Shown here: one piece after another, positions 1-64,000 of the stretch | Layout: the number at the start of each line of letters is the position of its first letter | Numbering within the stretch: the stretch's first letter is position 1 | NCBI RefSeq assembly: GCF_900220975.1 | Contig: NZ_OBQD01000015.1 | Span: 62,001 to 126,000, forward strand | DNA from: Rhizobium subbaraonis | GTDB lineage: Bacteria; Pseudomonadota; Alphaproteobacteria; Rhizobiales; Rhizobiaceae | DNA: 64,000 nucleotides | Reading direction: 5' to 3' | Translations under genes and position numbers: made by a program | The notes under the pieces: generated by a model | The model's database searches: none | Seen by the model: only the letters and a program-made list of their open reading frames with translations | Told to the model about the DNA's origin: nothing

Positions 1-1
1 T

Positions 2-109
2 CGTCACCTGGAAGCGGCAGATCTCGATCTATCGGCAGAATTCGGGGATACGGTCCTGGTCACGCGCATGGCGGCCTGGGCTGACACGGTCCGCAGGGTA
101 CTGGCATGA
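2..109 (+). CDS. 3' end of an unidentified gene upstream of motB (partial)
   Basis: An open frame enters from the left edge and gives 35 residues ending in WADTVRRVLA before a TGA at 107-109. The stop overlaps the motB start as ATGA, the usual sign of translational coupling, and base composition matches the flagellar genes that follow. It is probably the last part of a flagellar or chemotaxis-associated gene, since an uncharacterised gene precedes motB in related rhizobia. Too little is present to name a family. The start lies outside the window. Confidence 0.6.
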   Translation, partial: RHLEAADLDLSAEFGDTVLVTRMAAWADTVRRVLA

Positions 110-1260
110 GCGAAGAAAATCACCACAACGGCAAGAACGAGATCATTATCGTCAAGCGCCATGGCGACCACGAGGGCGAACATCACGCCTCCGCCTGGAA
201 GATCGCCTATGCCGACTTCATGACGGCCATGATGGCCTTCTTCCTCGTCATGTGGCTCGTCAATGCGGCAAACGAGGAAACGAAGGCCTCGGTCGCCTCC
301 TACTTCAATCCCATCAAGCTCACCGACGACAAGCCGGCCGACAAGTCGCTCAAGAAGCCCGGTAAGCAGGCGGAGGGCGAGAACACCCAGGAGAAGTCCA
401 ACAGCGACGGCCAGAAGCAGTCGCAGGCGGAGGGTGCGGAGAAGGGCAAGGACCAGAGCACGACCGCGGGCGAGGAAGTGCAGTACTCGCAGGCCGATTT
501 CTTCGAGAACCCGTATTCCGTGCTGTCCGAGATTGCGCAGGAAGTCGGTCAGCAGGCCAATGTCAGCGCCAAGGGCGAAGGCGGTGCAGCCGATTCCGGC
601 CCGGCCACCGGTGCTGCCGGCGGCGAAGCCTATCGCGATCCCTTCGATCCGGACTTCTGGACCCAGCAGGTGGAAATAAGCCAGGCGACCAGCGCCGGCA
701 GCGAAAGCGTCGCCAAGCCTGGTCAGGACAAGGCCAGCGAGACCGCCGAAGCGAAACCGGAAGACGTCGCGAAGGAACAGAGCGAAGCCGAACGCAAGGC
801 ATCGGACGAGGCGCGGAAGCTGCAGCAGGAAATCGTCCAGAACATCGGCACGCTCGGCAAACTCGCCGAGGGCCTGACGGTGACCCCGGCCGAAGGCGGT
901 CTGCTGGTCAGCCTGACCGACCAGATCAACTCGGCCATGTTCAACGTTGGTTCTGCACTGCCGAAGAAGGACATGGTCATCGCGATGGAGAAGATCGGCA
1001 AGATCCTTGCCGAACGCGGCGGCGCGATCGCCATTCGCGGCCATACCGACGCACGGCCCTTCCGTGGCAACGGCGACAACTGGCAGCTGTCGGCTGCGCG
1101 TGCGCAGAGCGCCTACTACATGCTGGTGCGCGGCGGTCTTGACGAGAAGCGGGTCAGCCAGGTCAGCGGCTTTGCCGATCGCCGGCTGAAGGTCCCCGAA
1201 GATCCGATGGCCGACGTCAATCGCCGCATCGAAATCCTCATCCAGGCGAACGAGGGCTAG
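106..1260 (+). CDS. motB: Flagellar stator protein MotB
   Basis: MotB with MotA forms the proton-conducting stator and anchors it to peptidoglycan. The 384-residue protein has a short charged N-terminus, one membrane segment at about residues 36-54 beginning ADFMTAMMAFF with the family's ion-binding Asp at 37, and a C-terminal OmpA-like peptidoglycan domain with RGHTDARPF near residue 311 and NWQLSAARA near 325. Between them is a long Lys/Glu/Gln/Ala-rich region of about 180 residues, much longer than in enteric MotB; this is also the rhizobial pattern. The ATG overlaps the preceding stop by 4 bp, and motC starts 4 bp after the motB stop. Confidence 0.96.
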   Translation: MSEENHHNGKNEIIIVKRHGDHEGEHHASAWKIAYADFMTAMMAFFLVMWLVNAANEETKASVASYFNPIKLTDDKPADKSLKKPGKQAEGENTQEKSNSDGQKQSQAEGAEKGKDQSTTAGEEVQYSQADFFENPYSVLSEIAQEVGQQANVSAKGEGGAADSGPATGAAGGEAYRDPFDPDFWTQQVEISQATSAGSESVAKPGQDKASETAEAKPEDVAKEQSEAERKASDEARKLQQEIVQNIGTLGKLAEGLTVTPAEGGLLVSLTDQINSAMFNVGSALPKKDMVIAMEKIGKILAERGGAIAIRGHTDARPFRGNGDNWQLSAARAQSAYYMLVRGGLDEKRVSQVSGFADRRLKVPEDPMADVNRRIEILIQANEG

Positions 1261-1264
1261 CGCG

Positions 1265-2581
1265 ATGCGGTGGAGGCGAAGGCTCCAGATATACGGAATG
1301 ACAGTCGCTGCGGGGCTCGGCCTCGCAGCTTCGGCGCATGCGCAGGCCCTGGATGACCTTGCGCCGTACAAGATGATCCGCTCGCTGCAGTATGTGCAGG
1401 ACACCGTCGTGCTCGGCGATCACTCGGCGATGGAAATGCAGCGCTTCCTGCTGTCGACCATCGACGAGCGGCTGCGCACAGCCGACACCACGATCTTTGC
1501 CGATCCGCGCAATGTCGATGCAGCACTTGTCTACGCAATGAGCGGAGGCAATCCGCAAACGCTCGAACTTCTCGTGAAGAACGACGTTTCCGGCCACTTC
1601 GACGCGCGCATCACCGATGCCGTGCGCAACTACGTGACCGGGCGTGGCGCCATAAACTCGAAGTCGGTGGCGGAAATCTTTCCCGAGTACAAGGACCTCG
1701 AGATCGCCCCCTATCTGGCGCTGGTGTCTGCCAACTCCGTATTGCGCAAGGACCCGACGCTGGCGCTCAGCTTTTTCGACTGGGCCCGCCTGATCGCACC
1801 CGGCACGCTCGTTGAAGAGGCCGCTCTGCGCCGTTCGATCTATGTCGCCGAGCAGAATGGCATGGTGGAGAAAGGCGTTCGCTATTCCAGCCGCTATGCG
1901 CGGCGTTTCCTGCGCTCGCCCTATGCCAGCCAGTTTGCGGACCTGTTCGTTAAACTCGCTACCGAGCACTTCGAAGAGATCGGCGAGGACAACATCCAGG
2001 AAATCCTCTCCTTCATGGACGCGCCGCGGCAGCGCGAGGTCTACCTGCGCATGGCGCGGCTGTCGGCCATCTCCGGCAACGGGCGGCTTGCCGCTATGGC
2101 CTCTGAGCGCGCGCAGGCGTTGACGGCCGACGGCGAAAAGATGCCGCGAACGCTGGCGGGCCTCTATTCCGGCCTGGTCTCCGTCTCTTCCTCCGACGTC
2201 AGTGCGGTGATGGAGAAACTCGTCGCCATCCCTGACGAGGATCTTTCCGCCAAGGACCGCGCCCTGAAGGAAGCCGCCCGCAGGGTGGCCGAGGAAGTCT
2301 TGCGCCCGCCCGTGCTGATCGATGAGGCACCGTCTGTGGCACCTTCCGAAAGCGGCGTGGAGAGCGTCGGCGCGGATGATGTAAGCGAAGATGAACGAAT
2401 GAGCCCGACGGCGGTCGTGGCAGATCCTGCGGCGCCTGCGGCAGGGGAACAGTCGGCTGTGGCCGGCGGTGAGATGCAAGGTGAGGATCAGAAGGGCGAT
2501 CCCGCGATCGACAGCTTCGTCTCGACGAGCCGGTCGAAACTGGACGAGATCGACAAACTCCTGAAGGGAGAGGGCAGTTGA
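1265..2581 (+). CDS. motC: Periplasmic motility protein MotC
   Basis: MotC is a rhizobia-specific periplasmic motility protein, reported to work with MotB in proton-channel function. The 438-residue product starts with a signal peptide: RRRL, a hydrophobic run, then ASAHAQ near residue 24. The body is largely helical and rich in Ala, Leu and Arg. The last 100 or so residues are acidic and low-complexity (Ala/Glu/Gly/Asp), ending in a short helical tail. The ATG is 4 bp after the motB stop with a Shine-Dalgarno-like GAGGG inside motB. The stop overlaps the TTG start of the next gene as TTGA. Identification rests on position, signal peptide and length. Confidence 0.88.
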   Translation: MRWRRRLQIYGMTVAAGLGLAASAHAQALDDLAPYKMIRSLQYVQDTVVLGDHSAMEMQRFLLSTIDERLRTADTTIFADPRNVDAALVYAMSGGNPQTLELLVKNDVSGHFDARITDAVRNYVTGRGAINSKSVAEIFPEYKDLEIAPYLALVSANSVLRKDPTLALSFFDWARLIAPGTLVEEAALRRSIYVAEQNGMVEKGVRYSSRYARRFLRSPYASQFADLFVKLATEHFEEIGEDNIQEILSFMDAPRQREVYLRMARLSAISGNGRLAAMASERAQALTADGEKMPRTLAGLYSGLVSVSSSDVSAVMEKLVAIPDEDLSAKDRALKEAARRVAEEVLRPPVLIDEAPSVAPSESGVESVGADDVSEDERMSPTAVVADPAAPAAGEQSAVAGGEMQGEDQKGDPAIDSFVSTSRSKLDEIDKLLKGEGS

Positions 2582-4065
2582 GCAGCATCGACACCAATAT
2601 AGTGAGCCAGCTCGATAGCAAGCGCTCCTTTGGCGCCGCCAAATCCACGTTGGAGGGCGCAGGCGGCAAGTTTTCCGAAACCTTTGACACTCTTTCCGGC
2701 AAGGGCGGCGCCAAAAACTCCATCACGCGCGAGGCCATTCTGGACGGTGTCGTGAAGGCAGGTTCGGACGCGCTGCCTTCGCTCGCTTCCGTCGCCTCGA
2801 TCCAGGACCGCTTTGCGGCGGATGCCGGCAAGCAGGAGGTGCAGGCGCCATTGCCCGGCACGGTCGCCGACGCCTCCGACACCGGCGAAGCGGTTCCGGC
2901 CGAGGCGGCAGCAGATGGTCTCTCTGGCGCCGATATCGCTGCACTGGTGGCTGAGACGAAAGGAATGTCCTCCCGTCCCGCGGATGATCGCAAGGGGCCG
3001 CCCGCCCGATCCGATGCGGATGGCGGCTATGACGGTCTTCTGAACATTCTGGCCGGCACCCCGGCGAATGCCGAACCGGCACAGAACACGGATCTCGCGC
3101 AGGCTGCCGCTTCAGTTGTTGCCCAGGGCGCACAGCAGCAGGTTGGCGACAACGGCGGAGAAGCGGCCAAGTCCGTGACGACCGGTGTCGCAGAACTGAT
3201 GCTTGCCAATGTGCCGGCCAGAGCGATCAAGGGCGGCGAAACGGGCGATGCCGCCTCTGGCCGTGTTCGCGCGCAATCGACCCTCGCCGACGCGACGCGT
3301 GGCGCAGCCGCGGCCGGCATGGCGCCTGATGCAATCGCTGATGCGCCCGTGGCGGCCGACGATGTTGCAGGCTCCGATGCAGACCAGGTCTTTCGGCTGG
3401 TTCGTTCCGACGGAAGGGCACGACCGGTCGAGATCGCCATCGGCGGAAACGGGGACGTGGCGGTGAAGGAGCAAGGGACGCCGGCTGCCAAGATCGAGGC
3501 CGTCACGGTCCTCGATTCGCGCCGCTACCTCGGTCTCGCGCCGACCGGCAATGCGTCTGCGGTAACCTCGGCCATCGCACACGATCCCACGCTGGCCTCC
3601 GCCTTGACGGCGGCTCAGGACGACAAGACCGGCAAGGTCGTCAATACGCTCAAGATTCAGTTGAGCCCGATCGATCTCGGTACGGTCACAGCGACGCTGC
3701 GGCTTCAGGGCGAGGCGCTGACGGTTGACCTGAAGGTCGAAACCGGGAAGGCCTACCGCAATCTCAGCGACGATCAGGATGCCATCATCAAGGCGCTGCG
3801 CGGCCATGGGTTTGCGGTGGACCAGGTCAGCGTTCAGCTGACCTCTTCCTCCGATCGCAGCGGCAGCACGGGGCAGGGCGATCCGCAGGCGCAGTTCTCC
3901 GGCCAGCAGCAGGCGCGCGAGGGCGGCGGCCAGCAACAGGGCGGCAATGCCGCCCGTCAGGCAGATACCAAGGCATTCAACGAGGGAACGTCGTATGATT
4001 ACGGCCAGGCAGACGGCTCTTCTGTCGCTAACCAGTCTCGCGGCTCTGGCGGCGTCTATCTGTAG
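2578..4065 (+). CDS. fliK: Flagellar hook-length control protein FliK (MotD)
   Basis: FliK measures hook length and triggers the export switch from hook to filament substrates. In Sinorhizobium this gene was first called motD. The start is TTG at 2578, overlapping the motC stop by 4 bp; no ATG lies at a better place. The 495-residue protein has a long low-complexity N-terminal and central region, as expected of an exported ruler. A compact C-terminal FliK domain at about residues 359-425 contains QLSPIDLGTVTATL and KALRGHGFAVDQVSVQL. A Gln/Gly-rich tail follows. The end overlaps the next gene's start by about 70 bp. Confidence 0.88.
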   Translation: MSSIDTNIVSQLDSKRSFGAAKSTLEGAGGKFSETFDTLSGKGGAKNSITREAILDGVVKAGSDALPSLASVASIQDRFAADAGKQEVQAPLPGTVADASDTGEAVPAEAAADGLSGADIAALVAETKGMSSRPADDRKGPPARSDADGGYDGLLNILAGTPANAEPAQNTDLAQAAASVVAQGAQQQVGDNGGEAAKSVTTGVAELMLANVPARAIKGGETGDAASGRVRAQSTLADATRGAAAAGMAPDAIADAPVAADDVAGSDADQVFRLVRSDGRARPVEIAIGGNGDVAVKEQGTPAAKIEAVTVLDSRRYLGLAPTGNASAVTSAIAHDPTLASALTAAQDDKTGKVVNTLKIQLSPIDLGTVTATLRLQGEALTVDLKVETGKAYRNLSDDQDAIIKALRGHGFAVDQVSVQLTSSSDRSGSTGQGDPQAQFSGQQQAREGGGQQQGGNAARQADTKAFNEGTSYDYGQADGSSVANQSRGSGGVYL

Positions 4066-4567
4066 CGCTCAGGCGGCGGTCGGCAGTTGTGAAAAAGAGA
4101 TCCTCGCTGCCGCTTCCAAATACGACATTCCCGCCGGCATCCTCTATTCGGTCGGTCTCACGGAGACCGGCCGTAAGGGGTCTTTGCAGCCTTACGCCCT
4201 GAACATCGAGGGCAAGGCCTACTTCGCAAGCAGCGAGCGCGAGGCGTTGCAGCGCTTCCAGCAGGCACGCGCGAGCGGCGCCAAGCTGATCGACCTCGGC
4301 TGCATGCAGATCAACTATCACTTCCACGGGGCAGAGTTTTCATCGCCCTCCGAGATGCTCAATCCCCGACGCAACGTCGAATATGCGGCGCGCTTTCTGT
4401 CGGAGCTGAGGGATCGTCACGAGACCTGGACGATGGCGGTGGCACGCTATCACGCGGGTCCGAACAACGACCCTGCACAGAAGCGTTACGTCTGCCGGGT
4501 GATCGCGAACCTTGTCGCGACCGGCTACGGAAGCTGGACGAACAACGCTCGCGCCTTCTGCCAATAA
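3995..4567 (+). CDS. Lytic transglycosylase in the flagellar cluster
   Basis: This is a peptidoglycan-cleaving SLT-type transglycosylase, probably opening the wall for the flagellar rod. The chosen ATG at 3995 lies inside fliK, has GAGGGA about 8 bp upstream and gives 190 residues starting with a signal peptide (cut near CSAQA). An in-frame ATG at 3947 would put an Arg-rich stretch before the signal sequence. Family features are the catalytic Glu in GLTETGRKG (about residue 57), GCMQINYHFHG, and AVARYHAGPNND near the C-terminus. The last gene before the AT-rich rem promoter region, it probably ends the motB-motC-fliK transcript. Confidence 0.88.
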   Translation: MITARQTALLSLTSLAALAASICSAQAAVGSCEKEILAAASKYDIPAGILYSVGLTETGRKGSLQPYALNIEGKAYFASSEREALQRFQQARASGAKLIDLGCMQINYHFHGAEFSSPSEMLNPRRNVEYAARFLSELRDRHETWTMAVARYHAGPNNDPAQKRYVCRVIANLVATGYGSWTNNARAFCQ

Positions 4568-4837
4568 TACAATCATTGATTGATAATCGTGCCATTTGCC
4601 AAATGTGGCGGCAATGCGCGTGCTTTGTGGCTGACAAGTCCGGATTGCCGCCGAGCGTTAACTTTTCCACCAGAAAATAGTCGCACCTTTGCTTTGGCAT
4701 ACTATATCTAGTGCAAATCGCGCCCCTATGGTTAATCAATTATTAAATAATCCGGATGATTTTATGTAATTGCCGCTGAATCCCACGATTCGTACCACTT
4801 TCTTAACGAAGCACCACACTGATTCGGAGGCGGACGA
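4568..4837 (+). promoter_or_regulatory. AT-rich control region upstream of rem
   Basis: This 270-bp region is clearly richer in A and T than its surroundings, has no plausible gene and precedes the motility regulator rem. It contains an inverted repeat ATTATT-A-AATAAT at 4739-4751 and an AT-rich stretch down to about 4770. In Sinorhizobium rem is activated by the VisNR master regulators and also autoregulates. The palindrome is a candidate operator, but no known binding motif could be matched with certainty. Confidence 0.55.
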
Positions 4838-5509
4838 ATGATCGTAGTGGTTGATGAGCGCGAGCTCGTTAAGGACGGTTACACATCACTTTTTGGACGC
4901 GAGGGCGTACCCTCGACGGGCTTTGATCCGAAGGAATTCGGAGAATGGGTCAATTCGGCGGCCGACAGCGATCTGGAGGCCGTCGAGGCGTTCCTGATCG
5001 GGCAGGGACAGCAGTCGCTGGAACTGCCGCGGGCGATCCGCGACCGGTCCCAGGCGCCGGTTATCGCCGTGAGCGACAGCCCATCGCTGGAAACCACCCT
5101 GGCCTTTTTCGATTGCGGCGTCGATGATGTCGTCCGCAAGCCGGTCCACCCGCGGGAAATCCTCGCACGGGCCGCCGCCATCCGGCGGCGCCTGAAGGCT
5201 CTTGCCAATCACACCGACATCGGCCCCATCCGCGTTTTCTCGGACGGTCGCGATCCGGAAATCGAGGGCAATGTGTTTCCCCTGCCGCGCCGCGAGCGCC
5301 GCATCCTGGAATACCTGGTCGCAAACCGCGGCCGGCGTCTGTCCAAGACCCAGATCTTCAACGCCATCTACGGCATTTTCGACGAGGACGTCGAAGAGAA
5401 CGTCGTGGAGAGCCACATCAGCAAGCTGCGCAAGAAATTGCGCAAGAAGCTCGGTTTCGACCCGATCGATTCGAAGCGTTTCCTCGGCTATTGCATCGAC
5501 TGGAACTGA
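4838..5509 (+). CDS. rem: Motility regulator Rem (orphan OmpR-type)
   Basis: Rem activates the hook, filament and chemotaxis genes below VisNR during exponential growth. The 223-residue protein has an N-terminal receiver-like domain (about residues 1-115) and a C-terminal OmpR/PhoB winged helix (about 125-222) with [23 protein letters not shown] and the recognition-helix segment [14 protein letters not shown]. Where a receiver normally carries its phosphorylated Asp at the end of beta-3, this protein reads [10 protein letters not shown], with no Asp, although [12 protein letters not shown] keeps a beta-5 Lys-Pro. No kinase gene is adjacent. It thus appears to act without phosphorylation. The ATG follows GGAGG at a normal distance. 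Confidence 0.92.
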
Positions 5510-5635
5510 TTACTGCGCGGGCCGGTCGCGGCCCGCAGCAACAGGCGGGGCCGGCGGTATAAACAAGCCGCAGACAGCCTCACGCAAGGCCCGCCTCCTA
5601 CTCTCAGCCCGAAATTCGAATAGCGAGGAATCAGC
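5510..5635 (+). other. rem-flgE spacer with GC hairpin
   Basis: A hairpin with 7-bp arms GCGGGCC (5517-5523) and GGCCCGC (5530-5536) and a 6-base loop lies just after the rem stop. No T-run follows, so it is not a standard terminator; it may attenuate or process the rem transcript before flgE. The rest presumably carries the flgE promoter and leader. Confidence 0.4.
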
Positions 5636-6862
5636 ATGAGCCTCTACGGTACCATGAGAACCGGCGTCTCCGGCATGAACGCCCAGGCAAATCGCCTGAG
5701 CACGGTTGCCGACAACATCGCCAACGCCAACACGACCGGCTACAAGAAAGCCTCCACCCAGTTTTCCTCGCTGATCCTGCCGACCACCGGCGGTGCGTAC
5801 AATTCCGGTGGCGTCACCACCGACGTACGCTACTCGATCTCCGCGCAGGGCACGTTCACCTATACGACCTCGGCCACCGACCTGGCGATCAACGGCAGTG
5901 GCTTCTTCATCGTACAGGGCTCGGACGGCATCGAATACCTGACCCGCGCCGGCGCGTTCACCGTCATGGACGACGGCTCGCTGAGAAATACCGCCGGTTA
6001 CAAGCTGATGGGCTACGAGTATTCCTCCACGGCGGATCCGACGATCGTTATCAACGGCTACGATGGTCTCTCCGAGATCAACCTCAAGTCGGCAGCCCCT
6101 TCAGCAACGCCGTCGACGTCAGGCCAGCTTGACGTGACCCTGCCGTCGAACGAACCGCATCCCTATTCCAAGGCGACCTCTCTCGTCGCCTACGACAGCC
6201 TCGGCAACACGCGGAAGCTCGACTTCACCTATTCCACCACCGGCACTGCCGGAGCGTGGTCGCTGGCGGTCACCTATACCGACCCCGACACTGGAACGGT
6301 CTCGACGCTTGCGACCCAGGCGCTCACCTTCGACTCGACCGGTAACCTCACCTCGCCTGCCAGCGGGACGATCACCACCTCGAGCCTTACGTTCGGTGTA
6401 GGCGCCGGCGCCCCGGTCCTCAGCGGTCTCGATATCTCGATCGGCGGTTCCAAGCAGCTGAACCAGGACTTTGCTGCAGACGGAGACATCAACGGCAGTG
6501 GCCCGAGCGAGGTGTCCGGCTACGAGATCAGCGCAGACGGCATCGTTTCCCTGAAGTACGACAATGGCGACTTGATCCCGAAGTTCCGCATCGCGATGGC
6601 GAATGTGCAGAGCCCGGACAACCTGACGCCGCTTGCAGGCAACGTCTACTCGCAGAGCAACGACTCGGGCGTCATCGTCATGGGATATGCCGGCAACAGC
6701 GGTTACGGCTCGATCCTCTCGGGCGCGCTGGAAGACTCCAATGTCGATATCGCCGAGGAGCTCACCAGCATGATCGAATCGCAGCGCAACTACACGGCCA
6801 ATTCGAAGGTCTTCCAGACCGGCTCCGAACTGATGGAAGTTCTCGTCAACCTGGTACGCTGA
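5636..6862 (+). CDS. flgE: Flagellar hook protein FlgE
   Basis: FlgE polymerises into the hook. The 408-residue protein has the N-terminal rod/hook signature (MSLYGTMRTGVSGMNAQANR, then NIANANTTGYKK), a central D1/D2 hook region, and the C-terminal axial helix (SNVDIAEELTSMIESQRNY, SKVFQTGSELMEVLVNLVR). The terminal heptad-rich segments form the helical core of the axial structure. The ATG follows GAGGAA at good spacing. It leads the flgE-flgK-flgL run. Confidence 0.97.
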   Translation: MSLYGTMRTGVSGMNAQANRLSTVADNIANANTTGYKKASTQFSSLILPTTGGAYNSGGVTTDVRYSISAQGTFTYTTSATDLAINGSGFFIVQGSDGIEYLTRAGAFTVMDDGSLRNTAGYKLMGYEYSSTADPTIVINGYDGLSEINLKSAAPSATPSTSGQLDVTLPSNEPHPYSKATSLVAYDSLGNTRKLDFTYSTTGTAGAWSLAVTYTDPDTGTVSTLATQALTFDSTGNLTSPASGTITTSSLTFGVGAGAPVLSGLDISIGGSKQLNQDFAADGDINGSGPSEVSGYEISADGIVSLKYDNGDLIPKFRIAMANVQSPDNLTPLAGNVYSQSNDSGVIVMGYAGNSGYGSILSGALEDSNVDIAEELTSMIESQRNYTANSKVFQTGSELMEVLVNLVR

Positions 6863-6901
6863 CGGGAGCCGCAATTTCAATAGAACGGTAGGTTGAATAC
6901 G

Positions 6902-8335
6902 ATGTCGCTTTCCACGGCAATGAAGATTGCCCAGTCCAGCTTTTCGAACACGGCGCTGCAAACCGCCGTGGCCTCGAACAACATTGCCAACGCAAGCAAC
7001 ACCGCATACAGCCGCCGTTCCGCGGTTCTGGCCTCGACGGGGAACGGCGCCACCGTCGTTCACACCATCCGCGCGCAGAACGAGGCCCTCCAGAAGCAGA
7101 ACCTGCTCAGCATTTCCAAATCCTACGCCCAGGATACGACCCTGGCGGGGCTGGAGCGCCTGAAAGGGATCCTGGGCGGCGACGACTACGAGCTGTCGAC
7201 GGCCAGCTACCTTGCAGCCTTGCGCGACAATCTCCAGACCTTTGCCGACAAGCCGAGCGAGCAGTCTCTCGCAGAGACGGTCGTCGCCAACGCCGTGGAC
7301 GTGGCGAATTCGCTTAACTCGGCCACCTCCTCCGTGCAGCAACTGCGCGCCGAAGCGGATGCCGACATTGCCACCGCGGTCACCGAGCTCAACCGTCTTC
7401 TCTCCGAGTTCAAGACTTACAACGACAAGATCAAGGCGGGAACGGCGGCAGGGCAGGACGTCAACGATGCCCTGGACCAGCGCGACAAGCTGCTTAGCCA
7501 GATATCGGAAATCGTCGGTGTCACCGTCAACGTGCGCGCTAACAACGACATGTCGCTCTACACGAGCGACGGCACCACCCTGTTCGAGACCGTGCCACGG
7601 ACCGTGACGTTCACGTCGACGACCAGCTATGCGGCGACGACGACCGGCAACCAGATCTACATTGACGGCGTCGCACTCAATCCCGGCAGCGGCGGCAACA
7701 CCAGCGGCCAGGGCACGCTTTCGGCGCTGCTGCAGCTGCGTGACGACATCGCGCCCACCTTCCAGACGCAGCTCGACGAAATGGCGCGCGCCGTCATCTC
7801 GATGTTCCAGGACAACGGCCAGCCCGGTCTCTTCACCTGGATCGACGGCTCCACGCAGTCGACGGTCGTTCCCGGGACGCTGACGTCGGGGCTCGCCGGC
7901 TCGATCGTCGTCAATCCGGCGCTCATCACCGCCAGCGGCGGCGATCCGATGAAGTTGCGCGATGGCGCCAATCTCAATCAGAACACAAATAACGACGCCA
8001 GCTACTCGACGCTTCTAGACAAGTACGCCGCCGCCTTCTCGACGACGATGTCCTTCGACGTCGCCGCCGGGGTCGATACGTCGGTGAACCTGCTCAACTT
8101 TGCCACGTCGTCGATCGGCTGGGTGGAACAACTGCGCAGCGCCGCCGTCACCGCCAGCGACGACAAAGGCGCTCTCCTGTCGCGAACGCAATCGGCTTTG
8201 CAGAACGTGACGGCGGTCAGCCTCGACGAGGAACTGGCGCTGCTTCTCGACCTCGAACAATCCTACAAGGCTTCGGCGAAACTCGTGGCTGCGGTCGACG
8301 AGATGATGACCGCGCTCCTCCAGGCAGCAGGCTGA
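6902..8335 (+). CDS. flgK: Flagellar hook-associated protein 1, FlgK
   Basis: FlgK is the first hook-filament junction protein. I chose the ATG at 6902, giving MSLSTAMKIAQSSF, the usual rhizobial form; a TTG three codons upstream at 6893 is possible but would sit almost on the ribosome-binding site. The 477-residue product has the FlgK N-terminal motif NNIANASNTAYSRR and C-terminal SLDEELALLLDLEQSYKASA, typical of hook-associated proteins. The gene is 39 bp after flgE and 4 bp before flgL. Confidence 0.95.
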   Translation: MSLSTAMKIAQSSFSNTALQTAVASNNIANASNTAYSRRSAVLASTGNGATVVHTIRAQNEALQKQNLLSISKSYAQDTTLAGLERLKGILGGDDYELSTASYLAALRDNLQTFADKPSEQSLAETVVANAVDVANSLNSATSSVQQLRAEADADIATAVTELNRLLSEFKTYNDKIKAGTAAGQDVNDALDQRDKLLSQISEIVGVTVNVRANNDMSLYTSDGTTLFETVPRTVTFTSTTSYAATTTGNQIYIDGVALNPGSGGNTSGQGTLSALLQLRDDIAPTFQTQLDEMARAVISMFQDNGQPGLFTWIDGSTQSTVVPGTLTSGLAGSIVVNPALITASGGDPMKLRDGANLNQNTNNDASYSTLLDKYAAAFSTTMSFDVAAGVDTSVNLLNFATSSIGWVEQLRSAAVTASDDKGALLSRTQSALQNVTAVSLDEELALLLDLEQSYKASAKLVAAVDEMMTALLQAAG

Positions 8336-8339
8336 TTTC

Positions 8340-9401
8340 ATGAAGACGTCTTTCGTATCCAATATGACCATGCAGAGCACCATGCTTCGGACAATCGCCG
8401 AAGCGCAGAAGGAGCTCATGGCGAAGCAGAAGGAGACCGTCACCGGCCGCCACGCCGACATCGGTGCGGTGCTCGGCGCGAAGACGGCGCGGACGCTCAA
8501 TCTGCATCGCGATCTGCAGCGCCTCGAATCGCTGCTCAGCACCAATTCGCTGACCACGCAGCGCCTCGCAGCCTCGCAGGAAGCGCTGGGGCAGATTTCG
8601 GAAGCCGCGAACTCCGTGATGGAAAACCTGGTCAGCTTCTCCGGCACCGAATCTCAGGACCAGCTCGATCGAACCAAGGAGACCTTCGCCAGCGCGATCT
8701 CGCTGTTCACCAACGCGGCGAACACGTCCTTCAGCGGCGAGTATCTCCTGTCGGGCATCAATACCGACGTCATGCCGGTGAACGACTACCTCGATTCCGG
8801 CTCGACGGCGAAGGCGACCTTCGATCAGGCCTTCTTCGACTTCTTCGGCTTCGACCAGTCCGACGCGCAGGTGGCATCGATTTCCGCAGACGACATGAAC
8901 GACTTCATGTCGGAGCTGGAAACGATGTTCATGGATACCAGCCCGACCGGAACCTGGGCCACCGACTGGTCCAACGCTTCCGACCAGAACATGACGAGCC
9001 GGATCAGCAACTCCGAGGTCATCCAGAGCTCGACCAATGCCAATACCGACGGCATGCGCATGTTCGCACTCGGTACGGTCATCGGCTACGAACTTCTGAA
9101 CCTCGGTCTCAGCGCCGAAACCCGCAAGGCTGTGAGCGACACCTCGCTCGCCTATATCGGTTCGGCCATCACGGGCGTTGACGGCGATCGCACCACGCTC
9201 GGCGTGTCGCAGGCTCGGGTAAAGCAGGCGACGACCTCGCTGGAGGCGCAGTCCTCAATCCTGAGCAACAGCATCAACAGCCTCGAAAAGGTCGATACCA
9301 ACGAGACCGCGACGCGGATCACGACCCTCGAGACGCAGCTTGAGCTCGCTTACACGCTGACGGGCCGGCTGCAGAACATGAGCCTGGTCAACTATCTCTG
9401 A
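8340..9401 (+). CDS. flgL: Flagellar hook-associated protein 3, FlgL
   Basis: FlgL is the second junction protein and adaptor to the flagellin filament. The 353-residue product is flagellin-like at both ends: N-terminal MTMQSTMLRTIAEAQKEL and a C-terminal coiled region with LETQLELAYTLTGRLQNMSL. The central part is shorter than in flagellin. It starts 4 bp after the flgK stop, implying coupling, and is followed by flaF after 38 bp. Confidence 0.94.
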   Translation: MKTSFVSNMTMQSTMLRTIAEAQKELMAKQKETVTGRHADIGAVLGAKTARTLNLHRDLQRLESLLSTNSLTTQRLAASQEALGQISEAANSVMENLVSFSGTESQDQLDRTKETFASAISLFTNAANTSFSGEYLLSGINTDVMPVNDYLDSGSTAKATFDQAFFDFFGFDQSDAQVASISADDMNDFMSELETMFMDTSPTGTWATDWSNASDQNMTSRISNSEVIQSSTNANTDGMRMFALGTVIGYELLNLGLSAETRKAVSDTSLAYIGSAITGVDGDRTTLGVSQARVKQATTSLEAQSSILSNSINSLEKVDTNETATRITTLETQLELAYTLTGRLQNMSLVNYL

Positions 9402-9439
9402 TGATCAGAGATGCGATGACAAACATGAAGGGTGTCTAA

Positions 9440-9787
9440 ATGTACCAGTTCTCGTATGTCGAGATCATGGAGGACGGTGTCGAAACCGCCCGAAGCCGGG
9501 AGCGTCAGGTTCTCGACCGTTCCCTCGACCTTCTCCGGAAGGCCGCGCAGGCAGACGGCTACGGCAAGGACACGATCGAAGCCGTCTACTTCACGCGACG
9601 CGTCTGGATTCGTTTCGTCGAGGATCTCGGCAATCCGGAGAACATGCTCGACCAGGAGCTGCGCGCCAATCTCATTTCAATTGCCATCTGGATATTGGGG
9701 GAACTCGACCGCATCCGTAAGCGCGAGTCGACGAATTTCCAGGGCATCATCGATATAACCACCATCATCAGGGATGGAATAAAATGA
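9440..9787 (+). CDS. flaF: Flagellin biosynthesis regulator FlaF
   Basis: FlaF is a small alphaproteobacterial protein that, with FlbT, balances flagellin synthesis against assembly; in Caulobacter it is needed for flagellin translation. The 115-residue sequence is all helical with family features [22 protein letters not shown], a central [13 protein letters not shown], and a C-terminal [15 protein letters not shown]. The stop overlaps the flbT start by 4 bp (ATGA). Confidence 0.92.
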
Positions 9788-10230
9788 AGAGCACTCTGCG
9801 TATCTCACTGAAGTCGGGTGAGCGCATTTTCGTCAACGGGGCGGTCCTGCGGGTCGATCGGAAGGTCGCGCTGGAATTCCTGAACGATGTCACCTTCCTG
9901 CTGGAGAACCACGTTCTTCAGCCCGAACAGGCGACGACTCCGCTGCGCCAGCTCTATTTCATCGCGCAGATGATCCTGATCAATCCGGATGGCGCGGAGC
10001 AATCGACGGCGATCTTCCGCAAGTCGGTCATCATGCTTCTCAACTGCTTCCGCGACGAACAGGTGCTGGCCGAGCTGAAGCGCATCGACGGCCTCGTCAC
10101 GCAGGGACGCGCCTTCGAGGCGCTCAAGGCGATCCGCGGGCTGTATACGATCGAGGACCGGATCCTCAACAATCATGAGCTCACGCCGGCGACGGTGGAG
10201 CAGATCCGCAAGGAGATCGCGATATGGTAG
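9784..10230 (+). CDS. flbT: Flagellin repressor FlbT
   Basis: FlbT binds flagellin mRNA leaders and limits translation until the hook is complete, as shown in Caulobacter. The 148-residue protein begins [20 protein letters not shown], a beta-rich start conserved in the family, and continues with [18 protein letters not shown] and a helical C-terminal half. It overlaps flaF by 4 bp and flgD by 7 bp, so the three are translationally coupled. Confidence 0.94.
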
Positions 10231-10640
10231 ACGCAGTCGGCGCGACCACGTACTCCGGATATACCCCGGGCGCCTCGGCGACCGAATCTGGCAGCGACGC
10301 CAAGACCGCGACCTTGAACTACGAGAGTTTTCTCAAGCTGCTCGTGGCGCAGTTGAAGAACCAGGATCCCACGGAGCCGATGGACCCAACCCAGCAGATG
10401 GCGCAGCTTGCGACTTTCTCGCAGGTGGAGCAGACCATCAAGACCAACACGAACCTGGAAAGCCTCCTGCAGCGCACGTCGCTCCAGGAAGCCAATTCCG
10501 TCATCGGCCGGACGATAACGAGCGAGGATGGCAAGATTTCAGGTGTCGTCAAGGAAGTCACGTTGTATACGGATGGCATCGTGGCAACGCTTGATTCGGG
10601 CGAAAAGCTGGTCGTCGGTCCGGGCGTAAAGGTGAAGTAA
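10224..10640 (+). CDS. flgD: Flagellar hook cap protein FlgD (short form)
   Basis: FlgD is the scaffold cap on which FlgE subunits assemble. The 138-residue product has the conserved N-terminal FlgD motif [20 protein letters not shown], followed by [18 protein letters not shown]. It is much shorter than enteric FlgD (about 230 residues) and ends soon after a beta-rich segment ([20 protein letters not shown]), so most of the C-terminal fibronectin/tudor-like region is absent. Rhizobial FlgD proteins are commonly this short, so I do not read it as a truncation. Confidence 0.92.
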
Positions 10641-10647
10641 ATCCACT

Positions 10648-10914
10648 ATGAATGAGGCTGACGCCCTCGATATCGCGCAGGCGGCGATCTGGACCGTGAT
10701 CGTCGCGGCAGGACCTGCCGTCCTTGCGGCGATGATCGTCGGCGTCGTTATCGCCTTCATCCAGGCGCTGACCCAGGTTCAGGAAGTAACGCTCACTTTC
10801 GTTCCGAAGATCCTGGCGGTTCTGGTTACCGTCGCCATTTCTGCGCCTTTCATCGGGGCGCAGATTTCTATTTTCAGCGGCATTATCTTCTCGCGCATCG
10901 AGACCGGCTTCTAG
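10648..10914 (+). CDS. fliQ: Flagellar export gate protein FliQ
   Basis: FliQ is a membrane subunit of the type III export gate with FliP and FliR. The 88-residue protein has two membrane helices (about residues 15-38 and 52-73) and the family sequence TQVQEVTLTFVPKILAVLV between them. It starts 7 bp after flgD. fliP is not in this window. Confidence 0.95.
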   Translation: MNEADALDIAQAAIWTVIVAAGPAVLAAMIVGVVIAFIQALTQVQEVTLTFVPKILAVLVTVAISAPFIGAQISIFSGIIFSRIETGF

Positions 10915-11026
10915 CCCGTCAGTCTTTCGTCGACGCTGCCACCCTCGCGCAAGTTTCGCGGGATAGAGGTCGGGGCAGCATCGCGGTCCTTGCGGACCGC
11001 TCCTCTCATGACGAGACGGGACGACA
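10915..11026 (+). other. fliQ-flhA spacer with hairpin
   Basis: A hairpin with 7-bp arms GCGGTCC (10983-10989) and GGACCGC (10994-11000) around a TTGC loop lies 27 bp upstream of the flhA ATG. There is no T-run, so an intercistronic processing or translational-control structure is more likely than a terminator. The flhA ribosome-binding site (GAGACGGGAC) lies just downstream. Confidence 0.4.
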
Positions 11027-13114
11027 ATGGCACAGGTACCTTCACTCTCCATCCCCAAGGTCAATCCGAGCGGACGTGACATCGCCTTCGCGATGGGTAT
11101 CGTCACCATCCTGTCGATCCTGTTCCTGCCGATCCCGCCCTTCCTGATCGACATGGGGTTGGCGTTCTCCATCGCCTTCTCGGTGCTGATCCTCATGGTG
11201 TCTCTGTGGATCCAGCGGCCGCTCGATTTCTCTTCATTCCCGACGATTCTCCTGATCGCAACGATGATCCGGCTGGCGCTGAACATCGCCACCACGCGCG
11301 TGATCCTGTCGCACGGGCACCAGGGGCATGATGCGGCCGGCAGCGTCATCGCGGGCTTTGCCGACCTCGTCATGTCCGGCGACTTCGTCATCGGTCTGAT
11401 CGTCTTCCTCATCCTGATCACGGTGAACTTCATCGTCATCACCAAGGGTGCGACGCGTATCGCCGAAGTCGGCGCCCGCTTCACCCTCGACGCCATCCCC
11501 GGCAAGCAGATGTCGATCGACGCGGATCTCTCCGCGGGCCTGATCGACGAGAAGGAAGCCCAGCGTCGCCGGCGCGAACTGGAGGACGAGAGCTCTTTCT
11601 TCGGTTCGATGGACGGTGCCTCGAAATTCGTCCGCGGCGACGCAATCGCAGGTCTGATCATCACCGCGATCAATGTCTTCGGCGGTATCATCATCGGCTA
11701 TTTCCGCCATGGCATGGAGATCGGCGAGGCCGCCGACGTCTTCGTCAAGCTGTCGGTCGGCGACGGCGTCGTGTCCCAGATCCCGGCACTGATCGTCTCG
11801 TTGGCGGCGGGCCTCCTCGTATCGCGCGGCAGCGCCCCCGGCTCGACGGACCAGGCGGTCGTCAACCAGCTCAGCGGCTATCCGCGCGCCCTCATGGTCG
11901 CAGCCGGCCTGATGGTGCTCTTGGCGGTCATGCCCGGCCTGCCGTTCCTCCCCTTCATGGTCCTGGGCGGCATCATGGGCTTTGGCGCATGGGCCATCCC
12001 GCGCCGCCAGGAGGAAGAAAACAAGCTGCGCCGCGAGCAGGAAGCCAAGAACGCGATGCAGACGAAGGAGGCCGACAAGGACTCGGTCAAGTCGGCCCTG
12101 AGGACCGCCGAGATCGAGCTTCTGCTCGGCAAGCAGGTCTCGACCCGCCTTCTCGGTGCCCACCAGGAACTCGCGTTCCGGGTCGGCAAGATGCGCAAGA
12201 AGTTCGCCACCCAGTACGGCTTCGTCGTTCCCGAGATCAAGGTCTCCGACGACATCTCGGTCGCCGACAAGGCCTACCACATCCGTATTCACGGCACGAC
12301 GGTGGCCTCGAACATCGTTCGCGTCGGCGAGGTTCTCGTGGTGACCGGCGGCGGCCGCAAGCCGAGCGCTCCAGGCGACGAGATCCGCGAGCCCGCATTC
12401 GGCATGCCGGCCGTGTCGATCCTCGAAACCTTCGCCGACGACGTCCGTCGCGAAGGCTTCCATCCGATCGACAACGTCTCCGTCGTGCTGACGCACCTGT
12501 CGGAGGTCATCCGCAACAACCTGCCGCAGCTTCTCTCCTACAAGGACGTGAAGATCCTCATCGAGCGGCTGGATCCCGAGTACCGCAAGCTTGCCGACGA
12601 GATCTGCTCCTCGCACATGTCCTATTCCGGGCTGCAGGCGGTGCTGAAGCTGCTTCTGGCCGAACGCGTCTCGATCCGCAACCTGCACCTGATCCTGGAA
12701 GCCGTGGCCGAACTCGCACCGCACGTTCGCAAGACCGAGCAGATTGTCGAGCACGTCCGCATCCGCATGGCGCAGCAGATCTGCGGCGACCTCGCAGAGA
12801 ATGGCGTGCTGCCCGTACTGCGCCTCGGCAACCGCTGGGACATGGTCTTCCACCAGGCGCTCAAGCGCGATGCAAAGGGCGAAGTCGTGGAATTCGACAT
12901 CGACCCGCGGCAGCTTGAGGAGTTCAGCGAGCAGGCGACGAAAGTTATCCGTGAATTCCTCGACCGCGGAACGCCTTTCGTGCTGGTCACGTCGCCCGAA
13001 TCCCGTACTTATGTGCGCATGATCATCGAACGCCTCTTCGCCACCCTGCCGGTCCTCTCACATGTCGAACTTGCCAAGGGCATCGAGATAAAGATCCTCG
13101 GCTCGATCTCATGA
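11027..13114 (+). CDS. flhA: Flagellar export protein FlhA
   Basis: FlhA is the large export-gate subunit; it uses the proton gradient and docks chaperone-substrate complexes. The 695-residue protein has an N-terminal membrane half (about residues 15-330, several hydrophobic helices) containing the FHIPEP-type motif [20 protein letters not shown] and [15 protein letters not shown]. The cytoplasmic C-terminal half (about 350-695) includes [15 protein letters not shown] and [21 protein letters not shown]. Length fits the family. The stop overlaps fliR as ATGA. Confidence 0.97.
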
Positions 13115-13860
13115 TCACCGACCCGCAGGGCACGGTACTGGCCTTGTTCGCCGCCTTCTGTCGTGTCGGCGGATGCTTCATGCTGCTGCCGGGCTTCGCG
13201 TCCGCGCGCCTGCCCATGCAGATCCGGCTGTTTGTCGCCGTCGCAGTGTCGATGGGCATCCTGCCGATCCTCTGGGACACGATCTATCCCAGGACGCAGG
13301 GCACCACGATGGGCTACATCCAGCTGATCGGCTTCGAGACGCTGACCGGTGCCGTCATCGGCCTGATCACCCGCTACTACGTGCTGGGTCTGCAGTTCGC
13401 CGGCACGGTGCTGACGATGATGATCGGCTTCAACGCGCCGCCCTCGCAGGACGTGCTAGAGGACGCCCAGGAAAACCAGTTGACCAACCTGATCAGCTTT
13501 GCCGGCCTGATGGTGCTGTTCCTGCTCAACTTCCACCACATCGTCTTCCGGGCGCTGGTTGATTCCTATACGGCGATTCCGATGGGCGGCTTCAATCCGC
13601 AGAGCGCGCTGATTACCCTCACCGATACCCTGGTCGAGACCTTCATCATCATGCTCCGCCTGGCGAGCCCCTTCATCATCTACGGCTTGCTGTTCAACAT
13701 TGCCGTGGGCCTGATCAACAAGCTTGCGCCGCAGATGCCGATCTACTTCATCTCACTGCCCTACATCATCTTCGGCGGCCTGTTCCTGGTCTATTTCGGC
13801 ATCTCCTCGCTGCTGGAGATTTTCGCCACCAGCTTTGTGCCGGTCTTCGAAGGACGCTAA
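13111..13860 (+). CDS. fliR: Flagellar export gate protein FliR
   Basis: FliR is a membrane component of the export gate. The 249-residue protein has about six hydrophobic helices and the FliR/SpaR region [19 protein letters not shown], followed by [19 protein letters not shown] and the C-terminal [16 protein letters not shown]. It overlaps flhA by 4 bp. Confidence 0.95.
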
Positions 13861-13869
13861 GGACGAACC

Positions 13870-14268
13870 ATGACCAAGCGATCCGACAAGCTGAAGCGTC
13901 TGGTCTCCGTTCAGCGCCATCTCGAGCAGATGGCGGAGATGGACCTGGCGGCGACCACGCAGCAGCGCCAGGAGGTGACGGAGACCATGGATGCGGTCGC
14001 CGGTGCCATCAGCTCGCTCAACCCCGTTCACCGCAATTTCTCCGGCATCTACGCCGCCCAGATCGGCAAGCTGCGCCACAAGGACGTGATGCTGGCCGGT
14101 GTCCAGCAGATGCACGAAATGCGCATCATGCGCGAGCGTACGAAGGGCGATCGCCTCGAAGAGCAGATGCGCGACGCGCGTAGCGCCGAGGATCGCGAAG
14201 CGGCCGACAACGCCGTCTACGACCTCATCGACCAGCATATCGCTTATGGCGACGGCTCCGATCGCTGA
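13870..14268 (+). CDS. fliJ: FliJ-like flagellar export protein (probable)
   Basis: This is a 132-residue, highly charged and almost entirely helical protein starting KRSDKLKRLVSVQRHLEQMA and continuing with long amphipathic stretches (RIMRERTKGDRLEEQMRDAR). Size, the heptad-like pattern, and position straight after fliR suit FliJ, the coiled-coil stalk that links the FliI ATPase to FlhA. No motif proves this; an uncharacterised rhizobial flagellar protein is the alternative. It starts 9 bp after fliR. Confidence 0.6.
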   Translation: MTKRSDKLKRLVSVQRHLEQMAEMDLAATTQQRQEVTETMDAVAGAISSLNPVHRNFSGIYAAQIGKLRHKDVMLAGVQQMHEMRIMRERTKGDRLEEQMRDARSAEDREAADNAVYDLIDQHIAYGDGSDR

Positions 14269-14597
14269 TTCCGTTTCGAGACAATACCGATCGCTGCAGG
14301 CAGTACTGGCCGATAGAAATCGGGTGGAGGCGCTGACGCGTGCCCTTCGGCCGGCTTTCATGGGCGAGCTTCCCGCCGGGCGCCGATCCTGGGGATGCAT
14401 TTCGCGAGATCAGCCTCCCGTAAGGTTGAGAAGCGATAGTCGAATCCGAGACGAAGGATGAAAGCCCACCATCTGGGTCGTGTTCGGGTCGGCGTGCCAA
14501 CGCCCATCGAGCCGGCGGTTCGGGATCTTCGCGATGAACTGTGGGCGGTCTGCCATGATGGCGGGCGGTCTCCGAGATACCCGAGAGGCAAAGAACC
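14269..14597. other. Gene-free gap in the flagellar operon with coding-like scraps
   Basis: This 329-bp gap is unusual in an otherwise tightly packed operon. No convincing + strand gene fills it; a 71-codon frame from 14246 to 14461 overlaps the fliJ-like end but becomes Arg/Pro-rich. On the - strand, 14410-14556 reads MADRPQFIAKIPNRRLDGRW then HADPNTTQMVG, and an adjacent frame continues as FILRLGFDYRFSTLREADLA. Together these resemble one short reading frame broken by a frameshift. I do not recognise a family. Confidence 0.35.
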
Positions 14598-15161
14598 GTG
14601 GCAATTTCACCCCCCAGTGATCTGGTGCTTGATGTCGTGCGGGCGGCTGATCCTGCATCCGTGCAGGAGGCGCAGGCCAAGCTCAAATCCAACCGCGCGA
14701 GCTTCGAGGCGAACAGCCTTGCCGACGCGGGCGCCGGATTCGGCGCGGCCGTCGGCATCCTCAACCGCGACTCGGTTGCGTCGGCGGCGACGGGCACGAG
14801 CGGCGTTTCCGCCAACAAGGCGATGCCGGAGACCTATCGCAAATTCGAGGCCATGGTTCTGCAGAACTTCGTGAAGTCGATGCTGCCGGCCGACAGCGAA
14901 GATGTCTACGGCAAGGGAACAGCCGGCGAGATCTGGCGCGGCATGATGGCCGAGCAGATCGGCGACGTCATCTCGAAAAGCGGCGGCATCGGCATCGCCG
15001 CCAGCCTGGCCAAGGACAACGAGAAGAAAAGCGCTACCGGCGCCGACATTGCAGTGATCGATCCGAACGCGCAGCGCGTCTCGACCGCAATGGTGCAGGA
15101 GCTTCAACGCAACACATTCGCCGCCGTTGAGCGTGGCGACAACGACAACAAGACAGCTTGA
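14598..15161 (+). CDS. flgJ: FlgJ-like rod-binding protein
   Basis: The 187-residue protein has the rod-binding (FlgJ N-terminal) signature at about residues 78-125: YRKFEAMVLQNFVKSMLP, then YGKGTAGEIWRGMMAEQIGD and GGIGIAASL. This domain acts as scaffold or cap for rod assembly in the periplasm. There is no C-terminal muramidase domain, as in other alphaproteobacteria; the separate transglycosylase encoded at 3995-4567 may supply wall cleavage. The GTG start follows GAGGCAAAG after the long upstream gap. Confidence 0.85.
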   Translation: MAISPPSDLVLDVVRAADPASVQEAQAKLKSNRASFEANSLADAGAGFGAAVGILNRDSVASAATGTSGVSANKAMPETYRKFEAMVLQNFVKSMLPADSEDVYGKGTAGEIWRGMMAEQIGDVISKSGGIGIAASLAKDNEKKSATGADIAVIDPNAQRVSTAMVQELQRNTFAAVERGDNDNKTA

Positions 15162-15177
15162 TCGGAGGACTAGAAAA

Positions 15178-15546
15178 ATGGACATGGCAACGAACGATCT
15201 CCGCATCCGCACGGTATTGAACCGGCTTGAGAACATCGTTGACGCGGAGAACGCCGGTATTGGCGTCGATCCGAAGTTCGATCTGCAGACTTCCAATGCG
15301 CACAAGAGCCGCTGCCTGTATGAGCTGTCGATGCTCTCGCGCGACGTCGCCGCTGAAATGATGCCGCGCTCGTTCGGACCGCAGATGCAGAGCCTGCGTG
15401 AGAAGCTGGCCGTGAATGCGCAGCGCATCGCCGCACATCTCGAAGCCGCCCGCGCGGTCGTCCAGCTCCTCAAGGACGCCGTGCGCGAGCAGGAAGACGA
15501 CGGCACCTACTCGCAGGAACAGTTCCGCCTGGGGTATCAGCCGTGA
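15178..15546 (+). CDS. FlgN-like flagellar chaperone (probable)
   Basis: The 122-residue product starts at ATG 15178 behind GGAGGACTAGAAAA; an upstream frame into flgJ adds an unlikely Thr/Arg-rich leader. It is helical (NDLRIRTVLNRLENIVDAEN, LREKLAVNAQRIAAHLEAAR) with a short polar C-terminus. Size, helicity and location suit FlgN, the export chaperone for FlgK and FlgL, but sequence identity alone does not establish it. Its stop overlaps the following start by 4 bp. Confidence 0.55.
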   Translation: MDMATNDLRIRTVLNRLENIVDAENAGIGVDPKFDLQTSNAHKSRCLYELSMLSRDVAAEMMPRSFGPQMQSLREKLAVNAQRIAAHLEAARAVVQLLKDAVREQEDDGTYSQEQFRLGYQP

Positions 15547-16073
15547 TCAAACTGATCCTCACCGGCGTCTGGATCTGCGTTCTCACGCTGGGTTCGGTGT
15601 ACTTCTCCATGCAGATGGCCGCCGCGCCGAGGGTCGATGATGAGGCCGCCGCCCGCGCGGCGGCGATGGAGCTCGTCAAGGGCGGGCAGGCGACGATCCC
15701 GGTCATCTCGGACGGTGCGGTGAAGGGGTATTTCCTGACGCGGCTGTCCTATACCGCGAACAAGGAGCTGGCCGCCAAGCAGGTGCTGCCGATCAACGAA
15801 GCGCTCACGGACGAGCTGTATTCGCTGCTTGTGGGCGAGCGGCTGATCGACGTCAGCAAGCTCGACCGTTTCGACGTCGATGCTTTCCGGACGCGCGTCA
15901 GGGAAGGCCTGAACAAGCGCTTCGGCGACGAGGTCATCGACGAGGTGCTGGTGGAGCAGATCGACTACATTGCCAAGGTCGAGGTCGGCGTGAAGCCGAC
16001 GCGCAAGGGAACGGCCATCGTTCGAAGCGAATCTGGCGGCGAGGCTCCGTCTTCCGAAGCTTCCGGACATTGA
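15543..16073 (+). CDS. Conserved one-TM protein at the end of the flagellar operon
   Basis: I do not recognise a named family. The 176-residue protein has one membrane helix at about residues 4-24 (LILTGVWICVLTLGSVYFSM), then an apparently periplasmic domain containing AVKGYFLTRLSYTANKEL, an acidic helix-rich middle (DELYSLLVGERLIDVSKLDR), and RVREGLNKRFGDEVIDEVLV. The overall layout (N-terminal anchor, small domain, short polar tail) recalls FliL-type basal-body proteins, but I see no specific match. It overlaps the preceding gene by 4 bp and is followed by the operon terminator. Confidence 0.75.
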   Translation: MIKLILTGVWICVLTLGSVYFSMQMAAAPRVDDEAAARAAAMELVKGGQATIPVISDGAVKGYFLTRLSYTANKELAAKQVLPINEALTDELYSLLVGERLIDVSKLDRFDVDAFRTRVREGLNKRFGDEVIDEVLVEQIDYIAKVEVGVKPTRKGTAIVRSESGGEAPSSEASGH

Positions 16074-16102
16074 CGGCCAGGCTCCTTGCCGGACAAGAAA
16101 AG

Positions 16103-16137
16103 ACGCCGCGTGAACAGGCCCGCGCGGCGTTTCTTAT
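16103..16137 (+). terminator. Terminator of the flagellar operon
   Basis: Perfect 8-bp arms ACGCCGCG (16103-16110) and CGCGGCGT (16123-16130), a 12-base loop and a T-rich tail TTCTTATTT lie 30 bp after the last flagellar gene and between convergent genes. Confidence 0.75.
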
Positions 16138-16156
16138 TTCCACGGTGAGAAGGCCG

Positions 16157-16951
16157 TCAGGCGCCGTTGTCGTTGCGCCCCAATAGCGTGCCGAATTTGT
16201 AGCGCGCGACGTGATAGAGGAAGACGGGATTGCCGACGACATAGCGGTACCACAGCCGGTTCGGCTCCTGTGCCAGCCGGAAAAGCCATTCCAAGCGCAG
16301 CTTGCGCATGCGGGCCGGGGCCCGCGGAACGCGGCCGGCGACAAAATCGAACAGGGCGCCCACGCTGATCACCAGCCGCGCATGGCCGGGCGACACATAG
16401 CGGTCGATCCATTTTTCCTGCACCGGCGTGCCCATCGCCACCAGCAGGATGTCGGGCGCAAGCCGCCGGACTCTCTCGACTACGGCATCGGATTCCTTCT
16501 TGTCGAAGAACCCGTCGGAAATGGCATGGAACTCGTGCCAGGGCGTGTGTTCGCGGAACTTCTGCGCAGCGAGCTGCAGCACCTCCTGTTCGGCGCCGAT
16601 CAGCGCGACGCGCTTCGGTTTCGCCATATAGGTGAGCAGAGCCGGCACGAAGTCGGTGCCGTTGAGATTGGCGGGGAAGGAGCTGCCGTGAAAGACCTGC
16701 GAGGCGATGTCGACCCCATGCCCGTCTGGCAGCACGATCTGGCGCTCGAGCGCGCTTCGATATTCGTCGTCGCGCAGCATCAGGTTGGCGTTGTTGGCGT
16801 TCAGGAACGCGATCGTCGTCTGCCCGATCGGCATTTCGGCGAGGCCTGAAACGAAATCGAACGCGCCGGCCCAGTCGAGATCGCACACGGGAAGACCCAG
16901 GATATCGCGCTGCGACGCCTTTATGACGGTGGAACGGGACTGAACGTTCAT
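16157..16951 (-). CDS. WecG/TagA/CpsF-family glycosyltransferase
   Basis: The 264-residue protein belongs to the WecG/TagA/CpsF family, which transfers a sugar (often N-acetylmannosamine or its uronate) to a lipid-linked acceptor in surface-polysaccharide synthesis. Family features are TTIAFLNANNANLMLRD, IVLPDGHGVDIASQVF, RVALIGAEQEVLQLAAQKFR, and ILLVAMGTPVQEKWI with RVPRAPARMRKLRLEWLFRL near the C-terminus. There is no membrane segment; it probably attaches to the inner membrane by its basic C-terminus. The ATG follows GGAGGG. No other polysaccharide gene is adjacent, so its product is unknown. Confidence 0.88.
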   Translation of the reverse strand: MNVQSRSTVIKASQRDILGLPVCDLDWAGAFDFVSGLAEMPIGQTTIAFLNANNANLMLRDDEYRSALERQIVLPDGHGVDIASQVFHGSSFPANLNGTDFVPALLTYMAKPKRVALIGAEQEVLQLAAQKFREHTPWHEFHAISDGFFDKKESDAVVERVRRLAPDILLVAMGTPVQEKWIDRYVSPGHARLVISVGALFDFVAGRVPRAPARMRKLRLEWLFRLAQEPNRLWYRYVVGNPVFLYHVARYKFGTLLGRNDNGA

Positions 16952-17339
16952 CGCACGTCCCTCCGCCAGGCTTGTCCTGCGACAGCTACTGCGAAGCGCG
17001 TTTTCCGGCCGGAGACGAGAAATTCAGGCATTGCTGCAACGATCCTTCATGCATCGCAATGCGTGTATCAGCTCCGGCTGAAGGGTGCTTTAAGTTGATC
17101 GCTAAAGATCGAGCGCGCACGTTCATGCTTCTTTAACCTGCACCCTTTGCAAGGCGACCCGGCAGGCCTTCGCAAAGGGTGGCGATCGGCGTAAGAGAAG
17201 GCGGCTCTATGCTGCGCTCAGCGCCGAGCGGTTTTACTCGTGCTTGCAAAGTTCGATTCGGGACAGCATAGGACGCTTTGAGGCCAATACCGGCGCCGAC
17301 TGGACATTAGATTTTCGCGAAGCCCGCGAGGAGAAGAAA
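16952..17339. other. Divergent control region with a long hairpin upstream of folD
   Basis: This 388-bp region separates the divergent glycosyltransferase and folD. Its main feature is a hairpin at 17142-17180: ACCCTTTGC plus AAGGC pair with GCCTT plus GCAAAGGGT, a 14-bp stem with one bulged C and a 10-base loop. No T-run follows on either strand. It lies about 160 bp before the folD start and could be a structured leader, an operator or a small RNA. No gene is supported in this region. Confidence 0.5.
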
Positions 17340-18239
17340 GTGACCACCATTATCGATGGGAAGCAGGTTGCCGCTTCCGTGATTGAGGCGGTGAAGACCG
17401 CCGCCCGGAAGCTCGAGCAGGAGGCAGGCGTCAAGACGGGGCTGGCGGTCGTCATCGTCGGCGACGATCCGGCAAGCCACGCCTATGTTTCCTCCAAGAG
17501 CCGCATGGCCAAGGAATGCGGTTTCACCTCCATCCAGCACACGCTTCCGGAGGAGACGACGCAGGAGGAATTGGCGGCGCTCGTCGAAAAACTGAACGCC
17601 GACGAAACGATCCACGGTATCCTCGTGCAGTTGCCGCTGCCGAAGCATCTGAACTCCGAACCGATCATCCAGTCGATCCTGCCCGAGAAGGACGTGGACG
17701 GGCTGCATGTGGTCAACGCCGGCAAGGTCGCGACCGGTGATCTCGAGGGCGGCCTCATCTCCTGCACGCCCGCCGGCGCCATGGTGCTGGTTCGCGGCAT
17801 CCGCGGCGATGATCTGTCCGGCCTGAACGCTGTCGTCATCGGCCGCTCGAACCTGTTCGGCAAGCCGATGGCCGCCCTTCTCCTGAATGCCAACGCCACC
17901 GTGACCTCGGCCCATTCGCGCACCAAAGACCTCGCTGCCACCTGCCGCAACGCCGACATTCTGGTCGCCGCCGTCGGACGGCCGCAGATGGTGAAAGCGG
18001 ATTGGGTGAAGCCCGGTGCGACGGTGATCGACGTCGGCATCAACCGCGTTCCCGCGCCGGAAAAGGGCGAGGGCAAGTCCCGCCTCGTCGGCGACGTCGC
18101 CTTCGACGAATGCGCGAAGGTCGCCGGCGCGATCACGCCGGTGCCCGGCGGCGTCGGCCCGATGACGATCGCGATGCTGATGGCCAATACGGTGATCGCC
18201 GCCTACCGCAAGGCGGGGCTCAAGCCGCCGCGGTTCTGA
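17340..18239 (+). CDS. folD: Methylenetetrahydrofolate dehydrogenase/cyclohydrolase FolD
   Basis: FolD interconverts 5,10-methylene- and 10-formyl-tetrahydrofolate in two cytosolic steps, feeding purine and formyl-Met synthesis. I chose the GTG at 17340 ([17 protein letters not shown] follows), with GAGGAG just upstream; an upstream ATG at 17244 would add an odd 32-residue leader. The 299-residue protein has the active-site Lys in [17 protein letters not shown] (about residue 53), [24 protein letters not shown], the NADP-binding [17 protein letters not shown], and the C-terminal [15 protein letters not shown]. All are family signatures. Confidence 0.96.
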
Positions 18240-18359
18240 CCACGGCGAGCATGGACGGCGCGGGGAAGAAGCAGCCCCGCGTCGGATGCGGGCGACGAAG
18301 CCGTTGCAGCCGCATTTTCTGGCGCCGGCAACGCCGCGACCGCCCCCGCCGCCCGCGCG

Positions 18360-19403
18360 CTATCGTGGAGCAGGACCGGTCGAGGCGCGAACGATCAGCT
18401 CGGCCTTCCACAGTTCCTGCTCGGGCAGGGTCTCCAGATTGAGGATGCGGGATATCAGCCGCTTGGCTATCCGCGAACCCGCGGTCCGCAGCGACGAGCG
18501 CGTCGTCGTCAGCGGCACGCTGAAATTCTCCGGCTTCAGCATCGGCAGGACGTCGTCATGGGCGATAAGCGAGACGTCCGAGCCGATCTTCAATCCGGCC
18601 TGGTTGAGCGCCCGGACGGCGCCGAGTGCAAGCACGGTACTCGAGCAAAGAACCGCCGTCGGCCGCTCGGCAAGGGCGAGGAAGCGCTGCATGCCGCGAT
18701 AGCCGTGCTCGTCCGTCATCGCCGAATGCTGCACGCAGGTCTCCTTGAGCGTAAGGCCCGCCTCAGCCTCCGCCAGCGCACGCTCCACGCCCTTCTTCCG
18801 GCGGATTGCAAAGGCCAGGTGTTCCGGGCCGTTCAGAAGCGCGATGCGCCGGTGCCCCAGTTGCACCAAAAGCTTCGTCGCGTCGTGGAAGGCAGCGGTG
18901 TTGTCGATGTCGAGGAAAGGATAGTCGAGCGGCGTGCCGATCGAGCGGCCGTGCACGAGAAACGGAATCGACAGCGACTTGAGAAGGGCGATGCGCGGAT
19001 CGTTCACGCGCATGTAGGCGATGAAGAGCGCATCGACGTTACCGCTCGCCACAAGCCGCCTGCAGGTGGCCTCCTCGTCGTCGGGATGGCTCGGATTGAT
19101 AACGAAATGGAAATCGTGCCGGACGGCCTCGTCTCCGAGGCCGGCGAGGAATTCGCCGAAATGGACGTCGGAATCGTGGCCGTCCGCAGTCGGCATCACG
19201 AGCCCGATCGAGCCGGCACGGCCCGTCGCCAGCCGCTGTGCCGCGCGGTTCGGTCTGTATCCGGTCTTGCGCACCGCATCGAGGACACGTTGGCGTGTCT
19301 CCGCGTTCACCTCCGGATACCCGTTGAGCGCCCTGCTCACCGTCGTCTGCGACAGGCCGAGCAACTCCGACAATTGCTTGAGGTTCACATCCCTAGCCTT
19401 CAT
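18360..19403 (-). CDS. aglR: LacI-family repressor AglR of the alpha-glucoside operon
   Basis: AglR represses alpha-glucoside uptake in Sinorhizobium. The start chosen, ATG at 19401-19403 read on the - strand, gives 347 residues and begins immediately before the helix-turn-helix (VNLKQLSELLGLSQTTVSRA, LNGYPEVNAETRQRV); earlier in-frame starts add a non-family leader. The hinge and periplasmic-binding-like effector domain follow (GLVMPTADGHDSDVHFGEFL). It is divergent from aglE. A LacI-type operator lies at its own start codon and another before aglE, suggesting that it represses both directions. Confidence 0.9.
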   Translation of the reverse strand: MKARDVNLKQLSELLGLSQTTVSRALNGYPEVNAETRQRVLDAVRKTGYRPNRAAQRLATGRAGSIGLVMPTADGHDSDVHFGEFLAGLGDEAVRHDFHFVINPSHPDDEEATCRRLVASGNVDALFIAYMRVNDPRIALLKSLSIPFLVHGRSIGTPLDYPFLDIDNTAAFHDATKLLVQLGHRRIALLNGPEHLAFAIRRKKGVERALAEAEAGLTLKETCVQHSAMTDEHGYRGMQRFLALAERPTAVLCSSTVLALGAVRALNQAGLKIGSDVSLIAHDDVLPMLKPENFSVPLTTTRSSLRTAGSRIAKRLISRILNLETLPEQELWKAELIVRASTGPAPR

Positions 19404-19405
19404 GA

Positions 19406-19422
19406 TTCCAAGCGCTTTGGAA
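19406..19422. promoter_or_regulatory. Candidate AglR operator at the aglR start
   Basis: TTCCAA-GCGCT-TTGGAA, with 6-bp inverted arms and an AAGCGCTT core, lies directly upstream of the aglR start codon. LacI-family operators typically have a central CG in a short palindrome, as here. The site would allow autorepression. Confidence 0.65.
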
Positions 19423-19492
19423 GCCTCCCGTTCCAGGCGCGGAAACCATCTAGCATCAGCCGTTCTTCCTGTGAAAGGGAAATTGAATGTTT

Positions 19493-19518
19493 GCGCCGCA
19501 AAAGCCGTGCTGCGGCGC
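19493..19518. promoter_or_regulatory. Inverted repeat between aglR and aglE
   Basis: Arms GCGCCGCA (19493-19500) and TGCGGCGC (19511-19518) are separated by 10 bases. Its centre-to-centre layout differs from the AAGCGCTT sites, so a second regulator or an mRNA leader hairpin for aglR is possible. Confidence 0.4.
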
Positions 19519-19558
19519 GTGGAATCGGGAACGCTCTCCCCGCATTGACGGAAGTCGC

Positions 19559-19607
19559 TTGACGAAAAGCCGCCGATAGGGAATTCTTGCCGCTCAAAGC
19601 GCTTTGA
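19559..19607 (+). promoter_or_regulatory. aglE promoter with overlapping AglR operator
   Basis: A TTGACG -35 element at 19559-19564 is followed by a weak AATTCT -10 at 19582-19587 with 17-bp spacing. Directly after it is a perfect 14-bp palindrome TCAAAGCGCTTTGA (19594-19607), sharing the AAGCGCTT core with the site at the aglR start. A repressor bound there would cover the transcription start. Confidence 0.6.
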
Positions 19608-19674
19608 AAGGCGCGGAAGTTTGCGAACCGGAGGAGCTCGCAGACGCGGGCGGGCCAACAAGGGAGGAAATCAC

Positions 19675-21033
19675 GTGAGAAAGACACTGCTGACGACGGC
19701 AGCGCTGGTGGCGCTTTTTGCTGGGAGTGCCGGTGCGGCCGATCTGAAGTTCAAGCCGGGCGAGGATTCCAGGTTCAACTGGTCGAGCTTCGAGGAGTTC
19801 AAGGCCGGCCACGACCTGAAGGGCCAGACGCTTACCATATTCGGTCCCTGGCGCGGCGAGGACGAGGCGCTGTTTCGCAGCGTCTTCGCCTACTTCACCG
19901 AAGCCACCGGCGTCGAGGTGAAGTATTCGTCTTCCGAGAACTACGAACAGCAGATTGTCATCGACACGCAGGCCGGCAGCCCGCCGGATGTCGCCATTCT
20001 CCCGCAGCCGGGCCTGATCGCCGACCTCGCCTCCAAAGGCTACCTGACCCCGCTGGGCGACGAAACCAAGACGTGGCTGATGGAAAACTATGCCGCCGGC
20101 CAGTCCTGGGTGGACCTGTCGACCTACAAGGACAAGGACGGCAACGCCCATCTCTTCGCCTTCCCCTACAAGATCGATGTGAAGTCGCTCGTCTGGTACG
20201 TCCCCGAGAATTTCGAGGACGCCGGCTACGAGGTTCCCAAGACCATGGAGGACCTGAAGGCGCTGACGGAACAGATCGTCGCCGATGGCGGCACTCCGTG
20301 GTGCATCGGTCTCGGTTCGGGCGGGGCGACCGGCTGGCCGGCGACCGATTGGGTGGAGGACCTGATGCTGCGCACCCAGACGCCGGAGACCTATGACAAG
20401 TGGGTGACCAATGCGATTCCCTTCACGGATCCGGCTGTCACCGGCGCGATCGACGAATTCGGGTGGTTTGCCAAGAACGACAAGTTCGTGGCCGGCGGTG
20501 CCGCCGCCGTGGCCTCGACCGACTTCCGCGACAGCCCCAAGGGCCTCTTCTCATCACCGCCCAAGTGCTACCTGCACCACCAGGCTTCGTTCATTCCTTC
20601 CTTCTTCCCGGAAGGAACGGTCGTCGGGCAGGATGCGGACTTCTTCTACATGCCGCCCTATGCCTCCAAGTCGGATCTCGGCAACCCGGTGCTGGGCGCC
20701 GGAACGCTGGCGATGATCACCAAGGACACGCCTGCCGCGCGCGCCTTCTTCGACTTCCTCAAGACCCCGATTGCCCATGAGGTCTGGATGGCGCAGTCCA
20801 GCTTCCTGACGCCCTTCAAGAGCGCCAACCAGGAAGCCTACGCCAACGCGCCGATGAAGAAGCAGGGCGAGATCCTCCTGAACTCGACGACCTTCCGCTT
20901 CGACGGATCCGACCTGATGCCCGGAAAGATCGGTGCCGGCGCCTTCTGGACCGGCATGGTCGATTTCGTCGGTGGCAAGTCTTCCGCGGATGTCGCCGAC
21001 GGCATCCAGAAGGCGTGGGATGCCATCAAGTAG
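19675..21033 (+). CDS. aglE: Alpha-glucoside ABC transporter, substrate-binding protein AglE
   Basis: AglE is the periplasmic binding protein for alpha-glucosides such as sucrose, maltose and trehalose in Sinorhizobium. The GTG at 19675 follows AAGGGAGGA and gives 452 residues beginning with a signal peptide (RKTLLTTAALVALFAGSAGA, cut before ADLKF). The rest fits a family 1 extracellular solute-binding protein: GQTLTIFGPWRGEDE, QAGSPPDVAILPQPG and IPSFFPEGTVVGQDADFFYM. An upstream in-frame ATG would place Arg-rich sequence ahead of the signal peptide. It is first in the operon. Confidence 0.93.
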   Translation: MRKTLLTTAALVALFAGSAGAADLKFKPGEDSRFNWSSFEEFKAGHDLKGQTLTIFGPWRGEDEALFRSVFAYFTEATGVEVKYSSSENYEQQIVIDTQAGSPPDVAILPQPGLIADLASKGYLTPLGDETKTWLMENYAAGQSWVDLSTYKDKDGNAHLFAFPYKIDVKSLVWYVPENFEDAGYEVPKTMEDLKALTEQIVADGGTPWCIGLGSGGATGWPATDWVEDLMLRTQTPETYDKWVTNAIPFTDPAVTGAIDEFGWFAKNDKFVAGGAAAVASTDFRDSPKGLFSSPPKCYLHHQASFIPSFFPEGTVVGQDADFFYMPPYASKSDLGNPVLGAGTLAMITKDTPAARAFFDFLKTPIAHEVWMAQSSFLTPFKSANQEAYANAPMKKQGEILLNSTTFRFDGSDLMPGKIGAGAFWTGMVDFVGGKSSADVADGIQKAWDAIK

Positions 21034-21135
21034 TCGAGGCTGCCGGCGCCGCAAGGCGCCGGCCACAGTCGTGGCCCGGCGTTGCAATCGGGCCCGATCA
21101 CCCGAGACAGGCCTTGCGCTCCGGAGGAGGGGACC

Positions 21136-22146
21136 TTGAACCAGCTGGTGTTTGCCATCGTCACGATGCTTGCGGGCGTGCTTGCCTGCGCCTTCTACTT
21201 CTTCGCGACCAACTGGATCCTGGACGCCATCTTTCCGTCCAAGGGCCTGTCCGGTGCGAAGGCCTCGCAGAACCTGAGAACCACGAACGCGATCCGCCCG
21301 TGGCTGTTCATGCTGCCCGCGCTGCTGGCGCTGGCGATCTACCTGGTCTATCCGGTCTTCGAATCCGTCCGCCTCAGCTTCCATGACCGTTCCGGGGAAA
21401 ACCTCGTCGGGCTTTCGAACTTCTTCTGGATGCTCAGTGACGGCGAGTTCCGCCAGTCGATCTTCAACAACTTCCTCTGGCTGCTGGTGGTGCCGGCGCT
21501 TTCGACCTTCTTCGGCCTCGTCATCGCCGCGCTGACGGACCGGATCTGGTGGGGCAACATCGCCAAGACGCTGATCTTCATGCCCATGGCGATTTCGTTT
21601 GTCGGTGCCGCCGTCATCTGGAAGTTCGTCTACGACTATCGTGCCGAAGGCAGCGAGCAGATCGGCATCCTCAACGCGATCGTCACCTATTTCGGCGGCT
21701 CCCCGGAGGCGTGGATCACGCTACCCTTCTGGAACAACTTCTTCCTCATGGTCATCCTGATCTGGATCCAGACCGGCTTTGCGATGGTGATCCTGTCTGC
21801 CGCCCTGCGCGGGATTCCGGAGGAAACGCTGGAGGCCGCCGTCATCGACGGGGCCAACGGGCTGCAGATCTTCTTCAAGATCATGATCCCGCAGATCTGG
21901 GGCACGATTGCCGTCGTCTGGACGACGATCACCATTCTCGTGCTCAAGGTCTTCGACATCGTGCTCGCCATGACCAACGGTCAGTGGCAGACGCAGGTGC
22001 TCGCCAACCTCATGTTCGACTGGATGTTCCGGGGCGGCGGCGATTTCGGCCGGGGGGCGGCGATCGCTGTCGTGATCATGGTCCTCGTCGTGCCGATCAT
22101 GATCTGGAACATCCGCAACGCCATGCGCGAGACGGGAGGCCACTGA
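21136..22146 (+). CDS. aglF: Alpha-glucoside ABC transporter permease AglF
   Basis: AglF is one of two membrane subunits of the alpha-glucoside importer. The TTG at 21136 follows a strong GGAGGAGGGG and starts NQLVFAIVTMLAGVLACAFY, directly a membrane helix; the upstream alternative adds a polar leader. The 336-residue product has about seven helices and the permease loop EETLEAAVIDGANGLQIFFK with IMIPQIW, which contacts the ATPase. A 102-bp spacer follows aglE. The gene ends 1 bp before aglG. Confidence 0.92.
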   Translation: MNQLVFAIVTMLAGVLACAFYFFATNWILDAIFPSKGLSGAKASQNLRTTNAIRPWLFMLPALLALAIYLVYPVFESVRLSFHDRSGENLVGLSNFFWMLSDGEFRQSIFNNFLWLLVVPALSTFFGLVIAALTDRIWWGNIAKTLIFMPMAISFVGAAVIWKFVYDYRAEGSEQIGILNAIVTYFGGSPEAWITLPFWNNFFLMVILIWIQTGFAMVILSAALRGIPEETLEAAVIDGANGLQIFFKIMIPQIWGTIAVVWTTITILVLKVFDIVLAMTNGQWQTQVLANLMFDWMFRGGGDFGRGAAIAVVIMVLVVPIMIWNIRNAMRETGGH

Positions 22147-22147
22147 G

Positions 22148-23293
22148 ATGTCCGGAGCTACCAGATCCCCGCTCTCCATCGTCGTTCACCTGTCGGTCCT
22201 GCTGCTCGTCGCCCTGTGGACGCTGCCGACGGCGGGCCTGTTGATCTCCTCCCTGCGCGACAAGGACCAGCTCGCCGTCTCCGGCTGGTGGACGGCCCTC
22301 TCGACATCGACACAGAACCTCGTCTACCGCGCCCCTTCTCCGGAGACGCAGGTCGAACGCGACGGCAAGTTCGTCGTGGCCGGCAATGTGATGGAAGGCC
22401 AGCAGGCAGAGGTGTCGGCCTTCGGCTTCAACAGCCGCGAGCCCGCAGCCTTCCAGCCGGGCGAGACTGTGCAGATGAATGACGGCGAGCGGCTGACCGT
22501 GCAGGCGGACGGCACTTTCGAGATCGTCTCGGACACCCGCATGGAAGGCACGCGCGGCCAGCGCATCTTCTTCACCGCCGCCATACCGCCGCGGTTCACG
22601 CTCGACAACTATCGCGAGGTGCTGCGCGCAGAAGGGATCGGCCAGTCCTTCATCAACTCGCTGACGGTCGCGATCCCGTCGACGATCATCCCGATCCTGG
22701 TTGCGGCCTTCTGCGCTTACGCGCTGGCCTGGATGCGGTTTCCCGGGCGCGCGATCCTGATCGCAGTCGTCGTGGGCTTGCTCGTCGTGCCGCTGCAGAT
22801 GTCGTTGATCCCGCTTTTGAAACTCTACAACGGCGTCGGGGCCTTCCTCGGCGTGCCGGCAAAGACCTATGTCGGCATCTGGCTGGCGCACATGGGCTTC
22901 GGCCTGCCGCTCGCCATCTATTTGCTGAGAAACTATATGGCCGGCCTGCCCAAGGAGATCATGGAATCCGCAAGGGTCGACGGGGCGAGCGATTTCGACA
23001 TCTTCGTCAAGATCATCCTGCCGCTCTCCTTCCCGGCATTGGCGTCGTTCGCCATCTTCCAGTTCCTCTGGACCTGGAACGACCTATTGGTGGCGATCGT
23101 CTTCCTCGGCACCGGCAACGACGAACTGGTCCTCACCGGCCGCCTGGTCAACCTGCTCGGCTCGCGCGGCGGCAACTGGGAAATCCTGACGGCGTCGGCC
23201 TTCATCACCATCATCGTCCCCCTGATCGTCTTCTTCGCCCTGCAGCGCTACCTCGTGCGCGGCCTGCTGGCCGGGTCGGTCAAGGGCGGCTGA
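22148..23293 (+). CDS. aglG: Alpha-glucoside ABC transporter permease AglG
   Basis: AglG is the second permease. The 381-residue protein has a first helix at about residues 14-33, then an unusually large periplasmic segment of roughly 115 residues (SGWWTALSTSTQNL to PPRFTLDNYREVL) before the remaining helices. The EAA-type loop is PKEIMESARVDGASDFDIF with KIILPLSFPAL. Large inserts in this position are typical of the MalG/AglG group and may touch the binding protein. It starts 1 bp after aglF. Confidence 0.92.
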   Translation: MSGATRSPLSIVVHLSVLLLVALWTLPTAGLLISSLRDKDQLAVSGWWTALSTSTQNLVYRAPSPETQVERDGKFVVAGNVMEGQQAEVSAFGFNSREPAAFQPGETVQMNDGERLTVQADGTFEIVSDTRMEGTRGQRIFFTAAIPPRFTLDNYREVLRAEGIGQSFINSLTVAIPSTIIPILVAAFCAYALAWMRFPGRAILIAVVVGLLVVPLQMSLIPLLKLYNGVGAFLGVPAKTYVGIWLAHMGFGLPLAIYLLRNYMAGLPKEIMESARVDGASDFDIFVKIILPLSFPALASFAIFQFLWTWNDLLVAIVFLGTGNDELVLTGRLVNLLGSRGGNWEILTASAFITIIVPLIVFFALQRYLVRGLLAGSVKGG

Positions 23294-23320
23294 CGCACAA
23301 CGCAAACACAGGACCTACAG

Positions 23321-24973
23321 ATGACGACGACGAATGCATCCCTGCCTGCGGTCGACAAGGACTGGTGGCGCGGCGCGGTGATCTACCAGATCTATCCGCG
23401 ATCCTACCAGGACACCAACGGCGACGGCATCGGCGACATGAAGGGCATTGCCGAACGCCTGCCCCACATTGCCTCGCTGGGTGTGGACGCGATCTGGATC
23501 TCACCCTTCTTCACCTCGCCGATGAAGGATTTCGGCTACGACGTCTCCAACTACGAGGACGTCGATCCGATCTTCGGAACGCTTGCGGATTTCGATGCCG
23601 TGGTCGCCGAGGCGCACCGGCTCGGCATCCGCGTGATGATCGACCTCGTCCTGTCGCATACCTCCGACAAGCACCCCTGGTTCGCGGAAAGCCGGTCGAG
23701 CCGGGCGAATGCGAAGGCGGACTGGTATGTATGGGCCGATTCCCAGCCGGACGGCACGCCCCCGAACAACTGGCTGTCGATCTTCGGCGGTTCGGCCTGG
23801 CAATGGGACCCGACCAGGCTGCAGTACTACATGCACAATTTCCTGACGTCGCAGCCGGACCTGAACCTGCACAATCCGGAGGTACAGGACGCATTGCTGT
23901 CTGTCGCCCGCTTCTGGTTGACACGCGGGGTCGACGGCTTCCGGCTGGATACGATCAACTTCTACTTTCACGACAGGGAACTGCGCGACAATCCTTCGCT
24001 CGCACCCGAACGGCGCAATGCCCAGACGGCACCCGCGGTGAACCCCTACAATTACCAGGAACATCTCTACGACAAGAACCGGCCGGAGAATCTCGAGTTC
24101 CTGAAGCGCTTCCGCGCGCTGATGGACGAGTTTCCGGCGATTGCAGCCGTCGGCGAGGTCGGCGACAGCCAGCGCGGCCTCGAGATCGCCGGCGAATATA
24201 CCTCCGGCGGCGACAAGATGCAGATGTGCTACGCCTTCGAGTTCCTGGCGCCGGACGCCCCCACGCCTGGGACGATTGCCGACGTGCAGCATGCGCTCGA
24301 GCGGTCGGCTCCCGACGGCTGGGTCTGCTGGGCCTTTTCCAACCACGACGTCGTGCGCCATGTCAGCCGCTGGGGCGCAGGCGTGGCCGATCACGCGGCA
24401 CACGCCAAGCTCTTGGCGTCGCTGCTGATGTCGCTGCGCGGCTCGGTCTGCATCTATCAGGGCGAGGAACTGGCGTTGCCGGAGGCGGAGCTCGCCTATG
24501 AGGATCTGCAGGATCCCTATGGCATCCAGTTCTGGCCGGATTTCAAGGGGCGCGACGGCTGCCGCACGCCGATGCCCTGGGACGGTGCCGCCATCAATGG
24601 CGGCTTTACCACGGGGAAGCCTTGGCTTCCGGTCCCTTCGGCGCATCTGAGTGCAGCGGTTTCCGAACAGGAGAAGGACCCGGCTTCTGTGCTCAACCAC
24701 TACCGCCGTTTCCTCGCCTTCCGCAGGCTGCACCCAGCCCTTGCCAAGGGCGAGATCGAGTTCGCGCCCGCAAAAGGCTCCGTGGTTTCCTTTGTCCGCA
24801 GTCACGGCAACGAGCGCATCCTCTGCCTGTTCAACATGGGCGGCGAAGCGTGCGAAGTGGACCGTCCGGCCGCACCCATGGAGATCTTGGAAGGCCACGG
24901 CTTTGACGGCAGACTGAAGGACACCACGATCGCGCTGGACGCATGGGGCGCGTTTTTCGCCCGGTTCGCATAA
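23321..24973 (+). CDS. aglA: Alpha-glucosidase AglA (GH13)
   Basis: AglA hydrolyses imported alpha-glucosides in the cytoplasm, yielding glucose. The 550-residue protein is a glycoside hydrolase 13 of the oligo-1,6-glucosidase/alpha-glucosidase group: DWWRGAVIYQIYPRSYQDTN at the start, SPMKDFGYDVSNYEDVDP, the nucleophile Asp in DGFRLDTINF (about residue 208), the acid/base Glu in AAVGEVGD (about 278), and FSNHDVVRH (about 340). There is no signal peptide. A small beta domain ends the protein. It lies 27 bp after aglG. Confidence 0.94.
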   Translation: MTTTNASLPAVDKDWWRGAVIYQIYPRSYQDTNGDGIGDMKGIAERLPHIASLGVDAIWISPFFTSPMKDFGYDVSNYEDVDPIFGTLADFDAVVAEAHRLGIRVMIDLVLSHTSDKHPWFAESRSSRANAKADWYVWADSQPDGTPPNNWLSIFGGSAWQWDPTRLQYYMHNFLTSQPDLNLHNPEVQDALLSVARFWLTRGVDGFRLDTINFYFHDRELRDNPSLAPERRNAQTAPAVNPYNYQEHLYDKNRPENLEFLKRFRALMDEFPAIAAVGEVGDSQRGLEIAGEYTSGGDKMQMCYAFEFLAPDAPTPGTIADVQHALERSAPDGWVCWAFSNHDVVRHVSRWGAGVADHAAHAKLLASLLMSLRGSVCIYQGEELALPEAELAYEDLQDPYGIQFWPDFKGRDGCRTPMPWDGAAINGGFTTGKPWLPVPSAHLSAAVSEQEKDPASVLNHYRRFLAFRRLHPALAKGEIEFAPAKGSVVSFVRSHGNERILCLFNMGGEACEVDRPAAPMEILEGHGFDGRLKDTTIALDAWGAFFARFA

Positions 24974-24993
24974 TCAGAAGAAAGGGGAGCAGC

Positions 24994-26085
24994 ATGACCG
25001 GACTGGTACTCAAGGACATCCGCAAGTCCTATGGCGCGGTCGACGTGATCCACGGGATCGACCTCGACATCAAGGAGGGCGAGTTTATCGTTTTCGTCGG
25101 CCCGTCCGGCTGCGGGAAGTCGACGCTTCTGCGGATGATCGCCGGTCTGGAGGACATCACCGGCGGCGACATGATGATCGATGGGGAACGGGTGAACGAC
25201 GTGCCGCCCTCCAAGCGCGGCATCGCCATGGTGTTCCAGTCCTATGCGCTCTACCCGCACATGACCGTGTACGACAACATGGCGTTCGGCATGCGTATCG
25301 CCAAGGAAAGCAAGGAAGAGATCGACCGCCGAGTACGGTCCGCGGCCGAGACCCTGCAGCTGACCAAGTATCTCGACAGGCTGCCAAAGGCGCTTTCCGG
25401 CGGGCAGCGGCAGCGCGTGGCGATCGGCCGCGCCATCTGCCGCAACCCGAAGGTCTTCCTGTTCGACGAGCCCTTGTCCAATCTCGACGCGGCGCTGCGC
25501 GTCGCCACCCGCATCGAGATCGCCAAGCTGTCCGAACGCATGGCCGGCACGACGATGATCTACGTCACGCACGATCAGGTCGAGGCGATGACGCTGGCGG
25601 ATCGGATCGTCGTGCTCTCGGCCGGGCACATCGAGCAGGTGGGCGCGCCGCTGGAACTCTACGAGCGCCCCGCCAACCTCTTCGTCGCCCGCTTCATCGG
25701 CTCGCCGGCGATGAACGTCATTCCGGCGAAGATCGTGGCGACCGGCGATGCGACCACCGTGGAGCTGAAGGGTGGCATGAAGACGACGCTGGACATCGCC
25801 ACGCAAGATGCCGAGCAGGGCAGGGATGCGAGCTTCGGCGTCCGTCCGGAAGACCTGCAGATCACCATGGGCGACGACTTCCTGTTCGAAGGAACGGTGT
25901 CTATCGTCGAGGCCCTGGGCGAGGTGACGTTGCTCTACATAGAGGGCCTGGTCGAAGGCGAGCCGATCATCGCGAAGATCCCCGGCATCCGCGCCGTAAA
26001 GCGTGGCGACAGGGTGCGTTTTTCCGCCGAGCGCAGCAAGCTTCACCTCTTCGACAAGGATGGACGCAGCTATCGTGCGCTGTAG
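24994..26085 (+). CDS. aglK: Alpha-glucoside ABC transporter ATPase AglK
   Basis: AglK powers the importer. The ATG at 24994 follows AAAGGGGAG and gives 363 residues. Walker A is GPSGCGKST (about residue 35), the signature LSGGQRQRVAIGRA (about 134), Walker B VFLFDEPLSNLDA (about 155) and the His loop YVTHDQVEAMTLADR. A C-terminal MalK-type regulatory domain with FGVRPEDLQ follows, as in MsmK/UgpC transporters. An upstream ATG overlapping aglA is less likely. It ends the operon. Confidence 0.95.
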   Translation: MTGLVLKDIRKSYGAVDVIHGIDLDIKEGEFIVFVGPSGCGKSTLLRMIAGLEDITGGDMMIDGERVNDVPPSKRGIAMVFQSYALYPHMTVYDNMAFGMRIAKESKEEIDRRVRSAAETLQLTKYLDRLPKALSGGQRQRVAIGRAICRNPKVFLFDEPLSNLDAALRVATRIEIAKLSERMAGTTMIYVTHDQVEAMTLADRIVVLSAGHIEQVGAPLELYERPANLFVARFIGSPAMNVIPAKIVATGDATTVELKGGMKTTLDIATQDAEQGRDASFGVRPEDLQITMGDDFLFEGTVSIVEALGEVTLLYIEGLVEGEPIIAKIPGIRAVKRGDRVRFSAERSKLHLFDKDGRSYRAL

Positions 26086-26124
26086 TGATCCGGAACAGGG
26101 TGTGGATTCTGGTGATCCGCATTC

Positions 26125-26145
26125 AACCCCATCTTAAGGGTTTTT
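26125..26145 (+). terminator. Weak terminator after aglK
   Basis: A short AACCC/GGGTT stem (26125-26129 and 26138-26142) runs into a T-rich stretch TTTTTCTCC. The stem is only 5 bp, so read-through into the PilZ-like gene is possible. Confidence 0.4.
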
Positions 26146-26187
26146 CTCCTAGCTTCCGAGGCACAGGGAAGGCTTGGGAATACCGAA

Positions 26188-26604
26188 ATGAGCATGCAGT
26201 TCTTGCAGCAGCGTACGAACTACCTGAACAAGGAAGAATCCTTCATGTACGACCGGGAAAAGACTTTCCCGATGGAGGATACCTGTAACGAGGCTCGCCT
26301 CGAGTTCACGGAAAATGGCGGCATCGTCAATCTTGTTTCCCGGCGCTGCCAGATCATCAAGCTCTCGCGCAGCGGTGCGATCCTGAAGATGACGACCAAG
26401 TTCAACTTGCCGAAAAACTTCTATCTCGACATTGTCAGTGCCCGCATCCCGATGATCGGCTGCCTCGCACAGCGCGTTCACGCCAACGATATCGTCGAGG
26501 CGCGGTTCCTTCGGCTGCTGGCCGATAAGGACCTGAACCGCGCCTTCGTCTATTCGACCCATCCAAACCATCGCAACCGCACGCTGGACATCTACGGCGG
26601 CTGA
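26188..26604 (+). CDS. PilZ-like domain protein with degenerate motif
   Basis: The 138-residue protein resembles single-domain PilZ proteins, which bind cyclic di-GMP. A beta-barrel-like stretch holds QIIKLSRSGAILKM, matching the x-S-x-x-G part of the PilZ signature, but Lys replaces the usual Asp/Asn and no clear upstream RxxxR is present (only RRCQ). It may therefore bind poorly or not at all, or may recognise another ligand. The ATG at 26188 has a weak GGGAA upstream; ATG 26245 is a shorter alternative. It is a lone gene between aglK and the convergent edd. Confidence 0.6.
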   Translation: MSMQFLQQRTNYLNKEESFMYDREKTFPMEDTCNEARLEFTENGGIVNLVSRRCQIIKLSRSGAILKMTTKFNLPKNFYLDIVSARIPMIGCLAQRVHANDIVEARFLRLLADKDLNRAFVYSTHPNHRNRTLDIYGG

Positions 26605-26646
26605 CGCGCAGTCCCGCATTTACATGCTGGAATGAGCCAGGCGCCC

Positions 26647-28467
26647 TCAGGCGAACAGGACGCTCGCGCCCTGGTCCGCCGGGCCGGCAATGGCGCGGAA
26701 CGAGGCAAACAGCTCGCGCCCCATTCCGAATTCGTTGGCGGAGAGATCCGCCGTCGCCGGTGGCCGGGCCGCGAAGGCGGCCGCATCCTCCAGCACGTCT
26801 ATTGTCCCCTTGACGGCATCCAGCCGGATCAGGTCTCCATCGCGGATGCGGGCGATCGGGCCGCCGTCGATCGCCTCGGGCGTGACGTGGATTGCCGCCG
26901 GCACCTTGCCGGATGCGCCCGACATGCGACCGTCGGTCAGCAGCGCCACGGTCTGCCCGCGGTCCTGCAGGATGCCGAGAACGGTCGTCAGCTTGTGCAG
27001 TTCCGGCATCCCGTTGGCCTTCGGGCCCTGGAAGCGGACGACGGCGATGAAGTCGCCCTTCAGTTCGCCCGCCTTGAAGGCTGCATTCAGCTCCGCCTGG
27101 TCGTGGAAGACCTTGGCCGGCGCCTCGATGACGTGTCGCTCCGGCTTCACCGCCGAGGTCTTGATGACCGCCTTGCCGAGATTGCCGGACAGCATCTTCA
27201 GCCCGCCCGTGTGCTGGAACGGATGCTCGGTGCTGGCGAGCACCTTCGGATCGTGGCTGACATGCGGTGCCGGCTCGCGGCGCACATTGCCGTCCCCGCC
27301 CAGCCTGGGCTCGATCGTGTAGGCATTGAGGCCCTGGCCGTAGACGGTGCGCACGTCGTCATGCAGATATCCGGCCTTGAGCAGTTCCTTGATGAGGAAA
27401 CCCATGCCGCCAGCCGCGTGGAAATGGTTCACGTCGGCAAGCCCGTTCGGATAGACGCGCGCCAGCAGCGGCACGATGTCGGAGAGCTCGGAGATATCCT
27501 GCCAGGTCAGAACGATGCCCGCCGCGCGCGCCATCGCGATCAGGTGCATGGTGTGGTTGGTCGAGCCGCCGGTCGCGTGCAGTCCGACGACGCCGTTGAC
27601 GATCGAGCGCTCGTCGATCATTTCGCCGGCCGGGGTGAACTCGTTCCCCTGCGCCGTGATGGCTAGCGCGCGCTTTGACGCTTCCTTGGTCAGCGCATCA
27701 CGCAGTGGCGTGCCGGGATTGACGAAGGAGGCGCCGGGCATATGGAAGCCCATGATCTCCATCAGCATCTGGTTCGAATTCGCCGTGCCGTAGAACGTAC
27801 AGGTACCAGGCCCATGATAGGACTTGGACTCGGCATCCAGAAGTTCGTCGCGGCCGACCTTGCCCTCGGCAAACAGCTGGCGCACCCGCGCCTTCTCGTC
27901 GTTGGGCAGGCCGGAGGTCATGGGGCCGGCGGGGATGAACACGGCGGGCAGGTGCCCGAACGTCAGCGCGGCGATTGTCAGGCCCGGGACGATCTTGTCG
28001 CAGACACCAAGGTAGACGATCGCGTCGAACATGTTGTGCGAAAGCCCGACGCCGGCCGCCATTGCGATCAGGTCGCGCGAGAAAAGCGACAGCTCCATGC
28101 CGGGCTGGCCCTGGGTGACGCCGTCGCACATGGCGGGCACGCCGCCGGCGACCTGAGCCACGCCGCCGGCCTCGTGAGCCGCCTGCCGGATCAGCGCAGG
28201 GTAGGTCTCGAACGGCTGATGCGCCGAAAGCATGTCGTTGTATGAGGTGATGATGCCGAGATTGGGGACGCGGTCGCCTGCCAGCGCCGTCTTCTCGGCG
28301 GGGGAACAGACCGCAAAGCCGTGCGCGAGGTTGCCGCAACCGAGGACGGAGCGGTGTACGCCCTTGGAAACGGCGGCGCGAACACGATCCAGATAGGGCT
28401 CGCGAAAGGGCTTCGAACGCTCGACGATTCTGGCAGTAATGGCTTCAATACGGGCATCGGCGGACAT
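26647..28467 (-). CDS. edd: 6-phosphogluconate dehydratase Edd
   Basis: Edd dehydrates 6-phosphogluconate to 2-keto-3-deoxy-6-phosphogluconate, the first committed Entner-Doudoroff step. The 606-residue cytosolic protein belongs to the IlvD/Edd family, with [15 protein letters not shown] near the start and the iron-sulphur signature [10 protein letters not shown] (about residue 155), plus [20 protein letters not shown] and [20 protein letters not shown]. The ATG at 28467 begins the conserved part; upstream in-frame codons lie in the pgl spacer. It is the last gene of zwf-pgl-edd. Confidence 0.95.
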
Positions 28468-28577
28468 GGGATTATCCTGATTTCGCTCGTTTGCAATGGT
28501 CACGCGCCATCGAAACGCCCTCACGGGCGGTCCGATGCGTAAAGCCTGCGGGGTGCGATGTGGCACCCTTCGGCTGT

Positions 28578-28610
28578 TGCCTTGTGCCGGGCGCAACCGC
28601 CCGCAAGGCA
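28578..28610 (-). other. Hairpin between pgl and edd
   Basis: Outer arms TGCCTTG (28578-28584) and CAAGGCA (28604-28610) enclose a second stem GGGCG/CGCCC (28589-28593 and 28598-28602) with a CAAC loop. It sits inside the 153-bp pgl-edd spacer. There is no T-run, so it looks like an intercistronic mRNA structure, perhaps adjusting relative expression. Confidence 0.5.
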
Positions 28611-28620
28611 GAGATGGGCG

Positions 28621-29319
28621 CTACGGCGCCCAGTAGACGTCGACGGGCGTGGCAGCCCGGCGCAGGACCGCCCGCACCGGCATGTCTTTCTCCTCGCCAT
28701 CGGCAAGTGCGTTTTCCAGCGTGTCCTTCTTTGCCTGTCCCTCGATATGCAGCACGAGGAACCGGGCGTCATGCAGGCTGGAGAACGTCAGCGTCAGCCG
28801 GGTCTCGCCGGCACCTTCGGCTTCCATGGTGATCACGCCGCGCGGCGTGCCGCTCGAAAGCGCCTCTGCCAGGCGGTCGCCGCCGGGGAAGAAGGAAGCG
28901 GTGTGCCCGTCATTGCCCATGCCGAGGATGACCACATCGAAAGGGGCGGGCAGGCTTGCGATGGCGGTGCTTGCAAGCTTTGCCGCCTCGTCCGCGGTGG
29001 CCGCGGCGTGATAGAGCGGCAGGAACCGCGCGCTGGCAGCCTCGCCCTGCAGCAGGTTGTCGGCGACAAGCAGGTGGTTCGAGCGCGGATTGTCAGCTGG
29101 CACGAACCGCTCGTCGACCAACGTCACGGTGACCTTCGACCAGTCGAGCTTGTGCGCCGACAGCGCCTTGAAGAACCGTTTCGGCGTCGAGCCGCCGGAA
29201 ACGGCGATGGTTGCCGCGCCGCGTTCGGCGATCGCGACCTTCAGCACCGAGGCGACGGCTTCGGCCAGATTTTTCGCCAGCGAGGCGGCATCGGCGAATT
29301 CGTGGGTTTTCGTTGCCAT
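28621..29319 (-). CDS. pgl: 6-phosphogluconolactonase Pgl
   Basis: Pgl hydrolyses 6-phosphoglucono-lactone between Zwf and Edd. The start at 29319 gives MATKTHEFADAASLAKNLAE and 232 residues, the normal DevB/Pgl length; a longer frame would run back into zwf. Family features are IAVSGGSTPKRFFKAL, VTLVDERFVPADNPRSNHLL and VVILGMGNDGHTASFFPGGD. It begins 8 bp after the zwf stop, so the two are co-transcribed. Confidence 0.95.
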   Translation of the reverse strand: MATKTHEFADAASLAKNLAEAVASVLKVAIAERGAATIAVSGGSTPKRFFKALSAHKLDWSKVTVTLVDERFVPADNPRSNHLLVADNLLQGEAASARFLPLYHAAATADEAAKLASTAIASLPAPFDVVILGMGNDGHTASFFPGGDRLAEALSSGTPRGVITMEAEGAGETRLTLTFSSLHDARFLVLHIEGQAKKDTLENALADGEEKDMPVRAVLRRAATPVDVYWAP

Positions 29320-29327
29320 GCCCCGCC

Positions 29328-30800
29328 TCAGCTTTCGTGCCACGTGCGGCCGTCGCGTTCGATCAGCGCGATGGCTTGGCTCGGGCCCCAGGTGCCGGCG
29401 GTGTAGCCCTGCGGCGTCTGTCCGGTGCTGTCCCACGCCTTGAGGATCGGATCGACCCAGCGCCAGGCCGCCTCCACCTCGTCGCGGCGCATGAACAGCG
29501 TCTGGTTCGAACGCACAACGTCCAGCAACAGCCGCTCATAGGCATCGGCGTTACGCGTTTCGAAAGCCTCGGCGAAGGTCATGTCGAGCGAGACGTTGCG
29601 CAGCCGCATGCCGCCCGGACCCGGATCCTTGATCATCAGCCACTGCTTGACACCCTCGTCCGGCTGGAGCCGGATGATCAGCTGGTTGGCCTCGATGCGG
29701 CCTGCGGCCGGTTCGAAGATCGAATGCGGGATCGGCTTGAAGGTGATCACGATCTCGGAGACGCGGCTCGCCATACGCTTGCCGGTGCGGATATAGAAGG
29801 GCACGCCGGCCCAGCGCCAGTTACCGATCTCGGCCTTGATGGCAACGAAGGTCTCGGTGTTGGAGACGCCGCCCTCGAGCTCTTCGAGATAGCCCTTGAC
29901 CGGTCCCCCGGCAGAGGCGCCTGCGCGGTACTGTCCGCGAACCGTCAGCCGCTCGACATTGTAGTCGTCGATCGGCTTCAGCGCGCGCAGCACCTTCAGC
30001 TTCTCGTCGCGCACGGCTTCGGCGTCCATCGATGACGGCACTTCCATGGCCACGAGGCAGAGCAACTGGAGAATATGGTTCTGCACCATGTCGCGCAGCG
30101 CGCCGGCCTTGTCATAGTAGCCTGCACGGCTTTCCAGCCCGACCGATTCTGCCACCGTGATTTGCACGTGGTCGATATGGGCGGAGTTCCACAGCGGCTC
30201 GTAGAGGGCGTTGGCAAACCTTAGCGCCATCAGGTTCTGCACCGTCTCCTTGCCGAGATAGTGGTCGATCCGGTAGATCTGGTCTTCGCGGAACACCCGG
30301 CCGATCGTATCGTTCAGCGCGGTGGCCGACGCCAGGTCGCGGCCGATCGGCTTCTCAACGACGATGCGGGTCTGCTTGGTGATCAGCTTGTGGTCGCGGA
30401 TTTTCTCGGCGATCTCGCCGAAGATCGCGGGTGCGACGGCCAGATAGAACGCGCGCACGCGATCCTTGCCCTCATCGAGGATCTTCTTCAGATCGTCCCA
30501 GCCCTGCTCGGACTTGGCGTCGACCGAGACGTAGAACAGCCGGTCGGTGAAGATCTTGACTTCCTTGTCGTCGAACTCGCCGGGCTTGAGGAATTCCTTC
30601 AATGCCTTGGTGGCGAACTCACGATAGGCTTCGTGTGTCATGGCCGCGCGCGACGCGCCGATGATGCGCGTCGGATCGGTAAATTGGCCCGCGATCTGCC
30701 GGTGATACAGCGCCGGCAGGAGCTTGCGTTCGGCGAGGTCACCGGTGCCGCCGAAGACGACGTAGTCGAACGGCTCCACGGGGATGATTTGGCTGCTCAT
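29328..30800 (-). CDS. zwf: Glucose-6-phosphate dehydrogenase Zwf
   Basis: Zwf oxidises glucose 6-phosphate to the 6-phosphogluconolactone, making NAD(P)H. The 490-residue protein has the nucleotide-binding FDYVVFGGTGDLAERKLLPA at the N-terminus and the substrate-site signature RIDHYLGKETVQN (about residue 180). C-terminal IRLQPDEGVKQWLMIKDPG and MRRDEVEAAWRWVDPI fit the family. It leads zwf-pgl-edd, which processes the glucose released by AglA encoded nearby. Confidence 0.97.
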   Translation of the reverse strand: MSSQIIPVEPFDYVVFGGTGDLAERKLLPALYHRQIAGQFTDPTRIIGASRAAMTHEAYREFATKALKEFLKPGEFDDKEVKIFTDRLFYVSVDAKSEQGWDDLKKILDEGKDRVRAFYLAVAPAIFGEIAEKIRDHKLITKQTRIVVEKPIGRDLASATALNDTIGRVFREDQIYRIDHYLGKETVQNLMALRFANALYEPLWNSAHIDHVQITVAESVGLESRAGYYDKAGALRDMVQNHILQLLCLVAMEVPSSMDAEAVRDEKLKVLRALKPIDDYNVERLTVRGQYRAGASAGGPVKGYLEELEGGVSNTETFVAIKAEIGNWRWAGVPFYIRTGKRMASRVSEIVITFKPIPHSIFEPAAGRIEANQLIIRLQPDEGVKQWLMIKDPGPGGMRLRNVSLDMTFAEAFETRNADAYERLLLDVVRSNQTLFMRRDEVEAAWRWVDPILKAWDSTGQTPQGYTAGTWGPSQAIALIERDGRTWHES

Positions 30801-30892
30801 TGCAATTCTCTATCTGGTTCGCGTTGGTGGCGTTATAATCTAATCGATTTAAAAAGGCCAGAGTGCAGCGCGACAAAATAGCCGGGATTGCG
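30801..30892 (-). promoter_or_regulatory. zwf operon upstream region with AATCGATT palindrome
   Basis: This 92-bp spacer between puuB and zwf is AT-rich and holds AATCGATT at 30842-30849, next to a TTATAA-like stretch that could serve as a -10 for zwf on the - strand. In several proteobacteria the zwf-pgl-edd genes are controlled by a repressor that senses 2-keto-3-deoxy-6-phosphogluconate; whether this is its site cannot be decided here. Confidence 0.4.
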
Positions 30893-32179
30893 TCAGAGCC
30901 TGTCGCGCATGGCATACCACGTCATGGCCAGGAAAAGGAGCGGCGTTCTCAGGCGGGCGCCGCCGGGAAACGCCGGAATCTTCAGCGAACCCAGCATGTC
31001 GAGTTCGGCGCTTCCGCCGGTCAGCGCGTCCACATAGAGCTTGCCGCAGTAGTTGGACAGCATCACGCCATGGCCGGAATAGCCGCCGATCGAGGTAATT
31101 CCGGGCATGACTTCGCGCACGTAGGGTTTGCGCGGCATCGTGATGCCGACCGATCCGCCCCAGGCATGCTCGATGGCGATGTCGGCGAGTTCGGGATAGA
31201 TTTCGGCGATCTGCCGGCGGATATGCACCGACATGTCGCTGGGGTTGTCGGCCGTATAGGCCTCCCGCCCGCCGAACAGCAGCCGCCCGTCGCGGCTCTT
31301 GCGGAAGTAGCGCACGACGAAGCGCGAATCGGCGATGGACTCGCCTCCGGGAATGATCTTCGGGAAGGCGTCGAGTACCGGGGTGGCGCCGATGAAGGAG
31401 CGGATCGGCATCACATGGGCGGCCGTCGTTGGCTCCAGGTTGCCGATATAGGCATTGCAGGCGATCAGGGCCCTGTCGGCGGTAATCGTGCCCCTTGCGG
31501 TCGAAATGACGGCCCTGCCGCCGGCCCGCTCGATCTTGAGCGCCGGCGTCTGCTCGTGCAGCGTCGCGCCCGCCGCCTTCGCCGCCTTGGCGATGCCGAC
31601 GAGCAGCTTCATCGGGTGGATATGTCCGGTGCCGGTGTCGCGCACGCCGAAGAGATAGAATTTCGAGCCGAGCCGCTCTTGCGTCTCTTCCCTGTCCATG
31701 AACGTGGACTGCGTATAGCCGTAGCGGCTGGCTGCGATTTCCGGATTGGCGCGGTAGTCCGCCTCGAGCGCCTTCTTGTGCGAGACGTTCATCTGTCCGG
31801 GCATGAACTCGATGTCGAGATCCTGCTCGGTGGCAAAGTCCAGAAGGTGGCGCTTGGCGTGTTCGGCAAGGTCGAAGAGACCCTTGGAACGCTCGTAGCC
31901 GAGCTCCTCCTCCAGTTCCTCCGGCCAGGAGCGCTGGCCGGTGCCGAGCTGGCCGCCATTGCGCCCGGATGCGCCGTCGCCGAAACGGTTGGCGTCGACC
32001 AGGACGACGCGCACGCCCTTGCGCGCAAGATTGTAGGCTGCCTGCAGACCGGTGAAACCGCCGCCAACGATGGCGACATCTGCTTCGCACGAGCCGGACA
32101 TCTTCGGATATTCGGGGCGATCGCCGACGGTCTTTTCGTACCAGGATATGCCGGGGGAGATCGGGCTTTGCCAGGACAT
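30893..32179 (-). CDS. puuB: FAD-dependent oxidoreductase, gamma-glutamylputrescine oxidase-like (PuuB)
   Basis: The 428-residue protein is a DAO-family flavoenzyme. ADVAIVGGGFTGLQAAYNLA is the FAD-binding N-terminus, GASGRNGGQL is characteristic of the PuuB/OrdL group, and IGGYSGHGVMLSNYCGKLY is the C-terminal FAD contact. PuuB oxidises gamma-glutamylputrescine in putrescine catabolism, and the upstream gene encodes a PuuA-like ligase, which supports this role. The start ATG at 32179 gives SWQSPISPGISWYEKTV; a TTG at 32230 is unlikely. Confidence 0.8.
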   Translation of the reverse strand: MSWQSPISPGISWYEKTVGDRPEYPKMSGSCEADVAIVGGGFTGLQAAYNLARKGVRVVLVDANRFGDGASGRNGGQLGTGQRSWPEELEEELGYERSKGLFDLAEHAKRHLLDFATEQDLDIEFMPGQMNVSHKKALEADYRANPEIAASRYGYTQSTFMDREETQERLGSKFYLFGVRDTGTGHIHPMKLLVGIAKAAKAAGATLHEQTPALKIERAGGRAVISTARGTITADRALIACNAYIGNLEPTTAAHVMPIRSFIGATPVLDAFPKIIPGGESIADSRFVVRYFRKSRDGRLLFGGREAYTADNPSDMSVHIRRQIAEIYPELADIAIEHAWGGSVGITMPRKPYVREVMPGITSIGGYSGHGVMLSNYCGKLYVDALTGGSAELDMLGSLKIPAFPGGARLRTPLLFLAMTWYAMRDRL

Positions 32180-32285
32180 GTGAATGCTCTCGGTCACGAT
32201 CGTTGCTGGAAGGGAATGCGTATCGGCCAACGGCGCCGGCGCCCCGTGACAAGCGGGCGGCGCCGACGGCCGGTCGGGCGCGGGC

Positions 32286-33722
32286 TCAGACGTTGAGCAG
32301 CAGGAACTCGCGTTCCCAGGGGCTGATCACCTGCATGAACGTCTCGAACTCGCCGCGCTTGACGCCGGCATAGAGGCCGATGAACTCCGGGCTGAAGGCG
32401 TCGTGGAGCGCCGGATCGGATTCCAGCAGCGAAACCGCTTCCAGGAGGCTCCGCGGCAGGTCGATTGAGCCTTCGTTGGCGGTGTCCTCCGTCGGCGCGG
32501 ATGGCTCCACCTCGTTCATGATCCCGAGCAGGCCGCAGCCGAGCGAGGCGGCGAGCGCCAGATAGGGGTTGGCGTCGGAGCCGGGCAGGCGGTTTTCGAC
32601 GCGCCGGGCGGCGGCGTCCGACACCGGAATACGGAATGCGGTCGTCCGGTTGTCGTATCCCCAGGCGACATTCACCGGCGCCGACATGTCTGGCGTCAGT
32701 CGGCGATAGGAGTTCACATAGGGTGCCATCATCGCCAGTGTGCCAGGCACATAGCGCTGCATGCCGCCGATGAATTGGAAGAACTCCTTCGATGCCGAGC
32801 CGTCGGGATTGGAGAAGACGTTCTTGCCGGTCTTGATGTCCACCACCGACTGGTGGATGTGCATCGCCGAGCCGGGCTGGCCCTGCATCGGCTTGGCCAT
32901 GAAGGTCGCATAGATGCCATGCTTCAGCGCCGCCTCGCGGATCGTGCGCTTGAACATGAAGACCTGATCGGCAAGCTCGATCGGATCGCCGTGGCGAAGG
33001 TTGATTTCCAGCTGCGCCGGCCCTTCCTCGTGGATGAGGGTGTCGATCTCCAGTCCCTGTTTTTCAGAGAAATGGTAGATGTCGTCGATCAACTCGTCGA
33101 ACTCGTTGATGCCGGCGATGGAATAGCCCTGGCCGCCCAGGATCGAGCGTCCCGAGCGCCCCTTCGGCGGGTGCAGTGGATAGTCCGGGTCGTCGTTGAG
33201 GGCGACGAGATAGAATTCGATTTCCGGTGCCACGACCGGTCGCCAGCCGCGCTCGCGATAGAGCCGCACGACGTTCTTGAGCACGTTGCGCGGCGTGTAG
33301 GGAACATCCTCGCCATTCGAGCCGACGATGTCGCAGATGACCTGCGCGGTCGGGTCGCTCTCCCAGGGTACGATCGAAAGCGTCGAGAGGTCGGGAACGA
33401 GCTTGAGGTCGCTGTCGCGCGGCTCATAGCGGAAGTTGCCGGTCTCCTCCGGGTACTCCCCGGAAATCGTGTGACGGTAGAGCGCGGAGGGCAGCGCCAG
33501 AGAGGTGTTGGAAGTGAACTTGGACGACGGCATCATCTTGCCGCGCGGCACGCCCGCAAGGTCCGGGGTTATGCACTCCACGTCTTCGATGCCTCGTAGC
33601 TTGAGCCAGTCGGACGCCTCTTTCCAGTTGTTGACGCCGCGAAGCGAGTTCAGGGCGGGAGGGATCTTGGAGGAGCGGCTGGCTTTCTGGACGGTGGAGG
33701 CAACGGTCTTTTTTGAGGGCAT
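32286..33722 (-). CDS. puuA: Glutamine synthetase family protein, gamma-glutamylputrescine synthetase-like (PuuA)
   Basis: The 478-residue protein belongs to the glutamine synthetase family but not to the GlnA core enzyme. It has VAPEIEFYLVALNDDPDYPL (the metal-binding Glu region), EEGPAQLEINLRHGDP, GSAMHIHQSVVD and NRTTAFRIPVSDAAARRVEN. Pairing with the PuuB-like oxidase suggests ATP-dependent gamma-glutamylation of putrescine or another polyamine. It lacks an obvious GlnA adenylylation-site Tyr region. It precedes puuB by 106 bp on the same strand; both probably start from the divergent region at 33723-33897. Confidence 0.85.
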   Translation of the reverse strand: MPSKKTVASTVQKASRSSKIPPALNSLRGVNNWKEASDWLKLRGIEDVECITPDLAGVPRGKMMPSSKFTSNTSLALPSALYRHTISGEYPEETGNFRYEPRDSDLKLVPDLSTLSIVPWESDPTAQVICDIVGSNGEDVPYTPRNVLKNVVRLYRERGWRPVVAPEIEFYLVALNDDPDYPLHPPKGRSGRSILGGQGYSIAGINEFDELIDDIYHFSEKQGLEIDTLIHEEGPAQLEINLRHGDPIELADQVFMFKRTIREAALKHGIYATFMAKPMQGQPGSAMHIHQSVVDIKTGKNVFSNPDGSASKEFFQFIGGMQRYVPGTLAMMAPYVNSYRRLTPDMSAPVNVAWGYDNRTTAFRIPVSDAAARRVENRLPGSDANPYLALAASLGCGLLGIMNEVEPSAPTEDTANEGSIDLPRSLLEAVSLLESDPALHDAFSPEFIGLYAGVKRGEFETFMQVISPWEREFLLLNV

Positions 33723-33897
33723 GACACACCGGGGTTGGTTTCGGATGGGTCATCATATCCGGAGTTTGGGCATTGGCTAGGGGGGCGAAATGCCGAAAGG
33801 CGAGCTTTCTCGGGCGGATACGGCCGGCTGGCGCGGTGCAGGTTGACTTTCGGCAAACGAAAGGAAAAGGGAGAGGCCGAAACAGGGACGATGCGGC

Positions 33898-35079
33898 GTG
33901 GCGGAAAAGACGGACGTAGTCATCATCGGTGCGGGTGCTGCCGGCATGATGTGCGCGATCGAGGCGGGCAAGCGTGGACGGCGCGTGCTCGTGATCGACC
34001 ATGCCCGTGCGCCCGGCGAGAAGATCCGCATCTCAGGCGGCGGCCGCTGCAACTTCACCAACATCCATGCGGAGCCCAGGAATTTCCTGTCGCAGAACCC
34101 GCATTTCTGCAAATCCGCCCTCGCGCGCTACACGCCGCGCAATTTCCTGGGCCTCGTCGAGCGGCACGGCATCGCCTGGCACGAAAAGACGCTGGGGCAG
34201 CTCTTCTGCGATCATTCTGCCAAGGACATCATCGCCATGCTCCTCAAGGAGATGCGCGATGCCGGTGCCGAACTGCGCCTGATGACGGAAGTGTCGTCCG
34301 TCGAGAAGACGGCGACCGGCTTCCGTGTTTCCACGAGCGGCGGTCCCGTCGACGCCGCCTCGCTCGTCATCGCGACCGGGGGAAAGTCGATCCCGAAGAT
34401 GGGTGCGACAGGCTTTGCCTACCGTATCGCCGAGCTCTTCGGCCTGCGCGTGGTGGAGACGCGGCCGGGGCTCGTGCCGCTGACGCTCGATCCCCAGTCT
34501 CTCGCCGCACACGAGGGCATGCCGGGGGTCGCGGTGGAGGTGGTCGCGCGTCACGGGAAGACAGAGTTTCGAGAGGCGATGCTTTTTACCCATCGCGGCT
34601 TGAGCGGCCCGGCCATCCTGCAGATATCGTCATTTTGGCGCGAAGGCGACGAAATCACGCTGCACCTGCAACCGGATGTCGATCTTGCCGCCCTTCTGGC
34701 GGCGGCGCGAAAGGAAAATGGCCGGCAGGCGGTGCAGACGGTTCTGTCGGAGCATATGCCCCGCAAGCTCGCGCAGCTCCTCGTCAGCCAGTCGGACGTC
34801 GACGGGCCGTTGGCGGAAGTCGCGGGGCGAAAGATCGAGATGCTTGCTGATCATGTCCGCCGCTGGCGGATCCGCCCGGCGGGATCGGAAGGCTATCGCA
34901 CCGCCGAGGTAACGCTGGGCGGCGTGGACACCGACGAGTTGGATTCACGCACGATGGCGGCGAAATCGGTCCCGGGACTGCATTTCATCGGCGAGGCTGT
35001 GGACGTCACCGGTTGGCTCGGCGGCTACAATTTCCAGTGGGCCTGGGCCTCCGGTCATGCCGCTGGACAGGCGGTCTGA
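33898..35079 (+). CDS. HI0933/BaiN-family flavoprotein
   Basis: The 393-residue protein is an NAD(P)/FAD-dependent oxidoreductase of the HI0933 family. It has TDVVIIGAGAAGMMCAIEAG for FAD, the family-specific PGEKIRISGGGRCNFTN (about residues 40-56), VIATGGKSIPKMGATGFAYR and the C-terminal GEAVDVTGWLGGYNFQWAWA. The physiological substrate of most members is unknown. The start is GTG at 33898; no ATG is better placed. It is divergent from puuA. Confidence 0.88.
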   Translation: MAEKTDVVIIGAGAAGMMCAIEAGKRGRRVLVIDHARAPGEKIRISGGGRCNFTNIHAEPRNFLSQNPHFCKSALARYTPRNFLGLVERHGIAWHEKTLGQLFCDHSAKDIIAMLLKEMRDAGAELRLMTEVSSVEKTATGFRVSTSGGPVDAASLVIATGGKSIPKMGATGFAYRIAELFGLRVVETRPGLVPLTLDPQSLAAHEGMPGVAVEVVARHGKTEFREAMLFTHRGLSGPAILQISSFWREGDEITLHLQPDVDLAALLAAARKENGRQAVQTVLSEHMPRKLAQLLVSQSDVDGPLAEVAGRKIEMLADHVRRWRIRPAGSEGYRTAEVTLGGVDTDELDSRTMAAKSVPGLHFIGEAVDVTGWLGGYNFQWAWASGHAAGQAV

Positions 35080-35306
35080 AGGCCTGCGCAGGTGCGTGCA
35101 TGCGCCCTGCGAAAGTAGGGGTCGCAATTGGGCGAGGGCCGATTTACGGTTCATTAAGAGGTGCGGGCCGATCCTGCCGCAAGCCGGCGTTTCGCCGCCC
35201 GTTTCTCCGGATGTCCGGGGAAACGGAAAAGCGGCCGAAATGACATGACGTGGGCCGGCTGGCCGGATCAACCGGGATGCCCGTAGCTCGTAACCGGAGT
35301 CTTGCC

Positions 35307-35456
35307 ATGACCGCAGTACACCGCCGTCCCGTCGCCCGCGCGCTTGCCATCGCCACCGAAGAAAAACGCCGCGCCGCACTGGGCGTCGCCTTCAATTGCT
35401 CGGTGGCTGCGCTGCTTCTGGCGCTCCTTACAGTATCGATCGCCTGGATTTACTGA
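35307..35456 (+). CDS. Small one-TM protein
   Basis: A 49-residue frame begins at ATG 35307 after CCGGAG. It starts TAVHRRPVARALAIATEEKR, a basic cytoplasmic part, and ends in one membrane helix (AALLLALLTVSIAWIY). The positive-inside pattern and ribosome-binding site make translation plausible. I recognise no family, and the neighbours give no clue. A longer in-frame start at 35250 is less likely. Confidence 0.5.
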   Translation: MTAVHRRPVARALAIATEEKRRAALGVAFNCSVAALLLALLTVSIAWIY

Positions 35457-35524
35457 CCGGCCAGCAAACGGCCGCCCGAGCCTGGGGCCGCGCGGCAAAA
35501 GTATGATCAATCGCTTTAATCGTT

Positions 35525-35544
35525 TGAAGTTTCTTAAAACTTCA
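35525..35544. other. Stem-loop in the spacer before the first chemoreceptor gene
   Basis: Arms TGAAGTTT (35525-35532) and AAACTTCA (35537-35544) close a CTTA loop: a perfect 8-bp stem in an AT-rich patch of the otherwise GC-rich 270-bp gap 35457-35726. It may be an operator for the chemoreceptor promoter or the end of the small gene upstream. The rest of that gap shows no gene. Confidence 0.45.
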
Positions 35545-35726
35545 CCCCCATGATTGCCGGATACTGACCCGAACCGCGCCGAATGCGCAGCGGTCCTGCA
35601 ATGATTGCGCCCGGGTCAAACGGCGAAAATCCGTATTTTTTCAGATCAATTTCGCATGACCGACCCCTGGGAGACCCGTGAAGATGCGGGCGGGGGGAGG
35701 CGGTCGGCCGCAGGGAGTGATGCCCG

Positions 35727-38258
35727 ATGTTCATCGACAGGGTGCTTGCCCGCTTCAAGATTCAGACCAAGGTCGTTCTCTTCATTCTTCCTTTCGTCGT
35801 CAGCATCAGCGCCGTGGGCCTCACCGGCCTCTATGCTTCGGGCATGCTGCAGGGACGCATGGAAATCTCAAACAGCGTGCTGCAGTCGCTGAGCGGCTTC
35901 AAGGACGTCTATGCGGGAATGAACGCGTTCCTGCAGCAGACGTCTGAGGAGACGCGTGACGCCGTAACCAGAACGATCGACGCGCAGCAGGAGTTGCTGG
36001 CGGATACATTTGCCCAGGTCGAGGACGAGGCCGGACGGCGGCAGCTGCAGGAGGCCGTCGACGGCAGCACGATGATCGGCGAGCGCGTCGGCCAGCTCTG
36101 GACGCTGTACGAAAACGAACTCGCCTTGCGCCGGTCGATGGAAATGAGCCTCGCCAGCCTGCTCGGCGAGCAGATGAAGGTGCTGGAGGAGGCGACCCGC
36201 ATCGAGCGGGGCGTACGCAAGGACGAAGAGGCGGCAAAGACCCTGCTGCGTGAGGCGGAGCGTCTGAAATCCGCAAGCGACGCGCTGAACGCGTTTTCGG
36301 CAAGCTTTTCCCGGGCACCCGACGCCGAACAGAAGATCAAGGTTGCCGCCGACGCGCAGGCAGAGCTGGTCAAGCTGACGCGCCGTGTCCGCACCGGCCT
36401 TCCTGCCAACCAGAAGGCTGTCCACGAGACGTTCGAGAAGACGGTGGACGAGATCGGCAAGCTTTCCGCCAGCGGCGACAAGAGCGAGGAAAATGCAGCG
36501 GCGATCGGCCGCCTCATCGCGCGCTTCCGCCAGACAGGGATCCAGCTGCAGAGTGCTGCCGCCCTGAAGATGCGCGACGCGACGATCACCTTTTCAAAGC
36601 TCGATGCGCCGCTGGTCAAGGCTGGCGCGCTGCTGGCCGTCACGCGCAAGCTCGTGAATTCGGCCTACTCGATCCGGATCGCCGCCGCCGGTTTCCTGCA
36701 GCGGCCCGACCAGGCGGGACGCGACAGGCTCGTGCGCGAGTTCAAGGTGATGGAGGCCGATGTCCAGAGCCTGTCCAATACCGCGGCCGAACTCCCCTTC
36801 TTCGAGAAGCTGATCGCCTCGCTGGCGCCGATGATCCGGCAGATGGACGAGGACAGCGCTGCCCTGGTCGAGATCAGCCACAAGCGCGAGGCCGAGTTTG
36901 CCGCCGCTGCCGCCGACATCGACCGGATCTGGGGGCAGATGACCGCCTTTGCGGAAGGCCAGAAGAACAATGCCTCCGTCGAGAGCGAGAAGGCGAACCA
37001 GGTGTCGGTGTTGGCCACGGTTTCGGGCATCGTGATCGCGCTGCTTGCCGGCGGTGCCCTGGTGCTGACGCTGAAGGGGCCGATCGGCCAGATCACGGCG
37101 GCAATGCGCCGGCTGGCCGACGGCGTGCTCGATACCGCCATCGACGGCGGCGCGCGCCGCGACGAGATCGGCGACATGGCCCGTGCGCTCGGCGTGTTCA
37201 AGGAAAACGCCCTGTCGAAGATCCGCATCGAGGCGGAGAGCGAGCAGCAGCGCACGGCGGCCGATGCGGAACGGGAGAAGAACGACGCGGAGAAGCGCGA
37301 ACTGGATCACCAGATCGATTTTGCCGTGAACGCGCTCGCTGCAGGTCTCGGCAGGCTGGCGCAGGGCGACCTGTCCCGCCAGATCGATACCCCGTTCACC
37401 GGCCGACTGGAGCAGCTTCGGCAGGACTTCAACGTGTCGCTGACACGTCTGCAGGACACGCTCGGCCAGATCCGCAACAACGCCTTGTCGATCCAGCAGA
37501 GCGGTGCCGAACTGCGCGGCTCTTCCGACCAGCTTTCCAAGCGCACGGAAGCGCAGGCCGCTTCGCTCGAGGAAACCGCCGCAGCCGTCGACCAGATCAC
37601 GGTGACGGTCAAAGCGTCGGCAGAGCGGGCCCATGAGGCCAACGCCGTCGTCGTCGAGACCAAACGCAACGCCGACAGCTCGGCCGCCGTCGTCGGCAAC
37701 GCCATCTCGGCCATGGGCCGCATCGAGGATGCGTCTCGCAAGATCGAGCAGATCATCGAGGTGATCGACGACATCGCCTTCCAGACCAACCTTCTCGCGC
37801 TGAATGCCGGTATCGAGGCAGCGCGTGCGGGCGAGGCTGGCAAAGGCTTCGCCGTCGTCGCGCAGGAGGTCCGGGAGTTGGCGCAGCGTTCGGCCGAAGC
37901 CGCCCGCGAGATCAAGGTCCTGATCGAGAAGTCCACGCAGGAGGTCAACGCCGGCGCAAGGCTGGTGCAGGAGACGGGCTCGGTGCTGGCGTCGATCAGC
38001 CAGCAGATCGTATCGGTCAGCCAGCATGTGGACATGATGGCGACAGCCAGCCGCGACCAGGCCGTGGCGCTGAACGAGGTCAACGGTTCGGTCAACCAGA
38101 TGGACCAGATGACCCAGCAGAACGCAGCCATGGTGGAGACGACCACGGTCGCCTGCCGCCAGCTTTCGAGCGAGGCCGACACTTTGATGATGCTTGTCGA
38201 GCAGTTCCGGCTGGAGGCTGCCGACGCCCGCAAGTACCCGACCTACGAAGCGGCCTGA
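35727..38258 (+). CDS. Methyl-accepting chemotaxis protein with large helical periplasmic domain (McpZ-like)
   Basis: A chemoreceptor of 843 residues. Membrane helix 1 is at about residues 15-38 and helix 2 at about 425-447, framing a periplasmic domain of nearly 390 residues that is rich in Ala, Glu, Lys and Leu and looks wholly helical, unlike Cache or four-helix receptors. Two HAMP segments follow ([31 protein letters not shown]), then the signalling tip [20 protein letters not shown]. No CheR-docking pentapeptide ends the protein. The layout matches the Sinorhizobium receptor McpZ, known for a novel helical sensor fold; I infer orthology. GGGAG precedes the ATG. Confidence 0.85.
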
Positions 38259-38283
38259 TCGTCGCGCAGCTCTGTTTCCTCGA

Positions 38284-38317
38284 AACGCCGTCCCGCAGCC
38301 ATGTGGGGCGGCGTTTT
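38284..38317 (+). terminator. Terminator after the first chemoreceptor gene
   Basis: An 11-bp stem with one G-U pair, outer arms AACGCCG (38284-38290) and CGGCGTT (38309-38315), is followed by TT. It lies 25 bp after the stop. Confidence 0.65.
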
Positions 38318-38441
38318 GCGTGCTTGCCTGCCGTCGAGCGGCGGAAAAGCGGAATTGTCAATTGTCAGACTTAAGGCGCAACCTTCAGTTTTTCTTATCA
38401 AGTGCAGCCTAAGCTAAGCTCTCGATATCCAGGAGTGTCTT

Positions 38442-40280
38442 ATGTTTCGAATGGTCAGGACCTCGATCGCTGCTCAGTATGTGGCCATGACGATCGGTCT
38501 CATCTTTCTCACCGGTGCGGTCATCGTCGGCGTCATGCACTACAACCTGCGCCAGTACGTCCTGCAGGAGGCAGCCACCGATGCGCGGGACGCCAGCCGA
38601 AACATGGCGGTGCTGCTGGCGGGCGATATCGAGGGGTCGAAGATCGACATTGCGAGCGGAACACTCGTTTCAGTGCAGGCCGAATCGGTGTCGGACTTTG
38701 TCAACCACAGTCTCGTCGACCGGACGGCGCAATCGATCGCCGGCGTCGCCACCATCTTCCGCAGGGAGGGCGCCGACTATCTTCGCGTCTCCACCAACGT
38801 GAAGAAGGAAGACGGCAGCCGCGCAGTCGGCACCAGGCTTGCGGCCGATCACCCCGCCCAGGCTGCTCTTGCCAGAGGCGAGGCCTACTATGGTCCCGCC
38901 GAGCTGTTCGGCAAACAGTTCATGACCGGCTACTTCCCGATCAAGGCGCAAGGGGGAGCCAATGTCGGGACGATGTTCATCGGCATCCCCATGGAAGTCT
39001 ATTTTGCCAAGATCCACACGTTGCAGGTCATGGCGGTCGCGGCCGGGCTGTTTGCCCTGCTTGCCTTCGGCGCTTTGGCTTATGCCACCGTGAGGCGTTC
39101 GGTGCGGCCGTTGCGTTCGCTCATCGCTGCAGTGCGTGACATTGCCGATGGACGGCTTGAGGCCGAGGTCCCCTGTCTTGATAAAGCCAACGAGTTCGGC
39201 CAGATCGCCCGCGCCCTCGAGGTCTTCCGTGACAATGCCGTGCGCAAGATCTCGGCCGAGCGCGAGGCCGCTGCCCGGCAGGAAGAAGCGGCCCGGGAGC
39301 GGACGCGCGCGGATGGTGAAAAGCAGCAGACCGACCGCGAGATCTCTTTCGCGGTTGACGAACTTGCCACAGGCCTTGGCCGCCTGGCACAGGGTGACGT
39401 CTCCCGTGGTATCGACAGCCCGTTTGCAGGGCGGCTCGACGATCTGCGTCGCGACTTCAACGCTTCGCTCGCGCGGCTTCAGGATACGCTGTTGCAGATT
39501 CGCGCCAACGCGGCGTCGATCCAGCAAAGCGGTGGCGACATGCGGCAGTCCGCCGAAGCCTTGTCGCGGCGAACGGAGTCCCAGGCCGCCTCGCTGGAGG
39601 AGACCGCTGCCGCGGTCGAGGAGATCACCGTGACCGTCCGCGCTTCCGCCGATCGGGCGCAGGAAGCCAACCTCCGGGTCACGGAGACGCGCCGGACCGC
39701 GGACGAATCCGGCCTCGTCGTCTCCAGCGCGATCGCTGCGATGGGCCGCATCGAAGAGGCCTCGCGCAAGATCGAGCAGATCATCGAGGTGATCGACGAT
39801 ATCGCCTTCCAGACCAACCTCCTGGCTCTGAACGCAGGCATAGAGGCGGCGCGCGCCGGCGATGCCGGCAAGGGGTTTGCCGTCGTTGCACAGGAGGTGC
39901 GCGAACTCGCCCAGCGCTCCGCCGAGGCGGCGCGGGAGATCAAGTCCCTGATCGAGCGTTCGACGCAGGAGGTGGAGGCGGGCTCCCGCCTCGTTCAGGA
40001 TACCGGTGCCGTGCTTTCCACGATCAGTGCGCAGGTGGCAGCCGTCAGCCAGCACGTCGAGACCATTGCCACGGCCAGCCGCGATCAGTCCGCAGCGCTG
40101 CAGGAGGTCAATACGTCCGTCAACCACATGGACCAGATGACCCAGCAGAACGCCTCCATGGTGGAGAGCACGAGTGCCTCCAGCCGCAAGCTCGCGGACG
40201 AGGCCGACGCACTGATGGCGCTGGTCGCGCAGTTCCGCCTGGCAGAGCAAGGCAGCGCGGCGCGGAGGTACGCCGCCTGA
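38442..40280 (+). CDS. Methyl-accepting chemotaxis protein with single Cache sensor
   Basis: A 612-residue chemoreceptor. Helix 1 is at about residues 11-34, then a periplasmic domain of about 155 residues resembling a single Cache fold ([53 protein letters not shown]), helix 2 at about 191-212, two HAMP segments and the signalling domain with [20 protein letters not shown]. The cytoplasmic half is very similar to that of the preceding receptor, while the sensors are unrelated, so this looks like an old tandem pair with one sensor exchanged. GGAGTG precedes the ATG. The ligand is unknown. Confidence 0.92.
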
Positions 40281-40346
40281 AGCACCAGTGGCTGCGGATG
40301 GTCCGGATATAGAAGTGAAGAAGCAACTGACCCGTCCGGGCAACCG

Positions 40347-41438
40347 CTACTCCAGCAGCCGTGCCACGAGCGCGGCCTGGGAACTGACCTCGAGCTTCCT
40401 GAAAATGTTCTTCACATGCGAGCGCACGGTCTCGTAGCTGAGGCCGCCGCCGAGGGCGATCTCTTTCAGCGACAGGCCCGCGGCGATTGCCGAGGAAATC
40501 TCCGCCTCCTTCGGCGTCAGCCGGTAGCGGGCCTGGATGTGCTCACATCTCTGGTGCGCGGCAGCGCCCGGTTCGATGATGACGGCCACCGTCGGACCGT
40601 TGAGGAGTTCGGTGAAAGGATCGGACTTCATGCGCAAGAGCGTCAGCTTGTAATTCGCTCCGGTGGCGGATTTCTCCACCGCGACGTAGGGCTTATGCTG
40701 CAATCCCTGCCGTGACAGCAGAAATCTCAGCGTTTCCGCGGCTCGCTCGCTTTTCAGTGCAAGCTTGCCGCCTGCCGTCACCGTCGCCGCTTCTCCCTCC
40801 GCGATCATGCATTGCGCCCGGTCGTTCAGCGTGCGGATGCTTCCCCTCTCGGAGACGTATATCAGGCCCGCGCCGATCGCTTCGAAAAGCGCATGCCCTG
40901 CGCGCCATTCGCCGGACACCAGATCGCCCCGCCGGGCGAAATCGACCGCGCGCCTGAGATGCGGGGCAAGCTCGGTATAGAGCCCGGCTGCATTGTGATT
41001 GAAGTCGCTGTCGGTGGAGGAGGTGCAGGTGGAGAGGATGAAGGTGCGGGTATCGTCTCGCACGATGGTGACGCCGATGCTTGTCTCGCAGCCGGTCTGG
41101 CTCTTGAGCCAGTCGTTGTAGAACTCCGTCTTGGCCAGTTCCGCGCGCGGGACGATGCTCTCCGCGGTCAAGCCCTGGCCGACCGGCACCGATAGCGTTC
41201 CGGGCACCCAGGGGTTGATGGCAGCGAAATGCCGGTGGAACTGGTCAAGTTCGTGGCTGCTGAAGCCGGATACGTAGCCGACATGGGCAACCGGCGAACC
41301 GATGTCCTGGTAGTGAAAGGCGGACTTGCCGTTTGGCAGGGTCGTCGCAAGCCGATCGAGAAAGTCCTGCCAGCTGCATTCGCCAAACAGGCTGCCATAG
41401 ATCAGATCAGTCAGTTCTGCCGAACTTGCCACCGCCAT
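40347..41438 (-). CDS. LuxR-type transcriptional regulator
   Basis: The protein is 363 residues from the chosen ATG at 41438; a TTG at 41477 would add 13 residues and overlap the GGAGG site. The C-terminus is a LuxR/GerE helix-turn-helix: YRLTPKEAEISSAIAAGLSL, KEIALGGGLSYETVRSHVKN, IFRKLEVSSQAALVARLLE. The N-terminal 250 residues suggest a PAS/GAF-like sensor (FHYQDIGSPVAHVGYVSGFS; GLIYVSERGSIRTLNDRAQC) and lack acyl-homoserine-lactone-binding features that I can recognise. It is transcribed in the same direction as aceA and the small gene, and its targets are unknown. Confidence 0.85.
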   Translation of the reverse strand: MAVASSAELTDLIYGSLFGECSWQDFLDRLATTLPNGKSAFHYQDIGSPVAHVGYVSGFSSHELDQFHRHFAAINPWVPGTLSVPVGQGLTAESIVPRAELAKTEFYNDWLKSQTGCETSIGVTIVRDDTRTFILSTCTSSTDSDFNHNAAGLYTELAPHLRRAVDFARRGDLVSGEWRAGHALFEAIGAGLIYVSERGSIRTLNDRAQCMIAEGEAATVTAGGKLALKSERAAETLRFLLSRQGLQHKPYVAVEKSATGANYKLTLLRMKSDPFTELLNGPTVAVIIEPGAAAHQRCEHIQARYRLTPKEAEISSAIAAGLSLKEIALGGGLSYETVRSHVKNIFRKLEVSSQAALVARLLE

Positions 41439-41615
41439 CTGCGACCCGACATTCCTCCGCCTTGATGCTGAACTCAATTAAAGGGGTATTATGGTCGGTT
41501 GTGCAATCAAAAAGACCGGCGCGAGCTGCGGCCTGCGTGGACGGCGATAGTCACGCAGGCGAGCCGGAGAGAGTTCCGGCCCGCCACGCAGTCTGAGGTC
41601 ATCCGCCAGCGGACG

Positions 41616-41855
41616 TCACGCCCGGCCCTGGGTGACGATCACGGGGATGAGAAGGTCGCCCCAGTTGCCGTCGCCGCCGTGGTGGCGAGCCGAACGCACG
41701 AGCTCGACAGAGACCCCGGCCTCTACGGCCTTCATCACGGCATGGTTCAGGCGGTGAAGATCGTTCGCGACCATGCGGATCAGCGCCTGCTGGTCCGGCG
41801 TCATCGCCGAGGATTGTTCCTCTGCTCTTTCCTTCACACGGGTCTGGACGGTCAT
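41616..41855 (-). CDS. Small conserved protein downstream of aceA
   Basis: A 79-residue frame starts at 41855 after AAGAGGAGAAA, a strong ribosome-binding site. It is a helical soluble protein: TPDQQALIRMVANDLHRLNH, AVMKAVEAGVSVELVRSARH, then HGGDGNWGDLLIPVIVTQGR. I do not recognise its function. It lies 128 bp after aceA on the same strand, with a palindromic element between, so it may be co-transcribed and have a role related to the glyoxylate cycle. Confidence 0.65.
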   Translation of the reverse strand: MTVQTRVKERAEEQSSAMTPDQQALIRMVANDLHRLNHAVMKAVEAGVSVELVRSARHHGGDGNWGDLLIPVIVTQGRA

Positions 41856-41920
41856 GGCATTTCTCCTCTTTTGATCGGGGTTCTTGAAAGTTTGGTCCTG
41901 GGGGTGCGCTTTACGTCTCT

Positions 41921-41946
41921 GCCTCTCCCCGAATGCGGGGAGAGGC
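41921..41946. repeat. Palindromic intergenic element after aceA
   Basis: Perfect 11-bp arms GCCTCTCCCCG (41921-41931) and CGGGGAGAGGC (41936-41946) with loop AATG. CTCTCCCC/GGGGAGAG palindromes occur as dispersed intergenic repeats in many rhizobial genomes, so this is probably a member of such a family. It could also stabilise or end the aceA mRNA. Confidence 0.6.
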
Positions 41947-41983
41947 GGGGGCGAGGGCGCGATCTCGCCTCCTGATCTGCCGT

Positions 41984-43273
<1,290 letters not shown>

Positions 43274-43340
43274 ATAATCCATCCTCCATGTCGAACTCTT
43301 GTTGCCTGCGCCACTCGCTGATTTGCGAATTGCCGGAAGG

Positions 43341-43362
43341 CGATGTGAAAATATTTACATCG
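43341..43362. promoter_or_regulatory. Operator-like palindrome between aceA and the RamB/ScfR-like gene
   Basis: Arms CGATGT (43341-43346) and ACATCG (43357-43362) enclose an AT-rich centre GAAAATATTT; 9 of 11 positions are symmetric. It lies about 70 bp before the aceA start in the divergent control region, a good place for the regulator to bind. Confidence 0.55.
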
Positions 43363-43428
43363 CAGCGCAAAAATCTTCGAGGGGAAATGAATAATCAAGC
43401 TATGGAAACGGGTTAACATGTATCCGAC

Positions 43429-43457
43429 TTGACAAGCGCCAGCTGTAAAATTGTAAA
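43429..43457 (+). promoter_or_regulatory. Candidate promoter of the RamB/ScfR-like gene
   Basis: TTGACA (43429-43434) and TGTAAA (43452-43457) are spaced by 17 bp, a perfect -35 and a 4-of-6 -10. The ATG of the regulator is 55 bp further on. Confidence 0.5.
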
Positions 43458-43512
43458 TAATGTAAAAGCGTCGATCGATGCAAACGATGCTGCGAGTGTC
43501 AAAGGATTGACA

Positions 43513-44928
43513 ATGGCCGAGAACAAGATCTTTGCGGGCCCGAAGGTCCGCCGCATCCGCAACACGCTCGGGCTGACGCAGACGGCCATGGCGGAAGCGC
43601 TGTCGATCTCGCCCTCCTATCTCAACCTGATCGAGCGGAACCAGCGGCCGCTGACGGTGCAGCTGCTGTTGCGGCTCGCATCCGTCTACAAGGTCGACAT
43701 CGAGGATCTCCAGGGCGAGGCGGGCGGCAGCATCCGGCAATTGCGCGACGTGTTCGCAGACCCGCTTCTCTCCGGCGAATTGCCGGGCGATCTGGAACTG
43801 GTCGAGGTGGCCGAAGCCGCGCCGAATGTTGCCGGCGGCATTCTCAAGCTCTACCGCGCCTATCGCGAGCAGGCGTCGCGCCTTTCCGATCTCGCCGATC
43901 TCCTGGCGAGCGAGGGGCGGGCGACTGCGATCGCCGGCGCACGCCTGCCGATGGACGAGGTGCGCGAGGCGCTGGAGCAGCGGGCGAACTACTTCGACGG
44001 TATCGATGTGGCCGCGGAGGCCTTCCATGCAGCACTTGCTCCGGGCGACGATCTGCTGGGCGCGCTCAAGACGTGGCTGAGAAAGGAGCACGGTGTGGTC
44101 GTGCGCGTGCTGCCGATCCATACGATGCCGACCCTGCGCCGGCGGTTCGATCGGCATTCCATGCGCCTGTTCCTGTCGGAGCGGCTTTCGCATCACGGCC
44201 AGCTGGGCGAGGTGGCGATGGAGGTGGCGCAGATCGCATTGAATGACCAGATTGCGCAGGCGCTGGGCGGTCTCGCGCTATCCGGCAGCGAGGCGCGCCG
44301 GATCGCCCGCTTCGAGCTCGCCAGATACGGCGCCCACGCCCTGATGATGCCCTACGATGCCTTTTTCGCCGCCGCCCAGCGGGCGCGTTTCGATCTCGAC
44401 GTCTTGCGGGCGCGCTTTGCGGTTTCCTTCGAACAGGTGGCAAACCGGCTGACCACGCTGCAGCGTCAGGGGCAGGCGGCGATCCCCTTCTTCCTGCTGG
44501 AGGTGGACAATGCCGGTCACCGCCTGCGCCGGGCGGGCGCACAGGGCTTCCCGCAGGCACGCTTCGGCGGCGGGTGTCCCAAGCTCAATGTGCATGCTGC
44601 CTTTGCGCAGCCGGGACAGATCCTCGTCGACCGCCTCGAAATGCCTGACGGGTTCGGCTTTCTCGCCTTGTCGAGAACCGTCGAAGGCCCGCAGGCCACG
44701 TTCGGCGAACGGGTGCGGCGCACGGCGATCCTTGTTGGTTGCGAGGCGTCCCTTGCAAAGGAAACGGTCTATGGGGAGGCGGTTGCAGCCCTCCCGCCGG
44801 TTGCCGCCGGAACCGCGTGTCGCTTCTGTGAACGACAGGGCTGTCTGGCCCGTGCCGAGCCGCCCGTGACGCGCCCTCTGGGGCTCGATGAGATGGTGGC
44901 CGGGCTCAGTCTCTTCGATTTTCAATGA
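43513..44928 (+). CDS. RamB/ScfR-like XRE-family regulator divergent from aceA
   Basis: The 471-residue protein has an N-terminal XRE helix-turn-helix (VRRIRNTLGLTQTAMAEALS, ISPSYLNLIERNQRPLTV), a central IrrE/ImmA-like region, and a C-terminal domain ending in a Cys motif ACRFCERQGC (about residues 434-443). This is the RamB/short-chain-acyl regulator family; RamB controls isocitrate lyase in corynebacteria, and the divergent aceA supports the same here. The central region keeps RLFLSERLSHHGQLGEVAME but no HExxH, so it is probably a sensor and not a peptidase. ATG 43513 begins the conserved part. Confidence 0.85.
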   Translation: MAENKIFAGPKVRRIRNTLGLTQTAMAEALSISPSYLNLIERNQRPLTVQLLLRLASVYKVDIEDLQGEAGGSIRQLRDVFADPLLSGELPGDLELVEVAEAAPNVAGGILKLYRAYREQASRLSDLADLLASEGRATAIAGARLPMDEVREALEQRANYFDGIDVAAEAFHAALAPGDDLLGALKTWLRKEHGVVVRVLPIHTMPTLRRRFDRHSMRLFLSERLSHHGQLGEVAMEVAQIALNDQIAQALGGLALSGSEARRIARFELARYGAHALMMPYDAFFAAAQRARFDLDVLRARFAVSFEQVANRLTTLQRQGQAAIPFFLLEVDNAGHRLRRAGAQGFPQARFGGGCPKLNVHAAFAQPGQILVDRLEMPDGFGFLALSRTVEGPQATFGERVRRTAILVGCEASLAKETVYGEAVAALPPVAAGTACRFCERQGCLARAEPPVTRPLGLDEMVAGLSLFDFQ

Positions 44929-45102
44929 ATTTCCGCTTGCATTCCGTTATCAAAGCGATTTCAAATATGATACGAATGGTGGGATTGTGATATCAAATTG
45001 ACAAAGCTTTACGTGAGAATGAAGCTTGTCGCGCGTTGAAAAAGAAAGATAATCAATAAAGAACCGCCACTCGGGGAACCGATAAAACTGGGAGTTACAT
45101 GC

Positions 45103-46203
45103 ATGAAAAGACGTAACCTTTTGGCGACCGCCGCTGTGATTGCCCTGAGCGCTGTGATTGGCGTGCAGGCCGAGGCGCAAGACAGAGTTGTCAATGTCTA
45201 CAACTGGTCCGATTACATAGATGAATCGATCCTGGCCGACTTCACCAAGGAGACCGGCATCAAGGTCGTCTACGACGTCTTTGATTCCAACGAGACGCTT
45301 GAAACCAAGCTGCTCGCCGGGGGCACCGGCTATGACGTCGTCGTACCTACCGGAAACTTCCTGCAGCGGCAGATTCAGGCCGGCGTCTTTCAGAAGCTGG
45401 ACAAGTCGAAGTTGCCGAACCTTTCCAACATGTGGGACGAAGTCTCGCAGCGCGTCGCAGCCTATGACCCGGGCAACGAATACGCCATCGACTATATGTG
45501 GGGCACCACCGGCATCGGCTATAACGTGAAGAAGGCCAAGGAGATCCTCGGCAGCGATGCGGCTCCGGGCTGGGACGTGATCTTCAATCCGGAGATCGCC
45601 GCGAAGTTCAAGGATTGCGGCATCTACGTTCTGGATACGGCTGACGAGATTGTTCCGGCGGCGTTGAACTACCTGGGCCTCGACCCCAATTCCAAGGACA
45701 CGGCCGATCTGGAAAAGGCCGGTGCGCTGCTGGAATCGGTGCGTCCGTTCATCCGCAAGTTCCACTCGTCGGAATACATCAACGCACTCGCCAACGGCGA
45801 CATCTGCCTGGCGCTCGGCTGGTCCGGCGACATCCTGCAGGCGCGCGACCGTGCGGCCGAGGCCGGCGCGGGTGTAGAGGTGAACTACACCATCCCCGAC
45901 GGCGGCGCCCTGATGTGGTTCGACATGATGGCGATCCCGACGGATGCCCCGCATGTCGAGGAGGCGCATGAGTTCATCAACTACATCATGAGGCCGGAAG
46001 TCGCGGCCAAGGCGTCGAACTACATCTTCTACGCAAACGGCAACAAGGCGTCGCAGGCCTTCATCGACAAGGAGATCATCGACGATCCGGCGATCTATCC
46101 GCCGGAAGACGTGATGAAGAAGCTCTACACGAAGCTGCCCTACGATCCGAAGACGCAGCGGGTTGTGACCCGCATCTGGACCAAGGTCGTCACCGGCCAG
46201 TAA
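45103..46203 (+). CDS. potF: Polyamine ABC transporter, substrate-binding protein PotF
   Basis: The 366-residue protein is a spermidine/putrescine-binding protein of the PotD/PotF family. A signal peptide (KRRNLLATAAVIALSAVIGV, cut after QAEAQ) is followed by VVNVYNWSDYIDESILADFT, LAGGTGYDVVVPTGNFLQRQ, YMWGTTGIGYNVKKAKEILG and LGWSGDILQARDRAAEAGAG. It leads potFGHI. The upstream 174 bp are AT-rich with TGATATCA and TTGACA elements that may form the promoter. The exact polyamine cannot be assigned. Confidence 0.93.
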   Translation: MKRRNLLATAAVIALSAVIGVQAEAQDRVVNVYNWSDYIDESILADFTKETGIKVVYDVFDSNETLETKLLAGGTGYDVVVPTGNFLQRQIQAGVFQKLDKSKLPNLSNMWDEVSQRVAAYDPGNEYAIDYMWGTTGIGYNVKKAKEILGSDAAPGWDVIFNPEIAAKFKDCGIYVLDTADEIVPAALNYLGLDPNSKDTADLEKAGALLESVRPFIRKFHSSEYINALANGDICLALGWSGDILQARDRAAEAGAGVEVNYTIPDGGALMWFDMMAIPTDAPHVEEAHEFINYIMRPEVAAKASNYIFYANGNKASQAFIDKEIIDDPAIYPPEDVMKKLYTKLPYDPKTQRVVTRIWTKVVTGQ

Positions 46204-46336
46204 TGCACGAGATACAAATTGCCCGGATATCCTTCCGGGCAATTTGCTGTTGAGCGTCCAGTGCACGATAGGCGGTCGAAATCGACTTCCGGACGGGATC
46301 GTGCAGATATCGAACGAAAACAACCGGGGGCAGTCA

Positions 46337-47476
46337 ATGAAATCACTCGGCAATATCCGCCGCTCATTCGCGCCATGGGCGGATCCTCAGTCCAAGCCTT
46401 TCATCTCGTTCAGGAACATCACGAAGAAGTTTGGTGATTTCACCGCCGTCGACAACCTGACCCTCGATATCTACCACCGCGAGTTCTTCGCGCTTCTCGG
46501 CGCTTCCGGCTGCGGCAAGTCCACGCTTCTGCGCATGCTCGCAGGCTTCGAGCGCCCCACCTCCGGCGAGATCATCCTGGACGGCCAGGATATCGCAGCC
46601 ATCCCGCCCTACAAGCGGCCGGTCAACATGATGTTCCAGTCCTACGCGCTGTTTCCGCACATGACGGTCGAGAGCAATATCGGTTTCGGACTGCGCCAGG
46701 ACGGCATGCCAAAGGCGGAGATTGGCGAACGCGTCCAGCAGATGCTCAAGCTGGTCAAGCTCGAGCAGTTCGCCAAGCGCAAGCCGCAGCAGCTCTCGGG
46801 CGGCCAGCGCCAGCGCGTGGCGCTCGCCCGTTCGCTCGCCAAGCGGCCCAAGGTGCTCCTGCTGGACGAACCGCTCGGCGCGCTCGACAAGAAGCTGCGC
46901 GAGGAAACGCAGTTCGAACTGATGGATCTGCAGCAACAGCTCGGCCTGACCTTCGTCGTGGTGACGCACGACCAGGAGGAGGCGATGACGATGGCGGACC
47001 GCATCGCGGTGATGAGCCACGGCAAGGTCGTCCAGGTCGCGACCCCGGCGGAGATCTACGAGGCGCCGAATTCGCGCTTCGTCGCAGACTTCATCGGCGA
47101 CGTGAACATCCTGGAAGGCAACGTGAAGGCGGCCGGCAACGGCCGCGTGGAGCTTGCCGGCGGCGACTTTACCGTTCGGGCCGTCAGCGATGCCGCCCCC
47201 TCGGTCGGCACGAGCGCCGCTTTCGCCATCCGTCCCGAGAAGCTCAAGGTCAGCCGCACCGCACCCGCCGATCCGGCCGTCAACACTTCCGAGGGCGAGA
47301 TCTGGGATATCGCATATCTTGGCGACATGACCGTGCTGCACATCAAGCTTCCGAGCGGCAAGGTGGTCAAGACCTCGATGCTGAACGCACAGCGCGAGGT
47401 GGAAAACCCCATCGGCTACGACGAAAAGGTCTGGGTCTCCTTCGCCGAGACCGCCGGCGTCGTCTTGAGGGATTGA
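46337..47476 (+). CDS. potG: Polyamine ABC transporter ATPase PotG
   Basis: The 379-residue ATPase starts at ATG 46337; upstream in-frame codons read through the spacer and look non-coding. It has Walker A LLGASGCGKSTLLRM (about residue 54), the signature LSGGQRQRVALARS (about 153), Walker B VLLLDEPLGALDKKL and VVTHDQEEAMTMADR. The C-terminal TOBE domain includes FAIRPEKLKVSR. It lies between PotF and the two permeases. Confidence 0.94.
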   Translation: MKSLGNIRRSFAPWADPQSKPFISFRNITKKFGDFTAVDNLTLDIYHREFFALLGASGCGKSTLLRMLAGFERPTSGEIILDGQDIAAIPPYKRPVNMMFQSYALFPHMTVESNIGFGLRQDGMPKAEIGERVQQMLKLVKLEQFAKRKPQQLSGGQRQRVALARSLAKRPKVLLLDEPLGALDKKLREETQFELMDLQQQLGLTFVVVTHDQEEAMTMADRIAVMSHGKVVQVATPAEIYEAPNSRFVADFIGDVNILEGNVKAAGNGRVELAGGDFTVRAVSDAAPSVGTSAAFAIRPEKLKVSRTAPADPAVNTSEGEIWDIAYLGDMTVLHIKLPSGKVVKTSMLNAQREVENPIGYDEKVWVSFAETAGVVLRD

Positions 47477-47479
47477 ACC

Positions 47480-48391
47480 ATGAAGGCGCTCGGATCCTCC
47501 ATCTTCAGCCGCCTCGTCATCATCGTTCCTTATGTCTGGCTGCTGCTCTTCTTCCTCGTTCCCTTTGTCATCGTCTTTCGCATATCGCTATCGACGACGG
47601 CGATCGCCCAGCCGCCCTACGAACCGGTCTTCTCGCTGGCAGACGGGCTCTCCGGCATCATCGACAATATCCGCCAGTTGAGCTTCGACAATTTCGTCTG
47701 GCTGACCGAGGACGCGCTCTATCTCAACGCCTATCTGTCGAGTATCAAGATCGCCGGCATATCGACGCTGCTGACGCTGCTGATCGCCTATCCGATCGCC
47801 TATGGCATGGCGCAAGCGCCGCGCACCTGGCGACCTACGCTGCTGATGCTGGTGATCCTGCCCTTCTGGACGAGCTTCCTGATCCGCGTCTATGCGTGGA
47901 TCGCCATTCTGAAGCCGGAAGGCCTCCTGAACCAGTTGCTGCTGTCTGTCGGCATCATCAGCGAGCCGCTGATCATTCTCAACACCAATTGGGCGATCTA
48001 TATCGGCATCGTCTATTCCTACCTGCCCTTCATGATCCTGCCGATCTACTCGGCCCTGGAAAAGATGGATCATTCGCTGATCGAGGCCGCGCAGGACCTC
48101 GGCTGCCCGCCGATCACCGCATTCTGGAAAGTTACGTTCCCGCTGTCGCTGGCCGGTGTCGTGGCGGGCTGCATGCTCGTCTTCATCCCTGCCGTCGGCG
48201 AGTTCGTCATTCCCGATCTGCTTGGCGGTTCGCAGACGCTGATGATCGGCAAGACGCTGTGGAACGAGTTCAACTCCAACCGTGACTGGCCAGTCTCGGC
48301 GGCGGTGGCCACCGTGCTCCTGCTGATCCTCGTGGTCCCGATCGTGTTCTTCCAGAACATGCAGGCCAAGGCCGACGAGAAGGGGAGATAA
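47480..48391 (+). CDS. potH: Polyamine ABC transporter permease PotH
   Basis: The 303-residue protein has six membrane helices and the binding-protein-dependent permease loop LIEAAQDLGCPPITAFWKVT with FPLSLAGVVAG. The N-terminal half includes the periplasmic loop FRISLSTTAIAQPPYEPVFS common to PotB/PotH. It starts 3 bp after potG and ends 3 bp before potI. Confidence 0.94.
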   Translation: MKALGSSIFSRLVIIVPYVWLLLFFLVPFVIVFRISLSTTAIAQPPYEPVFSLADGLSGIIDNIRQLSFDNFVWLTEDALYLNAYLSSIKIAGISTLLTLLIAYPIAYGMAQAPRTWRPTLLMLVILPFWTSFLIRVYAWIAILKPEGLLNQLLLSVGIISEPLIILNTNWAIYIGIVYSYLPFMILPIYSALEKMDHSLIEAAQDLGCPPITAFWKVTFPLSLAGVVAGCMLVFIPAVGEFVIPDLLGGSQTLMIGKTLWNEFNSNRDWPVSAAVATVLLLILVVPIVFFQNMQAKADEKGR

Positions 48392-48394
48392 GCC

Positions 48395-49213
48395 ATGACA
48401 CGCTGGTCACGCTTCAACATCGTCTCGGTCGCGCTTGGCTTCGCCTTCCTGTACCTGCCGATCGTCCTGCTGGTGGTCTTCTCGTTCAACGAATCCAAGC
48501 TCGTTACGGTCTGGGCGGGCTTTTCGACCAAATGGTACGTCTCGCTCTTCAACAACCAGGGCCTGATGGACGCCGCCTGGGTGACAATTCGTGTTGCCCT
48601 CCTGTCGGCAACCATCGCAACGGTTCTCGGGACCATGGCTGCCCTATCGCTCGTGCGCTACACGCGCTTCCGCGGCAGGATGCTGTTCTCCGGGATGGTC
48701 TACGCGCCGCTCGTCATGCCCGAGGTCATCACCGGCCTGTCGCTTCTGCTGCTGTTTGTGGCCATCGGCTTCGATCGCGGTTTCTGGACGGTGACGCTGG
48801 CCCACATAACGTTGACGATGTGCTTCGTCGCCGTCGTCGTGCAGTCGCGCCTGCTGTCCTTCGATCGTTCGATCGAGGAGGCGGCGCTCGACCTGGGCGC
48901 TACGCCGCTGCGCACCTTCTTCGAGGTGACGCTACCGATCATCGCGCCAGCGGTCTTCTCCGGCTGGGTGCTGGCCTTCACGTTGTCGCTTGACGATCTC
49001 GTGATCGCCAGCTTCACCTCCGGTCCCGGCGCCACGACGCTGCCAATGAAGATCTACAGCCAGGTGCGACTGGGGGTGACGCCGGAGATCAACGCGGCCT
49101 GCACGCTCTTGATCGCGCTCGTGGCGATCGGCGTCGTCATTGCCTCGATTGTCACCAAGCAGCGGGAACTTCAGCGCCAGCGCGACGAGCAGGCTGCCGT
49201 CGCCGGCCGTTGA
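48395..49213 (+). CDS. potI: Polyamine ABC transporter permease PotI
   Basis: The 272-residue protein is the second permease, with six helices and the loop IEEAALDLGATPLRTFFEVT leading to LPIIAPAVFSGWVLAFTLSL and DDLVIASFTSGPGATTLPMK, typical of PotC/PotI. It has a short polar cytoplasmic tail. It ends the operon; the 174 bp to the convergent AsmA gene include a GC-rich inverted repeat (49326-49335 with 49370-49379). Confidence 0.94.
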   Translation: MTRWSRFNIVSVALGFAFLYLPIVLLVVFSFNESKLVTVWAGFSTKWYVSLFNNQGLMDAAWVTIRVALLSATIATVLGTMAALSLVRYTRFRGRMLFSGMVYAPLVMPEVITGLSLLLLFVAIGFDRGFWTVTLAHITLTMCFVAVVVQSRLLSFDRSIEEAALDLGATPLRTFFEVTLPIIAPAVFSGWVLAFTLSLDDLVIASFTSGPGATTLPMKIYSQVRLGVTPEINAACTLLIALVAIGVVIASIVTKQRELQRQRDEQAAVAGR

Positions 49214-49387
49214 AATCGGTTCCCGAGGGGCGACCTTTCTGGCGACGCATGAAAACGGTGCAAAACAGCGCAGTGCCGACACGTCCTGAGCCGGCGCGCT
49301 TTGATTGGCTCTACGATGGTGGCGCGCCGCCACAGCTTGGGTCGCCAATGGATCAGCGCGCCGCCAGTCCTGTGGCGGCGGCCCGTT

Positions 49388-51226
49388 TCAGTCCGCGGGG
49401 ATTTCCGTCAGCACGGATACGGGAGAGATGACCGGATCCGGCCAGGAGCCGCCGATGAGGAAATTGATCGTCGGTGATACGATCGCGTCCTCGGACTGGA
49501 AGCGGTCGGCAAGCGACCCTGCCAGCGCGACATTTCTGCTGTGGTAGGGGATCACGCCGGACAGCGAGAGCCGCTTGTCTCGCCCGTCGAACGTGGCCTT
49601 GGTGAGTTCCGCCAGGCCGCGCTCGATCCGTCCCTCGATGAGGCCATCGCTGAAATCGAACGATCCGTTCGCGGCCTTGCCCGCATTGAAGACGGCGTTT
49701 TCCGCCATCTGCTTTTCGAAGGTCTCCGCGTCGAAGCTGGAAATCGTGCCCTGATCCAGGTTGAACCGGAAGGTGCCTGATATGTCGCCCCTCTGCAGTT
49801 CCGATACGGCGCGATCGGTGAAGAGGCTGATGTCGGCGCTGCCACGGCCGACCGGCAGCGGTCCGGACAGTCCGGAAAGGCCCACCAGCGCACCGAGGTC
49901 GGCATTTTGAAGCGAGACCTGCAGTTCGCCGCCGGAGCTGCCCCTCTCGTCGCCGATGACCGAGATATGGCCGCTGACATTGCCGCCGAGCAGCGTGGCG
50001 TCGGCGATGTCGAGTGATGTGTCCCCATCGACGGAGCGGATGCCGGCCGCAAGCTCTTCGAGCACGACGGGCTCGAAGAGAGCTTCGCGCGCGGACAGGC
50101 GCAGGTCCAGGTCGATCGCCGCAAGTGCGGCGACGGGTGCGGGTAAGGAGTCGTCGTCTCCGCCCGGCAGCGGCGAATAGGCGTCGATCATCGAACGGAG
50201 ATCGATTTTGTCGAACGCAATCGTTCCGCCGATGCGGGGTGTCCCTTGTGGAGGCAGGCTCACGTCGAGCGCACCGGTGGCCTGCGATTCCTGAACCTGA
50301 AGCATCAGGCCGTCCACCCGGGCCGTAGCGCCGTTGGTGCTGAGCTGGCCTTCGAGGGACACTTCGCCGAGCTTGCCAACGGGCGAAAAGCGGGTGCCCT
50401 GCCAGGCAAGCAGATGTCCGAAGGAGGGGGTGGAGAGCTTGACCTGGCCGGCGGCGTAGGCGTTTGCCGACAGGTTTGCGGTGCCGTCGAAATCGACCCT
50501 CAGCGGATCGGAATCAAGGGTGACGCGGACCGCCGAGTTCTGGCCCTTGAGAAGCTGCATCGGCTGGCCGGCGGTGAGCTTCAACCGTGCGACTTCACTG
50601 TTGATCACCCCCTGCAGGGCGACGTCAAGTTTCGACGAAACGGCAGACCAGTCGATGCTGCCTTCGACGTCGGATATCCGGTATTGTTCGCCGCGGCGAC
50701 GGTCTTCGACCACGATTGCGCCATCGCGCATGGCAACCTCACCGAATTCCGGAAGCGGCGCTGCCGTCTCCTGTTCGCCCGCACTGCTCTCCTTGAGCGC
50801 AGTGCGCATGCCGTCGCCGCGGCGCCAGTTGAACTTGCCGTGTTCGTCGCGCCTGATGTGGAAGACGGGACGGACGAGCTCCATCTCGCCAAGCGAAGGC
50901 GCGCCAAACAGCGAGCCGAGCAGGCTGAAACTTACAGATACGGTCTGGGCGGTGAAAAGCAGTCCGTCGCCCGCCACCGGTGCGGGGTCGGTCAGGCGAG
51001 CGTGCTCGAATCGCATCTGCGGATGTGGCCAAAAAGTGAAGGTCGGCGTGCCGCTGAAACTCAGCTGCGCCCCGGTCCAGGCGGATACCTTGGCTTCGAT
51101 TTGATCTTTCACGCGCTCCGAAGAGACGAGCGCCGGCCCCGACAGGCGCAGCACGACCACGAGCGCCGCCATGACCACGAAAAGCAGCAGCAGCAGCTTC
51201 GGTCGAAACCTGTTTTGAATGCCCAT
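49388..51226 (-). CDS. AsmA-family protein
   Basis: The 612-residue protein starts at ATG 51226 (MGIQNRFRPK), giving an N-terminal membrane helix (LLLLLFVVMAALVVVLRL, residues 11-28). The rest is beta-rich and apparently periplasmic, with AsmA features such as SFSLLGSLFGAPSLGEMELV, PVFHIRRDEHGKFNWRRGDG and the C-terminal GTISSFDAETFEKQMAENAV. AsmA-like proteins form long hydrophobic grooves implicated in phospholipid transport to the outer membrane. A longer upstream start would add polar sequence ahead of the helix. It is divergent from acsA2. Confidence 0.87.
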   Translation of the reverse strand: MGIQNRFRPKLLLLLFVVMAALVVVLRLSGPALVSSERVKDQIEAKVSAWTGAQLSFSGTPTFTFWPHPQMRFEHARLTDPAPVAGDGLLFTAQTVSVSFSLLGSLFGAPSLGEMELVRPVFHIRRDEHGKFNWRRGDGMRTALKESSAGEQETAAPLPEFGEVAMRDGAIVVEDRRRGEQYRISDVEGSIDWSAVSSKLDVALQGVINSEVARLKLTAGQPMQLLKGQNSAVRVTLDSDPLRVDFDGTANLSANAYAAGQVKLSTPSFGHLLAWQGTRFSPVGKLGEVSLEGQLSTNGATARVDGLMLQVQESQATGALDVSLPPQGTPRIGGTIAFDKIDLRSMIDAYSPLPGGDDDSLPAPVAALAAIDLDLRLSAREALFEPVVLEELAAGIRSVDGDTSLDIADATLLGGNVSGHISVIGDERGSSGGELQVSLQNADLGALVGLSGLSGPLPVGRGSADISLFTDRAVSELQRGDISGTFRFNLDQGTISSFDAETFEKQMAENAVFNAGKAANGSFDFSDGLIEGRIERGLAELTKATFDGRDKRLSLSGVIPYHSRNVALAGSLADRFQSEDAIVSPTINFLIGGSWPDPVISPVSVLTEIPAD

Positions 51227-51367
51227 CACGTTGTCGGTCCGTTGCCCCGGATGCTCTGTCTCATGCCCCCTCGCAAGGGGATAGGCCTTCGGCCGGAAGA
51301 AATCAAATGGATGCGAACGCGAAATACCGCTTTCGGCAAGGCTGTACACTTCGTCTCGCCTTTATAT

Positions 51368-51379
51368 TGCAACGCACCA
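51368..51379 (+). promoter_or_regulatory. Candidate PhaR box upstream of acsA2
   Basis: TGCAACGCACCA lies 34 bp before the acsA2 start and fits TGCRNYGCASMA, which I recall as the PhaR consensus in Bradyrhizobium. It differs by one base from a box before the phasin gene at 59210-59221. Confidence 0.55.
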
Positions 51380-51413
51380 TGGTATACAGGCTCTATTGGA
51401 GTGGAGGAACAAA

Positions 51414-53366
<1,953 letters not shown>

Positions 53367-53404
53367 TCTGCCGCTGCCTACGTAAGCCACTGATGCCGTT
53401 AACG

Positions 53405-53466
53405 ATTTCAAGCCGCCGAAATTAACCAGTTTCACCAAGAAGTGAATGCCGGAGGCGGCTTGAAAT
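53405..53466 (+). ncRNA. Candidate structured RNA between acsA2 and fbpB (long stem)
   Basis: Perfect 13-bp arms ATTTCAAGCCGCC (53405-53417) and GGCGGCTTGAAAT (53454-53466) enclose 36 bases. A smaller GGCGGC/GCCGCC hairpin and a rho-independent terminator follow within 170 bp. No gene fits the interval. This could be a small RNA or the structured 3' end of acsA2 mRNA. Confidence 0.4.
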
Positions 53467-53611
53467 TCGTCAGGTAAGGATTTGTTAAGGCGCGGGCGGC
53501 CATGGTCATTGCGACTTGAGCACGTCCAATGTGAGGACGATCGGCGGCCTTGCCGCCTTCATGGCATGACGTCGTATCCTGACGCTTTGGTTGGACAGCA
53601 TTGAATTGTGA

Positions 53612-53640
53612 CGGGCGGCCGAAAGGTCGCCCGCTTTTTA
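53612..53640 (+). terminator. Terminator downstream of acsA2
   Basis: CGGGCGGCC (53612-53620), loop GAAA, GGTCGCCCG (53625-53633) with one G-U pair, then CTTTTTATTT. A classical rho-independent terminator on the + strand. It abuts the stop of the convergent permease gene and lies 245 bp after acsA2, leaving room for a separate transcript. Confidence 0.85.
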
Positions 53641-55329
53641 TTTGCCCCCATTCGTGCTGTTCAGCGAACGTGAGACGAAGAAGACGGGGATGAGACCGGC
53701 CGCGACGATGATCATGGCCGCGACCGATGCATCTTCCACCTTGGCCCGAGACGCATCCTCGTAGACGAGCGTCGCCAGCGTATTGAAGTTGAACGGGCGC
53801 AGCATGATCGTGGCCGACAGTTCCTTCATCGCCTCGATGAACACCATCAGTGCCGCCGTCAGCGTCGCGGGCCGCATCATCGGCAACAGCACCGCGCGCA
53901 ATGTCTGGGCGCTCGTGCGCCCCAGCGTCCGCGAAGCCATGTCCAGATGCGGCGAGAGCTTGTGGAAGCCGGCGTCGATCGTGCCTTCCGCCATCGTCAG
54001 GAAGCGGACGGTGCAGGCGTAAATGATGGCGACGCCGCTGCCGGTCAGAAGCAGCCCCGTCGAGAGGCCGAACCACTCCCGCATGACCGCGTCGACGCCG
54101 TTGTCGAAGCGCGCCAGCGGAATGAGCACGCCCATCGCCAGAACGGTGCCGGGCACACCATAGCCGAACGAGGCGAGGCGGCCGGCAAGGACGGTCAGCG
54201 GCGAGCGCGCCGTGCGGGCGGCATAGGCGAGCAGGAAGGCGAGCAGCACGGCGACGCATGCCGTCGAAAACGAGATCAGCACGCTGTGCCAGAGCGCGGA
54301 GAGAAGGCGCAGCGAGGCGAACTGGTCGAGCCGACGCAGCGCATAGGTACCGAGCACGAGCACGGGAATGGCAAAGCCGAGGGCCGGGGGGAGGAGGCAG
54401 GCGACGACTGCTGCCCAGCGCTTCCAGCCTGTCAGCCTGAGGCGGATCGAATCGGCCACGGCCGCCGTGGTCTTGTTGCTGGCGAAGCGCTGCCGGCGGC
54501 GGGCCGCGCGTTCTATCACGAGCAGCAGGGCCACGAAGACGAGCATGACGCAGGCGATCTGTGCCGCCCCGGCAAGGCTGCCGCGATTGAGCCAGGTATC
54601 GAAGATCGAGAATGTCAGAGTCTGCACGCCCAGATACTCCACCGCGCCGATGTCGTTCAGCGTCTCCATGGCGACGAGCGTCAGGCCGACCATGATCGCC
54701 GGTCGCGCCATCGGGATCTGGACCCTGGTGAAGACGGTGAGCGGGCCGGCGCCGAGCGTGCGGGCCACGTCGGCGGCAGCGCGGCCCTGCATCAGGAACA
54801 TCGCGCGTGCGGCGAGGAACACATAGGGATAGAGGACGCTCGCGAGCACCAGCACCGCCCCTCCAGTGGTGCGCACCTCGGGGAACCAGTAGTCCCGCCG
54901 CGTCGCAAAGCCGAAAACCGTGCGGATCGCGGTCTGCACGGGGCCGGTATAGTCGAGGAACTGGCCGAACGCGTAGGCCGAGAGGTAGGAAGGGATCGCC
55001 AGCGGCAGCACGAGGGCGACGGTCAGCAAGCGCCGCAGCGGGAATTCGCAGCTCGCCGTCAGCCATGCGGTCACGACGCCGGTGACCGCGGTCGCCGTCG
55101 CGACGCCTGCGAGAAGCAGGAGGGTCCGCACCGTCGCGCGCGGCAGCACGTTATTGATCAGGTGCGGCCAGTCGCTGCCCGAGCCGCCGGCGGCGATCAT
55201 GATGATCGCGATCAGCGGCATCAGCACGACAAGCGAGGTGAACAGCGCTGTCGCGACCAGCGTGCGATGGGTGCTGGCCCCCGATTTGACGCGCTTCTTC
55301 ATCAGGGCGAAACGGGAAATTGCCTGCAA
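53638..55329 (-). CDS. fbpB: Iron(III) ABC transporter permease, FbpB type
   Basis: The 563-residue protein is a fused double permease with about twelve helices and two transport-inner-membrane domains. The first loop has ADVARTLGAGPLTVFTRVQI with PMARPAIMVG, the second MASRTLGRTSAQTLRAVLLP with MMRPATLTAA. This fused layout is typical of FbpB/SfuB iron permeases, with thiamine (ThiP) the main alternative. The TTG at 55329 is preceded by GGAAGGA; ATG 55302 has no clear ribosome-binding site. No binding protein or ATPase gene is adjacent in the window. Confidence 0.82.
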   Translation of the reverse strand: MQAISRFALMKKRVKSGASTHRTLVATALFTSLVVLMPLIAIIMIAAGGSGSDWPHLINNVLPRATVRTLLLLAGVATATAVTGVVTAWLTASCEFPLRRLLTVALVLPLAIPSYLSAYAFGQFLDYTGPVQTAIRTVFGFATRRDYWFPEVRTTGGAVLVLASVLYPYVFLAARAMFLMQGRAAADVARTLGAGPLTVFTRVQIPMARPAIMVGLTLVAMETLNDIGAVEYLGVQTLTFSIFDTWLNRGSLAGAAQIACVMLVFVALLLVIERAARRRQRFASNKTTAAVADSIRLRLTGWKRWAAVVACLLPPALGFAIPVLVLGTYALRRLDQFASLRLLSALWHSVLISFSTACVAVLLAFLLAYAARTARSPLTVLAGRLASFGYGVPGTVLAMGVLIPLARFDNGVDAVMREWFGLSTGLLLTGSGVAIIYACTVRFLTMAEGTIDAGFHKLSPHLDMASRTLGRTSAQTLRAVLLPMMRPATLTAALMVFIEAMKELSATIMLRPFNFNTLATLVYEDASRAKVEDASVAAMIIVAAGLIPVFFVSRSLNSTNGGK

Positions 55330-55463
55330 CGCTGTCGTCCTTCCATGCGCCTTTCCCCTGCGGAAAGATTCATTCGGGCGTGGAGGCAGCCGAACGCAGC
55401 GACGTGCGAACCGATTGCGGCCGGACGGCCTGTTCCGCGCCGGACTGAACTAGCGCAATTGCC

Positions 55464-58400
55464 TCACACTGCCAACACGCGCGGCGAGGGAAAGGTGACT
55501 TCCACCAACGTCCCCTCGTTCGGGCTGGAGTTGATGGCGAATTGGGCGCGGTTCGCATCGACCATCGCCTTCGTCAGCGGCAGGCCGAGCCCGGTGCCGT
55601 CGCCGCGCTTGCGCGCGCCCGTCGTCACCTGCCGGAACGGCTTCATCGCCTGCTCCAGTTCGCTGCGCGTCATGCCGACGCCGGTGTCGCGGATGCGCAG
55701 CACGACGCTGCCGTTCACCTCATAGGAGGTCGAGACGACGATCTGTCCGCCGGACGGCGTGAAGCGGATCGCGTTGGCAAGGATGTTGAGGGCGATCTGC
55801 TTGATCGAACGCAGATCCGCCACGACTGGCGGAACCGCCGTCGAAAGCGAAGTGCGGATGATCACCCGCTGGCTGTTCGCCTGTGGCTGGACCAGCGCGA
55901 CCGCCTCGGAGATGGTGTCGTTCAGGCCAACGGCGGTGAAGTCGAGCTCCATCTCGCCGGCCTCGATCTTGGAGATGTCGAGCAGGTCGTTGACGATATC
56001 GAGCACGTGCCGGCCGGACCGGCCGATATCGTTGGCATACTCGACATACCGCGGATGGCCGATCGGGCCGAAGCGCTCGCCGGCCATCATGTCGGAAAAG
56101 CCGATGATGGCGTTGAGCGGGGTGCGGATCTCGTGACTGACGCGGGCGAGGAATTCGCTCTTGTGCGCGTTCGCCGTCTCTGCCGCCCGCTTGGCGTTGC
56201 GCAGTTCCTCCTCGGTCCGTTTCCACTGGGTGATGTCGCGGATGACGGCGCAATAGCCGCTGGAGGAGGAGAGGCGCCCCATCGTCATGAACAGCGGAAT
56301 GAAGCCGCCGGAGGCCTCCCGGCCGATGACCTCGCGGCCGTCGTTCAGCACACTCGCGACGCCGTGGCCGGCGAGACCGGCGAGATAGTCGATGACGGCC
56401 TTCTGGCTCTCATGGGCGAAGAGGATGGCGAACGGCTTTCCGCGCACCTCTTCCTCGTCATAGTTGAACAGCGCGCTTGCCGAGCGGTTGATCGAGCGGA
56501 TCTCGCCTTCCTGGTCCACCACGACGACGCCATCGGTCGCGGTTTCGAGAATGGAACGCAGCTCGTTGGCTTCGTTGCGAAGCGCTGAAAGATTGGCAGA
56601 TTCGGCGACAGTGGCCTCGACCGCTGGCGCTTCTGCCTCAAACGGTGCTGCCGGCGAAAGTGCAAGCATGAGCGCGGTGCCGCTTTCCCAGCGGATGGAT
56701 TGCAGGCGCGCAGTGACGGGCGTGGCCGTGACGCCGTCCGCATGGTGCAGCAGCATCGAGCCCGGCTGGGCCGCGTCTTCCTCTTCCGGCTGGTCCAGCA
56801 GGATATCCAGTCCGCCGGCCTGCTCCAGTTCGTCCAGCGAGGCAAAGCCGGTAAGTGCGAGGAATTCCGGATTGGCGTGGATCATCCGGTCGCCCGCATG
56901 GATCAGGAGCGCCAACGGCAAGGCGTCGACGACCGATGCCGTCAGCCCGTAGTCCATGGCCGTCCTGGCTGCGGTGATCGACAAGCTCTTCGGTGGCGCA
57001 TCGTCGGCGTGTTCCCCGACCTCGAGGCCGGGGATCTCGTCGCCGTCCGCGCTCTGCCCGTCCGCCTGCGTCGGTTCCTGCGCCCTGGCGGCGGCCTCGG
57101 CCGCGGGAGGATTTGCAGCAGCGGACTCGGCCTTGCTCCCAATAGTCGGGTGTTGCCCGGCTTCGGCCTGCGGCGCTGCCGGCTGGTCCTGCTGCGGGAC
57201 ATCGCCGGGCTGGCGCTTGCCGAACGTCTCGCCGAGCTGGCGGGCGATCTCGCGGAAGGCGGCTTGCTCGCCGCTGGTCAGGGCGGAGCGTCCGCGTCGA
57301 TCGTCCAGCTGGACGACCTTGTCCGACTGGCGGCGGGCGGCGGGTTCGACGAGGCGAAGGGCAGGACGCTCGCCACGGAATTGGTCGTCGGCCTCGGTAT
57401 GGTCTGGACTGTCGGCGATGAGCGCGACGGTCTCTTCAGAGGAGGCAGGCGCCTCGCCCTCCATTTCCTCTTCCAGCAACTCGTCGAGCACCGAAGGCGG
57501 TGGCGAGATTTCGCCATGCGCCGCGTCCGCCAAGTCGTCCGGCATGTCGCCCGGCGCGTCGTCGGTCGAAATGTCTGCCTGTCCGAAATCGTCTACGTCC
57601 GGGACGTCGTGGGCGCCGATCTTGAGGCCAAGCCCGTTTGGATCTTCAACGGCGTCCGCGATCCGAACGATGCCGAAGCCGCGGAACCCGTCGAATTCGC
57701 GGCTACGCGAATAGGTGGGAAGGGCTGCCAGATCGACGGGCACGAGCAGGTTCGTTCCCTCGATCGGCCACTGGATCGTCTTGCCCGACCAGGTGTCGCG
57801 TCGGTGCAGCTGTTCCGCGATCGCACCGTCCGTATCGAAACCGAATCGGCGGGCGACCTCCGTAAACTGCACGCCGATCACGTCGGCCGCATGCTCTCCG
57901 ACGACCGCGGCGAACTCGTCGGAGAGCTCGCTGAATACGCCTTCCGCATCGATCTTCCAGACAAAACGGACAGGGCGGATCGACCGTTCGGGCTTGGCGG
58001 CTGCTGGTTCGGTATGGCTCTGAAGCGCCGGACGCGCGTCGTCTTCGCCCCCAGGCTGTGCCGCCTGGGCCGGAATGTCGGCGTCGGTAGTCGCAGGGGC
58101 GGGCGCGATGTCGCTTTCGGGAGCATCGCCCGTGGCATCAACAGGAATGTCATCGGCCGGCAGCTCCGTCGAAACGTCCGCAACCGGTTCGACTGCCGGA
58201 GGAGGTTCGCGCCCTTCCACCGGAACCGTCTCTATGGCTTCGGCCGGCTCTTGCGCCTGCATCGGCTCTCCGGCTGCCGGCAATTCCGCGAGGCCGTCCG
58301 CCACGATATCGCTTGAGAGGGATGCGCCTTCTCTCGTCGAGGCCGCGTCTGCAGGAGCCGCGCCGCCGGTCTCCTGTTCCGGGTCCATGTGGCCGAGAAT

Positions 58401-59060
58401 GGTTTCGACGGCGAAAAGCAGGTTGAGGGCCGGTTCGTCGGAAATCCGGCCGAGGGCGGCAGGCAGGAGGCCCTTGCCGGTTGGCACCGGGCGCTTGATG
58501 AGCCCGTCGGTCTCGCGCCTGGCAGCCTCCACCATCCGTCGCCGCGCCTCCTCGCTGATCCCGAGGCGGCCGAAGCCGGGCGAGGCGGCGACGATGGCCC
58601 CGTCGTCGCCGAGAACCGCCATGTGCGTATCCGGATCGTCGAAACCGACCAGCAGCGAAGCGGCCCGCTGCGCGATCGTCTCGCCCGTTCTTGCCGAAGG
58701 CGTGCTGAAGAGGATGGCGTCCTGGCCCGGCTGGAGCGTGATGCGCTCGACATGGGTGTTTACCGGCAGGCCGCGATATCCGGTGCCAATGCGCAAAAGC
58801 ATGCTGCGCCCGATCCCGCTATGCGGCAGTTGCCGCGCGGCGGCTGCAAGCTGGCGGAATACCACGTCGCCGGTGGGCAGGGGCGCGTCGAGAAAATCGT
58901 AGATCGACATGTGGCCGAAGAGCGCGGCGCCGCGGCCGTTCGCCCAGAGAACACTCTGCATATCGAGCGAAAACAGCACCACCGCCTCGCCACGGGCGAA
59001 CGGAAGGCGCACCCGTTCGTGCACGGCGACGTCTATAAAGGGGTACTGATGAGCGGACAT
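55464..59060 (-). CDS. cbrA: PAS-rich sensor histidine kinase CbrA
   Basis: The 1198-residue kinase belongs to the DivJ/PleC/PdhS group. No membrane helix is seen. Starting at ATG 59060, PAS-like segments lie near residues 10-110, 150-200, 390-500 (RFVWKIDAEGVFSELSDEFA), 740-850 and 855-980 (SILETATDGVVVVDQEGEIR), separated by long acidic, Pro/Ala/Glu-rich linkers. The kinase core has FLARVSHEIRTPLNAIIGFS (phosphorylated His about 976), NILANAIRF, DTGVGMT and GTGLGLPLTKA. Position beside the phasin gene matches S. meliloti cbrA, which controls DivK/CtrA, motility and the cell envelope; I infer orthology. Confidence 0.85.
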   Translation of the reverse strand: MSAHQYPFIDVAVHERVRLPFARGEAVVLFSLDMQSVLWANGRGAALFGHMSIYDFLDAPLPTGDVVFRQLAAAARQLPHSGIGRSMLLRIGTGYRGLPVNTHVERITLQPGQDAILFSTPSARTGETIAQRAASLLVGFDDPDTHMAVLGDDGAIVAASPGFGRLGISEEARRRMVEAARRETDGLIKRPVPTGKGLLPAALGRISDEPALNLLFAVETILGHMDPEQETGGAAPADAASTREGASLSSDIVADGLAELPAAGEPMQAQEPAEAIETVPVEGREPPPAVEPVADVSTELPADDIPVDATGDAPESDIAPAPATTDADIPAQAAQPGGEDDARPALQSHTEPAAAKPERSIRPVRFVWKIDAEGVFSELSDEFAAVVGEHAADVIGVQFTEVARRFGFDTDGAIAEQLHRRDTWSGKTIQWPIEGTNLLVPVDLAALPTYSRSREFDGFRGFGIVRIADAVEDPNGLGLKIGAHDVPDVDDFGQADISTDDAPGDMPDDLADAAHGEISPPPSVLDELLEEEMEGEAPASSEETVALIADSPDHTEADDQFRGERPALRLVEPAARRQSDKVVQLDDRRGRSALTSGEQAAFREIARQLGETFGKRQPGDVPQQDQPAAPQAEAGQHPTIGSKAESAAANPPAAEAAARAQEPTQADGQSADGDEIPGLEVGEHADDAPPKSLSITAARTAMDYGLTASVVDALPLALLIHAGDRMIHANPEFLALTGFASLDELEQAGGLDILLDQPEEEDAAQPGSMLLHHADGVTATPVTARLQSIRWESGTALMLALSPAAPFEAEAPAVEATVAESANLSALRNEANELRSILETATDGVVVVDQEGEIRSINRSASALFNYDEEEVRGKPFAILFAHESQKAVIDYLAGLAGHGVASVLNDGREVIGREASGGFIPLFMTMGRLSSSSGYCAVIRDITQWKRTEEELRNAKRAAETANAHKSEFLARVSHEIRTPLNAIIGFSDMMAGERFGPIGHPRYVEYANDIGRSGRHVLDIVNDLLDISKIEAGEMELDFTAVGLNDTISEAVALVQPQANSQRVIIRTSLSTAVPPVVADLRSIKQIALNILANAIRFTPSGGQIVVSTSYEVNGSVVLRIRDTGVGMTRSELEQAMKPFRQVTTGARKRGDGTGLGLPLTKAMVDANRAQFAINSSPNEGTLVEVTFPSPRVLAV

Positions 59061-59191
59061 CGGCAGCCTGTCATGGGTTCCCGGCGGCCACCGCCGCACG
59101 CTTAACGCTTTATTAATAGCGGCGGGCACTGCACGGGTCCAGCTTCGCCGCTCTCGCCGTCCCGCTCTTTCAGCCGGAAGGGTTAACGTTG

Positions 59192-59221
59192 TGCGCCGCA
59201 CAATAATGTTGCAACGCACAA
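59192..59221 (+). promoter_or_regulatory. Two PhaR boxes upstream of the phasin gene
   Basis: TGCGCCGCACAA (59192-59203) and TGCAACGCACAA (59210-59221) both fit TGCRNYGCASMA, the PhaR consensus as I recall it. They are 18 bp apart, start to start. The first is part of a perfect palindrome TTGTGC-GCC-GCACAA (59189-59203). PhaR represses phasin genes until polyhydroxybutyrate granules titrate it away. Confidence 0.7.
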
Positions 59222-59292
59222 TAAGATCGTATATAAGCAACTCATTCCGCAATCAGGCCCTCGTTGCGAGGGCTGTATCAAGGACGATTGAA

Positions 59293-59742
59293 ATGGCAGT
59301 TAAGAAGACCGATGACGTATTCTCCTTTGCCGCATTCGACCCGGCCAAGGTATCCGACAGCTTCCGCGAGTTTGCCGAGAAGGGCGCCGTTCAGAGCAAG
59401 GAAGCCTATTCCAAGCTGAAGACCGCCACCGAAGACGCGACGAAGGTCGTCGAGGCAACCCTCGAAAACGCTCAGGCCGGCACCGTCGAACTCGGCCTTG
59501 CCGCCATCGACGCGCTGCGCACCAATGCCGAGAGCTCGCTTTCGCATATGGAAGCGCTGCTTGGCGTGAAGTCCGTCTCCGAACTGTTCGAGCTGCAGAC
59601 TGCCTTCCTGCGCAAGCAGGCCGAAGTCGTCGTCGAACAGGCAAAGACCATGCAGGAAGCAACCCGCAAGGTTGCCGAGAAGGTTGCCGAGCCCGGCAAG
59701 TCGGCAGCCGAAAAGGCGCTGAAGACCTTCAAGGCCGCCTGA
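59293..59742 (+). CDS. phaP: Phasin (polyhydroxybutyrate granule protein)
   Basis: Phasins coat polyhydroxybutyrate granules. The 149-residue, Ala/Lys/Glu-rich, all-helical protein fits the phasin 2 family: VSDSFREFAEKGAVQSKEAY, VEATLENAQAGTVELGLAAI, LRTNAESSLSHMEALLGVKS and FELQTAFLRKQAEVVVEQAK. The ATG at 59293 begins AVKKTDDVFSF; an upstream frame runs through the promoter and PhaR boxes, so it is rejected. Expression is probably high: strong terminator, dedicated promoter. Confidence 0.93.
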   Translation: MAVKKTDDVFSFAAFDPAKVSDSFREFAEKGAVQSKEAYSKLKTATEDATKVVEATLENAQAGTVELGLAAIDALRTNAESSLSHMEALLGVKSVSELFELQTAFLRKQAEVVVEQAKTMQEATRKVAEKVAEPGKSAAEKALKTFKAA

Positions 59743-59811
59743 GCATATTCATCAGGACGGCGTCTGCCTCGCGCTCGCTTGAAGCGCCGAGCCGGACGCT
59801 AGGGGCAGAAA

Positions 59812-59840
59812 AGGGCTGGACGCCATGTCCGGCCCTTTTT
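59812..59840 (+). terminator. Terminator of the phasin gene
   Basis: AGGGCTGGAC (59812-59821), loop GCCAT, GTCCGGCCCT (59827-59836) with one G-U pair, then TTTT. Rho-independent, 70 bp after the stop. Confidence 0.85.
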
Positions 59841-59899
59841 AATATGGATCGGTCAACTAGGGGCTTGCAATCTCGTCTGCCTGCCCGTATGTGAACGCC

Positions 59900-59917
59900 A
59901 AAGCGCCAAGGCGCTTT
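59900..59917. other. Hairpin immediately upstream of tRNA-His
   Basis: Perfect 8-bp arms AAAGCGCC (59900-59907) and GGCGCTTT (59910-59917) with an AA loop lie 2 bp before the tRNA. It may affect 5' processing of the precursor or bind a regulator. Confidence 0.5.
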
Positions 59918-59919
59918 GA

Positions 59920-59996
59920 GTGCGGTTGTAGCTCAGTTGGTTAGAGCGCAGGTTTGTGGCACCTGAGGTCGGAGGTTCGAGACCCCCCAACCGTAC
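59920..59996 (+). tRNA. tRNA-His (GTG anticodon)
   Basis: The cloverleaf is complete. The acceptor stem pairs GTGCGGTT with AACCGTAC, including G-1 at 59920 opposite C73 at 59996, the histidine identity pair. The D arm GCTCAGTTGGTTAGAGC, anticodon arm CAGGT-TTGTGGC-ACCTG with anticodon GTG, and T arm with GGTTCGAGACC are all present. The encoded 3' end reads C-CA, so the terminal CCA is not fully encoded. Confidence 0.96.
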
Positions 59997-60503
59997 CATT
60001 TCTCCACTTGTCCGACCCGGACCCACAGGTAACGGTTTGTCCCTGAGACATGCCTCGTGACGAACGAGGCTATCGATATCTTCCCAAACTCCTGTTGTGT
60101 AGCACTTCTGAAAATCCAATGGATTTTCGCGACGTCATCATCGCATGGCTGATCTTGCTGTTCATCTTGTACCCGATGACACGGCATCCGTTGTTTTCCC
60201 GGACAGGAGCCGCCCCCTTGAGCACGAGCGTGTGCCAGCCTTGCTGACGGCCGCTGACCTGATACGGCGCAGGCGCACAAGAGGCATCGTTCGAAGAAAC
60301 CGATGCAGCCTGGGCAGCGCGCGCGGAGCCCGTTCGCGAGTCACGGTCGCGACCGCAGGAGATCATCCAGGTTTTCCCGCAGCATTGATGAGGCTCATTC
60401 ATAAGTACATGCGATCTCCACTGGCTAATCGCACCGCAGGACAGGTGCTATGGTGGACGCGAATGGCGCAAAGTCGCCGGCATCGGTCAGGAAGGAACAC
60501 CCC
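59997..60503. other. Gap after tRNA-His without a firm gene
   Basis: About 500 bp hold no convincing gene. A 42-codon frame from ATG 60119 to 60247 would encode a membrane helix (DVIIAWLILLFILYPM), but it has no clear ribosome-binding site, and its start lies in the loop and 3' arm of a perfect 8-bp hairpin (GAAAATCC 60110-60117 with GGATTTTC 60121-60128). The - strand has a weakly coding-like stretch between 60150 and 60290. The cupin promoter presumably lies near the right end. Confidence 0.45.
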
Positions 60504-60902
60504 ATGGAAATTCGCCGCGCAGGAACTCAGGCTTCGACCAAGGGGCCATCGGACTGGTTCACCGGAAGCGTCCGCATCGATCCGCTCTTTCCCGCCAGCT
60601 CGCCTGCGCGGGCGGCAGGCAATGCGGTGACGTTCGAGCCCGGCGCGCGCACCGCCTGGCACACGCATCCGCTCGGGCAGGTGCTGCTCGTTACGGCCGG
60701 TTGCGGCCGCGTGCAGCGCGAGGGCGGCCCGGTCGAGGAGATCCGGCCCGGCGACGTTGTCTGGTTCGAGCCCGGTGAAAAACACTGGCATGGTGCTGGT
60801 CCGGCGACGGCGATGACCCATATCGCCATCCAGGAGGCCCTCGACGGCAAGGCGGTCGAGTGGATGGAGAAGGTCACGGACGCGCAATATGGCGCCGTCT
60901 GA
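60504..60902 (+). CDS. Cupin-domain protein
   Basis: The 132-residue protein is a single cupin barrel. Motif 1 is [20 protein letters not shown] (His-rich metal site) and motif 2 [20 protein letters not shown]. The family includes (R)-mandelonitrile lyases and carboxymuconolactone-related proteins; the substrate cannot be told. The ATG at 60504 follows AGGAAGGAAC; the in-frame ATG at 60450 is less likely. The genes downstream (aldo/keto reductase relic, alcohol dehydrogenase) suggest a small redox cluster. Confidence 0.85.
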
Positions 60903-60947
60903 TCCGTCCCGCGAAGACTTGGCTCGCGAAACGAAAGAGAAAGCGTC

Positions 60948-61225
60948 ATGAAGAAGCGTGTTCCTGGCCGGACGGCCGAGAGGTTTCGGAATCGGCTTCG
61001 GCTGCAGGGGGGCTGAACCACGGCTATGCTGCCGGCCCTGGGCGTTCCGATGCGGTCAATCTTATCCTCGGGACGACCACGCTTCACCGCCCCGGTGAGA
61101 ATCTGGGAGCAGCGAGCGTGGAATTGTCGGGCAGCGAACACGCCGCGATGATTGAAGCACTGCATAATTTGGCGATCCGGGGCGCGCGCAATCCCGCAAA
61201 TCTCCAAACACGGGTCGGCCGATAG
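60948..61225 (+). pseudogene. Aldo/keto reductase relic with internal deletion
   Basis: From ATG 60948 the start MKKRVPGRT matches the typical MKKRVLGRTG of aldo/keto reductases. In the next frame ATCGGCTTCGGCTGC reads IGFGC, the family's IGxGC motif, then a further frame gives GLNHGY at about 61009-61027. This joins directly to a family C-terminus (LILGTTTLHRPGENLGAASV, ELSGSEHAAMIEALHNLAIR) ending at 61225. Roughly 240 internal codons are missing and at least two frameshifts are visible, one at a run of six G. No functional protein is expected. Confidence 0.75.
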
Positions 61226-61273
61226 GCCTCCATTTCATTATCATCAGTTCGTACAGAAAGAAGGAATTGCCGC

Positions 61274-62323
61274 ATGAAAACCTATGGTTTTGCCGCGATC
61301 GATGCCAGGGAGCCGCTCGTCCCGTTCACGTTCGAGCGTCGCGCTCCGCGCGCAAACGACGTCGTCATGGAGATCCTCTATTCCGGGGTCTGCCATTCGG
61401 ATCTGCACATGGCACGCAACGACTGGCACTGGACGGTCTATCCGCTGGTGCCCGGCCATGAGATCGTCGGGCGCGTCATCGAGATCGGCAGCGAGGTCAC
61501 CCGCTACAAGGTGGGTGATCACGTCGCGGTGGGCTGCATGGTCGACAGTTGCCTCGAATGCGACCAGTGCGGGCGCGGGGAGGAGCAGCTTTGCCGAAAG
61601 GGCAACACGGGCACCTACAATGCGCCCGACCGCATCACCGGCGATATCACGCGCGGCGGCTACTCCAAGCACCTCGTCGTTCGCGAGGAGTTCGCCTGCC
61701 GCATTCCGGACGGACTCGACCTGTCCCGCGCCGCACCGTTGCTGTGCGCCGGCATCACCACCTATTCGCCGCTCAGGACGTGGAACGTCGGTCCCGGCAG
61801 CCGTGTCGGGGTCATCGGGCTTGGCGGTCTCGGACACATGGCGGTCAAGCTTGCCGCGGCGATGGGCGCGGAGGTGACCGTGCTCAGCCGTTCGAGCGGC
61901 AAGGCGGAGGATGCGCTTGCGCTCGGCGCCGACAAGCTGCTGATCTCGACCGATGCAGAGGCGATGGAGGCGGCACAGTCCAGCTTCGACCTGATCGTCG
62001 ATACCGTCCCCGTCAAGCACGATCTCGATCCTTACCTGCCGTTGCTGGATGTCGACGGTACGCTGGTCATCGTCGGTCAGGTCGGACCGATGAGCGCATT
62101 CAACAGCGTTCCCATGCTGCTGGGTCGCCGTCGCGTCGCCGGCTCGCCGATCGGCGGCATCCGCCAGACGCAGGAGCTTCTAGACTTCTGCGCCCGCAAG
62201 AACGTGCTTCCGGATGTCGAAATGATCCGCATGGATCAGATCAACCAGGCCTTCGACCGGATGGAGCGCTCGGACGTGCGCTATCGCTTCGTCATCGACA
62301 TGGCGTCGCTTCAGGCCGCGTAA
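61274..62323 (+). CDS. Zinc-dependent alcohol dehydrogenase (CAD-type)
   Basis: The 349-residue protein is a medium-chain zinc dehydrogenase of the cinnamyl-alcohol type, acting on alcohol/aldehyde pairs with NAD(P). Catalytic zinc ligands are in GVCHSDLHMARN (Cys about 40) and PGHEIVGRV (His about 62); structural zinc Cys residues are in CLECDQCGRGEEQLC (about 94-108). The nucleotide-binding GVIGLGGLGHMAVKLAAAMG follows at about 180. C-terminal VRYRFVIDMASL is characteristic of the group. The substrate is unknown. AAGAAGG precedes the ATG. Confidence 0.93.
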   Translation: MKTYGFAAIDAREPLVPFTFERRAPRANDVVMEILYSGVCHSDLHMARNDWHWTVYPLVPGHEIVGRVIEIGSEVTRYKVGDHVAVGCMVDSCLECDQCGRGEEQLCRKGNTGTYNAPDRITGDITRGGYSKHLVVREEFACRIPDGLDLSRAAPLLCAGITTYSPLRTWNVGPGSRVGVIGLGGLGHMAVKLAAAMGAEVTVLSRSSGKAEDALALGADKLLISTDAEAMEAAQSSFDLIVDTVPVKHDLDPYLPLLDVDGTLVIVGQVGPMSAFNSVPMLLGRRRVAGSPIGGIRQTQELLDFCARKNVLPDVEMIRMDQINQAFDRMERSDVRYRFVIDMASLQAA

Positions 62324-62442
62324 TGAGACCTCGGCAGGGCCAGTGAGGCCTTGGTTTCAGCAGGCATGACCGGGTCCTCGGAGTGGCCCGGTAATGCCGT
62401 CCCCGTGCCGGGGCGATCGCGGCTGGACCATACGCTGCCGCG

Positions 62443-63324
62443 TCAGACGAAGATCCCCTGTTCCTGATCCACCAGTTCCTGCACGAAGCCTGTCACCGTA
62501 CGCACCCGCGCAAGGTCCCTGGCACTTTCGTGATAGGTGGTCCAGTAAGCCCGCCGGATCGTCGCGTCCGGGAGGATGCGGACAAGTTCCGGGTCCTGCC
62601 GGGCGATATAGTTGTGAAGGATGCCGATGCCGGCGCCGGAGCGCACGGCTTCCGTCTGTCCCGTGGCGCTCGATATCTCGAACGAGGCGTTCCAGTTGCG
62701 TAGGATCTCGCCGGTGAAGTCGAGCGAGGCGGTGAAGATCAGGTCCTCCACATAGCCGATGCGCCGATGCGTTTTCAGCGCCTCGATGTCGCCGGGTTCG
62801 CCGTTGCCGGCAAGATAGCCGCGACTTGCATAGAGTCCGAGCGTATAGTCGGTCAGCTTGGAGGAAACGAGCCGCCCCTGGTCGGGCCGTTCGAGCGTGA
62901 TGGCGATGTCGGCCTCGCGCTGCGAAAGGGAGAAGGAGCGCGGCACCGGCACGAGCTGGATTTTCAGCTCCGGGTGGCGCGCCGTCAGTCGGCCGAGCCG
63001 CGGCGCCAGGAACGACACGCCGAAGCCATCCGGCGCGCCGATGCGCACGGTGCCCGCGACGGCGGCATCGATGCGGCCGATACTGGCCTGGGCTGTGAGC
63101 ATTTCCGTCTCCATCCGCTCGGCGGCGTGGAGGAACACTTCGCCCTCCGCCGTGAGCTCGCAGCCATTCGTCCGCCGGACCAGAAGCCGCGTCTTCATCT
63201 CCTTCTCCAGCGCGCTGACGCGGCGGCTGAGCGTCGCGTGGTTGACGCCGAGCCGGCGGGAGGCGGCCAGAAGTTGTCCGGTGCGGGCAACCGCGAGAAA
63301 CATGCGAACGTCGTCCCAGTTCAT
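62443..63324 (-). CDS. LysR-family transcriptional regulator
   Basis: The 293-residue protein has an N-terminal LysR helix-turn-helix (MFLAVARTGQLLAASRRLGV, NHATLSRRVSALEKEMKTRL, about residues 8-50), then an effector-binding domain (GTVRIGAPDGFGVSFLAPRL; ADIAITLERPDQGRLVSSKL). It is divergent from mmsA with 120 bp between, so it probably controls that gene, as LysR proteins usually regulate the divergent neighbour. The ligand is unknown. Confidence 0.92.
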   Translation of the reverse strand: MNWDDVRMFLAVARTGQLLAASRRLGVNHATLSRRVSALEKEMKTRLLVRRTNGCELTAEGEVFLHAAERMETEMLTAQASIGRIDAAVAGTVRIGAPDGFGVSFLAPRLGRLTARHPELKIQLVPVPRSFSLSQREADIAITLERPDQGRLVSSKLTDYTLGLYASRGYLAGNGEPGDIEALKTHRRIGYVEDLIFTASLDFTGEILRNWNASFEISSATGQTEAVRSGAGIGILHNYIARQDPELVRILPDATIRRAYWTTYHESARDLARVRTVTGFVQELVDQEQGIFV

Positions 63325-63444
63325 GATTTCGCCTTCGACCCCGGTTGGGGCTATAATTTATGCACAACGGTTGCTTACATCAGGCGATTGAGTTGAGCAA
63401 TTTGTAGTGCGATCATGCCTTTATAAACAGTTGGAGGAAGTCCC
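63325..63444. promoter_or_regulatory. Divergent LysR-mmsA control region
   Basis: This 120-bp spacer has a lower GC content than its flanks and contains CTATAATTT near 63350, a good -10 for mmsA. An operator of the T-N11-A kind is expected, but I cannot choose one. Confidence 0.45.
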
Positions 63445-64000
63445 ATGCGTGAGATCGGACATTTCATCGGCGGCAAGCACGTTGCCGGCAAGAGCGGCCG
63501 CACGGCCGACGTATTCAACCCCGCCACCGGCGAAGTGCAGGCAAAGGTCGCACTGGCAGGCGATGCCGAGCTCGCCGCCGCCGTCGAAGTGGCCAAGGCC
63601 GCCCAGCCCGCCTGGGCTGCGGCCAATCCGCAGCGCCGCGCCCGCGTGTTCATGAAGTTCGTCCAGCTCTTGAACGAAAACATGAACGACCTTGCCGAGA
63701 TTCTTTCGAAGGAGCACGGCAAGACCATCGAGGACGCCAAGGGCGACATCCTGCGCGGCCTCGAGGTCTGCGAATTCGTCATCGGCATCCCGCATCTTGC
63801 CAAGGGCGAGTTCACCGAAGGCGCCGGTCCGAACATCGACATGTACTCTATGCGCCAGCCCGTGGGCATCGGTGCCGGCATCACGCCGTTCAACTTCCCG
63901 GCGATGATCCCGATGTGGATGTTCGCGCCCGCGATCGCCTGCGGCAACGCCTTTATCCTCAAGCCTTCCGAACGTGACCCCTCAGTGCCGATCCGCCTTG
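63445..64000 (+). CDS. mmsA: Methylmalonate-semialdehyde dehydrogenase MmsA (5' part)
   Basis: MmsA oxidises malonate or methylmalonate semialdehyde to acetyl- or propionyl-CoA in valine and myo-inositol breakdown; it is also called iolA. The 185 residues present begin MREIGHFIGGKHVAGKSGRT and contain VFNPATGEVQAKVALAGDAE, LSKEHGKTIEDAKGDILRGL, VCEFVIGIPHLAKGEF and the aldehyde-dehydrogenase segment PVGIGAGITPFNFPAMIPMW with ILKPSERDPSVP. The CoA-acylating group is indicated by these. The ATG follows TTGGAGGAAG. The catalytic Cys and the rest lie beyond the window. Confidence 0.94.
   Translation, partial: MREIGHFIGGKHVAGKSGRTADVFNPATGEVQAKVALAGDAELAAAVEVAKAAQPAWAAANPQRRARVFMKFVQLLNENMNDLAEILSKEHGKTIEDAKGDILRGLEVCEFVIGIPHLAKGEFTEGAGPNIDMYSMRQPVGIGAGITPFNFPAMIPMWMFAPAIACGNAFILKPSERDPSVPIRL

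Follow-up and report, generated by a model that had tools for sequence, protein, structure and literature searches.

Gene context and features of the interval

The window, that is, the whole 64,000-nt stretch of Rhizobium subbaraonis DNA that was analysed, contains a gap flanked by two convergent genes, one for an acetoacetate-CoA ligase (+, stop codon at 53366) and one for an ABC permease (-, stop codon at 53638), and the gene order around it is acsA (+), RNA (+), permease (-) and kinase (-). The ligase was identified with TIGR01217 (1066 bits, against a cutoff of 521). The kinase carries HisKA, HATPase_c and PAS domains, and its best model was the NCBIfam entry for PdhS, NF041593, with a score of 1013.7 bits that lies below the cutoff of 2000; from its position, we take it to be cbrA, SMc00776. 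In S. meliloti, acsA2 is SMc00774 and phaP1 is SMc00777 (PMC5596199), and the available text of a further study reports that cbrA transcription is CtrA-dependent (PMC4433202). The features considered here are the following.

53399..53403, + strand: TTAAC half-site at 115 nt from the 5′ motif, the more distant of the two (the window reads TTAACG)
53405..53466, no strand assigned: 13-bp inverted repeat around the half-site at -93, in the promoter region or an acsA2 read-through, outside the conserved RNA
53421..53428, + strand: ATTAACCA, a half-site whose conserved position is 93 nt ahead of the 5′ motif
53475..53488, + strand: TAA-N7-TTAA, a box of CtrA type that precedes the 5′ motif by 39 nt (conservation, published consensus)
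53514..53639, + strand: predicted small RNA gene (~125 nt) that begins with the conserved ACTTGAG and ends with the T-tract (alignments A3, A4 and A7; covariance matches)
53513..53592, + strand: closing stem P1, GAC 53513-53515 with GUU 53590-53592 and GAGC 53518-53521 with GCUU 53584-53587 (RNAalifold, pair counts)
53523..53539, + strand: hairpin P2, CGTCC/GGACG with loop AATGTGA (5 of 5 pairs changed on both sides)
53543..53557, + strand: hairpin P3, GGCGGC/GCCGCC (5 of 5 pairs changed on both sides)
53593..53611, + strand: stretch with an AGCA core, unpaired in the consensus, before the terminator (alignments, consensus fold)
53612..53639, + strand: intrinsic terminator and T-tract (7 of 7 pairs changed on both sides)
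55464..59252, - strand: linked gene for a PAS histidine kinase of CbrA/PdhS type (domain models, nearness in relatives)

A preliminary description of this DNA had proposed a separate transcript or an RNA derived from the 3′ end of acsA2, and the structures on which it drew are present: a perfect 13-bp stem (53405-53417 with 53454-53466, loop of 36), the GGCGGC/GCCGCC hairpin downstream (53543-53548 with 53552-53557), and the classical terminator, assigned there to 53612-53640 and found here at 53612-53633 plus the T-tract, with 9 bp of which 8 are G-C. The T-tract and the permease stop codon overlap. When 12 loci were aligned on one strand, the densely conserved part extended from ~53474 to the terminator. 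The RNA 5′ end is predicted at ~53514, at AACUUGAG, because the conserved block and the box spacing place it there, rather than near 53370-53500 as had been suggested. With regard to coding capacity, frame 1 of the RNA contains stops, the length differences between clades are not divisible by three, and the open reading frame listing includes a 40-codon ORF with a TTG start at 53482-53604.

Structure and covariation of the RNA

In the conserved RNA, a closing stem is combined with two hairpins that covary, a stretch without pairing and, at the 3′ end, an intrinsic terminator. Compensatory base changes, whose absence the preliminary description had named as counting against its proposal, were found in the stems of the RNA. 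Among 61 distinct sequences, 92.7% of cells were paired, compared with 76.6% in shuffled and 32-59% in slid versions, and changes on both sides occurred at 22 of 24 pairs, including every pair of P2, P3 and the terminator; since the underlying alignment (A7, 62 chosen loci) was fitted to the structure, these pair counts are favoured. The covariation score was 0.433, against 0.170 for shuffled data, and none of 500 shuffles scored as high. The inner GAGC part of P1 was paired in only 76.9% of cells in the 61 sequences. In the set of 12 sequences, 97.6% of cells were paired and 6 pairs showed changes on both sides.

The hairpins were also assessed without an alignment in 52 sequences, a check that omitted 14 Mesorhizobium-type sequences and L088. 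In this set, P2 has 31 different stems and P3 has 34, with mean scores of 5.07 for P2 (3.96 when shuffled) and 5.16 for P3 (3.61 when shuffled); the 95% level of a sequence’s own shuffles was exceeded by P2 in only 8 and by P3 in 25 of the 52 sequences. The closing stem is re-paired by clade, with CUUGAG facing CUCGAG or CUCAAG and CUUGGA facing UCCGAG. Swapping P1 partners among 53 distinct pairs (with kinship ignored) gave poorer pairing than the native partners in all 2000 permutations, and when one sequence was taken for each of the nine 5′ types, the effect was modest, with own partners better in 4862 of 5000 permutations and equalled in 138. The 14 Mesorhizobium-type sequences keep the closing stem and the terminator and have a different first hairpin. 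On the unguided 40-sequence alignment A4, RNAalifold predicted no elements beyond the terminator and a short hairpin.

The fold of 53367-53640 gave z = -2.44 on the + strand and -3.44 on the - strand, and the RNA proper (53513-53639) gave -2.38; when the terminator was left out, the minimum free energies of 17 representatives were mildly low (mean z -0.73, with 3 of 17 under -1). An RNA on the minus strand is not favoured despite the lower z there; the + strand is preferred because the T-tract, the box and the spacing fit it. The weak z-scores of the 17 representatives are what would be expected if a terminator and chance hairpins lay in the gap without any RNA gene, an explanation that we regard as highly improbable in view of the covariation and of the blind searches described below, which recover a single neighbourhood.

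Distribution across genomes

Within the genus, the gap DNA was found in 7 of 7 genomes, including the genome of origin, at 76-100% identity, and blastn in the family gave 14 of 297. A covariance model built from 12 sequences (R1), which is blind to the flanking genes, had matches at E ≤ 0.01 in 98 of the 394 genomes searched in the family; in 50 of them, the match reached E ≤ 1e-4. A search of 397 genomes of the order gave a best match outside the family of 1.6e-4; none of the 18 loci fetched outside the family had acsA or the permease as a neighbour, and they were taken as chance matches, as were two weak matches inside the family without these neighbours (L056 and L067). Among the 35 R1 loci L018-L052, which comprise the best family matches and five from the order search, 33 adjoin acsA. 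Conversely, 80 named acsA loci (532 kb, both strands) yielded 35 R1 matches at E ≤ 1, of which 34 lie at most 0.8 kb downstream of acsA and on its strand.

The better R1 matches came from Shinella, Ensifer, Neorhizobium, Pararhizobium and Rhizobium, with E-values of 5e-9 in R. leguminosarum and 2e-5 in R. phaseoli. Those from Mesorhizobium, Aquibium and Aminobacter were weaker (1.5e-4 to 0.023), but the box and the 5′ motif are present there. A Phyllobacterium locus (L104) is doubtful, with E-values of 0.31 for R1 and 0.0094 for R2, and no R1 match was obtained at the acsA loci of Brucella (L112, L113), Falsochrobactrum (L111) and Hoeflea (L100).

The broader model R2, built from 62 chosen loci, detected the RNA at E ≤ 1e-4 in 78 of 394 family genomes, representing 21 of 109 genera, and gave no match at this threshold in the other 316. 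The fetched stretches around the R2 matches (~1.6 to 4.5 kb) contained acsA, the permease and/or the kinase in all 78 cases. Four matches (L095, L097, L217, L223) span only 54-70 nt and are possibly incomplete or wrongly placed; L217 and L223 are among the 78. The location in a neighbourhood of acsA, permease and CbrA/PdhS-type kinase is shared across many genera of the family. The permease is absent between acsA and the kinase in 28 examined loci, some of them from Rhizobium and Mesorhizobium; there, the RNA is directly convergent with the kinase, and R1 matched at E ≤ 1 in 27 of the 28 (none in L114). At two loci of genus g97 (L032, L036), the RNA stands beside the kinase while acsA is missing from the fetched stretch, and six g18 loci have the RNA with acsA absent within 4.5 kb. 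The RNA persists in these loci without acsA and is tied to the acsA/permease/kinase neighbourhood, not to acsA alone.

A conserved box and half-sites upstream of the RNA

A TAA-N7-TTAA box at a fixed distance from the RNA, with further TTAACC half-sites, forms a conserved promoter region, which is predicted to span ~53399-53488 in the window. The reference for this box was the S. meliloti CtrA consensus TAA-N7-TTAAC, derived in a study whose available text describes a search only upstream of protein genes (PMC3616915). The window box matches 7 of 8 consensus positions, with G in place of the final C. Conservation was scored in 74 loci (67 distinct sequences), namely those that show the RNA pattern among 143 with an acsA C-terminus; a few represent one genome fetched twice (L040/L078, L021/L076, L024/L082), and the pattern requires ACTTG[AG], so that members with changed 5′ ends were counted separately. 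An exact TAA-N7-TTAA lies 38-40 nt before ACTTG in 40 of the 74 loci, and 66 have it with at most one mismatch, whereas 28,251 random positions in the same DNA gave no exact box and 0.15% with one mismatch. Other spacers (N3-N6, N8-N11) were found in none of the 74. In 29 further loci, the exact box occurs in 15, always at 37-39 nt.

The upstream half-site ATTAACCA is present in 36 of the 67 distinct loci, always 92-94 nt before ACTTG, and TTAACC is found 115-116 nt before the 5′ motif in 14 of the 67. While these positions relative to the RNA hold, the distance from the acsA stop codon to the RNA ranges from 82 to 395 nt. This bears directly on the proposal that the acsA2 mRNA is the source of the RNA, as a processed or stable 3′ end, in which case the terminator would be that of acsA2 and the structure would protect the 3′ end. 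Such a product would fit the shared strand of the RNA and acsA2, the presence of only one weak terminator-like site from the acsA2 stop to 53612, and the occurrence of acsA in 67 of the 78 fetched R2 stretches. The constant spacing of the box and half-sites to the RNA over a variable acsA distance, and the occurrence of the box and the RNA without acsA in the g97 and g18 stretches, make it quite improbable, and this half of the preliminary description is disfavoured. On the same grounds, a promoter of its own is probable for the RNA gene, whose product would then not chiefly derive from the acsA2 3′ UTR. The other half, read as a predicted separate small RNA, gains strong support from the conservation, the covariation, the fixed promoter-like box and the recovery of the same locus by searches blind to the neighbours.

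The box is a putative CtrA site. In 60 distinct sequences, the half-sites were the most informative positions and the centre of the spacer the least; the spacer occurs in 23 different versions. The register best fitting the half-sites was chosen for this profile, which favours them. The outer spacer bases, the GG before the box and the TG before TTAA are also well conserved, as might be expected if this were an ordinary -35 hexamer (TTGTTA) of housekeeping type or were bound by another regulator, so that the sRNA would be real and lie outside the CtrA regulon. The same could be said of the eight of 74 loci, several of them Pararhizobium-like, in which the box is degenerate and missing even within one mismatch, and of the many Sinorhizobium-type loci that read TAA-N7-TTTA instead of TAA-N7-TTAA. 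We nevertheless consider this rather unlikely: the 7-nt spacing of the half-sites is constant over the 23 spacers, no sigma-70 promoter was scored in the window region, and divergent clades show a full TTAA-N7-TTAA 38 nt before AAC, both in loci with AACGTGGG-type 5′ ends (L199-L203) and in the two loci beside the kinase without acsA (L032, L036).

In genus g94 (L209, L210, L211, L215, L216), the RNA 5′ end is changed and the promoter motif is placed differently, with TGTTAAGTCTTCCTTA in L209, L210, L211 and L215; another regulator may be in use in these loci.

The 13-bp inverted repeat

Among 300 dinucleotide shuffles of the region, perfect inverted repeats reached at most 10 bp, so the 13-bp stem is not attributable to chance. 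Across seven sequences of the genus, pairing is kept in 80.2% of the stem cells, compared with 27-59% in slid versions. Double changes affect 2 pairs, which is no more than in shuffles (283 of 500 reach that number), and the covariation score was reached by 28 of 500 shuffles. The preliminary description had regarded this stem as part of the RNA structure. The stem itself is real, but it lies at -109 to -48 and encloses the -93 site, and therefore belongs to the promoter region. The repeat could be relevant as DNA, through the arrangement of binding sites, or as a structure in acsA2 read-through. Elsewhere in the window, the sole other perfect repeat of that length (loops up to 60) is located at 46215-46246, CAAATTGCCCGGA, with a loop of 6.

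Comparison with known RNAs

Rfam 15 matched only a tRNA in the window. At E ≤ 1, the gap region gave STnc50 with 19.5 bits, below the gathering threshold of 55, and five relatives gave no Rfam 15 matches.

Several described sRNAs resemble the gap RNA in part. According to the available text on CcnA of Caulobacter crescentus, this origin-proximal RNA pairs through a CCCC sequence in its loop A with GGGG in the 5′ UTRs of ctrA and gcrA (PMC8959179). The likeness is that of a noncoding RNA that is presumably CtrA-activated and tied to the CtrA circuit; CcnA, however, is encoded at the replication origin and has the CCCC loop, whereas the gap RNA lies near a CbrA/PdhS-type kinase gene, and CCCC does not occur in the window RNA sequence. 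The same text notes no clear CcnA homolog in S. meliloti, and its authors left a rhizobial counterpart open (PMC8959179). EcpR1 (SmelC291) is likewise a conserved trans-acting sRNA of Rhizobiales linked to cell-cycle genes; it was rejected as an identity since the available report places its locus at divK-pleD/rpmG, whereas the gap RNA neighbours acsA, the permease and the kinase (PMC4414408). GspR (SmelC775) has a similar length, stem-loops and a cell-cycle connection. The available text reports it only in Sinorhizobium, with no known promoter signature and at the locus SMc03844/SMc03845; it was also rejected, as the gap RNA has other neighbours and occurs in 21 genera (PMC5928217).

It was further considered that the RNA may already be listed in S. 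meliloti, as SmelC132, SmelC151 or an RNA in supplementary lists. SmelC132 (757653-757739, +; available part of PMC2873474) and SmelC151 (843451-843524, +) of strain 1021, grouped here with the RFM set of S. meliloti sRNAs (PMC3927594, PMC2873474, PMC7143759, available texts), are chromosomal plus-strand sRNAs in the wider region, and they were compared by position only. To place the RNA in 1021, the locations of two riboswitches in seven related genomes were combined, by interpolation, with the coordinates published for these riboswitches; G777 had no usable cobalamin landmark. The resulting range of 755-803 kb, set against 757.7 and 843.5 kb for the two sRNAs, touches SmelC132, with the right strand, and SmelC151 has been reported Rhizobiaceae-wide with a typical terminator. 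In six of the seven genomes, however, the estimate was 778-803 kb, which leaves 20 kb or more to SmelC132 and 40 kb or more to SmelC151, and the microsynteny of SmelC151 is fragmented, unlike that of the gap RNA; a review table of S. meliloti sRNAs (PMC7143759) lists none in 755-803 kb. Prior listing is thus judged unlikely, with SmelC132 still a candidate and SmelC151 an unlikely match by interpolated position. The position 843141 in G783 agrees with SmelC151 by coincidence, given a chromosome of 4.3 Mb in which the 4.5S RNA is not at the place predicted from 1021.

The RNA ar7 did not serve as a ruler, because it lies on a strand other than that in the published table: ar7 (L191:11276-11419, L188:6093-6236) is on the minus strand, like the metZ riboswitch on the same chromosomes, while the published S. 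meliloti coordinates place the two on opposite strands. In G784 (genus g46), near-identical 103-nt elements with a strong terminator and a weak R1 match occur on two replicons (L193:4694-4796 and L195:4240-4342, -); they are perhaps another, multicopy RNA.

Searches of the open-access literature on acsA2, cbrA or CtrA together with sRNA yielded no description of the gap RNA. The main texts of PMC3927594, PMC2873474, PMC2245857, PMC2573895 and PMC3616915 do not name acsA2, and those of PMC2881028 and PMC5596092 do not name acsA.

Proposed role in the CtrA circuit

The alphaproteobacterial cell cycle is driven by CtrA. Our main reading, which we hold with a probability of roughly 0.7, is that the interval contains an independent noncoding RNA gene of ~125 nt that is CtrA-activated and acts in trans on the CtrA programme. 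It would probably represent a CtrA-activated sRNA family of the Rhizobiaceae for which no description was found in the open-access literature. As far as can be proposed from sequence comparison, CtrA would bind the predicted box at about -35 and turn the gene on in a cell-cycle-dependent manner, and the intrinsic terminator, whose sequence runs into the permease stop codon, would end transcription. The RNA would then act in trans; mRNAs of the CtrA programme are the proposed targets, and the means would probably be base pairing, by the loops or by the AGCA stretch left unpaired in the consensus. Base pairing appears likeliest; the main alternative is that the RNA binds a protein, by titration or as a scaffold, rather than pairing with mRNAs. 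That alternative accords with the pattern of conservation, in which the shape and short cores (AGCA, CATGA) are most conserved and there is no long invariant seed, but the RNA has no known protein partner, and we view protein binding as possible though the less expected mode of action. By pairing with mRNAs of the CtrA programme, the RNA would be placed in the circuit fed by the neighbouring kinase, from the kinase through DivK to CtrA.

In S. meliloti, EcpR1 and GspR act on cell-cycle mRNAs, and according to the available text of PMC4433202, depletion of CtrA gives cells that resemble nitrogen-fixing bacteroids. Searches of the open-access literature brought up no sRNA of this order with activation by CtrA itself. 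A scan for CtrA sites restricted to protein-coding genes, as in the available description of PMC3616915, would miss such a target. By analogy, and only tentatively, a CtrA-switched sRNA family beside a kinase of the DivK-CtrA pathway might feed back on the circuit and thus be a rhizobial counterpart of CcnA, though not by descent. The family supplies a defined gene of ~125 nt and a named promoter box in tractable species, which makes this question testable.
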